This document shows, in pieces, positions 1-64,000 of a stretch of DNA of 64,000 nt. This stretch comes from Sterolibacterium denitrificans. Its GTDB lineage: Bacteria; Pseudomonadota; Gammaproteobacteria; Burkholderiales; Rhodocyclaceae. Positions within the stretch are counted from its first letter, which is position 1; every line of letters begins with the position of its first letter. The stretch is taken from NCBI RefSeq assembly GCF_900174485.1, contig NZ_LT837803.1:2681305-2745304 (forward strand). Direction: 5' to 3'. A program made the position numbers and the translations under genes. The notes beneath the pieces are model-generated. The model saw nothing but the letters and a program-made list of their open reading frames with translations, did not search any database and was not told where the DNA came from.

Positions 1-142
1 TCGTCTGCAGTTTGACCCACTGCTGCCAGGCTTCCTTCGACACATTTTCAAAAATGCGCTTGCCGAGTTCTCCAGGCACCGGCGGGAAGTCCAGGCCCGG
101 CGCCTCGCGGCCCAGTTTGATGCAATTCACCATACGAGTCAT
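1..142 (-). CDS. yggX: Fe(2+)-trafficking protein YggX, N-terminal part
   Basis: The gene starts at 142 and runs off the left edge, leaving 47 codons. The visible protein keeps the YggX hallmarks: a Cys near the N-terminus ([11 protein letters not shown]), then PGELGKRIF and SKEAWQQW. YggX is a small cytoplasmic protein of about 90 residues that protects iron-sulfur clusters and moves ferrous iron. It lies just downstream of argA on the same strand, an arrangement common in betaproteobacteria. Another in-frame ATG lies three codons in, so the exact start is slightly uncertain. Confidence 0.9.
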
Positions 143-267
143 GGGGTTTCCTTTCCAGAATACTGAGCCGGAATTCTACCGCGGCACGCGGTAACGGAGT
201 TGGTGACGGGGTTCCCGATGTTCCAATCGCGGCAGCCGGCTCACAGGTTTTTTACAGGTTCACAGTT

Positions 268-1620
268 TCACAGCGTCTTGATGAAGACCTTCGAGCGCCG
301 CTGATAGTTGTAGAGCTCGCGCTTGGTGTCCGGCAAGGTCGCCAGATCGCTTTCGACGAAGCCACGCTCGATGAACCAGTGCGCCGTGCGCGTCGTCAGC
401 ACGAAAAGTTTCTTCAGCTTGAGCTTCTTCGCCCGCATCTCGATATGCCTGCGCAACTGGTCGCCGTAGCCGTAATGCTGGTATTCGGGCATGACCGCCA
501 GGCAGGCCAGTTCACCGACGCGTTCGGCAGCCTTTTTGCCGGTGAATGGATACAGGGCCGCGCAGCCGACGGTGACGCCGTCGTCTTCGAGCAGGGAAAA
601 CCGCGAGATTTCCATTTCGATACGCTCGCGGCCACGCTTGACCAGCGTGCCATCCGCCTCAAGCGGTGCAATCAACCCCAGGATGGCGCCGACGTCATCC
701 ACCGTCGCCTCGCGCAGGCGGACCAGCGGCGAACGCGTCATCACCGTGCCGACACCCGCATGGGTGAAGAACTCCATCAGCATGGCGCCATCCGCATTGC
801 GATCGAGGAAATGCACCCGGCCAACGCCGGCACGACAGGCACGCAGCGCGGCAGGCAGCACCCGCGCCACTTCCGGCGCCTGACGCACGCGCCGCGTCAG
901 CAGCAGCCCGGCCTCATCCACGGTCACCGCCTCGAGCAACTGCCCTTTCTTGTCGACCAATCCGGGCGCGTCGCCGAGAAAAATCAGTTTTTCCGCCTGC
1001 AGGGCAACGGCCACCGCCTCGGCCACGTCTTCCAGCGCCAGATTGAAAATTTCGCCGCTGGGCGAAACCCCCAGGGGTGAAATCAGCACGACATTCTGCT
1101 GATCGAGATCCGCCTTGATTTCCTCGGCAATGATCTTGCGCACCGCGCCCGTGTAGAGATGATCGACGCCGTCCAGCACGCCCACCGGCTTGGCGGTGAT
1201 GAAATTGCCGCCCGTCACGCGCATCCAGGCGCCCGCCATGGGCGTATTGGGCAAGCCCTGGGACAGCAGCGCCTCGATTTCGATGCGCGTCACGCCCAGC
1301 GCGCTTTTCACGCATTCCAGCGCCGCCGCATCGGTGACCCGCAGGCCTTTGTGAAAGCGTGCCGGCAAACCGCGCCGCTGCATTTCGGCATCGATCTGCG
1401 GCCGCGCACCGTGCACCAGCACCAGGCGGATGCCCAGGCTCGCCAGCAGGTTGAAGTCCTGCGCCAGCGCCTGAGCCTTGTCGGTGCCCAGCACCTCGCC
1501 GCCGAAGGCAATGACGAAAGTACGGCCGCGAAATGCGTGAATATACGGCGCTGCCTGGCGAACCCAGGCCACCAGGGCAGCTTCACTGATCTGCCTCGTT
1601 GCGTCCTCAATCATCGTCAT
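268..1620 (-). CDS. argA: Amino-acid N-acetyltransferase (N-acetylglutamate synthase)
   Basis: This 450-residue protein catalyses the first step of arginine synthesis, acetylating glutamate with acetyl-CoA. The N-terminal part is an amino-acid-kinase fold (FGGEVLG, then LVLVHGARPQID) that normally senses arginine. The C-terminal part is a GNAT acetyltransferase (ACLAVMPEYQHYGYGDQLRRH). Length and architecture match E. coli ArgA (443 residues). I chose the ATG at 1620 because GGGGAA lies just upstream. The open frame extends to 1704, but that extension does not look like ArgA. A second ATG lies two codons further in. Confidence 0.95.
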   Translation of the reverse strand: MTMIEDATRQISEAALVAWVRQAAPYIHAFRGRTFVIAFGGEVLGTDKAQALAQDFNLLASLGIRLVLVHGARPQIDAEMQRRGLPARFHKGLRVTDAAALECVKSALGVTRIEIEALLSQGLPNTPMAGAWMRVTGGNFITAKPVGVLDGVDHLYTGAVRKIIAEEIKADLDQQNVVLISPLGVSPSGEIFNLALEDVAEAVAVALQAEKLIFLGDAPGLVDKKGQLLEAVTVDEAGLLLTRRVRQAPEVARVLPAALRACRAGVGRVHFLDRNADGAMLMEFFTHAGVGTVMTRSPLVRLREATVDDVGAILGLIAPLEADGTLVKRGRERIEMEISRFSLLEDDGVTVGCAALYPFTGKKAAERVGELACLAVMPEYQHYGYGDQLRRHIEMRAKKLKLKKLFVLTTRTAHWFIERGFVESDLATLPDTKRELYNYQRRSKVFIKTL

Positions 1621-1720
1621 GCTCGTTCCCCATGCCCGGCCAGCCTTTTCGGGGTGCTCCCGAATATCGTCACCACCACGCGCAACCACCAAAGCGCTGC
1701 GCAACGCATCCTGTCATATT

Positions 1721-2473
1721 TCAGAAATCGCCCCACAATGCCATCATCGCGGCCAGCGCCGCCAGCCCTGCAGTCTCGGTACGCAAGATGCGCGGGCCGA
1801 GACGCAGCGGCTGAAAACCGACCGAACGCGCCATGTCCTCCTCGGCCGCCTCAAAGCCACCCTCCGGACCAGCCAGCAACTGGATTTCACCGGCTGGCCG
1901 AGGTAGATCGGCAAGGCGCGCGCCCTGATGCGGCGATAGCAACAGACGCAGCGGCACTGCCGGCGCGCCGGCAAGATAGTCGGGCAAATCCAGCAGCTCA
2001 CGCACTTCCGGCAGGCGATTGCGCCCCGACTGCTCGCATGCGGCTACCGCCACCTGCCGCCAATGAACCATGCGCCTGGCGGCACGCTCGCCCCCCAGAC
2101 GCACCACGCTGCGCCTGGCCTGCACCGGCTGGATGGCCGCCACGCCCAATTCCACCGCTTTCTGGATCACCAGATCCATCTTGTCGCCGCCCGGCAGGGC
2201 CTGGATCAGCGTAACGCGCAGCGGCGCCTCGCGTTCGACCTCATGCCAGGCATCCAGCCTGGCCAACAGCCTGCGGCCGGCGCCGGAGCCAGACTCGACG
2301 ATCACCGCCTGATACTCCCCGCCCGTGCCATCGAACAGCACCACGGCATCGCCCGCCCGCAGGCGCAGAACCTTCGCGGCATGATGCGCCACTTCGTCCG
2401 GCAAGACCACGGTGCGGCCAGGCGCCAGCCGCGCAGCGGCAGCGGTATCCGGACAGTAAAAGCGCGCTATCAT
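1721..2473 (-). CDS. rsmE: 16S rRNA (uracil(1498)-N3)-methyltransferase
   Basis: A 250-residue SPOUT-class methyltransferase that makes m3U1498 in the decoding region of 16S rRNA. Visible family features are the N-terminal PUA-like part (RFYCPD, then LPDEVAHHAAKVLRL), GGDKMDLVIQKAVELGV in the middle, and the SAM-binding knot LLAGPEGGF followed by LGPRILRTETA. The start at 2473 gives the usual RsmE N-terminus; upstream in-frame codons overlap the divergent redoxin gene and were discarded. About 100 bases separate it from argA on the same strand. Confidence 0.93.
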   Translation of the reverse strand: MIARFYCPDTAAAARLAPGRTVVLPDEVAHHAAKVLRLRAGDAVVLFDGTGGEYQAVIVESGSGAGRRLLARLDAWHEVEREAPLRVTLIQALPGGDKMDLVIQKAVELGVAAIQPVQARRSVVRLGGERAARRMVHWRQVAVAACEQSGRNRLPEVRELLDLPDYLAGAPAVPLRLLLSPHQGARLADLPRPAGEIQLLAGPEGGFEAAEEDMARSVGFQPLRLGPRILRTETAGLAALAAMMALWGDF

Positions 2474-2501
2474 CGGCCGATTATATGACGAGGAAACGGC
2501 C

Positions 2502-3059
2502 ATGGTCAGCACCACCACCCCACTCTGCGACTTCGGCTGGCGCGCCGTTCCCTTCGATCTGACGGGAACCGACGGCCGGCGCCATACGCTCGAATCCGCG
2601 CGCGGACCGAACGGCCTGCTGGTGATGTTCATCTGCAACCATTGCCCCTACGTCAAGGCCATCCTGCCGCGCCTGCTGCGCGATACGCGCGAGCTGGCGT
2701 CACTGGGGATCGGCAGCATCGCCATCATGGCCAATGATCCGGGCGAGTATCCCGAGGATTCCTGGGACAACATGCAGCGCATCGCCCGGGAACTGAATTT
2801 CTCCTTCCCCTATGTCCTTGACGCCACTCAGGAAACGGCCCGCGCCTATGGCGCAGTGTGCACTCCGGACTTTTTCGGTTTCAATGCCCGGCTCGAACTC
2901 CAGTACCGTGGCCGTCTCGACGCCTCCCGCAAGGAAGCCGCTGACGCGGATGCCCGGCGCGAGCTGTTCGAGGCGATGAAGCACGTCGGGGAAACCGGAC
3001 GCGGCCCGTCCGGGCAAATACCGAGCATCGGCTGCTCGATCAAGTGGCGCGGTGCCTGA
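2502..3059 (+). CDS. Thioredoxin-fold redoxin (AhpC/TSA-like)
   Basis: A 185-residue protein of the thioredoxin/redoxin superfamily. It has MFICNHCPYVKAILPRL near residues 43-60, giving a CxxC-type active-site pair (C-N-H-C) at the expected place after the first beta strand. Later comes AVCTPDFFGF, where cis-Pro and an extra Cys sit as in AhpC/TSA-like redoxins. There is no signal peptide, so it is probably cytoplasmic. It diverges from rsmE across only 28 bases. Substrate unknown; a thiol peroxidase or general disulfide reductase role is an inference from the fold. Confidence 0.8.
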   Translation: MVSTTTPLCDFGWRAVPFDLTGTDGRRHTLESARGPNGLLVMFICNHCPYVKAILPRLLRDTRELASLGIGSIAIMANDPGEYPEDSWDNMQRIARELNFSFPYVLDATQETARAYGAVCTPDFFGFNARLELQYRGRLDASRKEAADADARRELFEAMKHVGETGRGPSGQIPSIGCSIKWRGA

Positions 3060-3145
3060 AGCAGGGAGGAAAGAAGGAAAACGAGAAAAGGAGAAAAATA
3101 CAGCCTCAAATTATATGATCTGCACCTATTTTTTTGATTTCCGGC

Positions 3146-3154
3146 TGCTATAAT
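3146..3154 (+). promoter_or_regulatory. Extended -10 promoter for the small lipoprotein gene
   Basis: The stretch reads TGCTATAAT, a perfect extended -10 element (TGn followed by TATAAT), 74 bases before the lipoprotein start. No convincing -35 hexamer lies 16-18 bases upstream, as expected for extended -10 promoters. The surroundings are AT-rich against a GC-rich background. Confidence 0.65.
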
Positions 3155-3227
3155 GCTCGACTGATTGGAGTAACTTCCAGTCATTGACGAAAAATTTTCC
3201 TCGCCCTCACCGACTAAAGGAATCAAA

Positions 3228-3452
3228 ATGAAACATTCTCTCCTCGTTGCTGCTCTGCTTGCCCTGTCCGTTGCCGCTTGCGGCAAAACGGAAGCCCCGG
3301 CTGTTGAAGCTCCCGCTGTTGAAGCCCCGGCTGCCGAAGCTCCCGCAGCCCCGGCGACCGAAGCGCCGGCTGCCGAAGGCGCTGCTGCTGAAGCTCCGGC
3401 CGCTGCCGAAGCCCCGGCTGCCGAAGAAAACAAGGAAAACGCTGCGCAGTAA
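3228..3452 (+). CDS. Small Ala/Pro/Glu-rich lipoprotein
   Basis: A 74-residue protein with a lipoprotein signal peptide: MKHSLLVAALLALSVAAC with a lipobox (VAAC), so Cys18 is the likely lipidated residue. The mature part is almost entirely a low-complexity repeat of EAPA/AEAPAA units and ends ENKENAAQ. The start has a purine-rich stretch (AAGGAATC) upstream. An extended -10 promoter precedes it and a strong hairpin terminator follows, so it is probably transcribed alone. Similar small Ala/Pro-rich lipoproteins are usually annotated as hypothetical; I assign no function. A periplasmic spacer or tether is possible. Confidence 0.8.
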   Translation: MKHSLLVAALLALSVAACGKTEAPAVEAPAVEAPAAEAPAAPATEAPAAEGAAAEAPAAAEAPAAEENKENAAQ

Positions 3453-3469
3453 TCAGCGTCGCGTCCCGC

Positions 3470-3499
3470 AAAAAAGCCAGCCCTCGGGCTGGCTTTTTT
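3470..3499. terminator. Rho-independent terminator, usable in both directions
   Basis: A perfect stem (AAAAAAGCCAGCCC / GGGCTGGCTTTTTT) with a 2-base centre TC lies 18 bases after the lipoprotein stop. A-run and T-run on the two sides let it work on either strand. Confidence 0.85.
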
Positions 3500-3611
3500 G
3501 CTTCTTGAATTCGTCATTCCATGAACAACGGATGATGAGAATGCCGGCGGCAGGGCGCGGCAACTCGCGTACCGACAACTGCCCCGCCCGTCCTGTACCC
3601 TGAGGCAACGC

Positions 3612-4745
3612 CTACTTCAACTGCTCCAGCAACAGCTTGAGTATCTTGCGTGCCGTGGCAGAATCATCCGGCGCGCCGTCGTGCGTCTGGATACGCACCA
3701 GGCTGGCATTGCCTTCACCCTTGACGATCACCCGCAACTGCGCCGCCGTTTTGGGATCCACCTTGTCGCTCTTCCAGAACATCATGCGCGAAAGGATGCC
3801 CTTGCTCTCCTGCTTCTTGCCCGGCTCCACATCCGCTTCCGGATCGACATAGCGGACGAAATACGTGCCCTTGGCGCGGTCCCGATCCTCGACCGTGAAG
3901 TTCACCCGATCCAGCGCCAGGCCGATACGCCGCCAGGCACGGTCAAAGGATTCCTGCACGGTCAGCACATCGCCGGACGCACTGAGTCTGGCGCGATCTT
4001 CGGTTTGCTGCGGACTGGCCAGCATGGTCTTGGCCCGCTCGCCATCCACGCCCAGACGCACCATCAGGCGCTGCAGCATTTCCGCCTCCAGCTCGGGATC
4101 GGCAGGACGCGGCTGCCAGCGCGTCTCGCTCTTTCCTTCATTGGTGTAGATCTCCATCATGCCGCGATGGCTGATGTAGATTTCGGTCGTTCCCGGCGTG
4201 CTTCCCTGCTCCAGACGGGTGCGGAACTTATCGCGCTCGGCGGTCGAATAAAGGAAATCCAGCGCCTTGCCGATCGTACCGCGGATGAAGTCCTGCGGCA
4301 GCTTGGCGCGGTTTTCATTCCAGTCGGTTTCCATGACGCCGGCCTCGGGCATTTCAGTGACCAGCGAAAAACCGATACCCTGCCAGAATTCCTTCAACGT
4401 CGGCCAATATTTATCCGGCGTACCCGGGGCGACCAGCCAGCGCTGCGTGCCGTCGCGCTCGATACGAACGTTGTCTACCTGCGGCAGCACGCCGGCATCG
4501 CTGCGGCGTGCCAGCAAGCCGCGTTCGTCGCTGTATTCCGAGAAAGTCGTCGCCGCCTTGCCGGCGTCGGGAATCGCATAGCGCTCGTCGCGCGCCGGCG
4601 ACGTCAGGTCGGGTGGCACTTCCAGCGTCGGCAGTTTGCCGGCGGACTTGTAGTCGATCTTCTTCGATTCGATCAGGGTGCCGCTGCAACCTGCCAGCAC
4701 CAGGGCGGAAATTATCAGTGACGACAACAGCAGATTGGGCTTCAT
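3612..4745 (-). CDS. bamC: Outer membrane assembly lipoprotein BamC (NlpB)
   Basis: A 377-residue lipoprotein of the BAM complex, which folds beta-barrel proteins into the outer membrane. It begins with a signal peptide and lipobox (LVLAGC), followed by an unstructured segment with LPTLEVPPDLTSP, the conserved stretch that binds BamD in E. coli. Two helix-grip domains follow (about residues 90-215 and 255-370). It lies 29 bases after dapA on the same strand, as in the dapA-bamC operon of E. coli. The start at 4745 puts the signal peptide at the N-terminus; an upstream in-frame start at 4766 adds 7 residues. Confidence 0.92.
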   Translation of the reverse strand: MKPNLLLSSLIISALVLAGCSGTLIESKKIDYKSAGKLPTLEVPPDLTSPARDERYAIPDAGKAATTFSEYSDERGLLARRSDAGVLPQVDNVRIERDGTQRWLVAPGTPDKYWPTLKEFWQGIGFSLVTEMPEAGVMETDWNENRAKLPQDFIRGTIGKALDFLYSTAERDKFRTRLEQGSTPGTTEIYISHRGMMEIYTNEGKSETRWQPRPADPELEAEMLQRLMVRLGVDGERAKTMLASPQQTEDRARLSASGDVLTVQESFDRAWRRIGLALDRVNFTVEDRDRAKGTYFVRYVDPEADVEPGKKQESKGILSRMMFWKSDKVDPKTAAQLRVIVKGEGNASLVRIQTHDGAPDDSATARKILKLLLEQLK

Positions 4746-4774
4746 GCAGACCTCTTCACTCTTCAAACGGCAAA

Positions 4775-5659
4775 TCAGGTATCGAGAGAAATATCCGCCT
4801 CGTTCAGCGCGAGGCGCAGACGCTCGTGATATTCGACAGCAAACGGCGTCAGGGGCAGACGCAAACCGTCCATCATTTTACCCATGCGCGCCAGCGCCCA
4901 CTTGACCGGAATGGGATTGGCTTCGAGAAACAGATTGCGATGCAGGCCCAGCAGACGAAAATTGATCTCGCGTGCCCGCCGCACGTCGCCGGCCAATGCC
5001 GCCACGCACATCTCGTGCATCAGACGCGGCGCCACATTGGCGGTGACCGAAATCGTCCCATGCGCGCCAAGCAGGATCAGCGCCAGTGCGGAAGCATCAT
5101 CCCCGCTGTAGATGGCAAAACCCTGCGGCGCGCGCTTGATCAGATCGCTGCCGCGCTCGATGTTGCCGGTGGCGTCCTTGATGCCGACGATGCCCGGCAC
5201 CTGCGCCAGACGCAATGCCGTCTCATTCGACAGATCGCAACTGGTACGGCCCGGCACGTTGTAGAGCACCAGCGGCAGGTCGACGGCCTCGGCAATCGTC
5301 CTGAAATGACGATACAGACCCTCCTGCGGCGGCTTGTTGTAATAGGGCACCACCGACAGGTGCGCCGTCGCGCCCACATCCTTGGCAAACTGCGCCAGCT
5401 CGATGGCTTCCGCCGTCGAGTTGGCGCCGGTACCGGCGATCACCGGCACTCGCCCGGCGGACTGTTCGACGGCCGTCTGGATCAACTGGCAGTGCTCTTC
5501 GACATCGACCGTCGGCGACTCGCCGGTCGTGCCGACCATGACCAGGGCATCCGAACCCTCCGCAATATGCCAGTCGATGAAACTGCGCAGACGCGGCAGA
5601 TCGAGGCTGCCGTCCTCGAACATCGGGGTGGCGATGGCAGGTATGGAACCGGTGATCAT
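4775..5659 (-). CDS. dapA: 4-hydroxy-tetrahydrodipicolinate synthase
   Basis: A 294-residue aldolase that condenses pyruvate with aspartate semialdehyde in lysine and diaminopimelate synthesis. Catalytic residues are in place: Schiff-base Lys161 in GIKDATG, Tyr133 in LYNVPGRT, Arg138, the TTGE loop at residues 44-47, and Tyr107 from the adjacent subunit. Length matches E. coli DapA (292). First gene of a dapA-bamC pair. No clear Shine-Dalgarno is visible before the ATG. Confidence 0.96.
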
Positions 5660-5713
5660 TGGGGAGGTAGATATCGAAAAGGGGAAATTTTACTCGAAAC
5701 CTTCTGCAACCTT

Positions 5714-6637
5714 CTATAAATCGGCCAGAACCTTGATGTGCGCGGCGACGCTGCGACCGAGGGCCGACAGGGCGTAGCCCCCCTCCAGCATGGACACGAT
5801 GCGCCCCTGCGCCGAGTCGGCGGCAATGCGCATGAGCTGCTCCGTCACCCAGGCGTAGTCGGCCTCGACCAGGCCCAGCGAGGCCATGTCATCCTCTGCG
5901 TGCGCATCGAAACCAGCGGAGATGCAGACCAGTTCGGGCGCGAATTCACGCAGGCGCGGCAGCCAGAGCGTGCCGACCACTTCACGAAAGCCCTCGCCCC
6001 GCGTGCCCGCCGGCAACGGCACATTGAGCATGTTGGCAGCAGCATGCCCGGTGCCGCTGTATGGGTAGAAAGGATGCTGGAAGCTGCCGACCATCAGCAC
6101 ATCTTCCCTGCCGGCCAGTATCTGCTCCGTGCCATTGCCGTGATGCACGTCGAAATCGACCACGGCGACCCGCTCGAGTCCCCAAGCCTCGATGCCGTGC
6201 AGGGCCGCAATGGCAATGTTGTTGAAAAAACAGAAGCCCATGGCGCGCGCGCGCTCGGCATGATGTCCGGGCGGACGCACGGCGCAGAAAGCATTCGCCA
6301 CCTGCCCCTGCATGACCAGATCCGTCGCCAGCACACCGGCGCCGGCCGCCCGCAATGCGGCATTCCAGGTACCGGGGCTCATGGCGGTATCCGGATCGAG
6401 ATGCACGATGCCCTGCTGCGGCGCGCTGTCGGCCAGGGTTTCGAGATAGGGCCGGGCATGCGCGCGCAGCAACTGCTCCATGCTCGCCTGCGGCGCCTCA
6501 TGGTATTCCAGATGAACGTCCAGGCCGGCGGCGATCAAGCGATCGTTGATGGCATCGAGGCGATCCGGACATTCCGGATGTTGCGCCCCCATGTCGTGCA
6601 GCCGGCAATCACGATGGGTGACGAAGGCAGTCGTCAT
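5714..6637 (-). CDS. Histone-deacetylase-fold amidohydrolase
   Basis: A 307-residue protein of the bacterial HDAC/acetoin-utilisation/acetylpolyamine amidohydrolase superfamily. The active site is visible: RPPGHHAE with the His pair at 125-126, VDFDVHHGNGT with Zn ligands Asp161/Asp163 and His165, ISAGFDAH with Asp244, and EGGY near 285. It removes acyl groups from an amine or lysine; the real substrate (protein lysine, polyamine or another amide) cannot be told from sequence. It diverges from the MoxR operon across about 100 bases. Confidence 0.88.
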   Translation of the reverse strand: MTTAFVTHRDCRLHDMGAQHPECPDRLDAINDRLIAAGLDVHLEYHEAPQASMEQLLRAHARPYLETLADSAPQQGIVHLDPDTAMSPGTWNAALRAAGAGVLATDLVMQGQVANAFCAVRPPGHHAERARAMGFCFFNNIAIAALHGIEAWGLERVAVVDFDVHHGNGTEQILAGREDVLMVGSFQHPFYPYSGTGHAAANMLNVPLPAGTRGEGFREVVGTLWLPRLREFAPELVCISAGFDAHAEDDMASLGLVEADYAWVTEQLMRIAADSAQGRIVSMLEGGYALSALGRSVAAHIKVLADL

Positions 6638-6668
6638 GTTTTCATGTATCTCATCTATCGATACGATG

Positions 6669-6687
6669 TTTCCGATACCATCGGAAA
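6669..6687. repeat. Perfect 8-bp inverted repeat in a divergent promoter region
   Basis: TTTCCGAT and ATCGGAAA are separated by ACC, between the divergent deacylase and MoxR genes. It could be an operator. No matching regulator gene is adjacent. Confidence 0.45.
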
Positions 6688-6741
6688 GTGGAACTGCATT
6701 ATGCTACGTTTCACCCCGCCAACAACCCTTGCCCGTCTTGC

Positions 6742-7719
6742 ATGTCCTCTATCTCCGCCGCCCTTGCCCGCTCCACGCACCCCGATCGTCCGCTGCTTGC
6801 CGGAACCGAGGAAGTCCTGCGCCAGGCAGGCAAGATCATTCTCGGCAAGGATCATCAACTCCGCCTTGCCCTGGCCTGCCTGCTGGCGCGCGGCCATCTG
6901 CTGATCGAGGATTTGCCCGGCGTCGGCAAGACCACCCTGGCCCATCTGCTGGCGCGCCTGCTCGGCCTGCAGTTCCAGCGCATCCAGTTCACCAGCGACA
7001 TGCTGCCGGCGGACATCCTCGGCGTCTCGGTATTCGAGCGCGACAGCGGCGGCTTCACGTTTCACCCCGGCCCCATCTTCGCCCAACTGGTTCTCGCCGA
7101 CGAAGTGAACCGCGCCACACCCAAGGCGCAGAGCGCGCTGCTCGAAGCCATGGAAGAACGCCAGGTCACCATCGACGGCGTGACGCGGCCGTTGCCGCTG
7201 CCTTTCTTCGTCATCGCCACGCAGAACCCGCTGCACCAGATCGGCACCTTCCCGCTGCCGGAATCGCAGCTCGATCGTTTTCTGATGCGCATCGAGCTCG
7301 GTTATCCCGAGCGCGCGGCCGAACGTGAACTGCTGCGCGGCAGCGACCGGCGCGAAATGATCGGCGAACTGCAGCCCTGCCTGTCGCCGGACGAGCTGGC
7401 CGAGCTGCAGCGCCAGGTCAGCCAAATCCAGGCCGCCGATGCGCTGATCGACTACGTTCAGGCGCTGGCCATGCATACCCGGCTATCGTCCGACTGGCAG
7501 ACCGGCCTGTCGCCGCGTGCCGCGCTGGGTCTGCTCCACGCCGCGCGCGCCTGGGCGATGCTCGCCGGACGCCAGCACGTGCTGCCGGAGGACGTGCAGG
7601 CCGTCCTGCCTGCCGTTGCGCCGCACCGCTTGCGTCCAGCGGAAACCAGCGGCCAACTGCAGCGCCTCGACGCCACTGCCATCGCACAGCGCCTGATCGA
7701 GGCCGTGCCGCTGCCTTGA
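6742..7719 (+). CDS. MoxR-family AAA+ ATPase
   Basis: A 325-residue AAA+ chaperone-like ATPase. Walker A is GVGKTT at about residues 60-65; Walker B is LVLADEVNRA; the sensor region is FVIATQNP. MoxR proteins act with DUF58 and VWA proteins in maturation of other proteins; here DUF58 and transglutaminase genes follow immediately. The ATG at 6742 fits the family N-terminus; an upstream GTG at 6688 would add 18 residues without family character. No strong ribosome-binding site is visible. Its stop overlaps the start region of the next gene. Confidence 0.92.
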   Translation: MSSISAALARSTHPDRPLLAGTEEVLRQAGKIILGKDHQLRLALACLLARGHLLIEDLPGVGKTTLAHLLARLLGLQFQRIQFTSDMLPADILGVSVFERDSGGFTFHPGPIFAQLVLADEVNRATPKAQSALLEAMEERQVTIDGVTRPLPLPFFVIATQNPLHQIGTFPLPESQLDRFLMRIELGYPERAAERELLRGSDRREMIGELQPCLSPDELAELQRQVSQIQAADALIDYVQALAMHTRLSSDWQTGLSPRAALGLLHAARAWAMLAGRQHVLPEDVQAVLPAVAPHRLRPAETSGQLQRLDATAIAQRLIEAVPLP

Positions 7720-7733
7720 CGGCTCGCCCGGGC

Positions 7734-8717
7734 ATGTCGCTGAAAGGCTGGCTGCAGGAACGCTTCTACCGCTGGGCCCTGCGCGGCAAGGCACCCGAAG
7801 CCGCGCCCATCCTGCTCTCGCGGCAGCGCGTCTACGTGCTGCCGAGCGCCCAGGGACTGGCCTTTGCCGGCATGCTGATCCTGATGCTGGCAGCCACCAT
7901 GAACTACGCCCTGAGCCTGGGCTACATGCTGGTTTTCCTGCTGGCCGGGCTGGGCGTCATGAGCATCATCCACACTTTCCGCAATCTCGTTCAACTGCGC
8001 ATCAGCCCCGGCCGTTGTCCGCCGGTATTTGCCGGCGAAAACGCACACTTCGGCCTGCTGCTGGAAAACCGGCGCGAGACGCCGCGCCCGGCAATTCAAC
8101 TGCATCTGCCGGGTCAGCCGCCACTCAGCGTCGATGTGCCGGCCAATGGCAGCATCGAAGCGCGCCTGGCCCTGCCGGCAGCCCGACGCGGCTGGCTGGC
8201 GCTGCCACGCGTCACGCTCGCCACCACCTACCCGCTGGGGCTGATCCGCACCTGGGCGTATGCCGCGCCGGCGGCAAGCTGCCTCGTCTATCCGGCGCCG
8301 GCGCGTCATGCGCCCCCTTTTCCCGTCACGGCGGACGATAGCGGCAACAGCAGCAGCGCGGCCCTGGCCGCAGGCATGGACGACTTTGCCGGCTTGCGCG
8401 GCCATCAGCCCGCCGATCCGCCCCGGCACATCGCCTGGAAGGCCGCCGCCCGCCAGCACGACGAACCACTGCAGACCAAGCTGTTCAGCGGCAGCGCGAC
8501 GCAGGAGCTGTGGTTCGATTGGGAGAGTCTGCCCGCGGCGGTGGACACCGAACAGCGTCTGGCCATACTGACGCGCTGGGTCTGCGATGCGCATGGCGGC
8601 GGACAGCGCTGGGGCTTGCGTCTGCCCGGCCTGCCCGGCGGCCGGATCGCGCCGGCCGATGGCGAAGCGCATTTCCATGCCTGTCTCAAAGCGTTGGCGC
8701 TGCATGGCACGCACTGA
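7734..8717 (+). CDS. DUF58 domain membrane protein
   Basis: A 327-residue protein with two hydrophobic helices around residues 40-90 (AGMLILMLAATMNYALSLGY and the segment after it), followed by a soluble region. The DUF58 signature is near the C-terminal half: DDFAGLRGHQPADPPRHIAWKAAAR. DUF58 proteins are the usual partners of MoxR ATPases. I use the ATG at 7734; a TTG at 7716 overlapping the moxR stop (TTGA) is possible and would mean direct translational coupling. The gene overlaps the transglutaminase gene by 14 bases. Confidence 0.88.
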   Translation: MSLKGWLQERFYRWALRGKAPEAAPILLSRQRVYVLPSAQGLAFAGMLILMLAATMNYALSLGYMLVFLLAGLGVMSIIHTFRNLVQLRISPGRCPPVFAGENAHFGLLLENRRETPRPAIQLHLPGQPPLSVDVPANGSIEARLALPAARRGWLALPRVTLATTYPLGLIRTWAYAAPAASCLVYPAPARHAPPFPVTADDSGNSSSAALAAGMDDFAGLRGHQPADPPRHIAWKAAARQHDEPLQTKLFSGSATQELWFDWESLPAAVDTEQRLAILTRWVCDAHGGGQRWGLRLPGLPGGRIAPADGEAHFHACLKALALHGTH

Positions 8718-10857
8718 AGCCGCCGGCAAAACGGCCCGCAGACCAACCCAGCCGCTGCAGACCGGGCAACTGCGCTGGCTGCTCGCCATGGCCGCCTGCT
8801 GCGAGCTGCCGCTGTTGCCGCATCTGCCGGAATGGCTGGCCGCCCTGTGCGTGCTGCTGCTGATCTGGTTTGCCGTTCTGCACTGGCGGCGCATTTCGCC
8901 AGCGGCGATGACGACATCTGGACGTGGCCCCAAGCTGCCCGGCCCCTGGCTGCTGACGCCGCTGGCGCTGATCGGCACGGCCGCCATCGGCATCCACTAT
9001 CACACACTGTTCGGCCGCAGCGTCGGCGTCGCCCTGCTGGCCCTGCTGTGTTCGCTGAAGCTGCTGGAAGCCCGTACGACGCGCGATGGCTTCGTGCTGG
9101 TGCTGCTGGGCTGCTTCATGCTGCTCGGCCAGTTCTTCCATAGCCAGGGCATGACGGATGCCGTGCTGATGCTGGCCGGCGTGCTGGTGGTCACCGCCAC
9201 GCTGGCGATGCTCAACTATCCGCGGCATGAAACGCTGCCCGTCCTGCGCCTGGCCGGTCGGCTGCTGCTGCAGGCCATGCCCTTGATGCTGGCCCTGTTC
9301 GTGCTGTTTCCGCGCATCCAGGGGCCGCTGTGGGGACTGCCGGCCGATGCCTTTGCCGGCACCATGGGACTGAGCGACAGCATGTCGCCGGGCAATATCG
9401 CCCAGCTCAGTCAATCCGGCGCGGTCGCCTTCCGCGCCCGCTTCGGCGGCGAATTCGACGGCCGCGCGCCGGCTCAGTCCAGCCTCTACTGGCGCGGCCC
9501 GGTGCTGAACAATTTCGACGGCCGCACCTGGACCGTCAGACAGCAACCTGCGCTCACCGAACTGCCCTACGCGCCGACCGGCAAGCCGGTCGAATACAGC
9601 CTCACCCTGGAGCCGCACGACAAGCAATGGCTGTTCGCCCTCGACTTGCCAACCATGTTGCCGAGCGATACCAGCATGAGCGGCGATTTCCAATTGCTGG
9701 CGCGGCGGCCGGTACGCGGCCGCATGCGTTACGAACTGCGCTCGGCATTGCCGATCGGACCGATCGCGCCTCGCGCGCCGACCACGACCGCCGAGGACAA
9801 CCGGCAGGACGCCGCATTGAAAGCCGCGCTGCAACTGCCCGCTGCCTACAACCCCCGCACCCGGGCGCTGGCCGCAAGCTGGCGCAAGGAATTGCGCGGC
9901 GACGCGCGCGCCATCGCGCAGCGCATGCTCGACTATCTGCACGACGAGGATTTCTACTACACCCTGCGCCCGCCCCTGCTGGGCGCGAACAGCGTCGACG
10001 AACTGCTTTTCGAAACGCGGCGCGGCTTTTGCGAGCATTACGCCGCCGCCTTCGTCTTCATGATGCGGGCCGCCGGCATTCCGGCGCGGGTCGTCACCGG
10101 TTACCAGGGAGGCGAGTTGAATCCGGTCGACGGTACGCTGATCGTGCGCCAATCCGACGCCCATGCCTGGGCCGAAGTCTGGTTCGCCGGCGCTACAGGA
10201 ACCGTGGGAACCGCGGGAACCATGGAAACCGCAGGCCCCGGCTGGCAACGCGTCGACCCTACCGCCGCCATTGCGCCGATGCGCGTCGAACGCAGCCTCG
10301 CCGATGCCTTGCCGGCCGGGGAGCGGGAAATCCTGCCGCTGATCACCCGTCTGCCCTTTCCCTGGCTGCGCGACGTGCGCCTGCGCCTGGATGCCCTGAG
10401 CAATACCTGGAATCAATGGGTCATCGGCTACAACCAGCAACGCCAGCGTAACCTGCTCGACAAACTGGGCGTGGATGCCGGCGACTGGCGGCAGATGAGT
10501 CTGCTGTTCAGCGTACTGAGCGGCGTGCTGATGCTGGGCCTCCTGGCCTGGGCGCTGCACGTGCGCCAGACCGCCGATCCGGTCGTTGCGGCCTGGCAGC
10601 GACTGTCGAAAAAACTCGCGCCGCTGAACCTGGCCAGACACCCCTGGGAGGGACCGGAAGCCTATATGCGCCGCATTCATGCGAGACTGCGCGCCGAAGA
10701 AAAAACCGCCGCGCCGGCCGACCGCCAACGCGCCGAAGCCGTCGCCGCCATCGCCGATCTCTACATACGCCTGCGCTATGCGGCAGACGCCGCGCCGCCC
10801 GCGCAGCGCAAAGCCTGGCTGCGCGAACTCGAACAACGGATTGCCCGCTTCAAATGA
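8704..10857 (+). CDS. tgpA: TgpA-like membrane transglutaminase (DUF3488)
   Basis: A 717-residue protein. The N-terminal DUF3488 part has about six membrane helices (to about residue 210), followed by a periplasmic transglutaminase-like domain. The catalytic triad is visible: Cys in RGFCEHYAAAF, His in QSDAHAWAEVW, Asp in WQRVDPTAA. A further membrane helix (LLFSVLSGVLMLGLLAWAL) precedes a cytosolic DUF4129-like tail. P. aeruginosa TgpA has this layout and is essential there. The start at 8704 overlaps the DUF58 gene. A short GTVGTAGTMETAGP repeat sits inside the transglutaminase domain after the His motif, apparently a local insertion. Confidence 0.9.
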   Translation: MARTEAAGKTARRPTQPLQTGQLRWLLAMAACCELPLLPHLPEWLAALCVLLLIWFAVLHWRRISPAAMTTSGRGPKLPGPWLLTPLALIGTAAIGIHYHTLFGRSVGVALLALLCSLKLLEARTTRDGFVLVLLGCFMLLGQFFHSQGMTDAVLMLAGVLVVTATLAMLNYPRHETLPVLRLAGRLLLQAMPLMLALFVLFPRIQGPLWGLPADAFAGTMGLSDSMSPGNIAQLSQSGAVAFRARFGGEFDGRAPAQSSLYWRGPVLNNFDGRTWTVRQQPALTELPYAPTGKPVEYSLTLEPHDKQWLFALDLPTMLPSDTSMSGDFQLLARRPVRGRMRYELRSALPIGPIAPRAPTTTAEDNRQDAALKAALQLPAAYNPRTRALAASWRKELRGDARAIAQRMLDYLHDEDFYYTLRPPLLGANSVDELLFETRRGFCEHYAAAFVFMMRAAGIPARVVTGYQGGELNPVDGTLIVRQSDAHAWAEVWFAGATGTVGTAGTMETAGPGWQRVDPTAAIAPMRVERSLADALPAGEREILPLITRLPFPWLRDVRLRLDALSNTWNQWVIGYNQQRQRNLLDKLGVDAGDWRQMSLLFSVLSGVLMLGLLAWALHVRQTADPVVAAWQRLSKKLAPLNLARHPWEGPEAYMRRIHARLRAEEKTAAPADRQRAEAVAAIADLYIRLRYAADAAPPAQRKAWLRELEQRIARFK

Positions 10858-11942
10858 CTGCTCACCTCTCCTGCCTGCGTCCTCTGGCCAGCGTCCTGCG
10901 CTGGCTCGCACTGTTGCCGGCTGCCGGCAGCGTCCTGGCGGCCGCGCCCCAGCCACCGATACCTTACTCGGAGAACGGCGAAGTGCGCGCCTTTGTCGGC
11001 GAAATGCAGGACAGGCATGGCTTCGACGCCGCCGCGCTGCTGCAAACCTTTGCCGAAATTCATCCGCTCAACGCCGTGATCAAGGCGGTCATGCCGCCCA
11101 AGGATCCGCAGGTCCGCTCATGGAGCAACTACCGCGCCCGCTTCGTCGAAGCTTCCCGCATCGACGCCGGCCTGCGCTTCTGGCAGGAACACCAGGCCAT
11201 GCTGACCGCCGCCGGTCGCGACAGCGGGGTACCCGAGGAATACATCGTCGCCATCATCGGCATCGAAAGCATCTACGGTCGCCACATGGGCCGCTTCAAC
11301 ACGTTCGCCGCACTCGCCACGCTGGCGTTCGACTACCCGGCAATCAACCCTCTCACCGATGCGGATCGCAAGGCGCTCTTTCGCGGCGAGCTCGAAGCCT
11401 TGCTGCTGCTGGCCCGCGAAACCCGGCGCGATCCACTTTCCTATCGCGGCTCCTACGCCGGCGCCCTCGGCCTGCCGCAATTTCTGCCGAGCAGCATCCG
11501 CAACTTCGCGCGCGACGGCGACGACGACGGGCGCATCGACCTGGAGACGAATCCGGCGGATGCCATTGCCAGCGTCGCGAATTTCCTCAAGCGCCATGGC
11601 TGGGAACCCGGTGGCACGGTGGCCGTACCGGCGCTGGTCAGCGGAGATGGCCACAATGAATTGCTTGCGGAAGGCATCCTGCCCCGACGCAGCGTCGGCG
11701 AGCTGGCCGGCCATGGTGTGACCACTGCCGAATCATCGCCCCTGATCGCAAATGCGCCGGCAGCGCTGATCGATCTGGTCACCCCCGGGCAGGCAACCGA
11801 ATATCGCCTCGGCCTGCGGAATTTCTACGTCATCACGCGCTACAACCGCAGCAGCTTCTATGCGGCGGCAGTGCATGACCTGGCGCAAACGCTGCGCGCG
11901 GAACGCAGCGTGCGGACTACGCCGCGCGAAACCGATTACTGA
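10854..11942 (+). CDS. mltB: Lytic murein transglycosylase B
   Basis: A 362-residue peptidoglycan-cleaving enzyme making 1,6-anhydromuramyl ends. The signal peptide is residues 1-30 and ends in a plain Ala region, with no lipobox, unlike E. coli MltB, so it may be soluble in the periplasm. The catalytic Glu138 sits in IIGIESIYGRHMGRFN. The motifs GAYAGALGLPQFLPSS-like (here YAGALGLPQFLPSS) and DGDDDGRIDL are typical of family 3 transglycosylases. Its ATG overlaps the tgpA stop (ATGA), so it is translationally coupled to the MoxR-DUF58-TgpA operon. That suggests a shared envelope role. Confidence 0.92.
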   Translation: MTAHLSCLRPLASVLRWLALLPAAGSVLAAAPQPPIPYSENGEVRAFVGEMQDRHGFDAAALLQTFAEIHPLNAVIKAVMPPKDPQVRSWSNYRARFVEASRIDAGLRFWQEHQAMLTAAGRDSGVPEEYIVAIIGIESIYGRHMGRFNTFAALATLAFDYPAINPLTDADRKALFRGELEALLLLARETRRDPLSYRGSYAGALGLPQFLPSSIRNFARDGDDDGRIDLETNPADAIASVANFLKRHGWEPGGTVAVPALVSGDGHNELLAEGILPRRSVGELAGHGVTTAESSPLIANAPAALIDLVTPGQATEYRLGLRNFYVITRYNRSSFYAAAVHDLAQTLRAERSVRTTPRETDY

Positions 11943-11965
11943 TTACGGATGAACACGCAGCCGGC

Positions 11966-12985
11966 TCAAAGCAAGCCTTCCTGCGTGTAGCCCTCGCGCG
12001 CCAGCTTGCTTCTCAGCTTGCCCAGCGCCTCGACCTGGATCTGGCGCACCCGCTCCCGCGTCACGCTCAGATCGAGCGCAAGCTGTTCGAGCGTGAATAC
12101 CTCGCAGCCATTCAAACCATAGCGCCGCTCCAGCACATAACGCTGCTTGGCGGAAAGCTGGTCGATCCACTCGGCGACCTGACGGCAGATCTCCGCGTTC
12201 TCGAACTGGTTTTCGGGATTGCAGCCAGGATCGGCAGCAATGGCATCAGCCACCGAAAGCTCCGGATCGACGTCGAGCGGCGCATCGAGCGAGGCGGTAT
12301 TTTCATTGAGCGTCAGAATGTGCCGCACATCCTCCACGGGTTTTTCCAGCAGGCGGGCAACTTCTTCCATGCTGCTCAGCCTGGCTGTCCCGTCATGCAA
12401 TGCGTCCGCCGGATCCTGGGCATCGAGCTGGCGCAGCGCGCGCAGCACGAGGTTGAGTTCCTTGACGACATGCACCGGCAGGCGGATGGTGCGCGACTGA
12501 TTCATGATGGCGCGCTCGATGTTCTGGCGGATCCACCACGTCGCATAGGTCGAGAAGCGGAAACCGCGTTCGGGATCGAACTTTTCCAGCGCATGAATCA
12601 GGCCGAGGTTGCCTTCCTCGATCAGGTCGGCCAGGGTCACCCCGCGATTCAGGTAGTGCTTGGCGATACTGACGACCAGACGCAGGTTGGAAACGATCAT
12701 CTTCTGCCGCGCGTCAAAATCCCCCTGCACCACGGCCCTGGCCAGCGCCAATTCTTCCTGGGGCGTCAACAAGCGATTGGCGCCGATATCGTCGAGATAG
12801 AGCTGGGTAACGTCGTTGAGGAATTCGCCGTGCGAGGACTCCGCGCCATCGGGTGACAGATCCTTGCCGCCGACCCGCCCGCCGCAGCCTGCGTTTTCCT
12901 CGTGACTGCCGTATCCGGCGATGCCATCGACACCTCGCGTTCCGGACCGATCGGCTGCAGCATCCGTTTCGCGATGTTTACCCAT
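11966..12985 (-). CDS. rpoS: RNA polymerase sigma factor RpoS
   Basis: A 339-residue group 2 sigma-70 factor for stationary phase and stress. Region 1.2 reads [19 protein letters not shown], region 2 has [26 protein letters not shown] and [17 protein letters not shown], region 3 [10 protein letters not shown], and region 4.2 ends [17 protein letters not shown]. It starts 2 bases after the nlpD stop. In other proteobacteria the main rpoS promoter lies inside nlpD; I could not confirm one here. The first 50 residues are Gly/Asp/Glu-rich and poorly conserved. Confidence 0.96.
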
Positions 12986-12987
12986 GG

Positions 12988-14010
12988 TCAGCGCGCCGGT
13001 AGAAATTTCAGTGGATCGACGGGTTTGCCCTGCTGGCGGATTTCAAAATGCAGCTTCGGCTGATCGGCATCGCTGTCGCCGATCTCGGCGATTTTCTGTC
13101 CCTTGCTCACCGCCTGCTCTTCCTTGATCAGAATCCGGCTGTTGTGCGCATAGACGGAAAGCAGCGCGTTGTTGTGCTTGACGATGACGAAATTGCCATA
13201 ACCGCGCAGGGCGCTGCTCACCAGGATCACCTTGCCGGCGGCAGCGGCGAGCACCGGCTCACCGAACTTGCCGGCAATATCGATGCCCTTGTTGCCGCCC
13301 TCGACGAACCCGGCGAGCAGCCTGCCATTGCCGGGCCAGACCCAATCGGGCTGGCCGGATACGGCAACGCCGGACTGCGGCCTGGCGGCCGGCGGCGTTG
13401 CCTGTGCCGCCGCCGGCGGCGCGGCGGCAGCGACCGCCGGTACCACGGCAGGCGCGGCAGCCACTTCTTCCTGCTGCAGTTTTTCCAGCGCCTCCGCCGA
13501 ATACGGCAGCTTGCCGCCCTTCGGGGCGTGCTTGAGCGGATCGCCGGCAGACGCGGCAGCGCTCGCCGGCGCAGCCGGATGCTGTTCCGCGCCAGCCGCC
13601 GTCGACTCGATACCACTGACCATGCTGACGGGTTTGGCAACCGCCACCGCTTCGGCTTCACCCGCAGCAGTTCCTTCTCCTCCCGCTCCACCCTCTCCCG
13701 GCGGCACGACGCGCAACACTTGGCCAATTTCGATCCTGCCCGGATCGGCCAGGCCGTTCCAGGCGGCAAGATCGCGGTAGGACTGGCCGTGATCGAGCGC
13801 GATGGCATACAGGGTATCGCCCTTCTTGACGCGGTACAGGCCGGGACCGAGCGGCGCCGGCTCTGCTGCGGCAGCCGGCATGCCGCCCGTGCTGCGTTCG
13901 ATCACCGGCGCCGGCGCCGTGCTGGCGCAGGCCGACAACAACACTGCTGCCGCCAGCAATGCGCCGGCGACAGCGAAACCCGATGTATGGCGGCGCTGCC
14001 TCATGTTCAT
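12988..14010 (-). CDS. nlpD: Murein hydrolase activator NlpD
   Basis: A 340-residue outer-membrane lipoprotein. The signal peptide ends in a lipobox (VLLSAC). A LysM domain ([28 protein letters not shown]) follows, then a long Ala/Pro linker and a C-terminal LytM (M23) domain. That domain is degenerate: the first metal-binding His is replaced in [10 protein letters not shown], and only LHFEIR remains of the last motif. As in E. coli NlpD, it should activate an amidase rather than cut peptidoglycan itself. Its ATG overlaps the pcm stop by four bases. Confidence 0.93.
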
Positions 14011-14690
14011 TCGACTCCTGCAACCAGCGGCACGAAGCGTACCGCATCGTAGTGCGTCTCGCGAAAACCGCTGCCGTCCGCGTTGCGCTCGACCAGCACC
14101 AGTATCTGCTTGCCACCGCCGCCGGCCAGCGGCAGGATCAGGCGCCCCCCCGGCGCCAACTGATCGAGCAAGGTCTGCGGAATGCGCGAGGCCGCTGCAG
14201 CGACGATGATCGACATGAAAGGCGCGGCTTCCGGCAGGCCAAAGCTGCCGTCCGCATGCTTCATGCGCACATGGCCGAGGCGCAACTGCGCAAGATGCTT
14301 GCGCGCCCGCACCAGCAGGGCATCGATGCGTTCGATGGCGTACAGCTCGCGCGTCAGCAGCGCCAGCACCGCCGCCTGATAACCGCAACCGGCACCCACT
14401 TCGAGGGTTCTGCCCAACTCGCGCGGCTGCGGGCCGTCGAGCAGCAGCTCGATCATGCGCGCCACGACATACGGCTGCGAAATGGTCTGCTGAAAACCCA
14501 GCGGCAGCGCCGTATCCTCATAGGCGCGCGAAGCCAGCGCCTCCTCGACGAAAATATGCCGCGGCACATTGCCCATGGCGGCGAGCACGCGCTCGTCGCG
14601 GATGCCCTGTTCGCGCAAGCGCTCGATCATGCGCTCGCGCGTACGCAGGGAAGTCATGCCGATGCCGCGCAACGTTGCTGCCGTATTCAT
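14007..14690 (-). CDS. pcm: Protein-L-isoaspartate O-methyltransferase
   Basis: A 227-residue repair enzyme that methylates L-isoaspartyl residues in aged proteins using SAM. Family motifs are [24 protein letters not shown] near the N-terminus, the SAM loop [15 protein letters not shown], and [11 protein letters not shown]. It lies 4 bases after surE and overlaps nlpD, in the conserved surE-pcm-nlpD-rpoS order. Confidence 0.96.
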
Positions 14691-14694
14691 GGCA

Positions 14695-15441
14695 TCACAC
14701 CTGCTGCAACCAGCGCTGAACCAGGGGAATCTGCGCGTTATGCGTCAGATCGATCTGGATCGGCGTTGCCGAAACATGGTCGTTGGCCACGGCGTGAAAA
14801 TCGGTACCGGCACTGTCATCCTGGGCAGCACCGGCGGCACCGACCCAATAGACCGTTTCATTGCGCGGCGTCCGTTGCTTGACCACCGGCTCGGCCTTGT
14901 GGCGCCGACCCAGCCGCGTGATGCGCAGCCCCTTGATCTGCTCGAAGGGCAGATTGGGCACGTTCACATTCAGCAACAGCGGTTCGCCAAAGCCTTCCTG
15001 CTGGAAGCGTTCCACCAGTTGCCGGGCGATGCGCGCCGCAGCGCCCAGATGTTCGCCGGAAAAACTGGTCAGGGAAATCGCCAGTGAAGGAATGCCGAGC
15101 AGATAGCCTTCGGTGGCGGCGGCGACGGTTCCCGAATACAGCGTGTCGTCTCCCATGTTGGCGCCCAGGTTGATGCCGGATACCACCATGTCTGGAAGGT
15201 AGTCGAGCATGCCGGTGACCGCCAGATGGACGCAATCGGTGGGCGTGCCATTGACGAAATAGAAGCCGTTGGCCGCTCGTCGCAGGTGCAGCGGGCGATC
15301 CAGCGTCAGCGAGTTGCTGGCGCCGCTGCGGTCACGCTCCGGCGCCACCACCGTGATTTCGGCAATCTCGCCGAGCTCCCGCGCAAGAATCTCGATTCCC
15401 GGTGAAAAATAACCATCATCGTTGCTGATCAATATGCGCAT
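14695..15441 (-). CDS. surE: 5'-nucleotidase SurE
   Basis: A 248-residue metal-dependent nucleotidase/exopolyphosphatase of the stationary-phase block. The N-terminal metal site is [11 protein letters not shown], followed by [14 protein letters not shown] and [22 protein letters not shown]. The start at 15441 gives the canonical [10 protein letters not shown]; in-frame codons further upstream belong to the promoter region. First gene of surE-pcm-nlpD-rpoS. Confidence 0.96.
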
Positions 15442-15575
15442 GAGTTTCTGTGACAAAAAATGCCGCGCCGGGAACAGGTATGTTCGGTGCCTGGGCATGC
15501 TGGCAGGAAATGGCCGGGACGCCGGACAGGCAGAATGTCCCGCTGCCTGTGCGGACAATCCATATTTTGGGGGCC

Positions 15576-15604
15576 ATTATAAGGCATCCTCCGGCAAGCC
15601 GGAG
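15576..15604 (-). promoter_or_regulatory. Possible -10 element and hairpin upstream of surE
   Basis: On the minus strand TATAAT lies at 15581-15576, about 135 bases before surE. A perfect 7-bp inverted repeat (CTCCGGC, AA, GCCGGAG; 15589-15604) sits just upstream of it. The -35 match at the expected spacing is poor, so this is a weak call. Confidence 0.35.
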
Positions 15605-15650
15605 CGCGGCACGCGGCCCGCGCGGGCACGAGAGCAGCCTGCGGCGCGCC

Positions 15651-16619
15651 TCAGCGCGTCATTGGCGCAAGCGCCGGAGTACCGCCAGCGGAAGCCGCCC
15701 TGTCGCCGGCTCCGCCGGCATCCGGCGCCGGGAAATCCTCTTCATACACGCCATCGCGCAGGATGGCTTCCTCCGTGCGCGTGTTCATGACGATGATGCT
15801 GATGCGGCGATTGACCGGACTGAACGGATCCGTCCGGTCATAAGGCACCGCCGAGGCCAGGCCGACCAGGCGTATCACCTTCGCTTCCTGCATGCCGCCT
15901 GCGATCAGCGCACGCCGCGAGGCGTTCGCCCGGTCGGTCGACAAGTCCCAGTTGTTGTAGTCGAGCTTGCCGCCGGCGAACGGCGTGGCATCGGTATGGC
16001 CGGACAGGCTGATGCGATTCTCGACGCCATTCAGTGCATGGCCGATGGCAAACAGGATTTCGCGGGTATAGGGCTTGAGTTCGTCGCTGGCACTATCGAA
16101 CATTGGCCGGTTCTGGTTATCGACGATCTGGATGCGCAGGCCCTCGCTGGTCAGATCGAGCAGCATCTGATTCCTGAACTGGCGCAGACGGGGATTCGCG
16201 TTGATCATCATCTCGATCCTCTCCTTGAGTCCGGCCAGCTTCTCCTTTTCGGCCTTCTCGACTGCGGCGCGGTCCGCCTGGGCTGCGCGCAGATTGATGA
16301 TTTTCTTTTGATCCTCGTCGCTCTTGTTCTTTTGTCCGTAACTGCGCGTCAGATCCTCGCCGCCACCCTTGACGATGCTCGAAGAATCGCCACTGCCGGA
16401 ACCACCCGACAAGGCCACCTTGAGCGGAGTATTGAAATAGTCGGCAATGCCCTTGAGATCGCCCGAGGTCGTCGAGCCAAGCAGCCACATGAGCAGAAAG
16501 AACGCCATCATCGCCGTGACGAAGTCGGCATAGGCGATCTTCCAGGCGCCGCCATGGGCCGCTCCGCCGCCCTTCTTGATGCGCTTGACGACGATCGGTT
16601 GCTGGTTGTCGTCGCTCAT
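15651..16619 (-). CDS. motB: Flagellar stator protein MotB
   Basis: A 322-residue stator subunit that anchors the proton channel to peptidoglycan. One membrane helix follows a basic N-terminus (VVKRIKKGGG), and the proton-accepting Asp32 sits in YADFVTAMMAFFLLMWL. The plug and linker come next. The OmpA-like domain spans about residues 165-290 (LSGHTDATPF, then NWDLSTDRANASRR). The C-terminal tail is Ala/Gly/Pro-rich. It is 31 bases downstream of motA. Confidence 0.96.
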   Translation of the reverse strand: MSDDNQQPIVVKRIKKGGGAAHGGAWKIAYADFVTAMMAFFLLMWLLGSTTSGDLKGIADYFNTPLKVALSGGSGSGDSSSIVKGGGEDLTRSYGQKNKSDEDQKKIINLRAAQADRAAVEKAEKEKLAGLKERIEMMINANPRLRQFRNQMLLDLTSEGLRIQIVDNQNRPMFDSASDELKPYTREILFAIGHALNGVENRISLSGHTDATPFAGGKLDYNNWDLSTDRANASRRALIAGGMQEAKVIRLVGLASAVPYDRTDPFSPVNRRISIIVMNTRTEEAILRDGVYEEDFPAPDAGGAGDRAASAGGTPALAPMTR

Positions 16620-16650
16620 GACTGCGCGCCCGGAGATGGCATCGGTTGCA

Positions 16651-17508
16651 TCACTTGCCCTTGCGGCTCTTCACGTCGTCTTCCAGCTCGATGAAGCTGG
16701 GGCGATCCGTCGAGTACAACACCTTGCGGCCGAATTCGATGGCCACCTGGGGCGCATAGCCGTTCATGCTGGAGAGCAGCACCATCTTGATGCACTGGTA
16801 GATCTTGCCGCTCTCTTCGGCTTTCTGCTCCAGTTGCGTGGCAATCGGCGACACGAAACCATAGGAGAGCAGAATGCCGAGAAAGGTACCCACCAGGGCG
16901 CCGCCGATCATGCGGCCAAGCACGGCGGGCGGCTCGCCGACCGAGCCCATCACGTTCACCACGCCCATCACCGCAACCACGATACCGAACGCCGGCAGGG
17001 CATCCGCCGTTTTCGCCATGATGTGTGCCGGCACGTGGGCTTCGTGATGGTGCGTCTCGATTTCGATATCCATCAGGTTCTCGATTTCGAAGGCGTTCAG
17101 ATTGCCGCCCACCATCATGCGCAGATAATCGGTGATGAATTCCATCACGTGATGATCGGCGACGATATTCGGATATTTGGAAAAGATGCTGCTCTGCTCC
17201 GGCGCCTCGATATCGGATTCGATCGACATCAGGCCTTCCTTGCGCACCTTGGCCAGCACCTCGTAGAGCATCGCCAGCAAGTCCATGTACAGGGTCTTGG
17301 AAAGCTTCGAGCCCTTCAGTACCGATGGCAGAGCGGCGACGGTTGCCTTGATCGCCTTGGGCGTATTCGCCGCCACGAAGCCGCCGATGGTCAGACCGAC
17401 GATGGCGAGATACTCCATCGGTACCCAGAGCGCGGCAAGGCTGCCGTGTACCGCATAAGTCCCGACCGATGCGGCCAGAATGATGACATACCCGACTAAC
17501 AAAAACAT
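16651..17508 (-). CDS. motA: Flagellar stator protein MotA
   Basis: A 285-residue proton-channel subunit with four membrane helices: residues 1-20, 30-50, about 165-190 (ALPAFGIVVAVMGVVNVMG) and about 198-220. The cytoplasmic loop carries the charged residues that contact FliG. It pairs with motB to power flagellar rotation. The ATG at 17508 has GGGAG upstream and gives the usual MFLLVGYV start. I saw no flagellar sigma-28 promoter. Confidence 0.96.
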   Translation of the reverse strand: MFLLVGYVIILAASVGTYAVHGSLAALWVPMEYLAIVGLTIGGFVAANTPKAIKATVAALPSVLKGSKLSKTLYMDLLAMLYEVLAKVRKEGLMSIESDIEAPEQSSIFSKYPNIVADHHVMEFITDYLRMMVGGNLNAFEIENLMDIEIETHHHEAHVPAHIMAKTADALPAFGIVVAVMGVVNVMGSVGEPPAVLGRMIGGALVGTFLGILLSYGFVSPIATQLEQKAEESGKIYQCIKMVLLSSMNGYAPQVAIEFGRKVLYSTDRPSFIELEDDVKSRKGK

Positions 17509-17601
17509 CCAGGACTCCCGTTTGCTTTTCGATGCAGCATCAACCGCGCGAATCGAGACGATTCGATGGCGCAATCATAGACGAATAAACGCTCGGCACC
17601 A

Positions 17602-18942
17602 TCACGTCTTGCGCAGGATTTCCGAACGAACCAAGCCGATATGCTGACGCAGGGTGTAGAGCATATCGGAAAAAGCCAGCGGAGCCGGCAGATGATTGGC
17701 ATCGTCCTCGATCTCATCGAGGCGCGCCAGCCACTCCTCGCGGCTGTACCGACCGGCTTCCAGTTCCAGCTCCCTCTCCAGAAACTTGAGCTCGCCGTAA
17801 CGGCGGAAAATCCGCGAGCGAACGCGCCAGCCATAGAGTGGCGGAGCAAACCTGATGATCGGAATCAACAGAGCCACCACCGGCACCAGCAGCACCACCA
17901 TGCGGTCGATCAGCGTCGCCAGCCAGAATGGCAGATAGCGCTGGAGGAAGCTCTTGCCCGATTTGTAATAGCGTTCGGCTTCCGCCGCCAGCGGAAAATC
18001 GACCTCGGTCGCCTGTGGAAACTCGTGCGGTTTCTGAAACACCCCCGCCTCGCCATGCACTTCGCTGGCAGCCTGCAACAGCAGATCGATCAGCGCCGGA
18101 TGCGTGTCCTGACGCACCGCCAGCGTCGCCATCGGCGCCAGCAAGGCGACGTCCTGCGCCGGCACATCATGTACCAGATCGATGGCCCCGCGCGGCAGGG
18201 TCAGCCGCTGCAACTGGGGAAACAGCCGGGCATAGGCATCGGCGTGGGCCAGACTCATCAACTGCACATCCTTGGCAAACAGCAGGGACCAGACCACCGC
18301 CGACTGCGAAGGCCCGACGACGAAAGCGGCATCGAGACGGCCGGCGCGCAAATCCTCGACCATTGCCAGACCATCGCTCTCGAGTAATTGGGTAGGTGCG
18401 CCCGCCAGGCCATTGCTTTCCAGCAGGTCGCGCGCCAGCTTGTGCGCGCCGCTGCCGGCCGCGCCAATGGCAATGCGCCGTCCCTTGAGCTGGCCGAGCC
18501 GATCCAGGCGCCTGCCCGGCACCTGCTGCGCCAGTTCGCTGCGATAGAAGATCCACAGCGGCTCGTAATACAGGCCGCCGAGAGAGACCAGTTGCTCACG
18601 ATCCGCATCGCTGACGCTGGCCGTGCCGCCCTGGATGAATCCGGCATCCACCACCTCATCGGGATCGCGCAGGCGCTGCAGATTTTCCAGCGAGCCCGCC
18701 GATGGCCGCTCGACCAGCTCGATGCCATAGCGCTCCAGCACTTCCCGATAACGGGCCGCGAAGCGCTGGTAGCCGCCCCCCTCGCCACCGCTGGAAAGTA
18801 TCAACTGATGCGGCGGCGCCGGGCGCACGAACTGCGCCGCCAGCCAGAAACCGCCCGCCAGCAGCAGCAAGGCCGGCAAGCCGATCAGCGCGACATCATG
18901 CCAGGAGGGAATTTTCAGGCGTCGCACTTTCTTGATATTCAT
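17602..18942 (-). CDS. TAXI-type TRAP solute-binding protein with extra membrane segments
   Basis: A 446-residue protein. An N-terminal membrane helix (VALIGLPALLLLAGGFWLA) is followed by a periplasmic binding domain of the TAXI family (LILSSGGEGGGYQRFA, RIAIGAAGSGAHKLARDLL). After about residue 330 comes a segment that binding proteins normally lack: two close hydrophobic stretches (LPFWLATLIDRMVVLLVPVVALLIPII) and a charged cytoplasmic tail. No TRAP permease genes are adjacent. It could work with a permease elsewhere or act as a membrane-tethered sensor. The ligand is unknown. Confidence 0.82.
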   Translation of the reverse strand: MNIKKVRRLKIPSWHDVALIGLPALLLLAGGFWLAAQFVRPAPPHQLILSSGGEGGGYQRFAARYREVLERYGIELVERPSAGSLENLQRLRDPDEVVDAGFIQGGTASVSDADREQLVSLGGLYYEPLWIFYRSELAQQVPGRRLDRLGQLKGRRIAIGAAGSGAHKLARDLLESNGLAGAPTQLLESDGLAMVEDLRAGRLDAAFVVGPSQSAVVWSLLFAKDVQLMSLAHADAYARLFPQLQRLTLPRGAIDLVHDVPAQDVALLAPMATLAVRQDTHPALIDLLLQAASEVHGEAGVFQKPHEFPQATEVDFPLAAEAERYYKSGKSFLQRYLPFWLATLIDRMVVLLVPVVALLIPIIRFAPPLYGWRVRSRIFRRYGELKFLERELELEAGRYSREEWLARLDEIEDDANHLPAPLAFSDMLYTLRQHIGLVRSEILRKT

Positions 18943-19035
18943 GGCGGCAACGCCCCTGCGCAAGATCCGGTGAATGGACTACCCGCCCGCATGGGGCAAG
19001 CCGCAAGCCACAATCCACAATCCGGCAAGCAGCCA

Positions 19036-19524
19036 TCAGAAGGGAATATCGTCGTCGAAATTACCGAAATTCTCGGCCGGCGCCGGTGGCTGGGATGAGG
19101 ATGCGGCTGCCGGACGCGCCGCAACCCCGGCCGAAACGGCCGACGCCGAACGCTCGCGCTGATAATCGCCGCCGCCATCGCCGCTGCCCTGGCGCGAACC
19201 GAGCATCTTCATCTCGTCGGCGACGATCTCGGTGGTGTAGCGATCCTGCCCATCCTTGTCCTGCCACTTGCGCGTTTTCAAGGAGCCCTCGACATACACC
19301 TGCGAGCCCTTCTTCAGATACTGGCCGGCGATTTCGGCCAGCCGGCGGAAGAACACCACGCGATGCCATTCGGTCGCTTCCTTTTTCTCGCCGCTGGCCT
19401 TGTCTTTCCAGGTTTCGGTCGTGGCAAGCGTGATGTTGGTGACCGCATCGCCATTGGGCATGTAGCGCACATCCGGATCCTTGCCCAGATTGCCGATCAG
19501 TATCACCTTGTTGACTGCAGCCAT
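19036..19524 (-). CDS. ssb: Single-stranded DNA-binding protein
   Basis: A 162-residue SSB. The OB fold ([18 protein letters not shown], then [28 protein letters not shown]) is followed by a Gly/Ser/Ala linker and the acidic partner-binding tip FDDDIPF. An AAGGGAG ribosome-binding site precedes the ATG. It is 11 bases downstream of the MFS gene. Confidence 0.96.
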
Positions 19525-19535
19525 TTCACACTCCC

Positions 19536-20921
19536 TTATCCCTTGTTGATCAGATTGTTCGCGCCGATTTCATCCCAGGCATCGCTGCGGACCTTCAAGT
19601 ATGCCACGCCCTCACCGGCAATGACTACCGCCTCGACCACCCCTTTCAGCCCGCTCAGTGCGGCGGACAAGCGCTGCGCCCCGGCAGCGTCGCGCACCCC
19701 GACCTGCAGCAGGCGCGTGCGCACGGCCGGCGGCGCCTGCATCGACAACGCCAGCAACAGCCAGGCGAATACCAGCCCGGTGGAGAACACGAACACTGCG
19801 GCATTGCCGACATGCTGGGCGAGAAAACCGCCGAGCGCGCCGCCGAGAAACAGGCCGAAGAACTGGAAGCTGTTATAGACGCCCAGCGCCGTGCCCTTGC
19901 TGGCCGCCGGGGCGATCTTCGACACCAGTGAAGGCAGCGTCGCTTCCAGCAGATTGAAGGCCAGAAAGAACAAGGACAGCGCGGCAACGAGACCGGCGAA
20001 CTGGCCGATGAACACCGCCATCAGCAGCGTGGCCAGGCACAGCAGGGCGACCGCGCTGCAGAAGACCGCTTTCATGCGGCCGTATTTCTCGGCGAGGATG
20101 ATGGCCGGCACGGCGCCGACGAAGGAAACCAGCATGATCGGCAGATACACCTGCCAATGCCGATCCACCGGCAGGCTGGCCGCCAGCGCCAGCGGCACCA
20201 CCACGAACAGCCCGCGCATCGCCGCATGCAGGCTGAAGATGCCGAAGTTGAGGCGCTGCAGTTCGGTATTCACCAGCACCATGCCGATCTGGCCGGGAAT
20301 GGTTTCGGCATCGGCATGGACGCGGCTGACCTGCGGCGTGGGCACCACCCAGCGCACCACCGCCATCGCCGCCAGCGCCAGCACACCGGTGAGCGCGAAA
20401 ATGCCCGGCACGCCGATCCAGTGTTCCAGCATGGGGCCCAGCACCATGGAAGCGCCGAAAGTCGCGCCGATGCTCATGCCGATCACCGCCATGCCCTTGG
20501 CACGATGCTCCTCGCGCGTCAGATCGGCCGTCAGCGCAATGATCGCCGCCGCCACCGCGCCCGTGCCCTGCACCAGACGGCCGAGGATGATGAAATAAAT
20601 GTCGTGCGCACCGGCGGCAATGAAGCTGCCCAGCGCGAACAGCGTCAGGCCGATGTAGATCATGCGCTTGCGCCCGTAGCGATCGGAGAGCAGACCGAAA
20701 GGAATCTGCAGCAGCGCCTGGGCCAGGCCATCGATGCCCAGCGCCACGCCGATCAGAAAGGGCGTTCCGCCGCCCGGCAGATCACGCGCATACAGGGCCA
20801 GCACCGGCAAAATGGAAAACATGCCGAACATGCGCAGCGCAAACACCAGTGCCAGGGAAACCGTAGCGCGCATTTCGACCGAAGTCATACGGTCCATGCG
20901 GTCGGGGGTTGAAGCAGTCAT
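19536..20921 (-). CDS. MFS transporter, YajR-like, with C-terminal domain
   Basis: A 461-residue major facilitator with 12 predicted helices. The MFS signature sits in loop 2-3 ([16 protein letters not shown]). A cytoplasmic C-terminal domain of about 70 residues ([38 protein letters not shown]) resembles the ferredoxin-like YAM domain of E. coli YajR. The substrate is unknown. It diverges from uvrA and lies directly upstream of ssb. An internal ATG at residue 9 or 12 is an alternative start. Confidence 0.88.
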
Positions 20922-21042
20922 TGCAGCGGGAAGAAAAATGGAACGGATTGGGACGAATCGGAACGAAGCAAATCTTGGTCAGGCCGAAGCGGGTGCCGTA
21001 TATTAGCAGGCCGCCATACTTCCTCTTTCCCCCTTTATCGTC

Positions 21043-23919
21043 ATGGATTTACTCAAGGTACGCGGTGCCCGCACGCACAATCTGAAGAACATCAGCCTCG
21101 ATCTGCCGCGCGACCGCCTGACGGTCATCACCGGCCTGTCCGGCTCGGGCAAGTCCTCGCTGGCCTTCGATACGCTCTATGCCGAAGGTCAGCGGCGCTA
21201 TGTCGAATCGCTGTCGGCCTACGCCCGCCAGTTTCTGCAATTGATGGAAAAACCCGACGTCGACCTGATCGAAGGCCTGTCGCCGGCGATTTCCATCGAG
21301 CAGAAGGCCACTTCGCACAATCCGCGCTCGACCGTCGGCACGGTCACCGAAATCCACGACTACCTGCGCCTGCTCTACGCCCGCGCCGGCACGCCGCATT
21401 GCCCCGAGCACGATCTGCCGCTGGAAGCGCAGAGCATCGCGCAGATGGTCGATAGCGTATTGAGCCTGCCGGAAGATACCAAGCTGATGATCCTCGCGCC
21501 CGTGGTGGCCAACCGCAAGGGCGAGCAGCAGGAGCTGTTCAATCAGTTGCGCGCCCAGGGCTTCGTGCGCCTGCGCATCGATGGCCAGATCCATGAAATC
21601 GACGCCTTGCCCAAGCTGGCGAAGAATCAGAAACACAGCGTCGACGTGGTCGTCGATCGCCTCAAGGTGCGCAGCGATCAACGCGGCCGCCTGGCCGAAT
21701 CCTTCGAAACCGCGCTGACCCACGCCGAAGGCCGCGCCATCGCGCTGGAAATGGACAACGGCCACGAGCAACTGTTTTCCTCGCGCTTCGCCTGCCCGGT
21801 GTGCAACTACGCCCTGCAGGAACTGGAGCCGCGCCTGTTCTCCTTCAACAATCCGATGGGCGCCTGCCCGCAATGCGACGGTCTGGGCGTGATCCAGTTC
21901 TTCGATGCGGCGCGCATCGTCGCCTATCCGCATCTGTCGCTGGCGGCCGGCGCCATTCGCGGCTGGGACAGGCGCAATTCGTTCTATTTCCAGATGCTGG
22001 AAAGCCTGGCCGGCCATTACGCCTTCGACATCGACCGGCCTTTCGAGGAGCTGACGGAAGACATCCGCCAGATCATCCTGCACGGCTCGGGCAAGACGCC
22101 GATCCGCTTCCACTATCTCAACGAAAAGGGCAAGCGCGTCGAACGCAGCCACGCCTTCGAAGGCATCCTGCAGAACTTCGAGCGCCGCTATCACGAAACC
22201 GATTCGCCCGCCGTGCGCGAAGAACTGGCGAAATACCTCAACAGCAAGCCCTGTCCCGAGTGCGCCGGCACCCGCTTGCGCCGTGAAGCGCGCCATGTGT
22301 ATATCGGCGGCCGCAACCTGCCGGAACTCTCCGCCTGGTCGCTGGCGCAGACCCAGGGATTTCTCGAACGCCTGCAACTGAGCGGCCAGCGCGCCCAGGT
22401 GGCGGAAAAAATCGTCAAGGAAATCGCCAGCCGGCTGGGCTTTCTGATCAACGTCGGCCTCGATTACCTCTCGCTCGACCGCTCGGCCGAAACGCTGTCC
22501 GGCGGCGAAGCGCAGCGCATCCGCCTGGCTTCGCAGATCGGCTCTGGGCTGACCGGCGTCATGTACGTACTCGACGAGCCGTCGATCGGCCTGCACCAGC
22601 GCGACAACACGCGCCTGCTCGACACGCTGGTCAACCTGCGCGACATGGGCAACACGGTGATCGTCGTCGAGCACGACCAGGAAGCCATCGAGGCGGCCGA
22701 TCACGTCGTCGACATGGGGCCGGGCGCAGGCGTGCATGGCGGCCAGGTGGTCGCCAGCGGCACGCCCGCGGCAGTGGCGGCGCACCCGGATTCGCTGACC
22801 GGCGCGTATCTTTCCGGCCGCCGCCGGATTGCCGTGCCGACACGCCGCACGCCGCGCAATCCGGAACGCCTGCTGCACATCCACGGCGCCACGGGCAACA
22901 ACCTGCAGGCGGTCGATCTGGAACTGCCGCTGGGGCTGTTCACCTGCATCACCGGCGTGTCCGGCTCGGGCAAATCGACGCTCATCAACGACACCCTGTA
23001 CGCCGCCGCCGCCCGCCATCTGTACGGCTCGGTACTGGAGCCGGCAGCGCACCGCGAAATCCGCGGCCTGGAGTTTTTCGACAAGGTGATCAACGTCGAC
23101 CAGTCGCCGATCGGCCGCACGCCGCGCTCGAATCCCGCCACCTATACCGGCGTGCTCACTCCCATCCGCGAACTGTTCGCCGGCGTGCCGCAAGCCAGGG
23201 AACGCGGCTATGGGCCGGGCCGCTTCAGCTTCAACGTCAAGGGCGGGCGCTGCGAAGCCTGCCAGGGCGATGGCCTGATCAAGGTGGAAATGCATTTCCT
23301 GCCCGACATCTTCGTCCCCTGCGACATCTGCCACGGCAAGCGCTACAACCGCGAGACGCTGGAAATCCGCTACAAGGGCCAGACCATCCACGACATCCTC
23401 GGCATGACCGTCGAGCAGGCGCGCGAGTTCTTCGACGCCGTGCCGGCGGTGGCAAAGAAACTGCAGACGCTGATGGATGTCGGCCTGTCCTACATCACCC
23501 TGGGGCAGAGCGCGACCACGCTGTCCGGCGGCGAAGCCCAGCGCGTCAAGCTGGCGCTGGAACTCTCCAAGCGCGACACCGGCCGCACGCTCTACATCCT
23601 CGACGAACCCACCACGGGACTGCATTTCGCCGACATCGAAATGCTGCTCGAAGTGCTGCACCGCCTGCGCGACCACGGCAATACCATCGTCGTCATCGAA
23701 CACAATCTGGACGTCATCAAGACCGCCGACTGGGTGATCGACCTCGGCCCCGAAGGCGGCGCCGGCGGCGGCCGCATCATCGCGGCCGGCACGCCGGAAG
23801 AAGTGGCCGCAGCACCCGGCAGCCATACCGGCCACTACCTGTCCAGGCTGCTGGCGCCGGCCGCATCGAACGCCCCGGCCGTCCCCGCGCGCGCCCGGCG
23901 AGCGCGCAAACCTGCCTGA
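21043..23919 (+). CDS. uvrA: Excinuclease ABC subunit A
   Basis: A 958-residue damage-recognition ATPase of nucleotide excision repair. It has two ABC modules: Walker [13 protein letters not shown] near residue 31 and [13 protein letters not shown] in the second half, with two LSGGEAQR signatures. Two zinc modules are visible: CPVC then CPQC in the first half, CEAC then CDIC in the second. It is full length and has a Lys/Arg-rich tail. I found no LexA-type box upstream, so SOS control is not evident. Confidence 0.97.
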
Positions 23920-24016
23920 AATGGGCGGGATGCAATGGAACGGGAATGGAACGAGTTCACAAAACCGGCTTAGATGTATAGAATTTACCGCTTTACCAAC
24001 CCCTACAGGAACCATC

Positions 24017-24268
24017 ATGGCCTGCAACCATACCGATCCCTCCGCCCTCTATCCTTTCGACGCCCGCGGCATCGCCAAGCGCTTTCGCCATGCCGCCATC
24101 TTCGGCGCCCTCGACGCCCTGATGCCGGGTGAAACGATGCGCTTCTGCAACGACCACGATCCCATTCCGCTGCTCAACCAGCTCAACCAGCGCTATGGCG
24201 CGCAGGTCGAAATCCTCTATCAGCAGCGCGTCCCCGGCGAAATCGTCATCGACTTCATCAAGAAGTAA
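24017..24268 (+). CDS. DUF2249 domain protein
   Basis: An 83-residue cytoplasmic protein. Family features are DARGIAKRFRHAAIFGALDAL, GETMRFCNDHDPIPLLNQL and the C-terminal VIDFIKK. DUF2249 proteins are a TusA-like fold often found near denitrification or heme-copper genes; the biochemical role is not known. AGGA sits before the ATG at 24017. The next gene, a polytopic membrane protein, begins 30 bases later in the same frame, so they are probably co-transcribed. Confidence 0.85.
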   Translation: MACNHTDPSALYPFDARGIAKRFRHAAIFGALDALMPGETMRFCNDHDPIPLLNQLNQRYGAQVEILYQQRVPGEIVIDFIKK

Positions 24269-24298
24269 GCAGCGACGCCATATGCCGTCACTGCATCA

Positions 24299-25474
24299 TT
24301 GATCCTCCTCCGCCAGCCCGTGCTGCCGCTGCTCGCCATCAACGCCATATTGATGATGGCGGCTGCCGCCGGGCTGGCGATTTTTTTCGCGTATCCGCAT
24401 CCATCTCTGGCCTGGCCGCCCCAGGCGACCAGCCACATCGCCCTGGCGCTGGGCATCCTGCCATTGATTCTGGCCGCGATGAGCTATTTCATTCCGGTGC
24501 TTACCCGCAGCGGCGCCGCTGCGCCGCGCTGGCTGCCGATGCTGCCGCTGGCCAGCTGGCTGGGCGGCCTAATCCTGATCCTGGGCTTCAGCGGCCCGCT
24601 GGATCTGCATCCCGCCAGTCACCTGGCCTTTCTCCTGGCGGCCTCTGCCGCGCTGGCCCTGTTGTTGTGGAGCTGGCGCCGCGGCCAAAAGACCGTCGGC
24701 CGGCCGCATCCGGGACTCAACTGGTATCTCGCCGCCCTCGTCTGCCTGCTCCTGGCCTTGCTGGCCGCGCCCTTGATGTCCGTCTGGCCGGCCCAGCGCG
24801 CGGCGCTGCGTTTGTTTCACCTGCACCTCAACCTGCTCGGCTTCGTCGGTCTGACGGCCCTGGGCACGCTCCAGGTGCTGCTGCCCACCGCCGCCGGGCG
24901 TCCCGATCCACTCGCCGCGCAACGCCTGCACAAGGATCTGCTGCCAACGACCGGCGGCGCGCTGCTGATCGCCCTGGGCGCGGCCTGGGCGCTGCCACTG
25001 GCCCTCATCGGCTGCCTGCTCTATCTCATCGCGCCGCTGCGCATGCTGCGTGACTGGCTGCGCAATTGCCGCGAGCTGCTGCTTGCCCGGCACGGCGCGG
25101 CACCCGCGCTGGCCTTGTCTGCCATTGGCCTGCTGGCAGCGCTGCTGCTGGGGCTGGCCCATGCCACCGGACTGATTGTCGGCAGGCCGGCGATCGCCGC
25201 TTTCATCCTCGGTTTTCTGTTGCCGCTGGTCAGCGCGGCAGCCAGCCAATTGCTGCCGGTCTGGCTGCGTCCCGGCCCACAGCGCGCATGGCATGCGCAG
25301 ATGCGTCAGGCGCTGGGCTGGCTGGCCGGCCCACGCACCTTGCTGATGGTGACGGGCGGCATGGCCATCGCGCTGGAATGGTCAACCGGGCCATGGCTGT
25401 TGCTGGCCGGCCTGCTCCTGCTGCTGCTCGCCGCCCTGCGTGCCTGGCAACAGAGCAAACACGCAGCCACCTGA
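24299..25474 (+). CDS. Polytopic membrane protein, NnrS/heme-copper-oxidase-like
   Basis: A 391-residue protein, nearly all hydrophobic, with about 12 predicted helices. Conserved-looking His residues lie at helix starts: SHIALALGILPL, and LFHLHLNLLGFVGLTALGTLQVLLPTA. The latter resembles helices of NnrS and heme-copper oxidase relatives. The only upstream start is TTG at 24299 with no good ribosome-binding site, so the N-terminus is uncertain; the ATG at 24353 is an alternative. Co-location with DUF2249 suggests a nitrogen-oxide or respiratory link, but this is inference. Confidence 0.7.
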   Translation: MILLRQPVLPLLAINAILMMAAAAGLAIFFAYPHPSLAWPPQATSHIALALGILPLILAAMSYFIPVLTRSGAAAPRWLPMLPLASWLGGLILILGFSGPLDLHPASHLAFLLAASAALALLLWSWRRGQKTVGRPHPGLNWYLAALVCLLLALLAAPLMSVWPAQRAALRLFHLHLNLLGFVGLTALGTLQVLLPTAAGRPDPLAAQRLHKDLLPTTGGALLIALGAAWALPLALIGCLLYLIAPLRMLRDWLRNCRELLLARHGAAPALALSAIGLLAALLLGLAHATGLIVGRPAIAAFILGFLLPLVSAAASQLLPVWLRPGPQRAWHAQMRQALGWLAGPRTLLMVTGGMAIALEWSTGPWLLLAGLLLLLLAALRAWQQSKHAAT

Positions 25475-25586
25475 TGCGCCGAGGCCGGACCGCCGGCGGC
25501 CGTCATGCTAACATCGACGGCTTTCCCTGCCGCTCACTGCCACTCCCGCAATCTTCACGCTCTCACAGTCTCACACTCTCCGCGCC

Positions 25587-29264
<3,678 letters not shown>

Positions 29265-29271
29265 GACGAAA

Positions 29272-29649
29272 CTACACGCCCCAGACCACCGGCTGGACGT
29301 GGCGCTGCGAGCGTTCGAGCATTTCCAGCAGCGGCACGGCGCGCTGGGTCAGGCTGACGGGCTGCGCCATGGGATCGGGACGAGCCTCGGCAGCGGCACC
29401 AGCGCCCGGCGCCTCCGCCGCATCCAACGCGTCCAGCGCATCCATGGCCTCGGCAACCAGGCCGGCATGTTTGCCCTTGTCCTGCTCGATCGCCGCCCGC
29501 AGGCGCGCAATCGCGTCGGGCAACTGCTCGACGGTGACGATGCCCTGGGCCGCCACCTCCTTGCCCATGATTCGCATCAGTCGATGCGCCACTTCGCCGA
29601 ACATGATCACGTCGGCCGTCGCCCGCGAACGGAATGTCACGATGCTCAT
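29272..29649 (-). CDS. DUF1840 protein
   Basis: A 125-residue cytoplasmic protein of the DUF1840 family, common in betaproteobacteria. It starts MSIVTFRSRATADVIMFGEVAHRLM and ends with a helix containing QRAVPLLEMLERSQRHVQPVVWGV, with an Ala/Asp-rich helical middle. Function unknown. It converges on metH with 7 bases between stops and lies 16 bases after the hydrolase gene, so those two probably form an operon. Confidence 0.82.
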   Translation of the reverse strand: MSIVTFRSRATADVIMFGEVAHRLMRIMGKEVAAQGIVTVEQLPDAIARLRAAIEQDKGKHAGLVAEAMDALDALDAAEAPGAGAAAEARPDPMAQPVSLTQRAVPLLEMLERSQRHVQPVVWGV

Positions 29650-29665
29650 GATGATCGCACTCCTC

Positions 29666-30481
29666 TCAAAGTCCTTCCCCAGCCAGCCAGTCACGGATGT
29701 GCTCGGCAACCCGCTGCCAGTCGCGTTCGAGCATCAGGCCATGGCCCAGGCCGGGGAAAATATGCGCATCCACGCCATAGGTCTTCGCCGTCATGCGCAC
29801 CAGCGAAGGCGGAATCAGATGATCGCGTTCGGCACCCAGTACCTGCAGCGGCGTGCGCATGACGCGCGAGGGATGCGGCAGATTGAACAGGGTCATATCC
29901 CAGATCGCGCGATGCGACTCGCTCTGCGCCTTGCGCAGATAGCGCTGCAGATCGGCCGCGGCGACCGGCTGCGCGAACATGGCTTCGCGCAGGCCGTCCA
30001 CCGCCAGACGGCCACCGCTCATCAAGCGGTTGAGATCGCCCAGCATGCCGGGCTTCTGGAACATCAGGCCGAACATCGAGGACATCAGGCCCTGCGGCGG
30101 CACCGAACACAGCAGCACGGCCGCCGGCGCCAGATGCCGCTCCAGATATTTCTGCACCACGAAACCGCCCATCGAATGGCCGATCAGCACCGGCGGCACC
30201 GGCAAGGCGCCGACCACTTCGACGACATCATCCACGTAATCGGCAATACCGAAGCTGTCCAGATGCTTGCGCCCGCGACTGCCGCCATGACCGGAAAGAC
30301 TCAGCGCGTAGCTGAAATAACCCTGGGCGGCAAACCAGTCGAGGAAGTACTCCTCCCAGCACCAGGCGGCCGTATAGGCGCCGTGGATGAACAGCAGCGG
30401 CGTCTCGCGCACGGCAACGCCGGCCGCGGCCGGCGGCGTCCTGACGATCAACTCGAGGCTGGCGCTGCGCTCCTGGCTCAT
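29666..30481 (-). CDS. Alpha/beta hydrolase
   Basis: A 271-residue serine hydrolase fold. The oxyanion region is LLFIHGAYTAAWCWEEYF, the nucleophile elbow GHSMGG carries Ser103, the acid is in GAERDHLIPPS, and the catalytic His is in GLGHGLML. No signal peptide. The substrate (ester, lipid or lactone) cannot be told. It is followed closely by the DUF1840 gene. Confidence 0.85.
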   Translation of the reverse strand: MSQERSASLELIVRTPPAAAGVAVRETPLLFIHGAYTAAWCWEEYFLDWFAAQGYFSYALSLSGHGGSRGRKHLDSFGIADYVDDVVEVVGALPVPPVLIGHSMGGFVVQKYLERHLAPAAVLLCSVPPQGLMSSMFGLMFQKPGMLGDLNRLMSGGRLAVDGLREAMFAQPVAAADLQRYLRKAQSESHRAIWDMTLFNLPHPSRVMRTPLQVLGAERDHLIPPSLVRMTAKTYGVDAHIFPGLGHGLMLERDWQRVAEHIRDWLAGEGL

Positions 30482-30606
30482 CGCGGCACCCTGCCGGCAA
30501 CGGGATGGAAAAAATGAACGATCGTCGATCGGTACGGCAAACTCATTTGCGGACGGTTATGGTTATCATGGCGGATTTTCAACGCGCCATTTTAACCGCC
30601 CCTCCC

Positions 30607-30804
30607 ATGCTCAAGTGGCTGATCGTCATCCTCATCGCCGTCCTCGTCCTTGGCCTGGTCATGCCGCGTCTGGCGGCCCGGCTGCCGCTCGGCCGCCTGC
30701 CCGGTGACGTACGATTGCGCTGGCGCGGCCAGGAATACAGCTTCCCGTTTGCCACCACCCTCCTGCTGTCGCTGCTACTCAGTCTGATTCTGCGCTTGCT
30801 GTAA
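30607..30804 (+). CDS. DUF2905 small membrane protein
   Basis: A 65-residue protein with an N-terminal helix ([20 protein letters not shown]), the family motif [35 protein letters not shown], and a second helix. Two membrane passes are expected. Function unknown. The last 30 bases overlap the 3' end of the convergent cca gene. In-frame codons upstream of 30607 do not look like the family. Confidence 0.82.
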
Positions 30805-32019
30805 TTCGAGGGCGGCGACGGCCGCGACCCGTGCCTCGTGGAGGCGTTCGGGGATGCGCTCCACGCAATTTCCCACCGCGCATGCCTGGGCGATGGCGCC
30901 GGCATCCACGCCGCACATGGCGGCCATGGCGCTGCGCCACATGGCGGCCTGCGGGTAGGTCTTTTCCTCGAAACCCAGACGCCCGCGATAATCCGCCTCG
31001 CATGCCCCCAGCAACGCATCGAAGCGCTCCGGCCGGCGCAACACGTCGCAATGCTCCATGACCTTGACCATGGTTGCCGGCCGCAACTGTTCGGCGCGAT
31101 GAATGTTGCCGTGATATTGCGCCACCAGTACCGCCAGTTCGCGGCATTCACCGGGCACGCGCAAGCGCGCGCACAAGAGTTTGAGCAGGCGCACGCTGGC
31201 TGCCTCATGGCCGGTATGGCGCGGCAGCACCTCAGCCGGCGTGACGCCCTTGCCCAGATCGTGCGTCAGCGCGGCAAAGCGCGCCGGCAGGGACAGGCGC
31301 AGGCGCGCGGCCATGTCGACCACCATCATGACATGCACGCCGGTATCGACCTCGGGATGGAAATCGGCACGCTGCGGCACGCCGAACAGCGCATCGACTT
31401 CGGGCAGCAGCCGCGCCAGCGCGCCGCATTCGCGCAGGGTGGCGAACATGCGCGAGGGCTGCCTTTCCATCAGTCCGCGGGCGATTTCATTCCAGACCCG
31501 CTCGGGCACCAGATGATCGACTTCCCCCGAATCGACCATGCCGCGCATCAACGCCAGCGTTTCCGGCGCCACCGCAAACTCCCCGTAGCGCGCGGCAAAA
31601 CGCGCAATCCGCAGGATGCGCACGGGATCCTCGGCAAACGCCGGCGAGACGTGGCGCAACACCCTGGCCACGAGATCGGCACGGCCGCGATAGGGATCGA
31701 TCAGCGTGCCGTCCTCGGCAACCGCCATGGCATTGATGGTCAGGTCGCGCCGCACCAGATCTTCTTCGATGGTGACTTCCGGCGCGGCATGAAAAACGAA
31801 GCCGCGATAACCCGGCGCGGTCTTCCGCTCGGTGCGCGCCAGGGCGTATTCCTCGCGGGTTTCGGGATGCAGGAAAACGGGAAAATCGCTGCCCACCGCC
31901 CGATAACCCAGCGCCAGCATCTGCTCCGGCGTAGCGCCCACGACCACGTGATCGCGATCACTCACGGGCAGGCCCAGCATTTCATCGCGCACTGCGCCAC
32001 CGACGGTATAGATTTTCAT
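30775..32019 (-). CDS. cca: CCA tRNA nucleotidyltransferase with HD domain
   Basis: A 414-residue enzyme adding or repairing the 3' CCA of tRNAs. The nucleotidyltransferase core has [17 protein letters not shown] at residues 7-23 and a DLTINAMA motif. An HD domain follows ([11 protein letters not shown]), matching the multifunctional E. coli-type enzyme with phosphohydrolase activity. It lies 18 bases downstream of slt. Confidence 0.95.
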
Positions 32020-32037
32020 CCGCCGATTATCAGCCGA

Positions 32038-34026
32038 TCACGGCAGACCGGCAATTCCCCCTGCCGCCACGCCGCCGCGCGGCGCAACGACACCCAGACG
32101 CGCCTTCAACGACTGGGGTTGGTTTTCGAACAGCGCCGCGTAATACACCGCATTGCTCATCACCTTCTTGACGTAATCCCGCGTCTCGTCCAAGGGAATG
32201 GTTTCGGCATAGATGGCGCCTTCCAGCGGCTGTTCCGCGCGCCAGCGGCGCGCGCGGCTCGGCCCGGCGTTGTAGGCCGCCGAAGCAAGCACCGGATGAT
32301 TGTCGAGATCATTCAGCACCATGCGCAGATAATTCGTCCCCAGCATGATGTTGGTATCCAGCATCGTCACTCGGGAGGGATGGTAATCCCCCATGCCGAT
32401 CTTCTTCGCCACCCAGGCAGCGGTCTTCGGCATCAATTGCATCAGACCCTGGGCGCCGGCGCTGGAATTGGCACTCATCACGAAACGGCTTTCCTGGCGC
32501 ATCAGGCCATACACCCAGCCGCTGTCGATCCCCACCTGACGCGCCTGCGAAAGCACATTGTCACGAAACGGCGCAAGATAGCGCAGCGCAAAATCATGCT
32601 GATCCTGCGTGCGTTCAGCCGCATAGATCGCCCGGTCGAAAACCTCGCTGCGCTGCGCCAGCTCGGCCGCCGCCAGCAACTGGCGATCATTCATGCCGCG
32701 CAACGCCCAGTTCCATTCACGCACGCCTTCGAAGCGCATGCCCAGTCGAAACAAGGCCAGCGCCCGCCGCACACCGGCATCGCTGCGCACGGCGGCCAGT
32801 TCCTCGGCAGTGGCGGCGCGGGCGCGCGGCGGCAGCGTGATGTTCCGGCCCAGCTCCTCATCGGCGAGATTGCCGTAGAAGTTCGGCTGGCCGGCAATCT
32901 TCAGGTACGCAGCGCGCGCTTCATCGAGACGCCCCTGCACCGCCAGCGCCCGGCCGCGCCAGTACATCCAGTCGGGCTGCGCGGCGAGCGGCGCCGGCAT
33001 CTGCTCGATCGCCCGCAACACCATGGGCCAGTCATGAATCCGCAAGGCCGCCCGCACCTGCCAGGCCAGTTGTTCTTCCGAAAATTTGAGCCCCTTGTCC
33101 TGCCCGGCCAACGCATACCAGCTCAAGGCCTCGGGCAAGTGGCGGCGCGCACCTTGCCAGGCGATCTGCCCCCAGGCATAGGCGCGCTCGCTCAGGGAAA
33201 ACTTGCCGAGCAATTTTTCCAGCCCCCCGGCAGCCTGCGTCGGCTCGATGCGCGCCAGGCGTTGCAGCGCAAACAACGCCATCTCGCGCCCCTGGCGGGT
33301 ATCCGCAAAGTTGGCCGGCAATTTGGCGAGATACGCCTGCGGCTTCTCGCCGATCGTGCCGAGCACCCGGCTCGCCGGCATCTGTGGCCCCGGCAAATAG
33401 CTCGCCGTGCTGCGCGCCACGGTATAGCGCTGGTTTTCGAGCAGGCGCCGGATGCGTTCCCAGATGTCGTCGCCATTGATGGCGACGGTCTCCACCAACC
33501 GATCCATCACCGGCTTGCAGCTTTCCGGCAAATCCAGCACCTCGAACCAGAGCGGCCTTGCCTCATCGAGGACCTTGCCGGCATCGCGCTGCCCGGCCAG
33601 CCTGGCCTGCAGCGCATAGCAGCGCAGCTCGGTATCGGGTTGCCGGAGCCGGTCGTACTCGGCGAGGAAACCGGACCAGTCGGACTGTTTGCCGCGTTCC
33701 CTGAGCCAGTCGCCACGCAGCCGCTCGGCAAGATAGGTATTTTCCTGCCGCGCCAAAAAATCAGGGATGCCGCTGCTGTCCTTGTTGCCCAGCTGCTGCC
33801 GCAAATACCAGTAATCCACCCAGGGATCGAGCTCGTGCGACACGTTGCCAGCGTCGGCGCCAGTGTCGGGGGCAGCGACAGCGTATTTTCCAGCCGGAAT
33901 CACCGTCACCGCCGCCACGCGCTCGCCGAGGCGAAAAGCCTCGCGCGCGGCAAGTATCCGCTCATCACCGGGCGCGGCATGCGCCAGGATGGGCAGCAAC
34001 AGAATCAAGCAGTGCCGGAATTTCAT
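32038..34026 (-). CDS. slt: Soluble lytic murein transglycosylase (Slt70-like)
   Basis: A 662-residue periplasmic enzyme. The signal peptide (MKFRHCLILLLPILAHA) is followed by a long alpha-superhelical U/L region. The C-terminal lysozyme-like domain has the catalytic Glu near residue 512 in MRQESRF, then SSAGAQGLMQLMP and AAYNAGPSRARRW. It cleaves glycan strands exolytically. The start at 34026 places the signal peptide first; the longer open frame upstream lies antisense to the cyclo-ligase gene. Confidence 0.95.
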   Translation of the reverse strand: MKFRHCLILLLPILAHAAPGDERILAAREAFRLGERVAAVTVIPAGKYAVAAPDTGADAGNVSHELDPWVDYWYLRQQLGNKDSSGIPDFLARQENTYLAERLRGDWLRERGKQSDWSGFLAEYDRLRQPDTELRCYALQARLAGQRDAGKVLDEARPLWFEVLDLPESCKPVMDRLVETVAINGDDIWERIRRLLENQRYTVARSTASYLPGPQMPASRVLGTIGEKPQAYLAKLPANFADTRQGREMALFALQRLARIEPTQAAGGLEKLLGKFSLSERAYAWGQIAWQGARRHLPEALSWYALAGQDKGLKFSEEQLAWQVRAALRIHDWPMVLRAIEQMPAPLAAQPDWMYWRGRALAVQGRLDEARAAYLKIAGQPNFYGNLADEELGRNITLPPRARAATAEELAAVRSDAGVRRALALFRLGMRFEGVREWNWALRGMNDRQLLAAAELAQRSEVFDRAIYAAERTQDQHDFALRYLAPFRDNVLSQARQVGIDSGWVYGLMRQESRFVMSANSSAGAQGLMQLMPKTAAWVAKKIGMGDYHPSRVTMLDTNIMLGTNYLRMVLNDLDNHPVLASAAYNAGPSRARRWRAEQPLEGAIYAETIPLDETRDYVKKVMSNAVYYAALFENQPQSLKARLGVVAPRGGVAAGGIAGLP

Positions 34027-34063
34027 GTTTATAGTCGCTCCTGACGAGTCCCAAGGATAGCAC

Positions 34064-34714
34064 ATGCCCGCCTCGAAACCCGCGCCAGAACTGGCATCCG
34101 GGCCGCCAAACGGTACGCAGGATACGCAACGCGATGCGCTGCGCCGCGCGCGCATCGCCGCCCGCGAAGCGTTGACGCCCGATGAGCATCGGCGCCTTTC
34201 GCAACGGATCGAAACCCATCTGGCCGCCTTGCTCGCCCGCCACCCACCGCGCATCCTCGGCTTCTGCTGGCCCTACCGCGCCGAGTTCGACTGCCGTCCG
34301 CTGATGATCCGCCTGCTTGCCGCAGACTGCACGCTGCGCGTCTGCCTGCCCGTCGTCCGCACGCCCGAACTGCCCATGGAATTCCGCGCCTGGACGCCGC
34401 ACAGCGCCATGCAGACCGACCGCTACGGCATCCCCCATCCTGCCGCTGGCGAACCGCTCTCGCCCGACGTGCTGCTGATGCCGGTGAACGCCTTCGACGC
34501 GCAGGGCTACCGCCTCGGCTACGGCGCCGGCTACTTCGACCGCACGCTGGCCGCACTCGCGCCGCCACCCCTGAGCATCGGCATCGGCTTCGAACTCGCC
34601 CGCATCGCCAGCATCCACCCGGCAAGCCACGACATTCCGCTGGATGCCGTGGTGACCGAGGCGGGCGTCAGCGTCTTCTCGCCACGCATCCAGTCTCTCA
34701 CCCGCCGAGAATGA
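34064..34714 (+). CDS. 5-formyltetrahydrofolate cyclo-ligase
   Basis: A 216-residue enzyme converting 5-formyl-THF to 5,10-methenyl-THF with ATP. It shows the basic RRARIAAREAL start, YRAEFDCRPLM, and the ATP-binding RLGYGAGYFDRTLA near the C-terminus. It diverges from slt across about 37 bases. Confidence 0.93.
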   Translation: MPASKPAPELASGPPNGTQDTQRDALRRARIAAREALTPDEHRRLSQRIETHLAALLARHPPRILGFCWPYRAEFDCRPLMIRLLAADCTLRVCLPVVRTPELPMEFRAWTPHSAMQTDRYGIPHPAAGEPLSPDVLLMPVNAFDAQGYRLGYGAGYFDRTLAALAPPPLSIGIGFELARIASIHPASHDIPLDAVVTEAGVSVFSPRIQSLTRRE

Positions 34715-34828
34715 CGATGCGCGGCATGTACGCCTATTCCGGCGCCACGTCGCCGGCAGGCTAATCAAAATACCGCAATCACTAATCACCCGACATCGCC
34801 ACGTCACCACGACCGCACTGCCCAAGAA

Positions 34829-35926
34829 ATGAACCGATCAGCACAGCCAGAAAAACCATTCCTGAAACCCGATGACACCTTGATTCTCAAGGGCATGGCA
34901 ATGACGTGGATCGTTCTGCACAACTACTTTCACTGGCTGCCTGGTCTTGGGATAGAAAACGAATTCTTCTTCAATGAAGCAAACTTCCTGGATTACATCG
35001 ATGGCGTGCTCAAGGGATTCAAAAGCACCTTGATGTACAGTTTTGCTTATTTCGGCCATTTTGGCGTTCAGATATTCATCCTTCTGTCAGGCTACGGTCT
35101 GCATGCCGAAAGAAAAAACAAAGAGGGATTCAATTACCCCGTTTATTTCTTGGGAAAAGCACGAAAACTGGCCATCTTGCTCCTGATCGGGATGATCTTT
35201 GCTTTCCTCGTCAGGTATATCAGTACAGGCGAATGGGTCAGCGCCGCCTCATTCCTGCAACATCTGGTGCTCAGAATAACGTCCATTGCAAACTTCCAAA
35301 AGCAGACGGTTTTCGACGTTGCCGGCCCGTTTTGGTTCTTCGGCCTAATGATTCAGCTGTATCTGATATTTCCGGCCATCTACCAGGCGATGAAAAGAAC
35401 ATCGCCCGTATTCGACACCTGCATCATCATGGCCCTGTCGATCATCAATGCGCTTTTATACCCATGGCTCCATGCCCACGATGTCCCCATGATGGCACTA
35501 TTCATTGGGCAGATGCCCGTTTTCATTTTTGGGATGGCCCTATCGAAGCACGGATTCAAGACGAATCGCCACCTCCTTATATCAAGCGTCATTCTGTTCA
35601 TCCTCGGCCAAAGACATGAAGTGTTTTTCACATCCACGTTCATCGCACTTTCCTACATCCTGGTTCATTCATACGCCCTGACGAGAGACTGCTTCAAAAA
35701 ACACTTGCCCTCATTCAATCTTGCCTTCGGCTATATCGGAAGCATATCCATGGCAATCTTCATCATAAACGGGCCATTGCGCACGCTACCTTTATTCAAG
35801 GATAGCCAGGGCGAAAAGCTGAACCCGGAAATGTTTCTGACATTTACCGCCATTCTGCTCATCCTTTCCGTCCCCATTGCCCATATCTACACTTATCTGA
35901 ACAAACTCGCGGCAAGAAAAACCTGA
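34829..35926 (+). CDS. Acyltransferase 3 family membrane protein
   Basis: A 365-residue protein with about ten membrane helices. The early catalytic-type His of the family is present in WIVLHNYFHW, and FGHFGVQIFILLSGYGLH matches the conserved second helix. Such enzymes O-acylate surface sugars or lipids. Base composition is clearly more AT-rich than the neighbours and codon choice differs, which suggests recent transfer. The next gene is a phosphoethanolamine-transferase-like protein; both probably modify envelope glycans. Confidence 0.88.
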   Translation: MNRSAQPEKPFLKPDDTLILKGMAMTWIVLHNYFHWLPGLGIENEFFFNEANFLDYIDGVLKGFKSTLMYSFAYFGHFGVQIFILLSGYGLHAERKNKEGFNYPVYFLGKARKLAILLLIGMIFAFLVRYISTGEWVSAASFLQHLVLRITSIANFQKQTVFDVAGPFWFFGLMIQLYLIFPAIYQAMKRTSPVFDTCIIMALSIINALLYPWLHAHDVPMMALFIGQMPVFIFGMALSKHGFKTNRHLLISSVILFILGQRHEVFFTSTFIALSYILVHSYALTRDCFKKHLPSFNLAFGYIGSISMAIFIINGPLRTLPLFKDSQGEKLNPEMFLTFTAILLILSVPIAHIYTYLNKLAARKT

Positions 35927-36040
35927 TTCACCTTGGCCTTGGCAGAGGAACAGCCGATGCTGCTGTGGCGACGATCGGCGCCATACCGATTCGCCAGCTG
36001 TCTTACTCCGAAATCAAGCACGCCACAAAACAACCTGAAC

Positions 36041-37813
36041 ATGACCACTCGCCCCTGGATACAAGGCCTGATTGCGTGCATCGCACTGCTTGCCGTGAAT
36101 GCGCCCAACCTTACACTGGCCCTTTCTTCTCCAAACATTCAACAATCTTTCGCCACCGTCATTGCGCCGGCATTTCTGCTCTGCGTTGCACTCTATGTGC
36201 TGCTGCCGCGCTTCACGCCCTGGTTGCTGATTTTCCTGGCGCCGCTCGCCCTGCTGGAAACCCTCTACATCATGCGCTACGAGCGGCCGACGGACGAGCA
36301 GATATTTGCCATCATTCGCGAAAGCAATTTTCAGGAAGCCACCGCCTGGCTGGGACCTGCAGGGTTGTTACTACTGGCTTGCGCTCTGCTGTTGCTGCTG
36401 ACCGCTCTGGGTCTGGTGTGGCGCTATCGCCGGACTTTTCCCGTGCTGCCCAGGCGCTGGCGCATCATTCTGCTGACAGCCGGCCTCTCCGCCCTGGGGC
36501 TGATTCATTTATCGTCCCTGGCCGATTTTCATGATCCGCTTGAGGAAAATACTGCGCAAGTCAATCCCGACCAGGCCCGCTCCGAACAGCTCAGTGCAGA
36601 TTTGATCGGCGAGTTTCGGAAGCCGACATTGAACGACCTCTTTCCATGGGGAGTGCCTCTGCGCATCCAGCGTTATCTGACGCTACAGAAAGGTATGAAC
36701 AATGCCAGAGAAACACTCGGCCAATTCCGCTTCGATGCGCAGCAATCCCCTAAAAACGCAAGTGACGACGAAATAGTTCTGCTGGTTATCGGTGAAACCG
36801 GACGGCCCGACCGCTGGCAACTCAATGGCTATGAACGTCCAACCAATCCTCGCCTGAAAAGCATGCCGGGCGTCGTCAGCCTCACCAACGCCACGACAGG
36901 TTGGGCATGGACCCGCATGTCGGTGCCGGTCATCATTTCGCGCAAGCCTTCCAGCCTGAAGCTTTCTTATTTTCCCGAACGATCGATCGTCGGCGCCTTC
37001 CGCGAAGCGGGCTTCTGGACGGCCTGGTATTCCACGCAGGGCGCCCTGGGCTTTCACGAATCGGCAGTGGCCTTGTACGCCGGCGAGGCCGAGGATGTGC
37101 GATTCATCAATCCGGCGGGCTATCGCAGCCCGGGAGCCTACGATACGGATTTGCTGACGACGCTGGATACGGCACTCGCCCGCCCAGAGCGCAAGAAGTT
37201 CATCGTCCTGCATACGCTGGGCAGCCATTTCAATTATGCGCACCGCGTCCCGCCCGAGTTCGAGGTTTTCAAACCATCCTTACGAGGAGAGCAACGCCCG
37301 GATTTGCATGATCGCAACCAAAAGGAGCTGCTCAACAACAGCTACGACAACTCCATCCGCTATACCGACCACGTCCTCGCAGAAATCGTCCAGCGCTTGA
37401 ATGCATCCGGCAAGGTGGCTTCCCTGCTCTACATTGCCGATCATGGCGAGAATCTGTTCGACGGCGATTGCGACAAAAGCGGCCACGGACACAATACCGA
37501 ATACGACTATCGCGTGGCCGCCCTGTGGTGGAACGGCAGCGAATTCTCTCAGCGCCACCCCGAAAAAGTCGCCGCAATCACGGCTCATCGGGACAGCCCG
37601 TGGTCGACGGAAAATGTTTTCGACACCTTGCTGGACGCTGCGGACATCAGTCTTCCGCCGCAGTCGTACGGCACGAAAAGCCTCCTGCAGAAAGACTTCA
37701 GCATCCAGCCCCGATGGATACAATCCGGTATGTTTTTCGATGAAGCCTTGCGTGAAGGCAACTGCCACGTGCTCGCTCATCCAGCCGCAAAGAAATCGCG
37801 GGACAAACGCTAG
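36041..37813 (+). CDS. Phosphoethanolamine transferase-like sulfatase-fold protein (EptA/CptA type)
   Basis: A 590-residue inner-membrane protein with about five N-terminal helices and a periplasmic alkaline-phosphatase-like domain. The zinc site is visible: Glu252 in VIGETGR, a candidate nucleophile Thr285 or Thr286 in NATTGW, ADHGEN, and KSGHGH. EptA proteins usually have Cys-paired motifs around the nucleophile (CGTxTAxSVPCM); here the region is WAWTRMSVPVI with no Cys. The N-terminal ATG at 36041 lacks a clear ribosome-binding site; a longer frame from 35933 exists. Confidence 0.85.
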   Translation: MTTRPWIQGLIACIALLAVNAPNLTLALSSPNIQQSFATVIAPAFLLCVALYVLLPRFTPWLLIFLAPLALLETLYIMRYERPTDEQIFAIIRESNFQEATAWLGPAGLLLLACALLLLLTALGLVWRYRRTFPVLPRRWRIILLTAGLSALGLIHLSSLADFHDPLEENTAQVNPDQARSEQLSADLIGEFRKPTLNDLFPWGVPLRIQRYLTLQKGMNNARETLGQFRFDAQQSPKNASDDEIVLLVIGETGRPDRWQLNGYERPTNPRLKSMPGVVSLTNATTGWAWTRMSVPVIISRKPSSLKLSYFPERSIVGAFREAGFWTAWYSTQGALGFHESAVALYAGEAEDVRFINPAGYRSPGAYDTDLLTTLDTALARPERKKFIVLHTLGSHFNYAHRVPPEFEVFKPSLRGEQRPDLHDRNQKELLNNSYDNSIRYTDHVLAEIVQRLNASGKVASLLYIADHGENLFDGDCDKSGHGHNTEYDYRVAALWWNGSEFSQRHPEKVAAITAHRDSPWSTENVFDTLLDAADISLPPQSYGTKSLLQKDFSIQPRWIQSGMFFDEALREGNCHVLAHPAAKKSRDKR

Positions 37814-37821
37814 CCGACCTT

Positions 37822-37843
37822 GCCAGCCGAAGTTTCGGCTGGC
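37822..37843. other. Hairpin without a T-run after the phosphoethanolamine transferase gene
   Basis: GCCAGCCGAA and TTCGGCTGGC form a perfect 10-bp stem around a GT centre, just after the stop. No poly-T follows on the plus strand, so it is a weak terminator candidate or an mRNA-end stabiliser. Confidence 0.45.
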
Positions 37844-37885
37844 CGAAATACATCACGCATGCCATGACCATGGGCACTGCCCAAT

Positions 37886-37913
37886 AAAAAGCCGGCGCCT
37901 TTTGAGCGCCGGC
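37886..37913 (-). terminator. Rho-independent terminator of aceA
   Basis: On the minus strand GCCGGCGC and GCGCCGGC form an 8-bp stem around a 7-base loop, followed by TTTTTATT. It lies about 50 bases after the aceA stop. Confidence 0.8.
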
Positions 37914-37959
37914 CATCTTGCCCAGTTCTGTCCGCTGTAACGGACGAGCCCGGGTGCTG

Positions 37960-39255
<1,296 letters not shown>

Positions 39256-39638
39256 GATGTTCAGTCCTTGATTCCAATTGGTCAGAGTCAGAATTTTGAG
39301 TGGCTTGATTTGTGGCATCGCCGACGCACCTTGGGAGCGCGCAGGGGCGATGTCCATCCACGAGGCAGCCAGAGATCGAGTCTGACGAACCGGCAAGGCG
39401 GCAAGGGTTGCGCCGCCTTCTACGGACTCAAGGGCACGGGTGGTCGCCGTCGAGTTCGTGCAGGATCAAAGTATAGGTTAACTTGCTGCAGAGCACCAAA
39501 TAAAACCATCGTTTGAAACAATTTATTTATTCAAGCAATTTCAAAAAGATATTTTTCTTGTTTTGTATAACGAAACATACTTCTCATACATGAAATCTAA
39601 ACTATGCTGCGCCGCATCAGGCAGATACCGAGGCTGTT
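39256..39638. other. Intergenic region upstream of aceA
   Basis: This 383-base gap between rraA and aceA (both minus strand) has a GC-rich half near aceA that forms a leader of about 200 bases. An AT-rich half (about 39480-39600) contains the aceA promoter and inverted TTTGAAA/TTTCAAA half-sites around 39512-39550 that could bind a regulator. No gene or RNA was recognised. Confidence 0.6.
39470..39499 (-). promoter_or_regulatory. Likely sigma-70 promoter of aceA
   Basis: On the minus strand TTGGTG (-35, at 39499-39494) and TATACT (-10, at 39475-39470) are 18 bases apart, about 215 bases upstream of the aceA start. Confidence 0.55.
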
Positions 39639-40145
39639 TCAGGCAAGCGCCGTCTGGCTGACGATCACTCCGTCTGCGTCGGCATAGAGAAAATGCCCCG
39701 GCACGAAGCTGACGCCGCCGAAAGTCACGGCGAGGTCGGCCTCGCCGACATTTCGCTTGATACTCTTCAGCGGATGCGTGGCCAGCGCAAACACACCCAG
39801 CGCCATGCTGCCGATGGCGCGCGAATCGCGGATGCAGCCATACACTACGATGCCCGCCCAGCCATTCTTCACCGCCAGTTCGGCCAGTTGATCGCCCACC
39901 AGGGCGCAGCGCAGCGAGCCGCCGCCATCGATCACCAGCACGCGGCCATTGCCCGGCTGTGACAGCGCCGTGCGCACCAGCGAGTTGTCCTCGAACACTT
40001 TCAGCGTGCTGATCGGCCCGCCGAAGACGGCCCGGCCGCCGTAGGAGCGGAACATCGGCGCGACGACATGCAGCGTGCCGGCATTGAGGCCGGCTTCGTT
40101 GGCATCGAGCAAATCGGCCGTGGCAAACGGTATTTCCAGCGACAT
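39639..40145 (-). CDS. RraA-family protein
   Basis: A 168-residue member of the RraA/HMG-aldolase family. Motifs include ATADLLDAN at the start, [30 protein letters not shown] and [11 protein letters not shown], with the Arg-Asp pair that binds metal in the aldolase members. It could be the RNase E inhibitor RraA or a 4-hydroxy-4-methyl-2-oxoglutarate-type aldolase; sequence alone does not decide. The ATG at 40145 has GGGAG upstream. It is divergent from the TonB-dependent receptor gene. Confidence 0.82.
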
Positions 40146-40211
40146 TTGAACTTCTCCCAACCAAAATTTGCAGCATAAACCATGAGCCAGGAAGACCCCA
40201 CAGCAAGCACA

Positions 40212-40239
40212 AACGCGAATCATTCTTATTTGCTAAAAT
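40212..40239 (+). promoter_or_regulatory. Fur-like box overlapping an extended -10 promoter
   Basis: The reverse complement of 40212-40230 matches the palindromic AATGAGAATGATTCTCATT form of the Fur box at 16 of 19 positions by eye. Immediately downstream TGCTAAAAT (40231-40239) is an extended -10 element. Binding here would block the receptor promoter. Confidence 0.6.
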
Positions 40240-40331
40240 ACGATGATCTCGCGGTGTGCTGATTTTCTGTTTTTCCCCGCTCAGCTCAGCTCACCCCATT
40301 CACCGCTTCACTCATTGCCTGCGGAGTCGTC

Positions 40332-42455
40332 ATGTCATCCACGTTCGTTCCACCCCATGCTTCCCGACTTGCCCCTCTGGCTGCTGCGATTGCCGCGCTT
40401 TGCGGCAGCGCGCTGGCGCATGCCGAAGCCGAAACCACGCTGGCCCCGGTCAGCGTGACGGCCAAGGGCTATGAAGCCGATACCCTGTCCACGCCGTCCT
40501 CGGTCTTCGTTGCCGACGGCGACGAACTGCGCAAGAACGGCGCCGGCAACCTCGGCGAGGCGCTGCGCGGCGAGCCGGGCTTCGCCGTCAACAGCGACAG
40601 CGCGCAGGGCATGAATCCGGTGATCCGCGGCCTGAAGAAGGAAAGCATCGTGCTGCTGGTCGACGGCATGCGCTTCAACTCGGCGCAGCCGGCCGGCGCC
40701 ATCGCCTCGTTCATGTCGTTCGGGCTGGCCGAGCGCGTCGAGGCGGTGAAGGGAGCGGCCTCGGTGCTCTACGGCACCGGCGCGCTCGGCGGCGCGATCA
40801 ACGTGCTGACGCCGCAAGCGCGCTTCGAGCCGGGCGTGAAACTCTCGGCCGGCGCCAGCTACGACAGCGCCAGCAAGGGCCTGCGCGGCACCGGCGTGGG
40901 CAATTTCTCCTCGGGCGACCACGCATTGATGCTCGGCGCCTCGCTCGCGCGCATCGACGACTACGAAGCGCCGGACGGCCGCGTCAACCGCACCGGCTAC
41001 GATTCCGACAGCTTCATCGGCCAGTACCGCTTCCGCATCGACGGCCAGCAGCAATTACGCCTGTCGCTGCAGACGCACCAGGACGAGGACATCTGGTATC
41101 CGGGCTCGACCAAGCCCTTCACCCACCCCAATCCCGGCGTCGCCACCGCCGTCGGCAGCACCACCGTGCACTCGCCGAAGCAGGAGCGCACGCTGGCCGA
41201 GGCCGGCTACAGCTACAAGGGCACGGGCGAGTCGCCGTTCAACTTCGACGTCCGCGTCTGGCGGCAGGAAATGGAGCGCACCATCTACGCCTGGTCGCCC
41301 AACCTGAACCGCGACATCACCACGACCCACGTCAACTTCAGCACCGACGGCTTCGACGCCCGCGCCGACTGGCTGGTGCATCCGCAGCATCTGCTCTCCT
41401 TCGGCGTGAACCTGTGGGACATGGACGCCTCGCCGAACCGCCTGAACGCCAACCCGCCGAACAGTACCAACTACGTGCGCACCGATCCCTTCACCAACGG
41501 CCGCATCCGCGCCGCCGGCTTCTACGTGCAGGACGACATGCGCTTCGGCAAGCTGAGCCTGCTTGCCGCCGGCCGCTATGACAAGGTCAAGGGCCGCGCC
41601 GATTCGGTGGCGAACTCGGCCAACCCAACCGGCACTCGCGTCACCACCGGACTCGACCGCAGCGACGGCGCCTTCTCCGGCAGCCTCGGCGCCAGCTATG
41701 AACTCGCTCCGCTGCTGCGCCCTTACGCCAACCTGTCGCGCGGTTTCCGCGCCGGCGAGATGCGCGAACGCTACGAATCCTCACCGCGCGGCGACGGCTA
41801 TTTCTACGTCGGCAACCCGCAGGTGAAGCCGGAAATCTCGACGCAGTTCGAAGTCGGCATCAAGGGCCAGGACGAAACCCTGGTCTGGTCGGCAGCCCTC
41901 TACCGCAACCGCATCAAGGACTACATGAGCGGCCTGGACATCTCCGGCACGGGCACCGCCACCACGCTCTGCGGCCCCAATGCCGGCGCCTGCAAGCAGA
42001 CGGTGAACATCAGCAAGGTGGTCATCGACGGCTTCGAGGCGCAGGGCAAGTGGCAGGTCTGGCAGGGACACTGGCTGAAGGCCGGCCTCTCCGTGCTGCG
42101 CGGCGACAACGAGGACCTGAACGAGCCGCTGTTCCAGATGCCCGCCGACGAACTCGCCCTCGGCTGGGAAGGCCATGTCGCGCCAGGCTGGACGGCCGAC
42201 CTTACCGGCCGCTTCGTGCGCGAGCAGAACCGCGTGGCCACCGTCTTCACGCGCGGCACCGAGAACCGTACCGCGGGCTTCGTCACCGCCGACCTCGGCG
42301 CGACGTATCGCCTGAACAAGCAGCACAGCTTCCGCGTGGCGCTGAAGAACGCCTTCGACCGCGAGTATCATGAGCACCTCACCGAAGGCATCTCCGGCCA
42401 GGAAATCCACATGCCGGGCCGCAGCCTGGTGGTCTCGTGGAAAGGCGACTTCTGA
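40332..42455 (+). CDS. TonB-dependent outer membrane receptor, heme/hemoglobin-receptor-like
   Basis: A 707-residue outer-membrane receptor. The signal peptide covers about residues 1-31, followed by a likely TonB box region (TTLAPVSVTA), a plug domain (SVFVADGDELRKNGAGNLGEALRGEPG, RVEAVKGAASVLYGTGALGGAINV) and a 22-strand barrel ending in SLVVSWKGDF. FRAGEMRERY and NPQVKPE resemble the FRAP and NPNL boxes of heme receptors. One loop has a Cys pair (CGPNAGAC). It heads an ABC-NnrS cluster, so its ligand may be heme, a copper complex or another cofactor; unproven. Confidence 0.88.
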   Translation: MSSTFVPPHASRLAPLAAAIAALCGSALAHAEAETTLAPVSVTAKGYEADTLSTPSSVFVADGDELRKNGAGNLGEALRGEPGFAVNSDSAQGMNPVIRGLKKESIVLLVDGMRFNSAQPAGAIASFMSFGLAERVEAVKGAASVLYGTGALGGAINVLTPQARFEPGVKLSAGASYDSASKGLRGTGVGNFSSGDHALMLGASLARIDDYEAPDGRVNRTGYDSDSFIGQYRFRIDGQQQLRLSLQTHQDEDIWYPGSTKPFTHPNPGVATAVGSTTVHSPKQERTLAEAGYSYKGTGESPFNFDVRVWRQEMERTIYAWSPNLNRDITTTHVNFSTDGFDARADWLVHPQHLLSFGVNLWDMDASPNRLNANPPNSTNYVRTDPFTNGRIRAAGFYVQDDMRFGKLSLLAAGRYDKVKGRADSVANSANPTGTRVTTGLDRSDGAFSGSLGASYELAPLLRPYANLSRGFRAGEMRERYESSPRGDGYFYVGNPQVKPEISTQFEVGIKGQDETLVWSAALYRNRIKDYMSGLDISGTGTATTLCGPNAGACKQTVNISKVVIDGFEAQGKWQVWQGHWLKAGLSVLRGDNEDLNEPLFQMPADELALGWEGHVAPGWTADLTGRFVREQNRVATVFTRGTENRTAGFVTADLGATYRLNKQHSFRVALKNAFDREYHEHLTEGISGQEIHMPGRSLVVSWKGDF

Positions 42456-42555
42456 CATTGCCGATACCTGATACCCGATGAATGAACCCGCCCCGGCCAG
42501 TCGCCGGGGTTCAGGATTCGGCTCTCCGACCACCGACACCGACGAGGAATGCCGG

Positions 42556-43587
42556 ATGACTGCTATCCACCACCGCCTGCGCCGGACGATCGGCGGTTGC
42601 CTGAGGGCCATCGCCCTCGCCGCTACCGTTTTCGCTGCCGCGCCCGCCATCGCCGGCAAGCTGCCGAAGCTCACGCTTTCCGGCCCCTTCGCCGCCGTTT
42701 CCTATCCGCTGATCCACATCGCCGAAAGCGGCGCCTTGAAGGACGTGGCCGAGACGGTCGAGTTCGTGTCGTGGAAAAATCCGGACCAGCTGCGCGTGCT
42801 GGCCATCGACGGCAAGAGCAAGGTCGACTTCATCGCCATGCCGACCAACGTCGCCGCCAATCTCTACAACCGCGGCGTGAAACTGCAACTGGTCAACGTC
42901 TCGACCTGGGGCGTGCTCTGGCTGGTCTCGCGCGACAAATCGCTGAAGACGCTCGCCGACTTCCAGGGCAAGGAAGTGCTGATGCCCTTCCGCGCCGACA
43001 TGCCGGACATCGTCTTCCAAACGCTCGCCGAGAAGGCCGGACTCGATCCGAAAAAGAACTTCCGCCTGCGCTACGTCGGCAGCCCGCTCGACGCGATGCA
43101 GTTGCTCATCGCCCGCCGCGCCGACCACGCGCTGCTCTCCGAGCCGGCGGTGTCGATGGCGCTGCGCAAAACAAAATCCTTCCCGGTCAACCTCATCGCG
43201 CCGGATCTCTACCGCAGCGTCGACCTGCAGCAGGAATGGGGCCGGCTGATGCAGCGCGAAGCGCGCATCCCGCAGGCCGGCATCGCCGCCATGGGTCAGG
43301 CGCTCGCCAACCCGGCGCTGGTCGAACGCTTCCAGCGCGCCTACGCCGCCTCGCTCAAGTGGTGCGAGGACAAGCCGGACGAATGCGGCGCGATGGTCGC
43401 CAGACATATCGACATGCTGACGCCGGAAGCCGTCGCCGACTCGGTACGCGCCGACCGCACGGCTTTCGTCACTGCTGCCGATGCCCGTCCGGAACTGGAG
43501 TTTTTCTTCACCCAACTGCACGCGCGCCAACCGGCGCTGATCGGCGGCAAGCTGCCCGGCGATGCGTTCTACTGGCCGGGAAAGTGA
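42556..43587 (+). CDS. ABC transporter substrate-binding protein (NMT1/SsuA-like)
   Basis: A 343-residue periplasmic protein. The signal peptide ends AAPAIAG. The fold matches the nitrate/sulfonate/NMT1-type family: LTLSGPFAAVSYPLIHIAESG, VDFIAMPTNVAANLYNRG, and LLSEPAVSMAL. Two Cys (WCEDKPDEC) lie in the C-terminal half. GAGGAATGCC precedes the ATG at 42556. It is 100 bases after the receptor gene, across a GC-rich imperfect hairpin. The ligand is not identifiable; members bind small organic or oxyanion ligands. Confidence 0.88.
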   Translation: MTAIHHRLRRTIGGCLRAIALAATVFAAAPAIAGKLPKLTLSGPFAAVSYPLIHIAESGALKDVAETVEFVSWKNPDQLRVLAIDGKSKVDFIAMPTNVAANLYNRGVKLQLVNVSTWGVLWLVSRDKSLKTLADFQGKEVLMPFRADMPDIVFQTLAEKAGLDPKKNFRLRYVGSPLDAMQLLIARRADHALLSEPAVSMALRKTKSFPVNLIAPDLYRSVDLQQEWGRLMQREARIPQAGIAAMGQALANPALVERFQRAYAASLKWCEDKPDECGAMVARHIDMLTPEAVADSVRADRTAFVTAADARPELEFFFTQLHARQPALIGGKLPGDAFYWPGK

Positions 43588-43660
43588 TAGGCTACGCGGC
43601 TCTTCACCCTGACCTCCGATGCCTGGCGCCTGACTCCGCAGGGGCCATTCCAAGCACTTC

Positions 43661-44464
43661 ATGAAACTCCTGCGCGCCTGGTTCATCGGCATCCCCCGCT
43701 ATTTGTGGAGCGGCTGGGGCGCCATCGCCAGCCTGTTCCTGCTGATGGCCCTGTGGGAAGGCACCAGCAGCCTCTACGGCGAACTGATCCTGCCCGATCC
43801 GCTGACCGTCTGGCACGCCTTTCAGACGCTGCTGGAAAACGGCCAGGCCGGCGCGGAACTGCTCATCACCGCGCGCCGCGCCCTGCTCGGCCTGGGCCTG
43901 GCAATCCTCGCCGGCAGCCTGCTCGGCATGCTGGCCGGCATCTCGCTGACGGCCTCCATGGTCTCGCGGCCACTGGTCACCGCCCTGCTCGGCACACCGC
44001 CGATCGCCTGGCTGGTGCTGGCCATGCTGTGGTTCGGCGCCAGCGACGGCACGCCGGTCTTCACCGTCTTCATCGCCTGTTTCCCGGTGATCTTCATCGG
44101 CGCCCTGCAGGGCACGCGCACCCTCGACGGCCAGTTGCGCGAAATGGCCACGGTCTTCCGCCTGCCGGCGCGCATGAAGCTCTTCGACCTCTACTTGCCG
44201 CACGTCATCTCCTACCTGTTTCCGGCCTGGATCACCGCCCTGGGCACTTCCTGGAAAGTCGTGGTGATGGCCGAACTGTTCGCCAGCGCCGATGGCGTCG
44301 GCGCAGCGCTGGCAGTGAGCCGCTCGCAACTGGACACCGCCACCACCCTGGCCTGGATCGCTGCCGTGGTACTGACCCTGCTGGCCATCGAATATCTGCT
44401 GCTCGAACCGATCAAGCGCGAGCTGGAGCGCTGGCGCCAACCGGATCGGCAAGCCGGCGCATGA
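43661..44464 (+). CDS. ABC transporter permease (SsuC/TauC-like)
   Basis: A 267-residue inner-membrane permease with about six helices. The coupling loop for the ATPase is REMATVFRLPARMKLFDLYLPH. It is the MetI-like permease type used by sulfonate, taurine and nitrate importers. Its stop overlaps the ATPase start (ATGA at 44461). Confidence 0.92.
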   Translation: MKLLRAWFIGIPRYLWSGWGAIASLFLLMALWEGTSSLYGELILPDPLTVWHAFQTLLENGQAGAELLITARRALLGLGLAILAGSLLGMLAGISLTASMVSRPLVTALLGTPPIAWLVLAMLWFGASDGTPVFTVFIACFPVIFIGALQGTRTLDGQLREMATVFRLPARMKLFDLYLPHVISYLFPAWITALGTSWKVVVMAELFASADGVGAALAVSRSQLDTATTLAWIAAVVLTLLAIEYLLLEPIKRELERWRQPDRQAGA

Positions 44465-45279
44465 ACACCGCACCCAGCCTGACGCTCTCCGGCGTCTCCC
44501 ATGCCTACGCCCCGCGCACGGTGCTGGAGGACATCGCGCTGGAACTACCGGCCGGACGCACCCTGGCCCTGGTCGGCCCGTCCGGCTGCGGCAAGACCAC
44601 CCTGCTGCACCTGTGCGCGGGCCTGCTCACCCTGCAGGAAGGCCAGTTGAAAAACGGTTTCCTGCGGCCGGCCGTGATGTTCCAGCAGCCGCGCCTGCTG
44701 CCCTGGAAAACCACCCTCGACAACATCGCCCTGGGCCTCAAGGCCGGCGGCATGGACAAGCGCCAGCGCCAGACCCGCGCCAGCGCCATGGCCCGCGCCG
44801 TCGGACTGGACGCGCTGGCGCTGGAGCAGTTTCCCCATGAACTCTCCGGCGGCATGCAAAGCCGCGCCGCACTGGCTCGCGCGCTGGTGCTGAATCCGGA
44901 CCTGCTGCTGATGGACGAGCCTTTTTCCGCCCTCGACATCGGCCTGAAAAGCCAGCTTCACCGCCTGCTGCTCGACCATCAGGCCGAATACGGCCTGGCC
45001 GTGCTGATGATTACCCACGACCTGATGGAAGCCGTGCGCCTGGCCGACACCCTGCTGGTGATGGCCAGCGAGCCTGGCCGCATCGTCCAGCGCATCGACA
45101 TTCCCACGCCGCGCAGCCGCCGCAGCGAACTTGAAGTTCACCAGACCACCGCGCGTCTGCTGCAGGAGCCAGCCGTATGCGCCAGCTTCGGCCTAGCGCT
45201 TGCGCCGCCGCCTGACACTCCCGCAGCGGCAGCGGATGTCGCGGGCGTGGGCGGCAGCACCCTGGAAATCCATCCATGA
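44461..45279 (+). CDS. ABC transporter ATPase (SsuB/TauB-like)
   Basis: A 272-residue ATPase. Walker A GPSGCGKTT, Q-loop QQPRLLPW, signature LSGGM, Walker B LLLMDEPF and switch His in THD are all intact. It pairs with the preceding permease. The C-terminal tail (PPPDTPAAAADVAGVGG) is unusual and not part of the ATPase fold. Its stop overlaps the nnrS ATG (ATGA), so NnrS is translationally coupled to the transporter. Confidence 0.93.
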   Translation: MNTAPSLTLSGVSHAYAPRTVLEDIALELPAGRTLALVGPSGCGKTTLLHLCAGLLTLQEGQLKNGFLRPAVMFQQPRLLPWKTTLDNIALGLKAGGMDKRQRQTRASAMARAVGLDALALEQFPHELSGGMQSRAALARALVLNPDLLLMDEPFSALDIGLKSQLHRLLLDHQAEYGLAVLMITHDLMEAVRLADTLLVMASEPGRIVQRIDIPTPRSRRSELEVHQTTARLLQEPAVCASFGLALAPPPDTPAAAADVAGVGGSTLEIHP

Positions 45280-46544
45280 TTTCCCTGAAGACCGCCGACC
45301 ATCCGCTCTGGCTATGCGGCTTCCGGCCTTTCTTCCTGGCCGCCGCGTTCAGCCTGATCCTGCTGATCCCGCTCTGGCTGTTCTTTCTCGGCGCGCCTTT
45401 TGGCCTCGCCCTGCCGCTGCCCCAGGTGCCGGGCGGCGCTACCATCTGGCATGCCCATGAACTGCTGTTCGGCTTCGTCCTCGCCGCCCTGGCCGGCTTC
45501 GTGCTGACCGCCGTTCCCGAATTCACCCTCGCGCCCCCGGTACCACCCGCGCAGGTACGCCTGCTGGCCGGGCTCTGGCTACTGGGCCGCCTGGGCTTCT
45601 GGTGCGCCGGGCTACTGGGCAAACCGGCGCTGGCGATTGCCGGTCTGGCGCACCTGGGCCTGGTCGCCGGACTGCTCGTCCTGCTGGCGCCGCGCATCTG
45701 GCACGCCCCGGCGCGCCGCCACCTGTCCTTCATCTGGGCGATGCTGGGCCTCATCCTCTGCATCGGCGGCTTCTACCTGGACGCCTTGCGCGACGGCGAC
45801 GTCGCCCGCTGGCTGCATGCCATGGTCGGACTGATGATGATTTTCATCGTCCTCGCGCTCAGCCGCATCTCGATGCGCATCGTCAATCAGGCAATCGACG
45901 AATGGCGCGAACGCCACCCTGCCGCCGCAGACGCCGATGCCGATGCCGAACCGACGGAATACCGTGCCCGGCCGCCCAAGCGCAATCTGGCGATCAGTTG
46001 CATCGCCGCCTACACCGTGGCCGAATTCTTCCTGCCCGAGTCGCGCCTGTCCGGCTGGCTGGCGCTGGCCGCCGCCGCGGCCCTGCTGCACCTGCACAGC
46101 GACTGGCACATTGGCCGCGCCTTGCTGCGGCGCTGGCCGCTGATGCTGTTCGGCGTCTATGTGCTGATGGCCGCCGGTTACGCGCTGATCGGCATCGCTC
46201 TGGTATCCGGCGGCGACGGCTTTTCCGCCGGCCGCCACATGCTCACCATCGGCGCCATGGGACTGGCCATCTACTGCGTCTTCAACATCGCTGGCCGCAT
46301 CCACTGCGGCCACCCCATGGACGAACGCCCGTGGGTGCCGGTCGGCGCCGCGCTTCTGGTGCTGGCCGCCGGGCTGCGCGCCGCCGAGATCCTGCCCGAT
46401 GCGAATGTCCTCGGCCTCTACCAGCTCGCCGCCTTCGCCTTGGTACTGCCCTACGCCGTCTGGCTGTGGCGGATGTGGCCGCTGCTCACCCGGCCGCGCC
46501 AGGACGGCCTGGGCGGCTGCGATGATTATGTGGAGAAGACCTGA
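45276..46544 (+). CDS. nnrS: NnrS-family heme/copper membrane protein
   Basis: A 422-residue protein with about 12 helices. Family marks are WLCGFRPFFLAAA at the start, IWHAHELLFGFVLAALAGFVLTAVPEF, GLYQLAAFALV, and INQAIDEWRE-like VNQAIDEWRE in the middle. NnrS proteins bind heme and copper and are linked to nitric oxide stress in denitrifiers. It is the last gene of the receptor-ABC cluster and overlaps the ATPase by four bases. It converges on clpA; a 7-bp hairpin at 46557-46574 lies between the stops. Confidence 0.93.
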   Translation: MISLKTADHPLWLCGFRPFFLAAAFSLILLIPLWLFFLGAPFGLALPLPQVPGGATIWHAHELLFGFVLAALAGFVLTAVPEFTLAPPVPPAQVRLLAGLWLLGRLGFWCAGLLGKPALAIAGLAHLGLVAGLLVLLAPRIWHAPARRHLSFIWAMLGLILCIGGFYLDALRDGDVARWLHAMVGLMMIFIVLALSRISMRIVNQAIDEWRERHPAAADADADAEPTEYRARPPKRNLAISCIAAYTVAEFFLPESRLSGWLALAAAAALLHLHSDWHIGRALLRRWPLMLFGVYVLMAAGYALIGIALVSGGDGFSAGRHMLTIGAMGLAIYCVFNIAGRIHCGHPMDERPWVPVGAALLVLAAGLRAAEILPDANVLGLYQLAAFALVLPYAVWLWRMWPLLTRPRQDGLGGCDDYVEKT

Positions 46545-46600
46545 AGCGCGTGATCACGCAATCGCATGATTGCGCAGGCCGGCGGACACGCGGGCACGTT

Positions 46601-48874
46601 TCAGCCCAGTGAGCCCAGCGCTTCCGCGGCTTCCTCGGCAAACGTCAGTTTCACCTGCTGGTTTTCGTCCAGATCGATGGTCACGCGGCCACCGCCGGCC
46701 AAGCGGCCGAACAGCAGTTCATCGGCCAGCGCGGCGCGGATGCTGTCCTGGATCAAACGGGCCATGGGACGCGCGCCCATCAGCGGATCGAAACCCTTTT
46801 CCGCCAGCCAGGCGCGGAGTTGATCGGTGAAAATCGCCTCGACTTTCTTCTCGTGCAACTGCGCTTCGAGCTGCATGAGGAACTTGTCGACCACCTGCAG
46901 GATGACCTGCGCATCGAGGGCGGCGAAGGAAATATTGGCATCCAGGCGGTTGCGAAACTCGGGCGTGAACAGGCGCTTGATTTCGGCGATCTCATCACCC
47001 GCCTGCTTGCTGCTGGTGAAGCCCATGCTCGGCTTCTGCAGGGCTTCGGCGCCGGCATTCGTCGTCATGATGATGATCACGTTGCGGAAATCCGCCTTGC
47101 GGCCATTGTTGTCGGTGAGCGTGCCGTGGTCCATCACCTGCAGCAGGATATTGAAAATGTCCGGATGGGCCTTTTCGATTTCATCGAGCAGCAGCACGGC
47201 ATGCGGCTTCTTGGTGATCGCCTCGGTCAGCAGCCCGCCCTGGTCGAAGCCGACATAGCCCGGCGGCGCGCCGATCAGGCGGCTCACCGCGTGGCGCTCC
47301 ATGTACTCCGACATGTCGAAACGCACCAGCTCGATGCCCATGCAATAGGCAAGCTGGCGCGCCACCTCGGTCTTGCCGACCCCGGTCGGGCCGGAAAACA
47401 GGAAGCTGCCGATCGGCTTGTCCGGATTGCCCAGCCCCGAGCGCGACATCTTGATCGCCCTGGCCAGCGCCTCGATGGCGCGATCCTGACCGAACACCAC
47501 GGCCTTCACGTCGCGCTCCAGATTCTTCAGCGTATTGCGGTCGTCGCTGGAAACATGCTGCGGCGGAATGCGCGCGATGCGGGCGACGATTTCCTCGATC
47601 TCGGTCTTGCCGATCAGCTTCTTCTGCTTCGACTTCGGCAGGATGCGCTGGGCCGCGCCCGCCTCGTCGATGACGTCGATGGCCTTGTCGGGCAGATGGC
47701 GGTCGGTGATGTAGCGGGCCGACAGCTCGGCCGCGCTGCTGATCGCCGCCGCCGAATACTTGATGCCGTGATGTTCCTCGAAACGCGACTTCAGACCGCG
47801 CAGGATGGCCACGGTTTCCCCAATCGACGGCTCGCCGACGTCGATCTTCTGGAAACGCCGCGAGAGCGCATGATCCTTCTCGAAAATGCCGCGATACTCC
47901 TGATAGGTCGTCGCCCCGATGCACTTCAGGCTGCCGCTCGACAGCGCCGGCTTGAGCAGGTTGGACGCATCCAGCGTGCCGCCCGAAGCCGCGCCCGCGC
48001 CGATCAGGGTATGGATCTCGTCGATGAACAGCACCGCATTCGGCAACTCGGCAAGCTGCTTCAATACCGCCTTCAAACGCTGCTCGAAATCGCCGCGGTA
48101 CTTGGTGCCGGCCAGCAACGACCCCATGTCGAGCGCATAAACGGTCGCATCACCGAGAACTTCCGGCACCTTGCCTTCATTGATCTGCCGCGCCAGCCCT
48201 TCGGCAATCGCCGTCTTGCCCACGCCGGCTTCGCCGACCAGCAGCGGATTGTTCTTGCGCCGCCGGCACAGCGTCTGCACCACACGCTCCAGCTCCCTGT
48301 CGCGGCCGATCAGCGGATCGATCTTGCCCTGCTGCGCCTGAAGATTGAGATTCAGCGCATAGTTCTCCAGCGCCCCGCCGCCCGCCGGTCCCTCCTGCTC
48401 CGGCTCGCCCTGCTCGGCCTCGCCGCGCGTCACCGGCTGGGCATTCTTGCTGATGCCGTGGGAGATGTAATTCACCACGTCCAGCCGGCTGACATTCTGC
48501 CGCTGGAGAAAATACACCGCATGCGAATCCTTCTCGCCGTAGATCGCCACCAGCACGTTCGCCCCCAGCACCTCCTTCTTGCCGGAAGACTGCACATGCA
48601 AAATGGCGCGCTGGATCACCCGCTGAAAGCCCAGCGTGGGCTGGGTCTCGATGGAATCACTGCCCGTCACGGTCGGCGTATGCTCGGTAATAAAGCTGAT
48701 CAACTCGCGCCGCAGTTCTTCGATGTTTGCCGCGCAGGCGCGCAGCACCTCGGCCGCCGAAGGATTGTCGAGCAGCGACAGCAGCAGATGCTCGACGGTA
48801 ATGAATTCGTGACGCTTCTGCCGGGCATCGACGAAGGCCATGTGCAGACTGACTTCGAGTTCCTGCGCGATCAT
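46601..48874 (-). CDS. clpA: ATP-dependent Clp protease ATPase subunit ClpA
   Basis: A 757-residue AAA+ unfoldase with an N-terminal Clp_N domain ([26 protein letters not shown]) and two AAA modules (GEAGVGKT and GPTGVGKT, Walker B LFIDEIH and [11 protein letters not shown]). It feeds substrates to ClpP. The ClpP-binding loop of the second module is expected near residue 610. It lies one base after clpS, so the two are co-transcribed. Confidence 0.96.
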
Positions 48875-48875
48875 T

Positions 48876-49211
48876 TCAGTTTTCCTCCATCACGCACGCC
48901 AGCGGATGCTGATGCTGACGCGCAAAGGCGACGACCTGTTCAACCTTGGTGGCGGCAAGATCGCGCGAATAGACCCCGCAAATTCCCTTGCCCTCACGAT
49001 GCACCGCCAGCATCACCACCGTCGCCCGCTCACGATTCATGCCGAAGAACTTTTCCAGCACCACCACGACGAAATCCATCGGCGTGAAATCGTCGTTCAG
49101 CAGCAACACCTTGTAAAGCCGGGGCGGCCTGACCTTGCTGCGCCGCGCCTCCAGTACCACCCCGCCCTTGCCGCCGGGCTCATCCTGACCAGACTGTTTT
49201 CTTCCACCCAT
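48876..49211 (-). CDS. clpS: ATP-dependent Clp protease adaptor ClpS
   Basis: A 111-residue adaptor that brings N-degron substrates to ClpA. The core has [26 protein letters not shown], with the N-end-rule pocket residues, and [19 protein letters not shown]. The N-terminal tail is longer and basic. Upstream gene of clpSA. Confidence 0.95.
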
Positions 49212-49531
49212 AGGCCGATTCTAATGGCTAAAGTTCAATCCGCAATATGCGGAAAAGCCCCGCATTCGGCGGTTATTCCCTTGTCTTCCAAGGGGTTTCC
49301 AATGCCTTGCCTGCTTGCGGGAATGCGGCCCCAGATCACGTCGGCACGTGGTTTTCGCCTATCCATGTATCTCCATCAGGCCACAGGCCGCGCCAGCTCA
49401 AGCTGGAAAAGCGCAACCCGCCGTCGACAGCCAATGCCGGCCAACCAAATGTGATCAGCCGGACAGCGCACCACAAAAAGGAAAAGCGCCTTGCGGCGCT
49501 TTTCCTTGCAAGTTGATGCGGTCGGTCCGGA
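49212..49531. other. Intergenic region between clpS and the pilin gene
   Basis: This 320-base stretch holds upstream DNA of clpS and the pilin terminator at its right end. Short palindromes such as CCGCAATATGCGG are present. I see no convincing gene, RNA or strong promoter; open frames here lack ribosome-binding sites and family signs. Confidence 0.55.
49474..49506 (-). terminator. Rho-independent terminator of the pilin gene
   Basis: A perfect 12-bp stem, AGGAAAAGCGCC / GGCGCTTTTCCT, has a four-base loop. On the minus strand it continues into TTTTTGTGG. It lies about 25 bases after the pilin stop. Confidence 0.85.
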
Positions 49532-49981
49532 TTAGCTGCCAGTGCCACCGCCGGTGCCACCACCGCCAGCAGCGCCGCACTTGCCGGGACGATACTTTGC
49601 GTCCAGAGTCGTCGTGCAAGTCCATTCTCCATCAGCATCACGTTCCCAAGCGATAGCCCTGCCATTAAAGTTGGCCACATTACCGCCTGTGGTCGTGCAC
49701 GTGATACCGTCAGCGTCGACTGCTATAGCGCTACAGTAGGAAGATGTGGCCCTGATCCCGATATAGCCTTGAGCGGTCGTAGTCGTGCTCGGCGTTTGGC
49801 CATCGGCAACCGCCTGTTCAAAGCCCACCTTGCCGGGCGTGATTTCAGCCAAGGCAGCCGCAGCGTTGGACTTGATGGTGTAATCCTGATACGCCGGCAG
49901 CGCCACGGCCGCCAGAATACCGATGATCGCCACGACGATCATCAGTTCGATGAGGGTGAAACCCTGTTGTACCTTGCGCAT
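49532..49981 (-). CDS. pilA: Type IV pilin (PilA-like)
   Basis: A 149-residue type IVa pilin. A six-residue leader ends in Gly before [27 protein letters not shown], the classic methylation/assembly helix with Glu5. Two or more Cys in the C-terminal half can form the D-loop disulfide. The C-terminus is an unusual Gly/Thr tail ([11 protein letters not shown]) after the last Cys. AAGGAG precedes the ATG, a sigma-54 promoter lies upstream, and a terminator follows, so it is monocistronic. No other pilus genes are nearby. Confidence 0.93.
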
Positions 49982-50040
49982 GATGTTCTCCTTGCGGTTA
50001 TTGGTAGTGACGGCAACCTGCAGTCACTTGCCCTTCATGG

Positions 50041-50056
50041 TGCAAGTGCTGTGCCA
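50041..50056 (-). promoter_or_regulatory. Sigma-54 (RpoN) promoter of the pilin gene
   Basis: On the minus strand the sequence reads TGGCACAGCACTTGCA, an exact match to TGGCAC-N5-TTGCA. It lies about 60 bases upstream of the pilin ATG, leaving a leader of about 50 bases. RpoN control through PilS/PilR is typical of pilA. Confidence 0.85.
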
Positions 50057-50332
50057 AGTTTCCCGCAACGAATCCAATGCGTTGTTTCTTATACGAAATT
50101 CAATCCATGCAAAGAAACTGACGCCACGCACCTGACCCAATGAGGGAGAAAACTGACGTTTTTCGTCAGTCCACTTTCCGGCGCAACGCCAACGGGGGAA
50201 ACCATCCGAGACGCCACGCGGCTCGGATGGCAGGGAGTCTCGGATGGGACGAGCCTGCCCAGCGTATTCATTGCCGCCACCCTCAGATTTCTCGACCAGC
50301 CGGCCTATTGACGGTAGCGCGGCGCAAGGGAA

Positions 50333-50347
50333 TAACAACTTTTGTTA
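50333..50347. promoter_or_regulatory. Palindromic operator candidate upstream of parD
   Basis: TAACAA-CTT-TTGTTA is a perfect 6-bp inverted repeat, followed by another TTGTTA half-site at 50349-50354, just before the parD ribosome-binding site. Autoregulation by the RHH antitoxin is likely. Confidence 0.55.
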
Positions 50348-50374
50348 ATTGTTACTAACTTTCAGGAGGTCAGC

Positions 50375-50632
50375 ATGCCTACCAGCGTCGCCCTTGGTCA
50401 TTACTTTGAGACTTTCGTCCGCAACCAGGTGCAAAGCGGGCGCTTCAACAACGCCAGTGAAGTAGTGCGCGCAGGGCTGCGCCTGCTGGAGGAGAGCGAA
50501 CAGCACAAGCAACTCGAACTCGAAGCCCTGCGCGCAGAGATCGCCGCCGGACAAGCCAGCGGCCCCGGCAAGTCTGCCGATACGATATTCGACCGCCTCG
50601 AAGCCAAGTACGCCACACAAACTGCGCGCTGA
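50375..50632 (+). CDS. parD: ParD-family antitoxin
   Basis: An 85-residue ribbon-helix-helix antitoxin. SVALGHYFETFVRNQVQSGRFNNASEVVRAGLRLLEE is the DNA-binding half, followed by an acidic helical tail that normally wraps the toxin. A textbook AGGAGG precedes the ATG at 50375. Its stop overlaps the start of the toxin remnant (TGATG). The partner is broken, so this may be an orphan antitoxin. Confidence 0.9.
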   Translation: MPTSVALGHYFETFVRNQVQSGRFNNASEVVRAGLRLLEESEQHKQLELEALRAEIAAGQASGPGKSADTIFDRLEAKYATQTAR

Positions 50633-50826
50633 TGCGCCTGACATTCACCCCGCTGGCCGAGCAGGATCTCGAAGCCATCGCCGACTATATTGCTGCGGAT
50701 ACCCAGCGTGCGTCGCAGCGTGATACAGCGCGGTCAGCAGGTAAGCATCCTGTACGTTCCTGGGTCTCCGCTTGCGCGGAGACGACGGATGTACTGCCTA
50801 CACAGCGCAAGCTCACAACGCCCTGA
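50632..50826 (+). pseudogene. Truncated ParE toxin
   Basis: The frame opens with a clear ParE N-terminus (MRLTFTPLAEQDLEAIADYIAAD, about 23 residues), then loses similarity. ParE toxins are about 95-100 residues and need the C-terminal strands; here the frame ends after 64 residues of unrelated sequence (RSAGKHPVRSW). The break is near 50700, and a perfect hairpin (50764-50783) sits in the replacement sequence. Probably inactive. Confidence 0.75.
50764..50783. repeat. REP-like palindrome in the parE remnant
   Basis: GTCTCCGC, TTGC, GCGGAGAC is a perfect 8-bp inverted repeat within CTGGGTCTCCG...GACGACGG, a form common among dispersed repeats of proteobacteria. It probably arrived with, or after, the loss of the parE 3' end. 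Confidence 0.55.
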
Positions 50827-50847
50827 TCCAACCCCAATCCAGCTTAT

Positions 50848-50879
50848 TTTCGTTTATTGCGAATTTCGTTTATTTTGAA
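50848..50879. promoter_or_regulatory. Two tandem 16-bp direct repeats upstream of the HTH/PIN operon
   Basis: TTTCGTTTATTGCGAA (50848-50863) is followed directly by TTTCGTTTATTTTGAA (50864-50879), 14 of 16 identical. They lie about 40 bases before the HTH antitoxin gene and are the likely autoregulatory operators. Confidence 0.6.
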
Positions 50880-50919
50880 TAGACTGATGCCAGAACTGCT
50901 TTTAACTTAGGAGTGAGCC

Positions 50920-51387
50920 ATGGTCACCACCGCCCAATCCAAAATGACGCTACCTGCCGCACGGGAAGTGCAGGCGGCTGTTCAAGGTCAGCGCGCATTA
51001 GCCGCGTACCTGGCAACGCGCTCCGAAACACAACATATTCAGATCTTCGATGACCGGAACCAAGCCCGCCAAATAGAGTTGCCCACTTCAGCACTACGTC
51101 TGCTGGTCGATATTTTGGCCGAGTTGGCCGATGGCAACGCGGTGAAAGTCGTGCCCGTCCATGCAGAGCTGACGACTCAAGAGGCTGCGGACATGCTCAA
51201 TGTCTCCCGTCCTCATTTGGTCAAGCTGTTGGAGGATGGCGCATTGCCGTTCCACCGAGCGGGCAAACACCGCCGGGTGAGATTCGCAGATTTGATGCAG
51301 TACAAGGATGCTCGTGAACGCGCCAGCGAAGAGGCCATGACCGAACTCGCTCGTCAGGCGCAAGAGTTGGGCATGGGGTACGAATGA
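50920..51387 (+). CDS. Excisionase-type helix-turn-helix antitoxin
   Basis: A 155-residue protein. The N-terminal half is not recognised; a helix-turn-helix of the excisionase/MerR type is at about residues 88-135 (LTTQEAADMLNVSRPHLVKLLEDGALPFHRAGKHRRVRFADLMQY). AGGAG precedes the ATG. Its stop overlaps the PIN gene ATG (ATGA). Such HTH proteins paired with PIN nucleases form type II toxin-antitoxin modules; the role as antitoxin is by context. Confidence 0.85.
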   Translation: MVTTAQSKMTLPAAREVQAAVQGQRALAAYLATRSETQHIQIFDDRNQARQIELPTSALRLLVDILAELADGNAVKVVPVHAELTTQEAADMLNVSRPHLVKLLEDGALPFHRAGKHRRVRFADLMQYKDARERASEEAMTELARQAQELGMGYE

Positions 51388-51959
51388 GACACTCCCCCTT
51401 CACTGCCATCTTTGATGCCTGCGTTCTCTATCCTGCGCCACTGCGTGACTTTCTGATGTGGTTAGGCTTGTCAGGACGGTTCCGTGCCCGCTGGAGTCGA
51501 GATATTCATGAGGAGTGGAAACGCAATTTACTGCTCAACAGGTCCGATTTCACACGTGCACAACTGGATCGCACATCGGAACTGATGGATCGCGCAATCC
51601 CTGATGGACTGGTGGATGGGTATCAATATCTCATTACAGGACTAACGCTGCCCGATCCTGACGATCGTCATGTTCTGGCTGCGGCGATCCGCTGCGGTGC
51701 CAGCGTGATCGTTACATTCAACCAACGAGATTTTCCTGCGGAGCTACTGACTTCCTACGGCGTGGAATCTCAGCACCCTGATGAATTTGTAGACAATCTC
51801 TTCAGCCTCGATGCGGCAGCGGTAGTCGCTGCCGCACAACGCCAACGCGCTCAGCTCAAGAACCCGCCTACCAACGTCGATAGTTACCTGGAAATTCTGT
51901 TTCGGCAGGGGCTGGTTCAGTCAGCCAAAGCCCTGGCGACCTATCGTGCCATTCTATAA
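51384..51959 (+). CDS. PIN-domain ribonuclease toxin
   Basis: A 191-residue PIN nuclease. Acidic active-site residues are visible: Asp in AIFDACVLYP, Glu in DIHEEWKRNL, Asp in LPDPDDRHVLAAAI, and Asp/Asn in FNQRDFPAELL. It overlaps the HTH antitoxin gene by four bases, the usual coupling of such modules. The RNA target is unknown. Confidence 0.88.
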   Translation: MRHSPFTAIFDACVLYPAPLRDFLMWLGLSGRFRARWSRDIHEEWKRNLLLNRSDFTRAQLDRTSELMDRAIPDGLVDGYQYLITGLTLPDPDDRHVLAAAIRCGASVIVTFNQRDFPAELLTSYGVESQHPDEFVDNLFSLDAAAVVAAAQRQRAQLKNPPTNVDSYLEILFRQGLVQSAKALATYRAIL

Positions 51960-52085
51960 ATGCGACGCGCGTTCAGAAATACAAATACAGTGATACCCAA
52001 GAAGGGGTTACCCGACGCAACGCACCGCGCTCTGTCCGTTGGACTGTGACGCTTTTCAGTCCCCTCTGCGCCGCCGAGCGCAGCG

Positions 52086-52288
52086 AGTGCCGGGCGGGGG
52101 TTTCCGGTTTCGTTGTCCGAGCGTAGCGAGTTTAGGGAAGCACTGAATCAGTCCGTTCGCCCTGAGCCCGTCGAAGGGCAGGCTTTGCAACCTGCTGAGT
52201 TTGTTACATCCCCCGCTCATGGTTCGACAAGCTCACCACGAACGGAGGGCTTATTCAGAATTTCCTTAGAAACCGACCGCCCGGCACT
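52086..52288. repeat. Perfect 12-bp inverted repeat bracketing a MITE-like element
   Basis: AGTGCCGGGCGG (52086-52097) and CCGCCCGGCACT (52277-52288) are exact inverse copies. They enclose the MITE-like element described separately. Confidence 0.6.
52131..52270. mobile_element. MITE-like element of about 140 bp
   Basis: The ends form an imperfect inverted repeat: TTTAGGGAAGCACTGAATCA at the left and the inverse of GGCTTATTCAGAATTTCCTTAGA at the right. Just inside, CCGTTCGCCCTGAGC...GTCGAAGG pairs with GGTTCGACAAGCTCACCACGAACGG. It encodes nothing. The termini recall IS5-type ends, which is an impression from memory. Confidence 0.5.
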
Positions 52289-52402
52289 GGCGGAGCGAAG
52301 GAAGCCCGCAGGGCCGGCAAAGCGGCAGGAGCCCGAAGGGCGGGGCCACCCGTAGAGGTGGAGCGAGTCCCGGCTTCAGCGCACCGTCAAACCTGTCTTA
52401 CC

Positions 52403-54097
52403 TCAGACTCGATACCCCGGAATCCTGCTTTCATCCACGGTGTCGATCTGTTCGGGGTGCAGGTATTGGTTCGCGTAGTCCCGATAGACCCGCTGGCGGA
52501 TGAAGATGTCGAAGAGGTCGGGGTCGATGTGGCCGTTTTCGCGGAATTTGCCGAGGATGTGCAGGGATTCGGAAAGCGTCTTGCCCGGTTTGTAGGGACG
52601 ATCCTTGGCGGTGAGGGCTTCGAAGATGTCGGCAATGGCCATGATGCGGGCCTGGATGGACATTTCTTCGCGCTTGAGGCCCTTGGGGTAGCCCTTGCCG
52701 TCCATGCGCTCGTGGTGGCCGCCGGCGAATTCGGGCACGCGGCGCAGGTGGCGCGGCCAGGGCAACTGTTCGAGCATGCGGATGGTGGCGACGATGTGGT
52801 GGTTGATGATTTCGCGCTCGGCGGCGGTCAGGGTGCCGGCGCGGATGGAGAGGTTTTCGATTTCGTCCGGGTCGAGGAAGTCCCTGGTTTCAGCGCTGCC
52901 GTTCTGCCAACGATAGCGGCTGGCGATGTCGCGCACGCGCTGCTGGTCGGCCGGGCTCATGGCTTCGCTGCCGATGTTTGCGCGATGGAGAAACTCGCGG
53001 TCGGCTTCGATTTGCGCCAGACGGGCGGCATAGGCCGTTTCAATCGCTTCGGCCTCGGCGGCTGACTGCGGTTCCGGCGCGGTCGGGCTCGCGGCTGCCA
53101 CTGCGAGCTGTGGATCGCGCTGGGCGAGCTGGCTGCGCAGCAGTTCGATTTCGGCATCGCGCTTGAGCAGTTCGAAGCGCACGTCCAGGGCGTCGATGCG
53201 GTCGTAGAGGGTGTGCAGCTTGGTGGCCTTGTCGACGACATGCACGGGGGTGGTGATCTTGCCGCAATCGTGCAGCAGGCCGGCGATCTTCAGTTCGTAG
53301 CGGTCCGCCTCGTTCATGCGGAAACCGGCCAGCGGGCCGGTGGTGGTGGTGTGCGCGGCTTCGGCCAGCATCATGGTGAGGATGGGAACGCGCTCGCAGT
53401 GGCCACGGGTGTAGGGGGATTTTTCGTCGATCGCCAGGTTGATCAGGTTGATGAAGGATTCGAAGAGTCCTTCGAGCTGCAGGATCAACTGGCGATTGGT
53501 CAGGGCGATGGCGGCCTGCGAGGAGAGCGATTCGACCAGACGCTGGTCCGCCGCCGAGAACGGCACGACCTTGCCGCTGGCCGGCTCCAGGGCGTTGATC
53601 AGTTGCAGCACGCCGATCACCACGTTTTCGTGATTGCGCATCGGCACGGTGAGGAAGGAACGGGAGCGGTAGCCGGTATTTTCGTCGTACAGCCGCGTGC
53701 CGGAAAAATCGAAGCCCTGGGCGGTGTAGGCGTCTTCGATATTCACCGTCTCCACGTGGGTGGCGGCATAGACGGCCACCATGCTGTTGTTGGGCGCGCC
53801 GTGTTCGTCGGTATAGGGCAGGTTGGGAAAACCGATGGGATTGCCGGAGGTGCCGCCCAGCGCCACGCCCAGGGTGTCGTTGCGCAGGATTTCAAAGCGC
53901 AGCGCCTGTTCGTTTTCCGTGACGAGGTACAGCGTGCCGCCGTCGGCATGGGTGATGTCCTTGGCGGCAAGGAGGATTTTTTCCAGCAACGTGCTGATGT
54001 CGCGCTCGCTGGACAGCGCCGCGCCGATGGCATTGAGCTGTTCGAGACGGGCGAAGGTCGATGCTTGCAGATCAGCGGTCACGATTTTCCCCATCAA
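52403..54097 (-). CDS. GAF/HD-GYP cyclic-di-GMP phosphodiesterase
   Basis: A 564-residue signalling protein. A GAF domain covers about residues 20-205, with an LLEK/DGGTLYLV pattern typical of the family. The HD part begins at about 215; HDCGK is at 276-280, and HHERMDGKGYP (461-471) is the GYP motif. About 130 residues, partly Ala/Glu-rich and probably coiled coil, are inserted between HD and GYP. The catalytic motifs look intact, so it should hydrolyse c-di-GMP. It is 31 bases after the GAF-ATPase gene. Confidence 0.9.
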   Translation of the reverse strand: MMGKIVTADLQASTFARLEQLNAIGAALSSERDISTLLEKILLAAKDITHADGGTLYLVTENEQALRFEILRNDTLGVALGGTSGNPIGFPNLPYTDEHGAPNNSMVAVYAATHVETVNIEDAYTAQGFDFSGTRLYDENTGYRSRSFLTVPMRNHENVVIGVLQLINALEPASGKVVPFSAADQRLVESLSSQAAIALTNRQLILQLEGLFESFINLINLAIDEKSPYTRGHCERVPILTMMLAEAAHTTTTGPLAGFRMNEADRYELKIAGLLHDCGKITTPVHVVDKATKLHTLYDRIDALDVRFELLKRDAEIELLRSQLAQRDPQLAVAAASPTAPEPQSAAEAEAIETAYAARLAQIEADREFLHRANIGSEAMSPADQQRVRDIASRYRWQNGSAETRDFLDPDEIENLSIRAGTLTAAEREIINHHIVATIRMLEQLPWPRHLRRVPEFAGGHHERMDGKGYPKGLKREEMSIQARIMAIADIFEALTAKDRPYKPGKTLSESLHILGKFRENGHIDPDLFDIFIRQRVYRDYANQYLHPEQIDTVDESRIPGYRV

Positions 54098-54128
54098 GCC
54101 AGCCTCGCCCCAGCTTTTCCCCGGCCTT

Positions 54129-56501
54129 TTACTTGATGCACACCGAGCGCACGGTCTTCAGATCGAGATGGCCTTGCAGCACTTTTTCCATGCCGTCCAT
54201 CTTGAGGGTGGTCATGCCTTCCTCCAGGGCGCAGGCCAGCAGTTCGGCCACGCGGGCACCTTCCTGGATCAGTTTCTTCACCCGATCGCTGCCGAGCATC
54301 AGTTCGTGCAGACCCATGCGCCCCTTGTAGCCGGTTTCGTTGCAGGTGACGCAGCCGCGCGGGCGGTAGAGCGTGAATTTGCCGTTTTCGGCATAGCTGT
54401 TCAGCCAGCGCTGATAGATGGCATCCCTGGCGGCATCGGCATCCTTGAGGAAAGCTTCGGTGCGCTGCAGCTCGGTGCAGTATTCCTTGATGAACAGGCG
54501 CATCTCGTCCTCGTCCGGGGTGTAGGGCTCCTTGCATTTGCACAGCCGCTTGGCCAGGCGCTGTGCAAGGATGCCGAGCAAGGCGTCGGAGAAGTTGAAC
54601 GGGTCCATGCCCATGTCGATCAGACGGACGACGGATTCCGGCGCGCTGTTGGTGTGCAGGGTGGCGAAGACCAAATGGCCGGTGAGCGAGGCTTCGATGC
54701 CGATGCCGGTGGTTTCGGCATCGCGCATTTCACCGACCATGATGATGTCCGGGTCGGCGCGCAGGAAGGCGCGCATCACCATGGCGAAGTCGATGCCGGC
54801 CTTGCGGTTGACCTGGACCTGGCGCAGGCCCTTCTGGGTGATTTCGACCGGGTCTTCGGCCGTCCAGATCTTGGTTTCGCTGGTGTTGAGATATTTCAGC
54901 ACCGAATGCAGGGTGGTTGTTTTACCGGAGCCGGTCGGGCCGCAGACAAAGAACAGGCCGTAAGGCTTGGAGATCGCGCTTTTCAGGCGATCCAGGTTTT
55001 CCGGCAGGACGCCCAGCTTGTCGAGCGGGATCGGCTCGCCGCCGGCGAGGATGCGCATGACCACGTCTTCGCCGCCCACGGAGGGAATGGTGGCGACCCG
55101 CAGCTCGATGTCGACCGGGCCGAATTTCTTGAACTTGATCTTGCCGTCCTGGGGTTTGCGGCGCTCGGAGATGTCGAGATCGCACATGATCTTGATGCGC
55201 GCCACCATGGCATTGCGGTAGCTGGCCGGCACTTCGATGTACTTGAACAGCGAGCCGTCGCGGCGGAAGCGGACCAGGGTCTTTTCCTTGCCGGGAGACG
55301 GCTCGATGTGGATGTCCGATGCGCCCTGCTGGTAGGCATCGATGATGATCTTGTTGACCAGCTTGACGAGTTCGTTGTCGGCGGCGGCGGAAACGTCGCT
55401 TGCCGACGACTCGCTGCCTTCATCGTCGTCGGCCATGCTGGTCAGCAGATCATCGACGGAAGAGCTGTCGCCCTCGGCGGCCTGGGCGCCGAAGAAGGCA
55501 TCCAGCGTCTGTCTGAATTCACTCAGGGTGCTGACGCGATAGGCCAGCTTGCTCCGGGGAAAGATGTTGCTGACGACCCGCGAGTTCATCAACTGTTCGG
55601 GGTCCATCGCCATGATGACGGTGCCTTCGCTGGTTTCTTCCAGCGGCAGCCATTGGTTCTGTTCGAGGTAGTCGCGCTTGAGGTTCTTCAGCAGATCCAT
55701 CGGCTTGACCCGGTCGGCCTTGTAAGGCTCGTAGGGCACGTTGAAGAATTTGGCGAGGGCCGCGCCGATGGCTGCCAGCTTGACCTGGAATTCGCTGATC
55801 AGCACCGATTCGATGTCGGTATTCTTGCGCCGCGCCGAGCGGATCGCCAGTTTCAGTTCCTGCGCGGAGATGACCGCATCGTTGACCAGGTTGTCGTACT
55901 TGGTCTTGCTTGCCGACAGCTTCGCGCGTTGCGAGAAGGCAATCGCCAGGGTTTCGCACAGCCCCTTGAGGCCTTCGACCACCTGGTTGGAAAACGGCTC
56001 GTCGGCCTTGTTGTTAATGACCTGCACCACGCCGACCACGTCGCCGTCGGTCGTGGCGACGGGTGCGACCAGCATCTGCTTGGTGCGGTAGCCGGTGCGC
56101 TTGTCGACTTCCTGCAGGAAGTGCAGGTTTTCATGGTAGGACTTGAGCTCGGCGTCATCATAGACATCGCTGATGTTGATCAGTTGACGCGACAACGCGG
56201 CGTAGCCGGCAATGCTCTGATCGGTGATCGGCAGCTTGAGATCCTTGAAGGAGTTCAGGCCGGTCTTGACCTTGGAGACGATGGCGGTCTTGTCCTCGCT
56301 GACCGCATAGATGGTCAGGCGGTCGGCATTGAACAGGCTGCACAGGTCCTGCGACAGCTCCAGCATGATTTCATCGATGTTGTTCGTCGCATGGATCTTG
56401 TTGGTGACGGCCTGCAGATTCTTGAAAAACATCAGCCGCTTGCTGACATCGCCAATGCTGCCGCCTGCCTGAACGGACTCTGATTTCGCGCTCACATTCA
56501 A
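54129..56501 (-). CDS. GspE/PilB-type ATPase with N-terminal GAF domain
   Basis: A 790-residue protein. A GAF domain covers about residues 25-190, followed by a GspE N-terminal-like region (about 235-340) and a secretion/pilus ATPase. Walker A is GPTGSGKT (521-528), the Asp box is at 546-550, and Walker B is IIMVGEMRD (586-594). The zinc-binding Cys are CxC at 654-656 and CVTC at 717-720. Related ATPases drive type II secretion or type IV pili, but no pseudopilin, secretin or platform genes flank it. The GAF fusion and the adjacent HD-GYP and FHA genes suggest a regulated motor. Confidence 0.88.
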   Translation of the reverse strand: MNVSAKSESVQAGGSIGDVSKRLMFFKNLQAVTNKIHATNNIDEIMLELSQDLCSLFNADRLTIYAVSEDKTAIVSKVKTGLNSFKDLKLPITDQSIAGYAALSRQLINISDVYDDAELKSYHENLHFLQEVDKRTGYRTKQMLVAPVATTDGDVVGVVQVINNKADEPFSNQVVEGLKGLCETLAIAFSQRAKLSASKTKYDNLVNDAVISAQELKLAIRSARRKNTDIESVLISEFQVKLAAIGAALAKFFNVPYEPYKADRVKPMDLLKNLKRDYLEQNQWLPLEETSEGTVIMAMDPEQLMNSRVVSNIFPRSKLAYRVSTLSEFRQTLDAFFGAQAAEGDSSSVDDLLTSMADDDEGSESSASDVSAAADNELVKLVNKIIIDAYQQGASDIHIEPSPGKEKTLVRFRRDGSLFKYIEVPASYRNAMVARIKIMCDLDISERRKPQDGKIKFKKFGPVDIELRVATIPSVGGEDVVMRILAGGEPIPLDKLGVLPENLDRLKSAISKPYGLFFVCGPTGSGKTTTLHSVLKYLNTSETKIWTAEDPVEITQKGLRQVQVNRKAGIDFAMVMRAFLRADPDIIMVGEMRDAETTGIGIEASLTGHLVFATLHTNSAPESVVRLIDMGMDPFNFSDALLGILAQRLAKRLCKCKEPYTPDEDEMRLFIKEYCTELQRTEAFLKDADAARDAIYQRWLNSYAENGKFTLYRPRGCVTCNETGYKGRMGLHELMLGSDRVKKLIQEGARVAELLACALEEGMTTLKMDGMEKVLQGHLDLKTVRSVCIK

Positions 56502-56625
56502 CTCCTGCTGCTTTTATGGTTTTTTATCAGTAAGAAGGCCGGATCCTCCGCAGCCGATCGCGTCCCTGGCTGAAGCTCCGCATGATACCCCAGCCCGCGC
56601 CGCCCACCCTGCGCAGCATCAAGAC

Positions 56626-57237
56626 TCAAGCCTTGAAAAAGAACTCCATCTTGACGCCGGCCAGCTCGATGATGTCATGATCATTGAGCAGATGCGCCTG
56701 GGCATCGAGCATGCTGCCGTTGATCGCGGGAAAGCTCTCGCCCTCGACGTGGGTGATGAAATATCCCTGCGGTCGGCGGGCGATGGCGGCGACCTGGACG
56801 CCCGGCTTGCCGAGCGTGCAGAGGTTCTTGCTGAGCGCCAGTTCCTTGCCGGCACTGGCGCCGGAAAGGATTTGCAGCGCTGCCGGCGGAATGGCGTCCC
56901 GCACTGGCGCCGGTGTCGGCGTGCGTTGCGCTTCCGCCGCATCGGCAGCCCTGAGATAGGTCAGGCGATATTTTCCCAGGTTGATGACGTCGCCATGTTG
57001 CAGCAGATGCCTTTTGACCGGCAGGCCATTCACCTGGGTGCCGTTGGTGCTGCCGAGATCCTCGATGCAGGCGCAGGCGTCCTGCTGCTGCCGGACGATG
57101 ACCGCGTGCTCGCCGCTGATCGCCAGGTTGTCGATCTGGATGTCGTTGTGCGGTTTGCGGCCGATCGTGGTCCGCTCCCTGGTCAGCGGAACTTCGCGAA
57201 GCACCATGCCTTCCAGGCTGACTACGATTTTTTCCAT
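56626..57237 (-). CDS. FHA domain protein
   Basis: A 203-residue protein. The N-terminal FHA domain (about residues 20-95) keeps the phosphothreonine-binding pattern: TIGRKPHNDI, ISGEHAVIV, and GSTNGTQVNG. A second, degenerate FHA-like repeat (about 120-203) has no GR or SxxH motif but keeps AINGSMLD and NDHDIIELAG. It is upstream of the GAF-ATPase gene (about 125 bases) on the same strand, and probably recruits phosphorylated partners for that system. Confidence 0.85.
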   Translation of the reverse strand: MEKIVVSLEGMVLREVPLTRERTTIGRKPHNDIQIDNLAISGEHAVIVRQQQDACACIEDLGSTNGTQVNGLPVKRHLLQHGDVINLGKYRLTYLRAADAAEAQRTPTPAPVRDAIPPAALQILSGASAGKELALSKNLCTLGKPGVQVAAIARRPQGYFITHVEGESFPAINGSMLDAQAHLLNDHDIIELAGVKMEFFFKA

Positions 57238-57343
57238 CTCGCTTGCCTCATCTTGCCTGAACCGGATTGCCGGGTTTCCGGATCTTCATGACGAACAAAG
57301 TACGCAACAAAGTTTCTTTCGCCGAAACAGCAGGCTGGCAGCA

Positions 57344-57373
57344 ATTCTTGCAGTCACGGCTCAGGACAGTCAA
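57344..57373 (-). promoter_or_regulatory. Possible promoter of the FHA gene
   Basis: On the minus strand TTGACT (57373-57368) and AAGAAT (57349-57344) are 18 bases apart, about 110 bases before the FHA start. The -10 is weak. Confidence 0.4.
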
Positions 57374-57450
57374 ACACTTTTTCCGGCTTCCGGCAAATTT
57401 GCCGCCAAAATGAAAACGGGAACCGAGGACTGAGAACCGAAAAACCGGAA

Positions 57451-57489
57451 ACGAAAAAGCCACGCTCATCACTGGCGTGGCTTTTTCGT
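57451..57489. terminator. Terminator after sucD
   Basis: A perfect 15-bp stem (ACGAAAAAGCCACGC / GCGTGGCTTTTTCGT) has a 9-base loop. On the minus strand it gives a T-run after the stem, about 40 bases after the sucD stop. Confidence 0.85.
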
Positions 57490-57527
57490 TGGAACCGGCT
57501 GCCGGCGAGGCCAGCCGGCGCAGAACA

Positions 57528-58421
57528 TCAGAGCATGGCTTTGAGCAGCTTGGCCATTTCCGAAGGATTGCGGGTGACCTTGAAGCCGCACTCTTCCATG
57601 ATGGCGAGCTTGGCATCCGCCGTGTCGGCGCCGCCGGAGATCAGCGCGCCGGCATGGCCCATGCGCTTGCCCGGAGGCGCGGTGACGCCGGCGATGAAGC
57701 CGACGATGGGCTTCTTCATGTTCTCCTTGCACCAGCGCGCGGCTTCGGCTTCGTCGGGGCCGCCGATTTCGCCGATCATGATGACCGCATCGGTATCGGG
57801 ATCGTCGTTGAACATGCGCATCACGTCGATGTGCTTGAGGCCATTGATCGGGTCGCCGCCGATGCCGACCGCCGAGGACTGGCCCAGGCCGATTTCGGTG
57901 AGCTGGGCGACGGCTTCATAGGTCAGCGTGCCGGAGCGCGAAACCACGCCGATGCGGCCCTTGCGATGGATGTGGCCGGGCATGATGCCGATCTTGATTT
58001 CGTCCGGCGTGATCAGGCCGGGGCAGTTGGGGCCGAGCAGCAGGGTTTCCTTGCCGCCGTTGGCGACTTTCTGTTTCATCCTGTTGCGCACCACCAGCAT
58101 GTCGCGCACGGGAATGCCTTCGGTGATGCAGATCGCCAGATCGAGGTTGGCCTCGCAGGCTTCCCAGATCGCATCGGCAGCCCCTGCCGGCGGCACGTAG
58201 ATCACCGAGACGGTGGCGCCGGTTTCAGCGGCGGCTTCCTTCACCGAGGCGTAGATGGGGATATCGAAGATTTTCTCGCCCGCCTTCTTCGGGTTGACCC
58301 CGGCGACGAAGCATTCCTTGCCGTTGGCGTATTCCTGGCATTTCTCGGTGTGGAACTGACCGGTCTTGCCGGTGATGCCCTGGGTGATGACCTTGGTGTT
58401 CTTGTTGATGAGTATCGACAT
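57528..58421 (-). CDS. sucD: Succinate-CoA ligase, alpha subunit
   Basis: A 297-residue TCA-cycle enzyme subunit with the CoA-binding Rossmann region ([21 protein letters not shown]) and the phospho-His site near the C-terminus ([11 protein letters not shown]). It follows sucC by 9 bases. With sucC it makes ATP or GTP from succinyl-CoA. Confidence 0.96.
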
Positions 58422-58430
58422 GGTGACTCC

Positions 58431-59597
<1,167 letters not shown>

Positions 59598-59725
59598 GCG
59601 TTTTCCTTGCTGAATGAAACAATAAAACCGAATAAAACCAGTTGGATTGCGAAAAATAATCCTCAAGCCCCCCGGCCGCGCCGTCCGTCCGGACTAGGCC
59701 GCCGACCACCTGCAATTGCCGCACA

Positions 59726-60295
59726 TCAATCCTTTTTCCGTGCGTCCTCACCTTCCCCGCGATACCACAGCGGGTAGTAGCGCCTGACGATTTCCGTCGT
59801 CGTTTCCAGCGCATGGCATTTGTCGAGTGGAAACGGCTTCTGGCCGGCGTCGTAACCCGTCGTCTCGGTCATGTCGCTGGCGAAAGTCTGGAAGGCCACG
59901 GCCGGCAGCACCATCAGCAGCTCGGTGAGGTGGGAGCAGCCTTTCACCGAGCCGAACAATTCATGCACGTTGCGACGGAAATCGCGCATCAGGTTGAGTC
60001 CGACCAGCTTTTGATAGCTCGGCGCGATGCGCTCGCAACCCGGATAGGGCACGGCCGCCGAATGCGCCTCGGCGGCGACGACATTGAAGCGCTGGTCGAT
60101 GGTGATGCGCACCCACATGTCGTGCACCGCATCGCCGGCCTTGCGGATGCCGGAACCCAGCGAGTAGTCGTGATCCTTGGTATCGGTCAGCCGGCCTTCG
60201 ATGTCCCACAGGCCATCCTCGCGCTTCCAGCCTTCGAGTTGGATGCGCCGGTTGTGAATTTTTCTGCGCGCGGCAGTTGGTGGTGAAAGCGGCAT
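59726..60295 (-). CDS. DUF2889 protein
   Basis: A 189-residue cytoplasmic protein of the DUF2889 family. It begins IHNRRIQLEGWKREDGLWDIEGRLTD and includes DMWVRITIDQRFNVVAAEAHS and GCSHLTELL. Function unknown; DUF2889 genes are frequent in betaproteobacteria. It lies about 130 bases upstream of sucC on the same strand, probably a separate unit. Confidence 0.82.
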   Translation of the reverse strand: MPLSPPTAARRKIHNRRIQLEGWKREDGLWDIEGRLTDTKDHDYSLGSGIRKAGDAVHDMWVRITIDQRFNVVAAEAHSAAVPYPGCERIAPSYQKLVGLNLMRDFRRNVHELFGSVKGCSHLTELLMVLPAVAFQTFASDMTETTGYDAGQKPFPLDKCHALETTTEIVRRYYPLWYRGEGEDARKKD

Positions 60296-60471
60296 GGAAT
60301 CAAACAGTTAATGCGCCAATCCGGACGCATCGAGCCGGAAATGATAGCACGGCCGGACGCGCCCGAGGCGCGGTGCGATGCAGTCGCCGGCGGCGAGGCG
60401 GCAGATCGGCGGCGGCAGCGCGCCGCGCCGTACAGCGTTTAAAATCCGCGGTCATTTTGCTGCGGCACGCC

Positions 60472-62421
60472 ATGAACCCCACTCCCGCTGCCAACCGGCG
60501 CAGCCTCGAACTGCTCGCGCCGGCCAAAAACCTCGAATACGGCATCGCCGCCATCGATCACGGCGCCGATGCCGTGTATATCGGCGGGCCGGCATTCGGC
60601 GCGCGCCACGGCGCCGGCAACGGCGTGGCCGAGATCGCGCGGCTGACGCGCTACGCCCACCGCTTCGATGCCCGCGTCCTGGTGGCGCTGAATACCATCC
60701 TGACCGATGACGAACTGTCCGAGGCCGAACGCCTGATCCATGAACTGCACGCGGCGGAGGTGGATGCCCTGATCATCCAGGACATGGGGTTGCTGGAACT
60801 CGACCTGCCGCCGATCCAGTTGCATGCCAGCACCCAGTGCGACATCCGCACGTCGGCCAAGGCGCGTTTTCTGCAGGATGTCGGCTTTTCGCAGATGGTG
60901 CTGGCGCGCGAGCTGAATCTGCAGCAGATCCGCGCCATCGCCGCGCAGACCGAAGCCGTGCTGGAATTCTTCATCCACGGCGCGCTGTGCGTGGCCTACA
61001 GCGGCCAGTGCTACATCAGCCATGCCCATACCGGACGCAGCGCCAATCGCGGCGAATGCTCGCAGGCCTGCCGCCTGCCCTACACCCTGCAAGGGCCGGA
61101 TGGCACGCTGATCGCCCAGGACAAGCATCTGCTGTCGATGAAGGACAACGACCAGAGCGCGAACCTGCGCGCGCTGATCGAGGCCGGCATCCGCTCCTTC
61201 AAGATCGAAGGCCGGCTGAAGGATCTGTCCTACGTCAAGAACATCACCGCCCACTACCGCCAACTGCTCGACGGCATCCTCGATGAACTGCCGGCCGATG
61301 CGGGCTATCGCCGCGCCTCCAGCGGCCGGAGCACGTACACCTTCACGCCGCGCCCGGCAAAAACCTTCAATCGCGGCGCCACGGATTATTTCCTCCAGGG
61401 ACGCCAGGCCGACATCGGCGCGTTCGACAGTCCCAAGTTTGCCGGCCCGGCGATCGGCCAGGTCACGGCGGTCGGCGAGCGGCATTTCGATGTCGCGCTG
61501 CCGCACGATGCGGAAGAAGGCAGCCAGGAAGAACTCCACAATGGCGACGGCCTGAGTTATTACACCGCCGACGGCGTGCTGGCCGGCCTGCGGGTGAATC
61601 GCGTGGACGGCGCGCGCGTGCATGTGGCTGAAGCAATCGACCGCCTGGCGGTCGGCACCACCCTGTATCGCAACCGCGATCAGGCTTTCGAGCGCCTGCT
61701 CGCCGGCCACTCCGCCGAGCGCAGGATCGCCGTGCGGATGCGGCTGGAACAGAACGCGGCCGGCCTGCGCCTGACGCTCGCGGATGAAACCGGCATCAGC
61801 GGCAGCGCCACGCTGGAACACGCCCTGACGCCCGCGCGCGAGGCCGGTACGGCCCTGGCCGCGCTGCGCAAGGGCCTGAGCAAGCTGGGCGAGACGATTT
61901 ACCGCTTGCGCGACGCGACCGATCTGCATATCGATCTCGCCACGCCCTGCTTCCTGCCCGCCGCCAGCATCAACACCCTGCGCCGCACAGCAGCAGCCGA
62001 TCTCGACCAAGCACGCGCCGCCGCCTGGCAGCGCCCGCCACGCGCCCCCGAAATCAGCCCGCCGCCCGTCTATCCCGAGCGCGAACTGAGCTACCTGGGC
62101 AACGTTCTGAATGCCCGGGCGCGCGACTTCTACGCGCGCCATGGCGTGGCAGTGATCGCCAAGGCCTATGAAAGCAACCGGGAACAGGGCGAGGTTTCAC
62201 TGATGATCACCAAGCACTGCCTGCGCTACAGCTACAACCTCTGCCCCAAGCAGGTGAAAGGCATCCGCCCCGAGCCGATGACCCTGATCCAGGGCAGGGA
62301 CCGCCTGACCCTGCGCTTCGACTGCAAGCCTTGCGAGATGCACGTCATCGGCCCGTCCAGACAACCGGACAACGCGCGCAGCATCCCGATACTGCCGCAT
62401 GCCGAACAGCGCAACCGCTGA
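60472..62421 (+). CDS. rlhA: 23S rRNA C2501 hydroxylation protein RlhA (U32 peptidase family)
   Basis: A 649-residue U32-family protein, like E. coli RlhA/YdcP (653). The N-terminal part has LELLAPAKNLEYGIAAIDHGADAVYIGG and QLHASTQCDI. The U32 signature is EFFIHGALCVAYSGQCYISH, with Cys residues before and after (RGECSQACRLPY). A C-terminal DUF3656-like region ends with CDCKPCEM-type Cys (here RFDCKPCEMHVIG). These Cys probably hold an iron-sulfur cluster. The start at 60472 matches the family; upstream in-frame codons overlap the divergent DUF2889 gene. Confidence 0.9.
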   Translation: MNPTPAANRRSLELLAPAKNLEYGIAAIDHGADAVYIGGPAFGARHGAGNGVAEIARLTRYAHRFDARVLVALNTILTDDELSEAERLIHELHAAEVDALIIQDMGLLELDLPPIQLHASTQCDIRTSAKARFLQDVGFSQMVLARELNLQQIRAIAAQTEAVLEFFIHGALCVAYSGQCYISHAHTGRSANRGECSQACRLPYTLQGPDGTLIAQDKHLLSMKDNDQSANLRALIEAGIRSFKIEGRLKDLSYVKNITAHYRQLLDGILDELPADAGYRRASSGRSTYTFTPRPAKTFNRGATDYFLQGRQADIGAFDSPKFAGPAIGQVTAVGERHFDVALPHDAEEGSQEELHNGDGLSYYTADGVLAGLRVNRVDGARVHVAEAIDRLAVGTTLYRNRDQAFERLLAGHSAERRIAVRMRLEQNAAGLRLTLADETGISGSATLEHALTPAREAGTALAALRKGLSKLGETIYRLRDATDLHIDLATPCFLPAASINTLRRTAAADLDQARAAAWQRPPRAPEISPPPVYPERELSYLGNVLNARARDFYARHGVAVIAKAYESNREQGEVSLMITKHCLRYSYNLCPKQVKGIRPEPMTLIQGRDRLTLRFDCKPCEMHVIGPSRQPDNARSIPILPHAEQRNR

Positions 62422-62472
62422 ACTGCCGCGGCCCCGGTGCCTGCGATGCGCCTGCAGCACGATTGACCACTA

Positions 62473-62511
62473 TTGACATCTCCCGGCAATTTAATGAGAA
62501 TAGTTATCATT
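62473..62511 (+). promoter_or_regulatory. Promoter and Fur-like box of tonB-exbB
   Basis: TTGACA (62473-62478) and GAGAAT (62496-62501) are 17 bases apart. The second overlaps AATGAGAATAGTTATCATT (62493-62511), which matches the AATGAGAATGATTCTCATT Fur form at 16 of 19 positions by eye. Confidence 0.65.
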
Positions 62512-62536
62512 TGTCAAAACACTGCTGAGGTTTCCC

Positions 62537-63292
62537 GTGCGTCAGGCACGTCCCTGGGTTCATTTCCCGTCACCGTCACGGTATGCGGCGCGCTTCGCCA
62601 AAACGCCGGGCATGCTGCCGGGCGCGTTGCTATGGTATGAACCCTGGCGCATTTCACGCACCGGCCTGATACTGGTCGTTGCAGCGCATCTGGCGCTGCT
62701 GTGGGCCCTCACCCGGATCAGTGCGCCATCCGCATTGCCGCTGCTGCCGGTAGCGCCGGTGTTGAGCGTCGACCTGCTGATGCCCAGCGTCAGCGTGGCG
62801 CCGCCGCAGAAAATCGAAGTCCCCGACGAGCCCGTGGTACGGCCGCCCGTCGTGCGGCCAACCCCAGTCCGGCAACCGGCACCGCCCGCCCCCGTGCTGA
62901 CGACCAGCGCAACGACCGCCATGGAAGCAGCGCCCCCGATTGAACCGCCCAGCCCGGCAGCGGAAGAACCACAGCCGGCCGAAACCGCGCCTCCCCCGGC
63001 CGCAGCGCCCCAGCCGCCTCGCTTCGATGCAGCCTATCTGGACAATCCGCGTCCGGTCTACCCGACGCTGTCGCGGCGCATGGGCGAGCAGGGCACGGTG
63101 CAACTGCGCGTCCAGGTCGACGCCAATGGCCAGCCGCTGGACGTGAAGCTGCACAGCAGCAGCGGCTCGCCACGCCTGGACAACACCGCCATCGAAGCCG
63201 TGCGCCGCTGGCGCTTCGTGCCGGCCCGGCTGGGCAACAAACCCGTTGCCGCCAGCGTCATCGTACCTATCGTTTTCTCTCTCAAGGATTGA
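62537..63292 (+). CDS. tonB: TonB energy-transducing protein
   Basis: A 251-residue protein with one N-terminal membrane helix (TGLILVVAAHLALLWALT), a Pro/Glu/Ala-rich periplasmic spacer (about 85-165) and the C-terminal TonB domain (YPTLSRRMGEQGTVQLRVQVD, then AIEAVRRWRFVPAR). It transmits proton-motive force from ExbB-ExbD to outer-membrane receptors. The GTG start has GAGG upstream. exbB starts 2 bases after its stop. Confidence 0.93.
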   Translation: MRQARPWVHFPSPSRYAARFAKTPGMLPGALLWYEPWRISRTGLILVVAAHLALLWALTRISAPSALPLLPVAPVLSVDLLMPSVSVAPPQKIEVPDEPVVRPPVVRPTPVRQPAPPAPVLTTSATTAMEAAPPIEPPSPAAEEPQPAETAPPPAAAPQPPRFDAAYLDNPRPVYPTLSRRMGEQGTVQLRVQVDANGQPLDVKLHSSSGSPRLDNTAIEAVRRWRFVPARLGNKPVAASVIVPIVFSLKD

Positions 63293-63294
63293 CC

Positions 63295-64000
63295 ATGGAA
63301 ACCACCTCGAACTCACTGTCCTCACTGGGATTCGGTCACTTTCTGGCGCAGGCGGATGGCATCAGCAGCTTCATCCTGCTGATCATGCTGGTCATGTCCG
63401 TCGGCACCTGGTACCTGATCATCGCCAAGGGCTTGCGGCTGTTTTTTGCCCAGCACCGCAGCAAGATTTTTCTGAAGGACTTCTGGGGTGCCGCAAGCCT
63501 CGACGCCGTGGCGCGCCAACTGCGTGAAACCGGCGTCACCGAGCCTTTCTCGCACCTGGTGCATCATGGCTTCACGGCCGTCGAACAGCACTGCGCCGCT
63601 GGTTGCGACGATTGCGAAGGCAAGAAGCCGCGCGGCTTGATCGATGCCGGCACGCCCGACGAATTTCTCACCCGCGCCCTCAAGCGCGCCATCGCCCAGG
63701 ACAAGGCGCGCATGGAGCACGGCCAGACCTTTCTTGCCACGGTGGCGTCCTCGGCGCCCTTCATCGGCCTGTTTGGCACCGTCTGGGGGATTTATCATGC
63801 CCTGCTCGCCATCGGCATGAGCGGACGCAGCAGCCTCGACCAGGTCGCCGGCCCGGTAGGCGAAGCCCTGATCATGACCGCACTGGGTCTGGCCGTGGCG
63901 ATTCCTGCCGCCGTCGCCTACAACGCCTTCGCCCGCGCCAGCCGCAATACCCTGGCCGAGCTGAATTCATTCGCCCACGATGTGTTCACCTTCCTCGCCA
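63295..64000 (+). CDS. exbB: ExbB proton-channel subunit, N-terminal part
   Basis: The gene starts at 63295 and runs off the right edge (235 codons visible). The first helix is SSFILLIMLVMSVGTWYLIIA, and the conserved later helices include ASSAPFIGLFGTVWGIYHALLAIG and EALIMTALGLAVAIPAAVAYN. An unusual Cys-rich loop, HCAAGCDDCEGKKP, lies near residue 100 between the first helix and the conserved core. It follows tonB immediately. Confidence 0.94.
   Translation, partial: METTSNSLSSLGFGHFLAQADGISSFILLIMLVMSVGTWYLIIAKGLRLFFAQHRSKIFLKDFWGAASLDAVARQLRETGVTEPFSHLVHHGFTAVEQHCAAGCDDCEGKKPRGLIDAGTPDEFLTRALKRAIAQDKARMEHGQTFLATVASSAPFIGLFGTVWGIYHALLAIGMSGRSSLDQVAGPVGEALIMTALGLAVAIPAAVAYNAFARASRNTLAELNSFAHDVFTFLA

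Follow-up and report, generated by a model that had tools for sequence, protein, structure and literature searches.

To gain insight into what is imported by a gene cluster that joins a heme-receptor-like TonB-dependent receptor to an NMT1-type ABC importer, and into why the cluster carries the membrane protein NnrS, we performed bioinformatic and comparative genomic analyses of the window (the whole stretch of 64,000 nucleotides analyzed) and of related loci in other genomes. Five genes lie in the same direction on the forward (+) strand. These encode: (i) a heme-receptor-like TonB-dependent receptor (TBDR) of 707 amino acids (40332..42455; Pfam Plug and TonB barrel); (ii) a periplasmic binding protein (SBP) with an NMT1/PqqT/SsuA-type fold and a likely signal peptide (42556..43587; Pfam NMT1), whose ORF has an alternative in-frame start at 42478; (iii) an ABC permease of the NMT1/SsuC/TauC class (43661..44464; Pfam BPD_transp_1); (iv) an ABC ATPase (44461..45279; Pfam ABC_tran); and (v) an NnrS protein of an ABC-linked subfamily (45276..46544; PF05940) with a predicted heme-copper-oxidase fold. 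Gaps of 100 bp and 73 bp separate the receptor gene from the SBP gene and the SBP gene from the permease gene, respectively, and ATGA overlaps join permease to ATPase (44461-44464) and ATPase to NnrS (45276-45279). A Fur-like operator with three mismatches to AATGAGAATNATTCTCATT lies 5' of the receptor gene (40212..40230, no strand assigned), and is followed by the -10-like hexamer TAAAAT (40234-40239). The five-gene order, the coupling of the last three genes and the Fur-like box had all been described in a first-pass annotation, and each was recovered in our ORF, Pfam and motif scans. The five genes probably form one transcription unit. No RNA family was found by Rfam in 39000-47500, and the neighbors directly beside the operon in the window give no functional clue.

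The same gene order recurs in many Rhodocyclales and Burkholderiales, in Thiobacillus and in some Gammaproteobacteria. To collect these loci, the SBP was scanned against 200 genomes of the window's order and then against public genome contigs (query: a six-sequence SBP alignment), from which the best 80 of 463 relatives were retrieved. Among these 80 loci, which were chosen by SBP similarity so that the figures describe near relatives, permease and ATPase follow the SBP in 70 of the 72 loci with enough DNA, NnrS follows the ABC genes in 62 of 64, and a homologous TBDR lies upstream in 58 of 72; some relatives have an unrelated receptor upstream, or none. The first-pass annotation had proposed a search for this order across genomes, and had held that the grouping would be fortuitous if homologous clusters usually lacked NnrS or the receptor; the opposite was found. 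Since the flanking genes vary, the five genes are the unit. Their arrangement is not a product of chance. The far more distant loci L037-L039, with SBPs about 29-37% identical, retain NnrS, and a scan of viral contigs returned no relatives. As for the surroundings of individual clusters, a FepA-type siderophore receptor gene lies on the opposite strand between SBP and permease in one locus (L034:9188-11479), a gene for a DUF2325 protein is often found 4-5 kb after the SBP (L052:6937-8253 and 13 other loci) and sometimes beside a true heme receptor, and a P-type ATPase gene and a FeoA-like gene, read from the sequence, are present near another cluster (L076:14105-18640).

The operon goes together with denitrification genes. 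In the 200-genome sample, eight genomes encode the SBP at E < 1e-30. An NO-forming nitrite reductase gene (nirS or nirK) is present in all eight carriers vs 68 of 192 non-carriers (p=3e-4), and nosZ in seven of eight vs 23 of 192 (p=6e-6). Of 63 named carriers, nosZ is present in 44 and nirS in 14 of the 19 others, so that 58 have nosZ and/or nirS; gene absences in this set are soft, because some of the genomes are draft bins. The anticipated correlation of the operon with denitrification genes was therefore upheld, and the association may reflect a shared lifestyle. The denitrifiers' need for iron, heme and copper is high just when NO attacks iron.

We next consider the promoter. Matches to AATGAGAATNATTCTCATT with at most three mismatches occur only twice in the 64 kb of the window (0.00 expected from 100 shuffles), before the receptor gene and at 62493-62511, immediately 5' of a tonB-exbB operon (from 62537 on). 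tonB-exbB is a classical Fur target. The promoter of the five-gene operon in the window qualifies for the Fur regulon by sequence, through the predicted operator at 40212-40230. No TTGATNNNNATCAA-like FNR/DNR box was found near 40332 in the window at one mismatch or fewer, though such boxes are common in relatives, and the GCCAGCC leader of relatives is absent from the window operon. We compared 57 upstream regions with 302 control regions of the same loci, a comparison whose p-values are a guide only because related genomes are not independent. A Fur box (at least 14/18) lies 5' of the receptor gene in 24/57 regions vs 38/302 controls, and an FNR-type box (at least 9/10; the motif does not separate FNR from DNR) in 31/57 vs 11/302. 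In 23 of the 30 loci with both boxes, the FNR centre lies 14.5-16.5 bp upstream of the Fur centre. Motifs for CueR, Zur, NsrR, CopR and the B12 box showed no enrichment upstream of the operon.

About a third of the upstream regions (20/57 vs 12/302 controls) also contain a repeated leader with at least three copies of GCCAGC, which is perhaps the target of a small RNA or a protein. Elsewhere in the same genomes this leader mostly precedes genes for bacterioferritin, Dps-katG, TonB-ExbBD, FecI-like proteins and TBDRs (identified by reading the ORFs; a few hits are chance or coding). The leader typically has the form AGCCAGC-N(3-14)-GCCAGCCAGC just 5' of the start codon (L155-L172; cluster leaders L045-L124), and the genes marked by it in Rhodocyclales relatives also include fumC. 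Fur control is a response to iron and says nothing on the identity of the substrate.

The receptor itself is most similar to heme receptors. Its best profile is TIGR01785 (hemin), at 274 bits under the cut-off of 316.85, and it reaches 241 bits against TIGR01786 (cut-off 323.75), so that the curated cut-offs do not place it among heme/hemoglobin TonB receptors; the score against the TonB-dependent copper receptor profile TIGR01778 is 111 bits, below the cut-off of 472. A profile of the receptor family searched against the PDB gave 186 bits to PhuR, 168 to ShuA, 121 to OprC and 105 to BtuB. The FRAP/NPNL-loop histidine of many heme receptors is absent, and the loop aligned to PhuR shows a tyrosine instead, a residue that certain heme receptors use. 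Regulation points to iron and receptor similarity points to heme-type ligands; hints of copper come only from distant members. Four carriers (Hydrogenophilus thiooxidans, Dechloromonas agitata, Janthinobacterium fluminis, and Denitromonas halophila) each have one FecCD permease, located in a B12-uptake-like locus, and a FecCD heme importer is therefore unlikely in these four; the lack of a spare FecCD permease is no proof that the ABC pair of the operon imports heme.

The SBP passes the Pfam NMT1 profile (PF09084; 27.2 bits, cut-off 20.5), and its score against the aliphatic sulfonate binder SsuA (TIGR01728) is 33 bits, under the 163.5 required. A search of the PDB with the SBP profile had 3hn0 as its sole match at E <= 1e-5. 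The similarity to 3hn0 is detectable in sequence as well as in fold, and includes a C-terminal GG(K/R)LPDxGF motif; its name, "nitrate transport protein", is a depositor label. The first-pass annotation had regarded tight grouping with a known sulfonate or nitrate binder as grounds for dismissing the link to the other genes, and these results show no such grouping. An AlphaFold2 model of the SBP (pLDDT 88) gave Z scores of 31.6 to 3hn0, 27.3 to PqqT, 25.9 to SsuA and 25.7 to NrtA, with values of 23-32 across PqqT, SsuA, NrtA, CmpA, TauA and Thi5. Arg, Trp and Asp residues are conserved in the family, and no conserved His is present in the alignment of relatives (L072, which contains a stop codon, and a few other rows were left out); the heme-binding proteins PhuT and HmuT differ from the SBP in this respect. 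The best NCBIfam profile for the permease is SaoP, at 95 bits vs a cut-off of 295, and the ATPase is TauB/SsuB-like, under the equivalog cut-offs.

NnrS is reported in the literature to contain heme and copper. The NnrS of the window matches PF05940 at 262 bits (gathering score 28). In a tree of the family, all 28 cluster copies form a single clade with a local support of 0.989, separate from further NnrS copies encoded in the same genomes; L184 and L186 were counted among the 28 on account of their grouping with this clade and their scores of 548-579 bits to the cluster profile. H59, H321, H343, R17 and R197 are common to the operon NnrS and other NnrS proteins, whereas residues such as E82, N204 and H278 are specific to the subfamily tied to the ABC importer. 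The premise that NnrS is not a transporter part was a fair prior, but here NnrS accompanies the ABC genes and has a clade of its own.

An AlphaFold2 model of the operon NnrS (pLDDT 92) has a predicted twelve-helix fold in common with subunit I of heme-copper oxidases and NO reductases, with Z scores of 30.1 to CcoN and 29.2 to NorB over ~370 residues. The conserved H59 and H321 lie in helices 2 and 10 of the model and may correspond to the low-spin heme ligands that oxidases and NO reductases carry in their helices 2 and 10. In contrast to these enzymes, NnrS has no conserved His of the CuB/FeB type at residues 177-213 or 233-252 (helices 6 and 7). No sequence link was found from NnrS to NorB, CcoN, CyoB or another Sinorhizobium meliloti membrane protein (except for the annotated CyoB, the S. 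meliloti proteins were taken by eye from pSymA ORFs). Because the Foldseek E value for the match to the heme-copper oxidase/NOR fold is weak (0.006) and the kinship was missed by every sequence method, the tie to the oxidases is a statement about fold. NnrS is thus predicted to be a membrane protein that binds heme and shares its fold with NO reductases and cytochrome oxidases. Confirmation of this fold would bring an orphan protein of the NO response close to an enzyme family that is well understood.

Based on these results, we tentatively propose, with slightly less than even confidence, that denitrifying beta- and gammaproteobacteria use the operon to take up an iron compound, one that may resemble heme, when oxygen is lacking, iron is in short supply and NO is formed, with NnrS protecting or processing iron or heme. 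We infer the presence of iron in the substrate, its likeness to heme, its transport by the ABC pair and such a role for NnrS. The TonB-dependent receptor would bring the iron compound into the periplasm, where the NMT1-fold SBP would deliver all or part of the compound to the permease and ATPase. The ABC-linked NnrS would then protect or redox-process incoming iron or heme that NO would otherwise trap as nitrosyl complexes. Such handling agrees with the protection of the iron pool from dinitrosyl complexes reported for NnrS (Stern, 2013, as cited in PMC11526790). In a stronger version, which appears doubtful, the ABC-linked NnrS would itself take part in import: as a membrane heme protein resembling NO reductase, it would accept, reduce or denitrosylate the iron or heme that is brought in. 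If this version holds, import would be chemically coupled to nitric oxide and NnrS would gain a defined biochemical role.

The metal could instead be copper, with the operon importing a copper complex to supply NosZ and NirK, the copper-containing denitrification enzymes, and NnrS handling the incoming copper. Among nir-positive genomes the operon is commoner where nosZ is present (7/28 vs 1/48, p=0.003), a pseudoazurin gene lies near one distant cluster (L101), and the receptor of G044 has the TonB-copper family as its best NCBIfam match, at 179 bits below the cut-off of 472. Moreover, in the distant member G176 (L038:6352-14359) the SBP, permease, ATPase and NnrS genes come after nirK and after genes whose sequences look SCO/TlpA-like and PCuAC-like; the latter are probable copper-chaperone genes, and copper therefore stays a real rival. 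We nonetheless weight iron above copper and consider a copper substrate unlikely, because regulation in the core group points to iron: its promoters have Fur boxes and the iron-gene leader, with no enrichment of CueR-type motifs. The receptor profile is also closer to heme receptors than to OprC, and the idea that the operon substitutes for the known copper receptor was rejected, as its presence is not anticorrelated with TIGR01778 in the 200 genomes and four of the eight carriers have both.

An organic cofactor that is free of metal or chelates one, whether PQQ-like or some other carboxylated quinone or chelator, would suit the binding protein, and the response to iron would then be indirect. 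Other NMT1-fold importers take such compounds; PqqT with PQQ comes next after 3hn0 for the SBP model, with SsuA and NrtA within two units; the conserved Arg, Trp and Asp and the lack of a conserved His are consistent with such a ligand; and the receptor of L037 is weakly PqqU-like (114 bits vs a cut-off of 1200). However, PqqT was undetected by the sequence profile search, its likeness being one of predicted fold alone, and a metal-free cofactor leaves the Fur and FNR control and the coupling to NnrS unexplained, so we regard this substrate as no more probable than copper. Lastly, NnrS could be a passenger without functional contact to the transporter, its gene travelling with an iron-uptake operon because denitrification calls for protection from NO as well as for iron uptake. 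NnrS is indeed found widely and is regulated by NO in many settings (PMC1274295), but the translational overlap in the window, the retention of NnrS in 62 of 64 loci and the existence of a separate clade beside the other NnrS copies of the same genomes make this the least probable of the alternatives.

The operon is widespread in denitrifying bacteria and apparently undescribed, as we found no published account of it in the open-access literature searched, which leaves out most subscription journals. By coupling the uptake of a metal or cofactor to NnrS, a conserved operon of this kind would put this long-unclear family in a concrete setting with testable partners, would suggest how the iron supply stays safe during denitrification, and would yield a further set of marker genes for denitrifiers.

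Among known systems, the Phu/Hmu/Shu heme importers are similar to the operon in having a receptor, SBP, permease and ATPase under Fur-type control, and PhuR and ShuA are the nearest receptors. The operon differs from them in that its ABC proteins belong to the NMT1/SsuC class and not to FecCD, its receptor scores under the heme cut-offs, and NnrS is present. Some loci adjoin true heme receptors, above the curated cut-off, and CobN-like genes (L056:15298-18993; 2061-6029 in both L067 and L068; and others). The CobN-like protein of L056 has a likely signal peptide at its start, recalling HmuS. A CobN-like protein is used in the HmuS-type anaerobic iron capture of Bacteroidota (PMC12583661); here, such genes are found near a minority of clusters and outside the operon. 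The plan of a receptor plus an ABC importer is thus already known, and what is new is its combination with an NMT1-class transporter, a dedicated NnrS and a joint FNR/Fur promoter.
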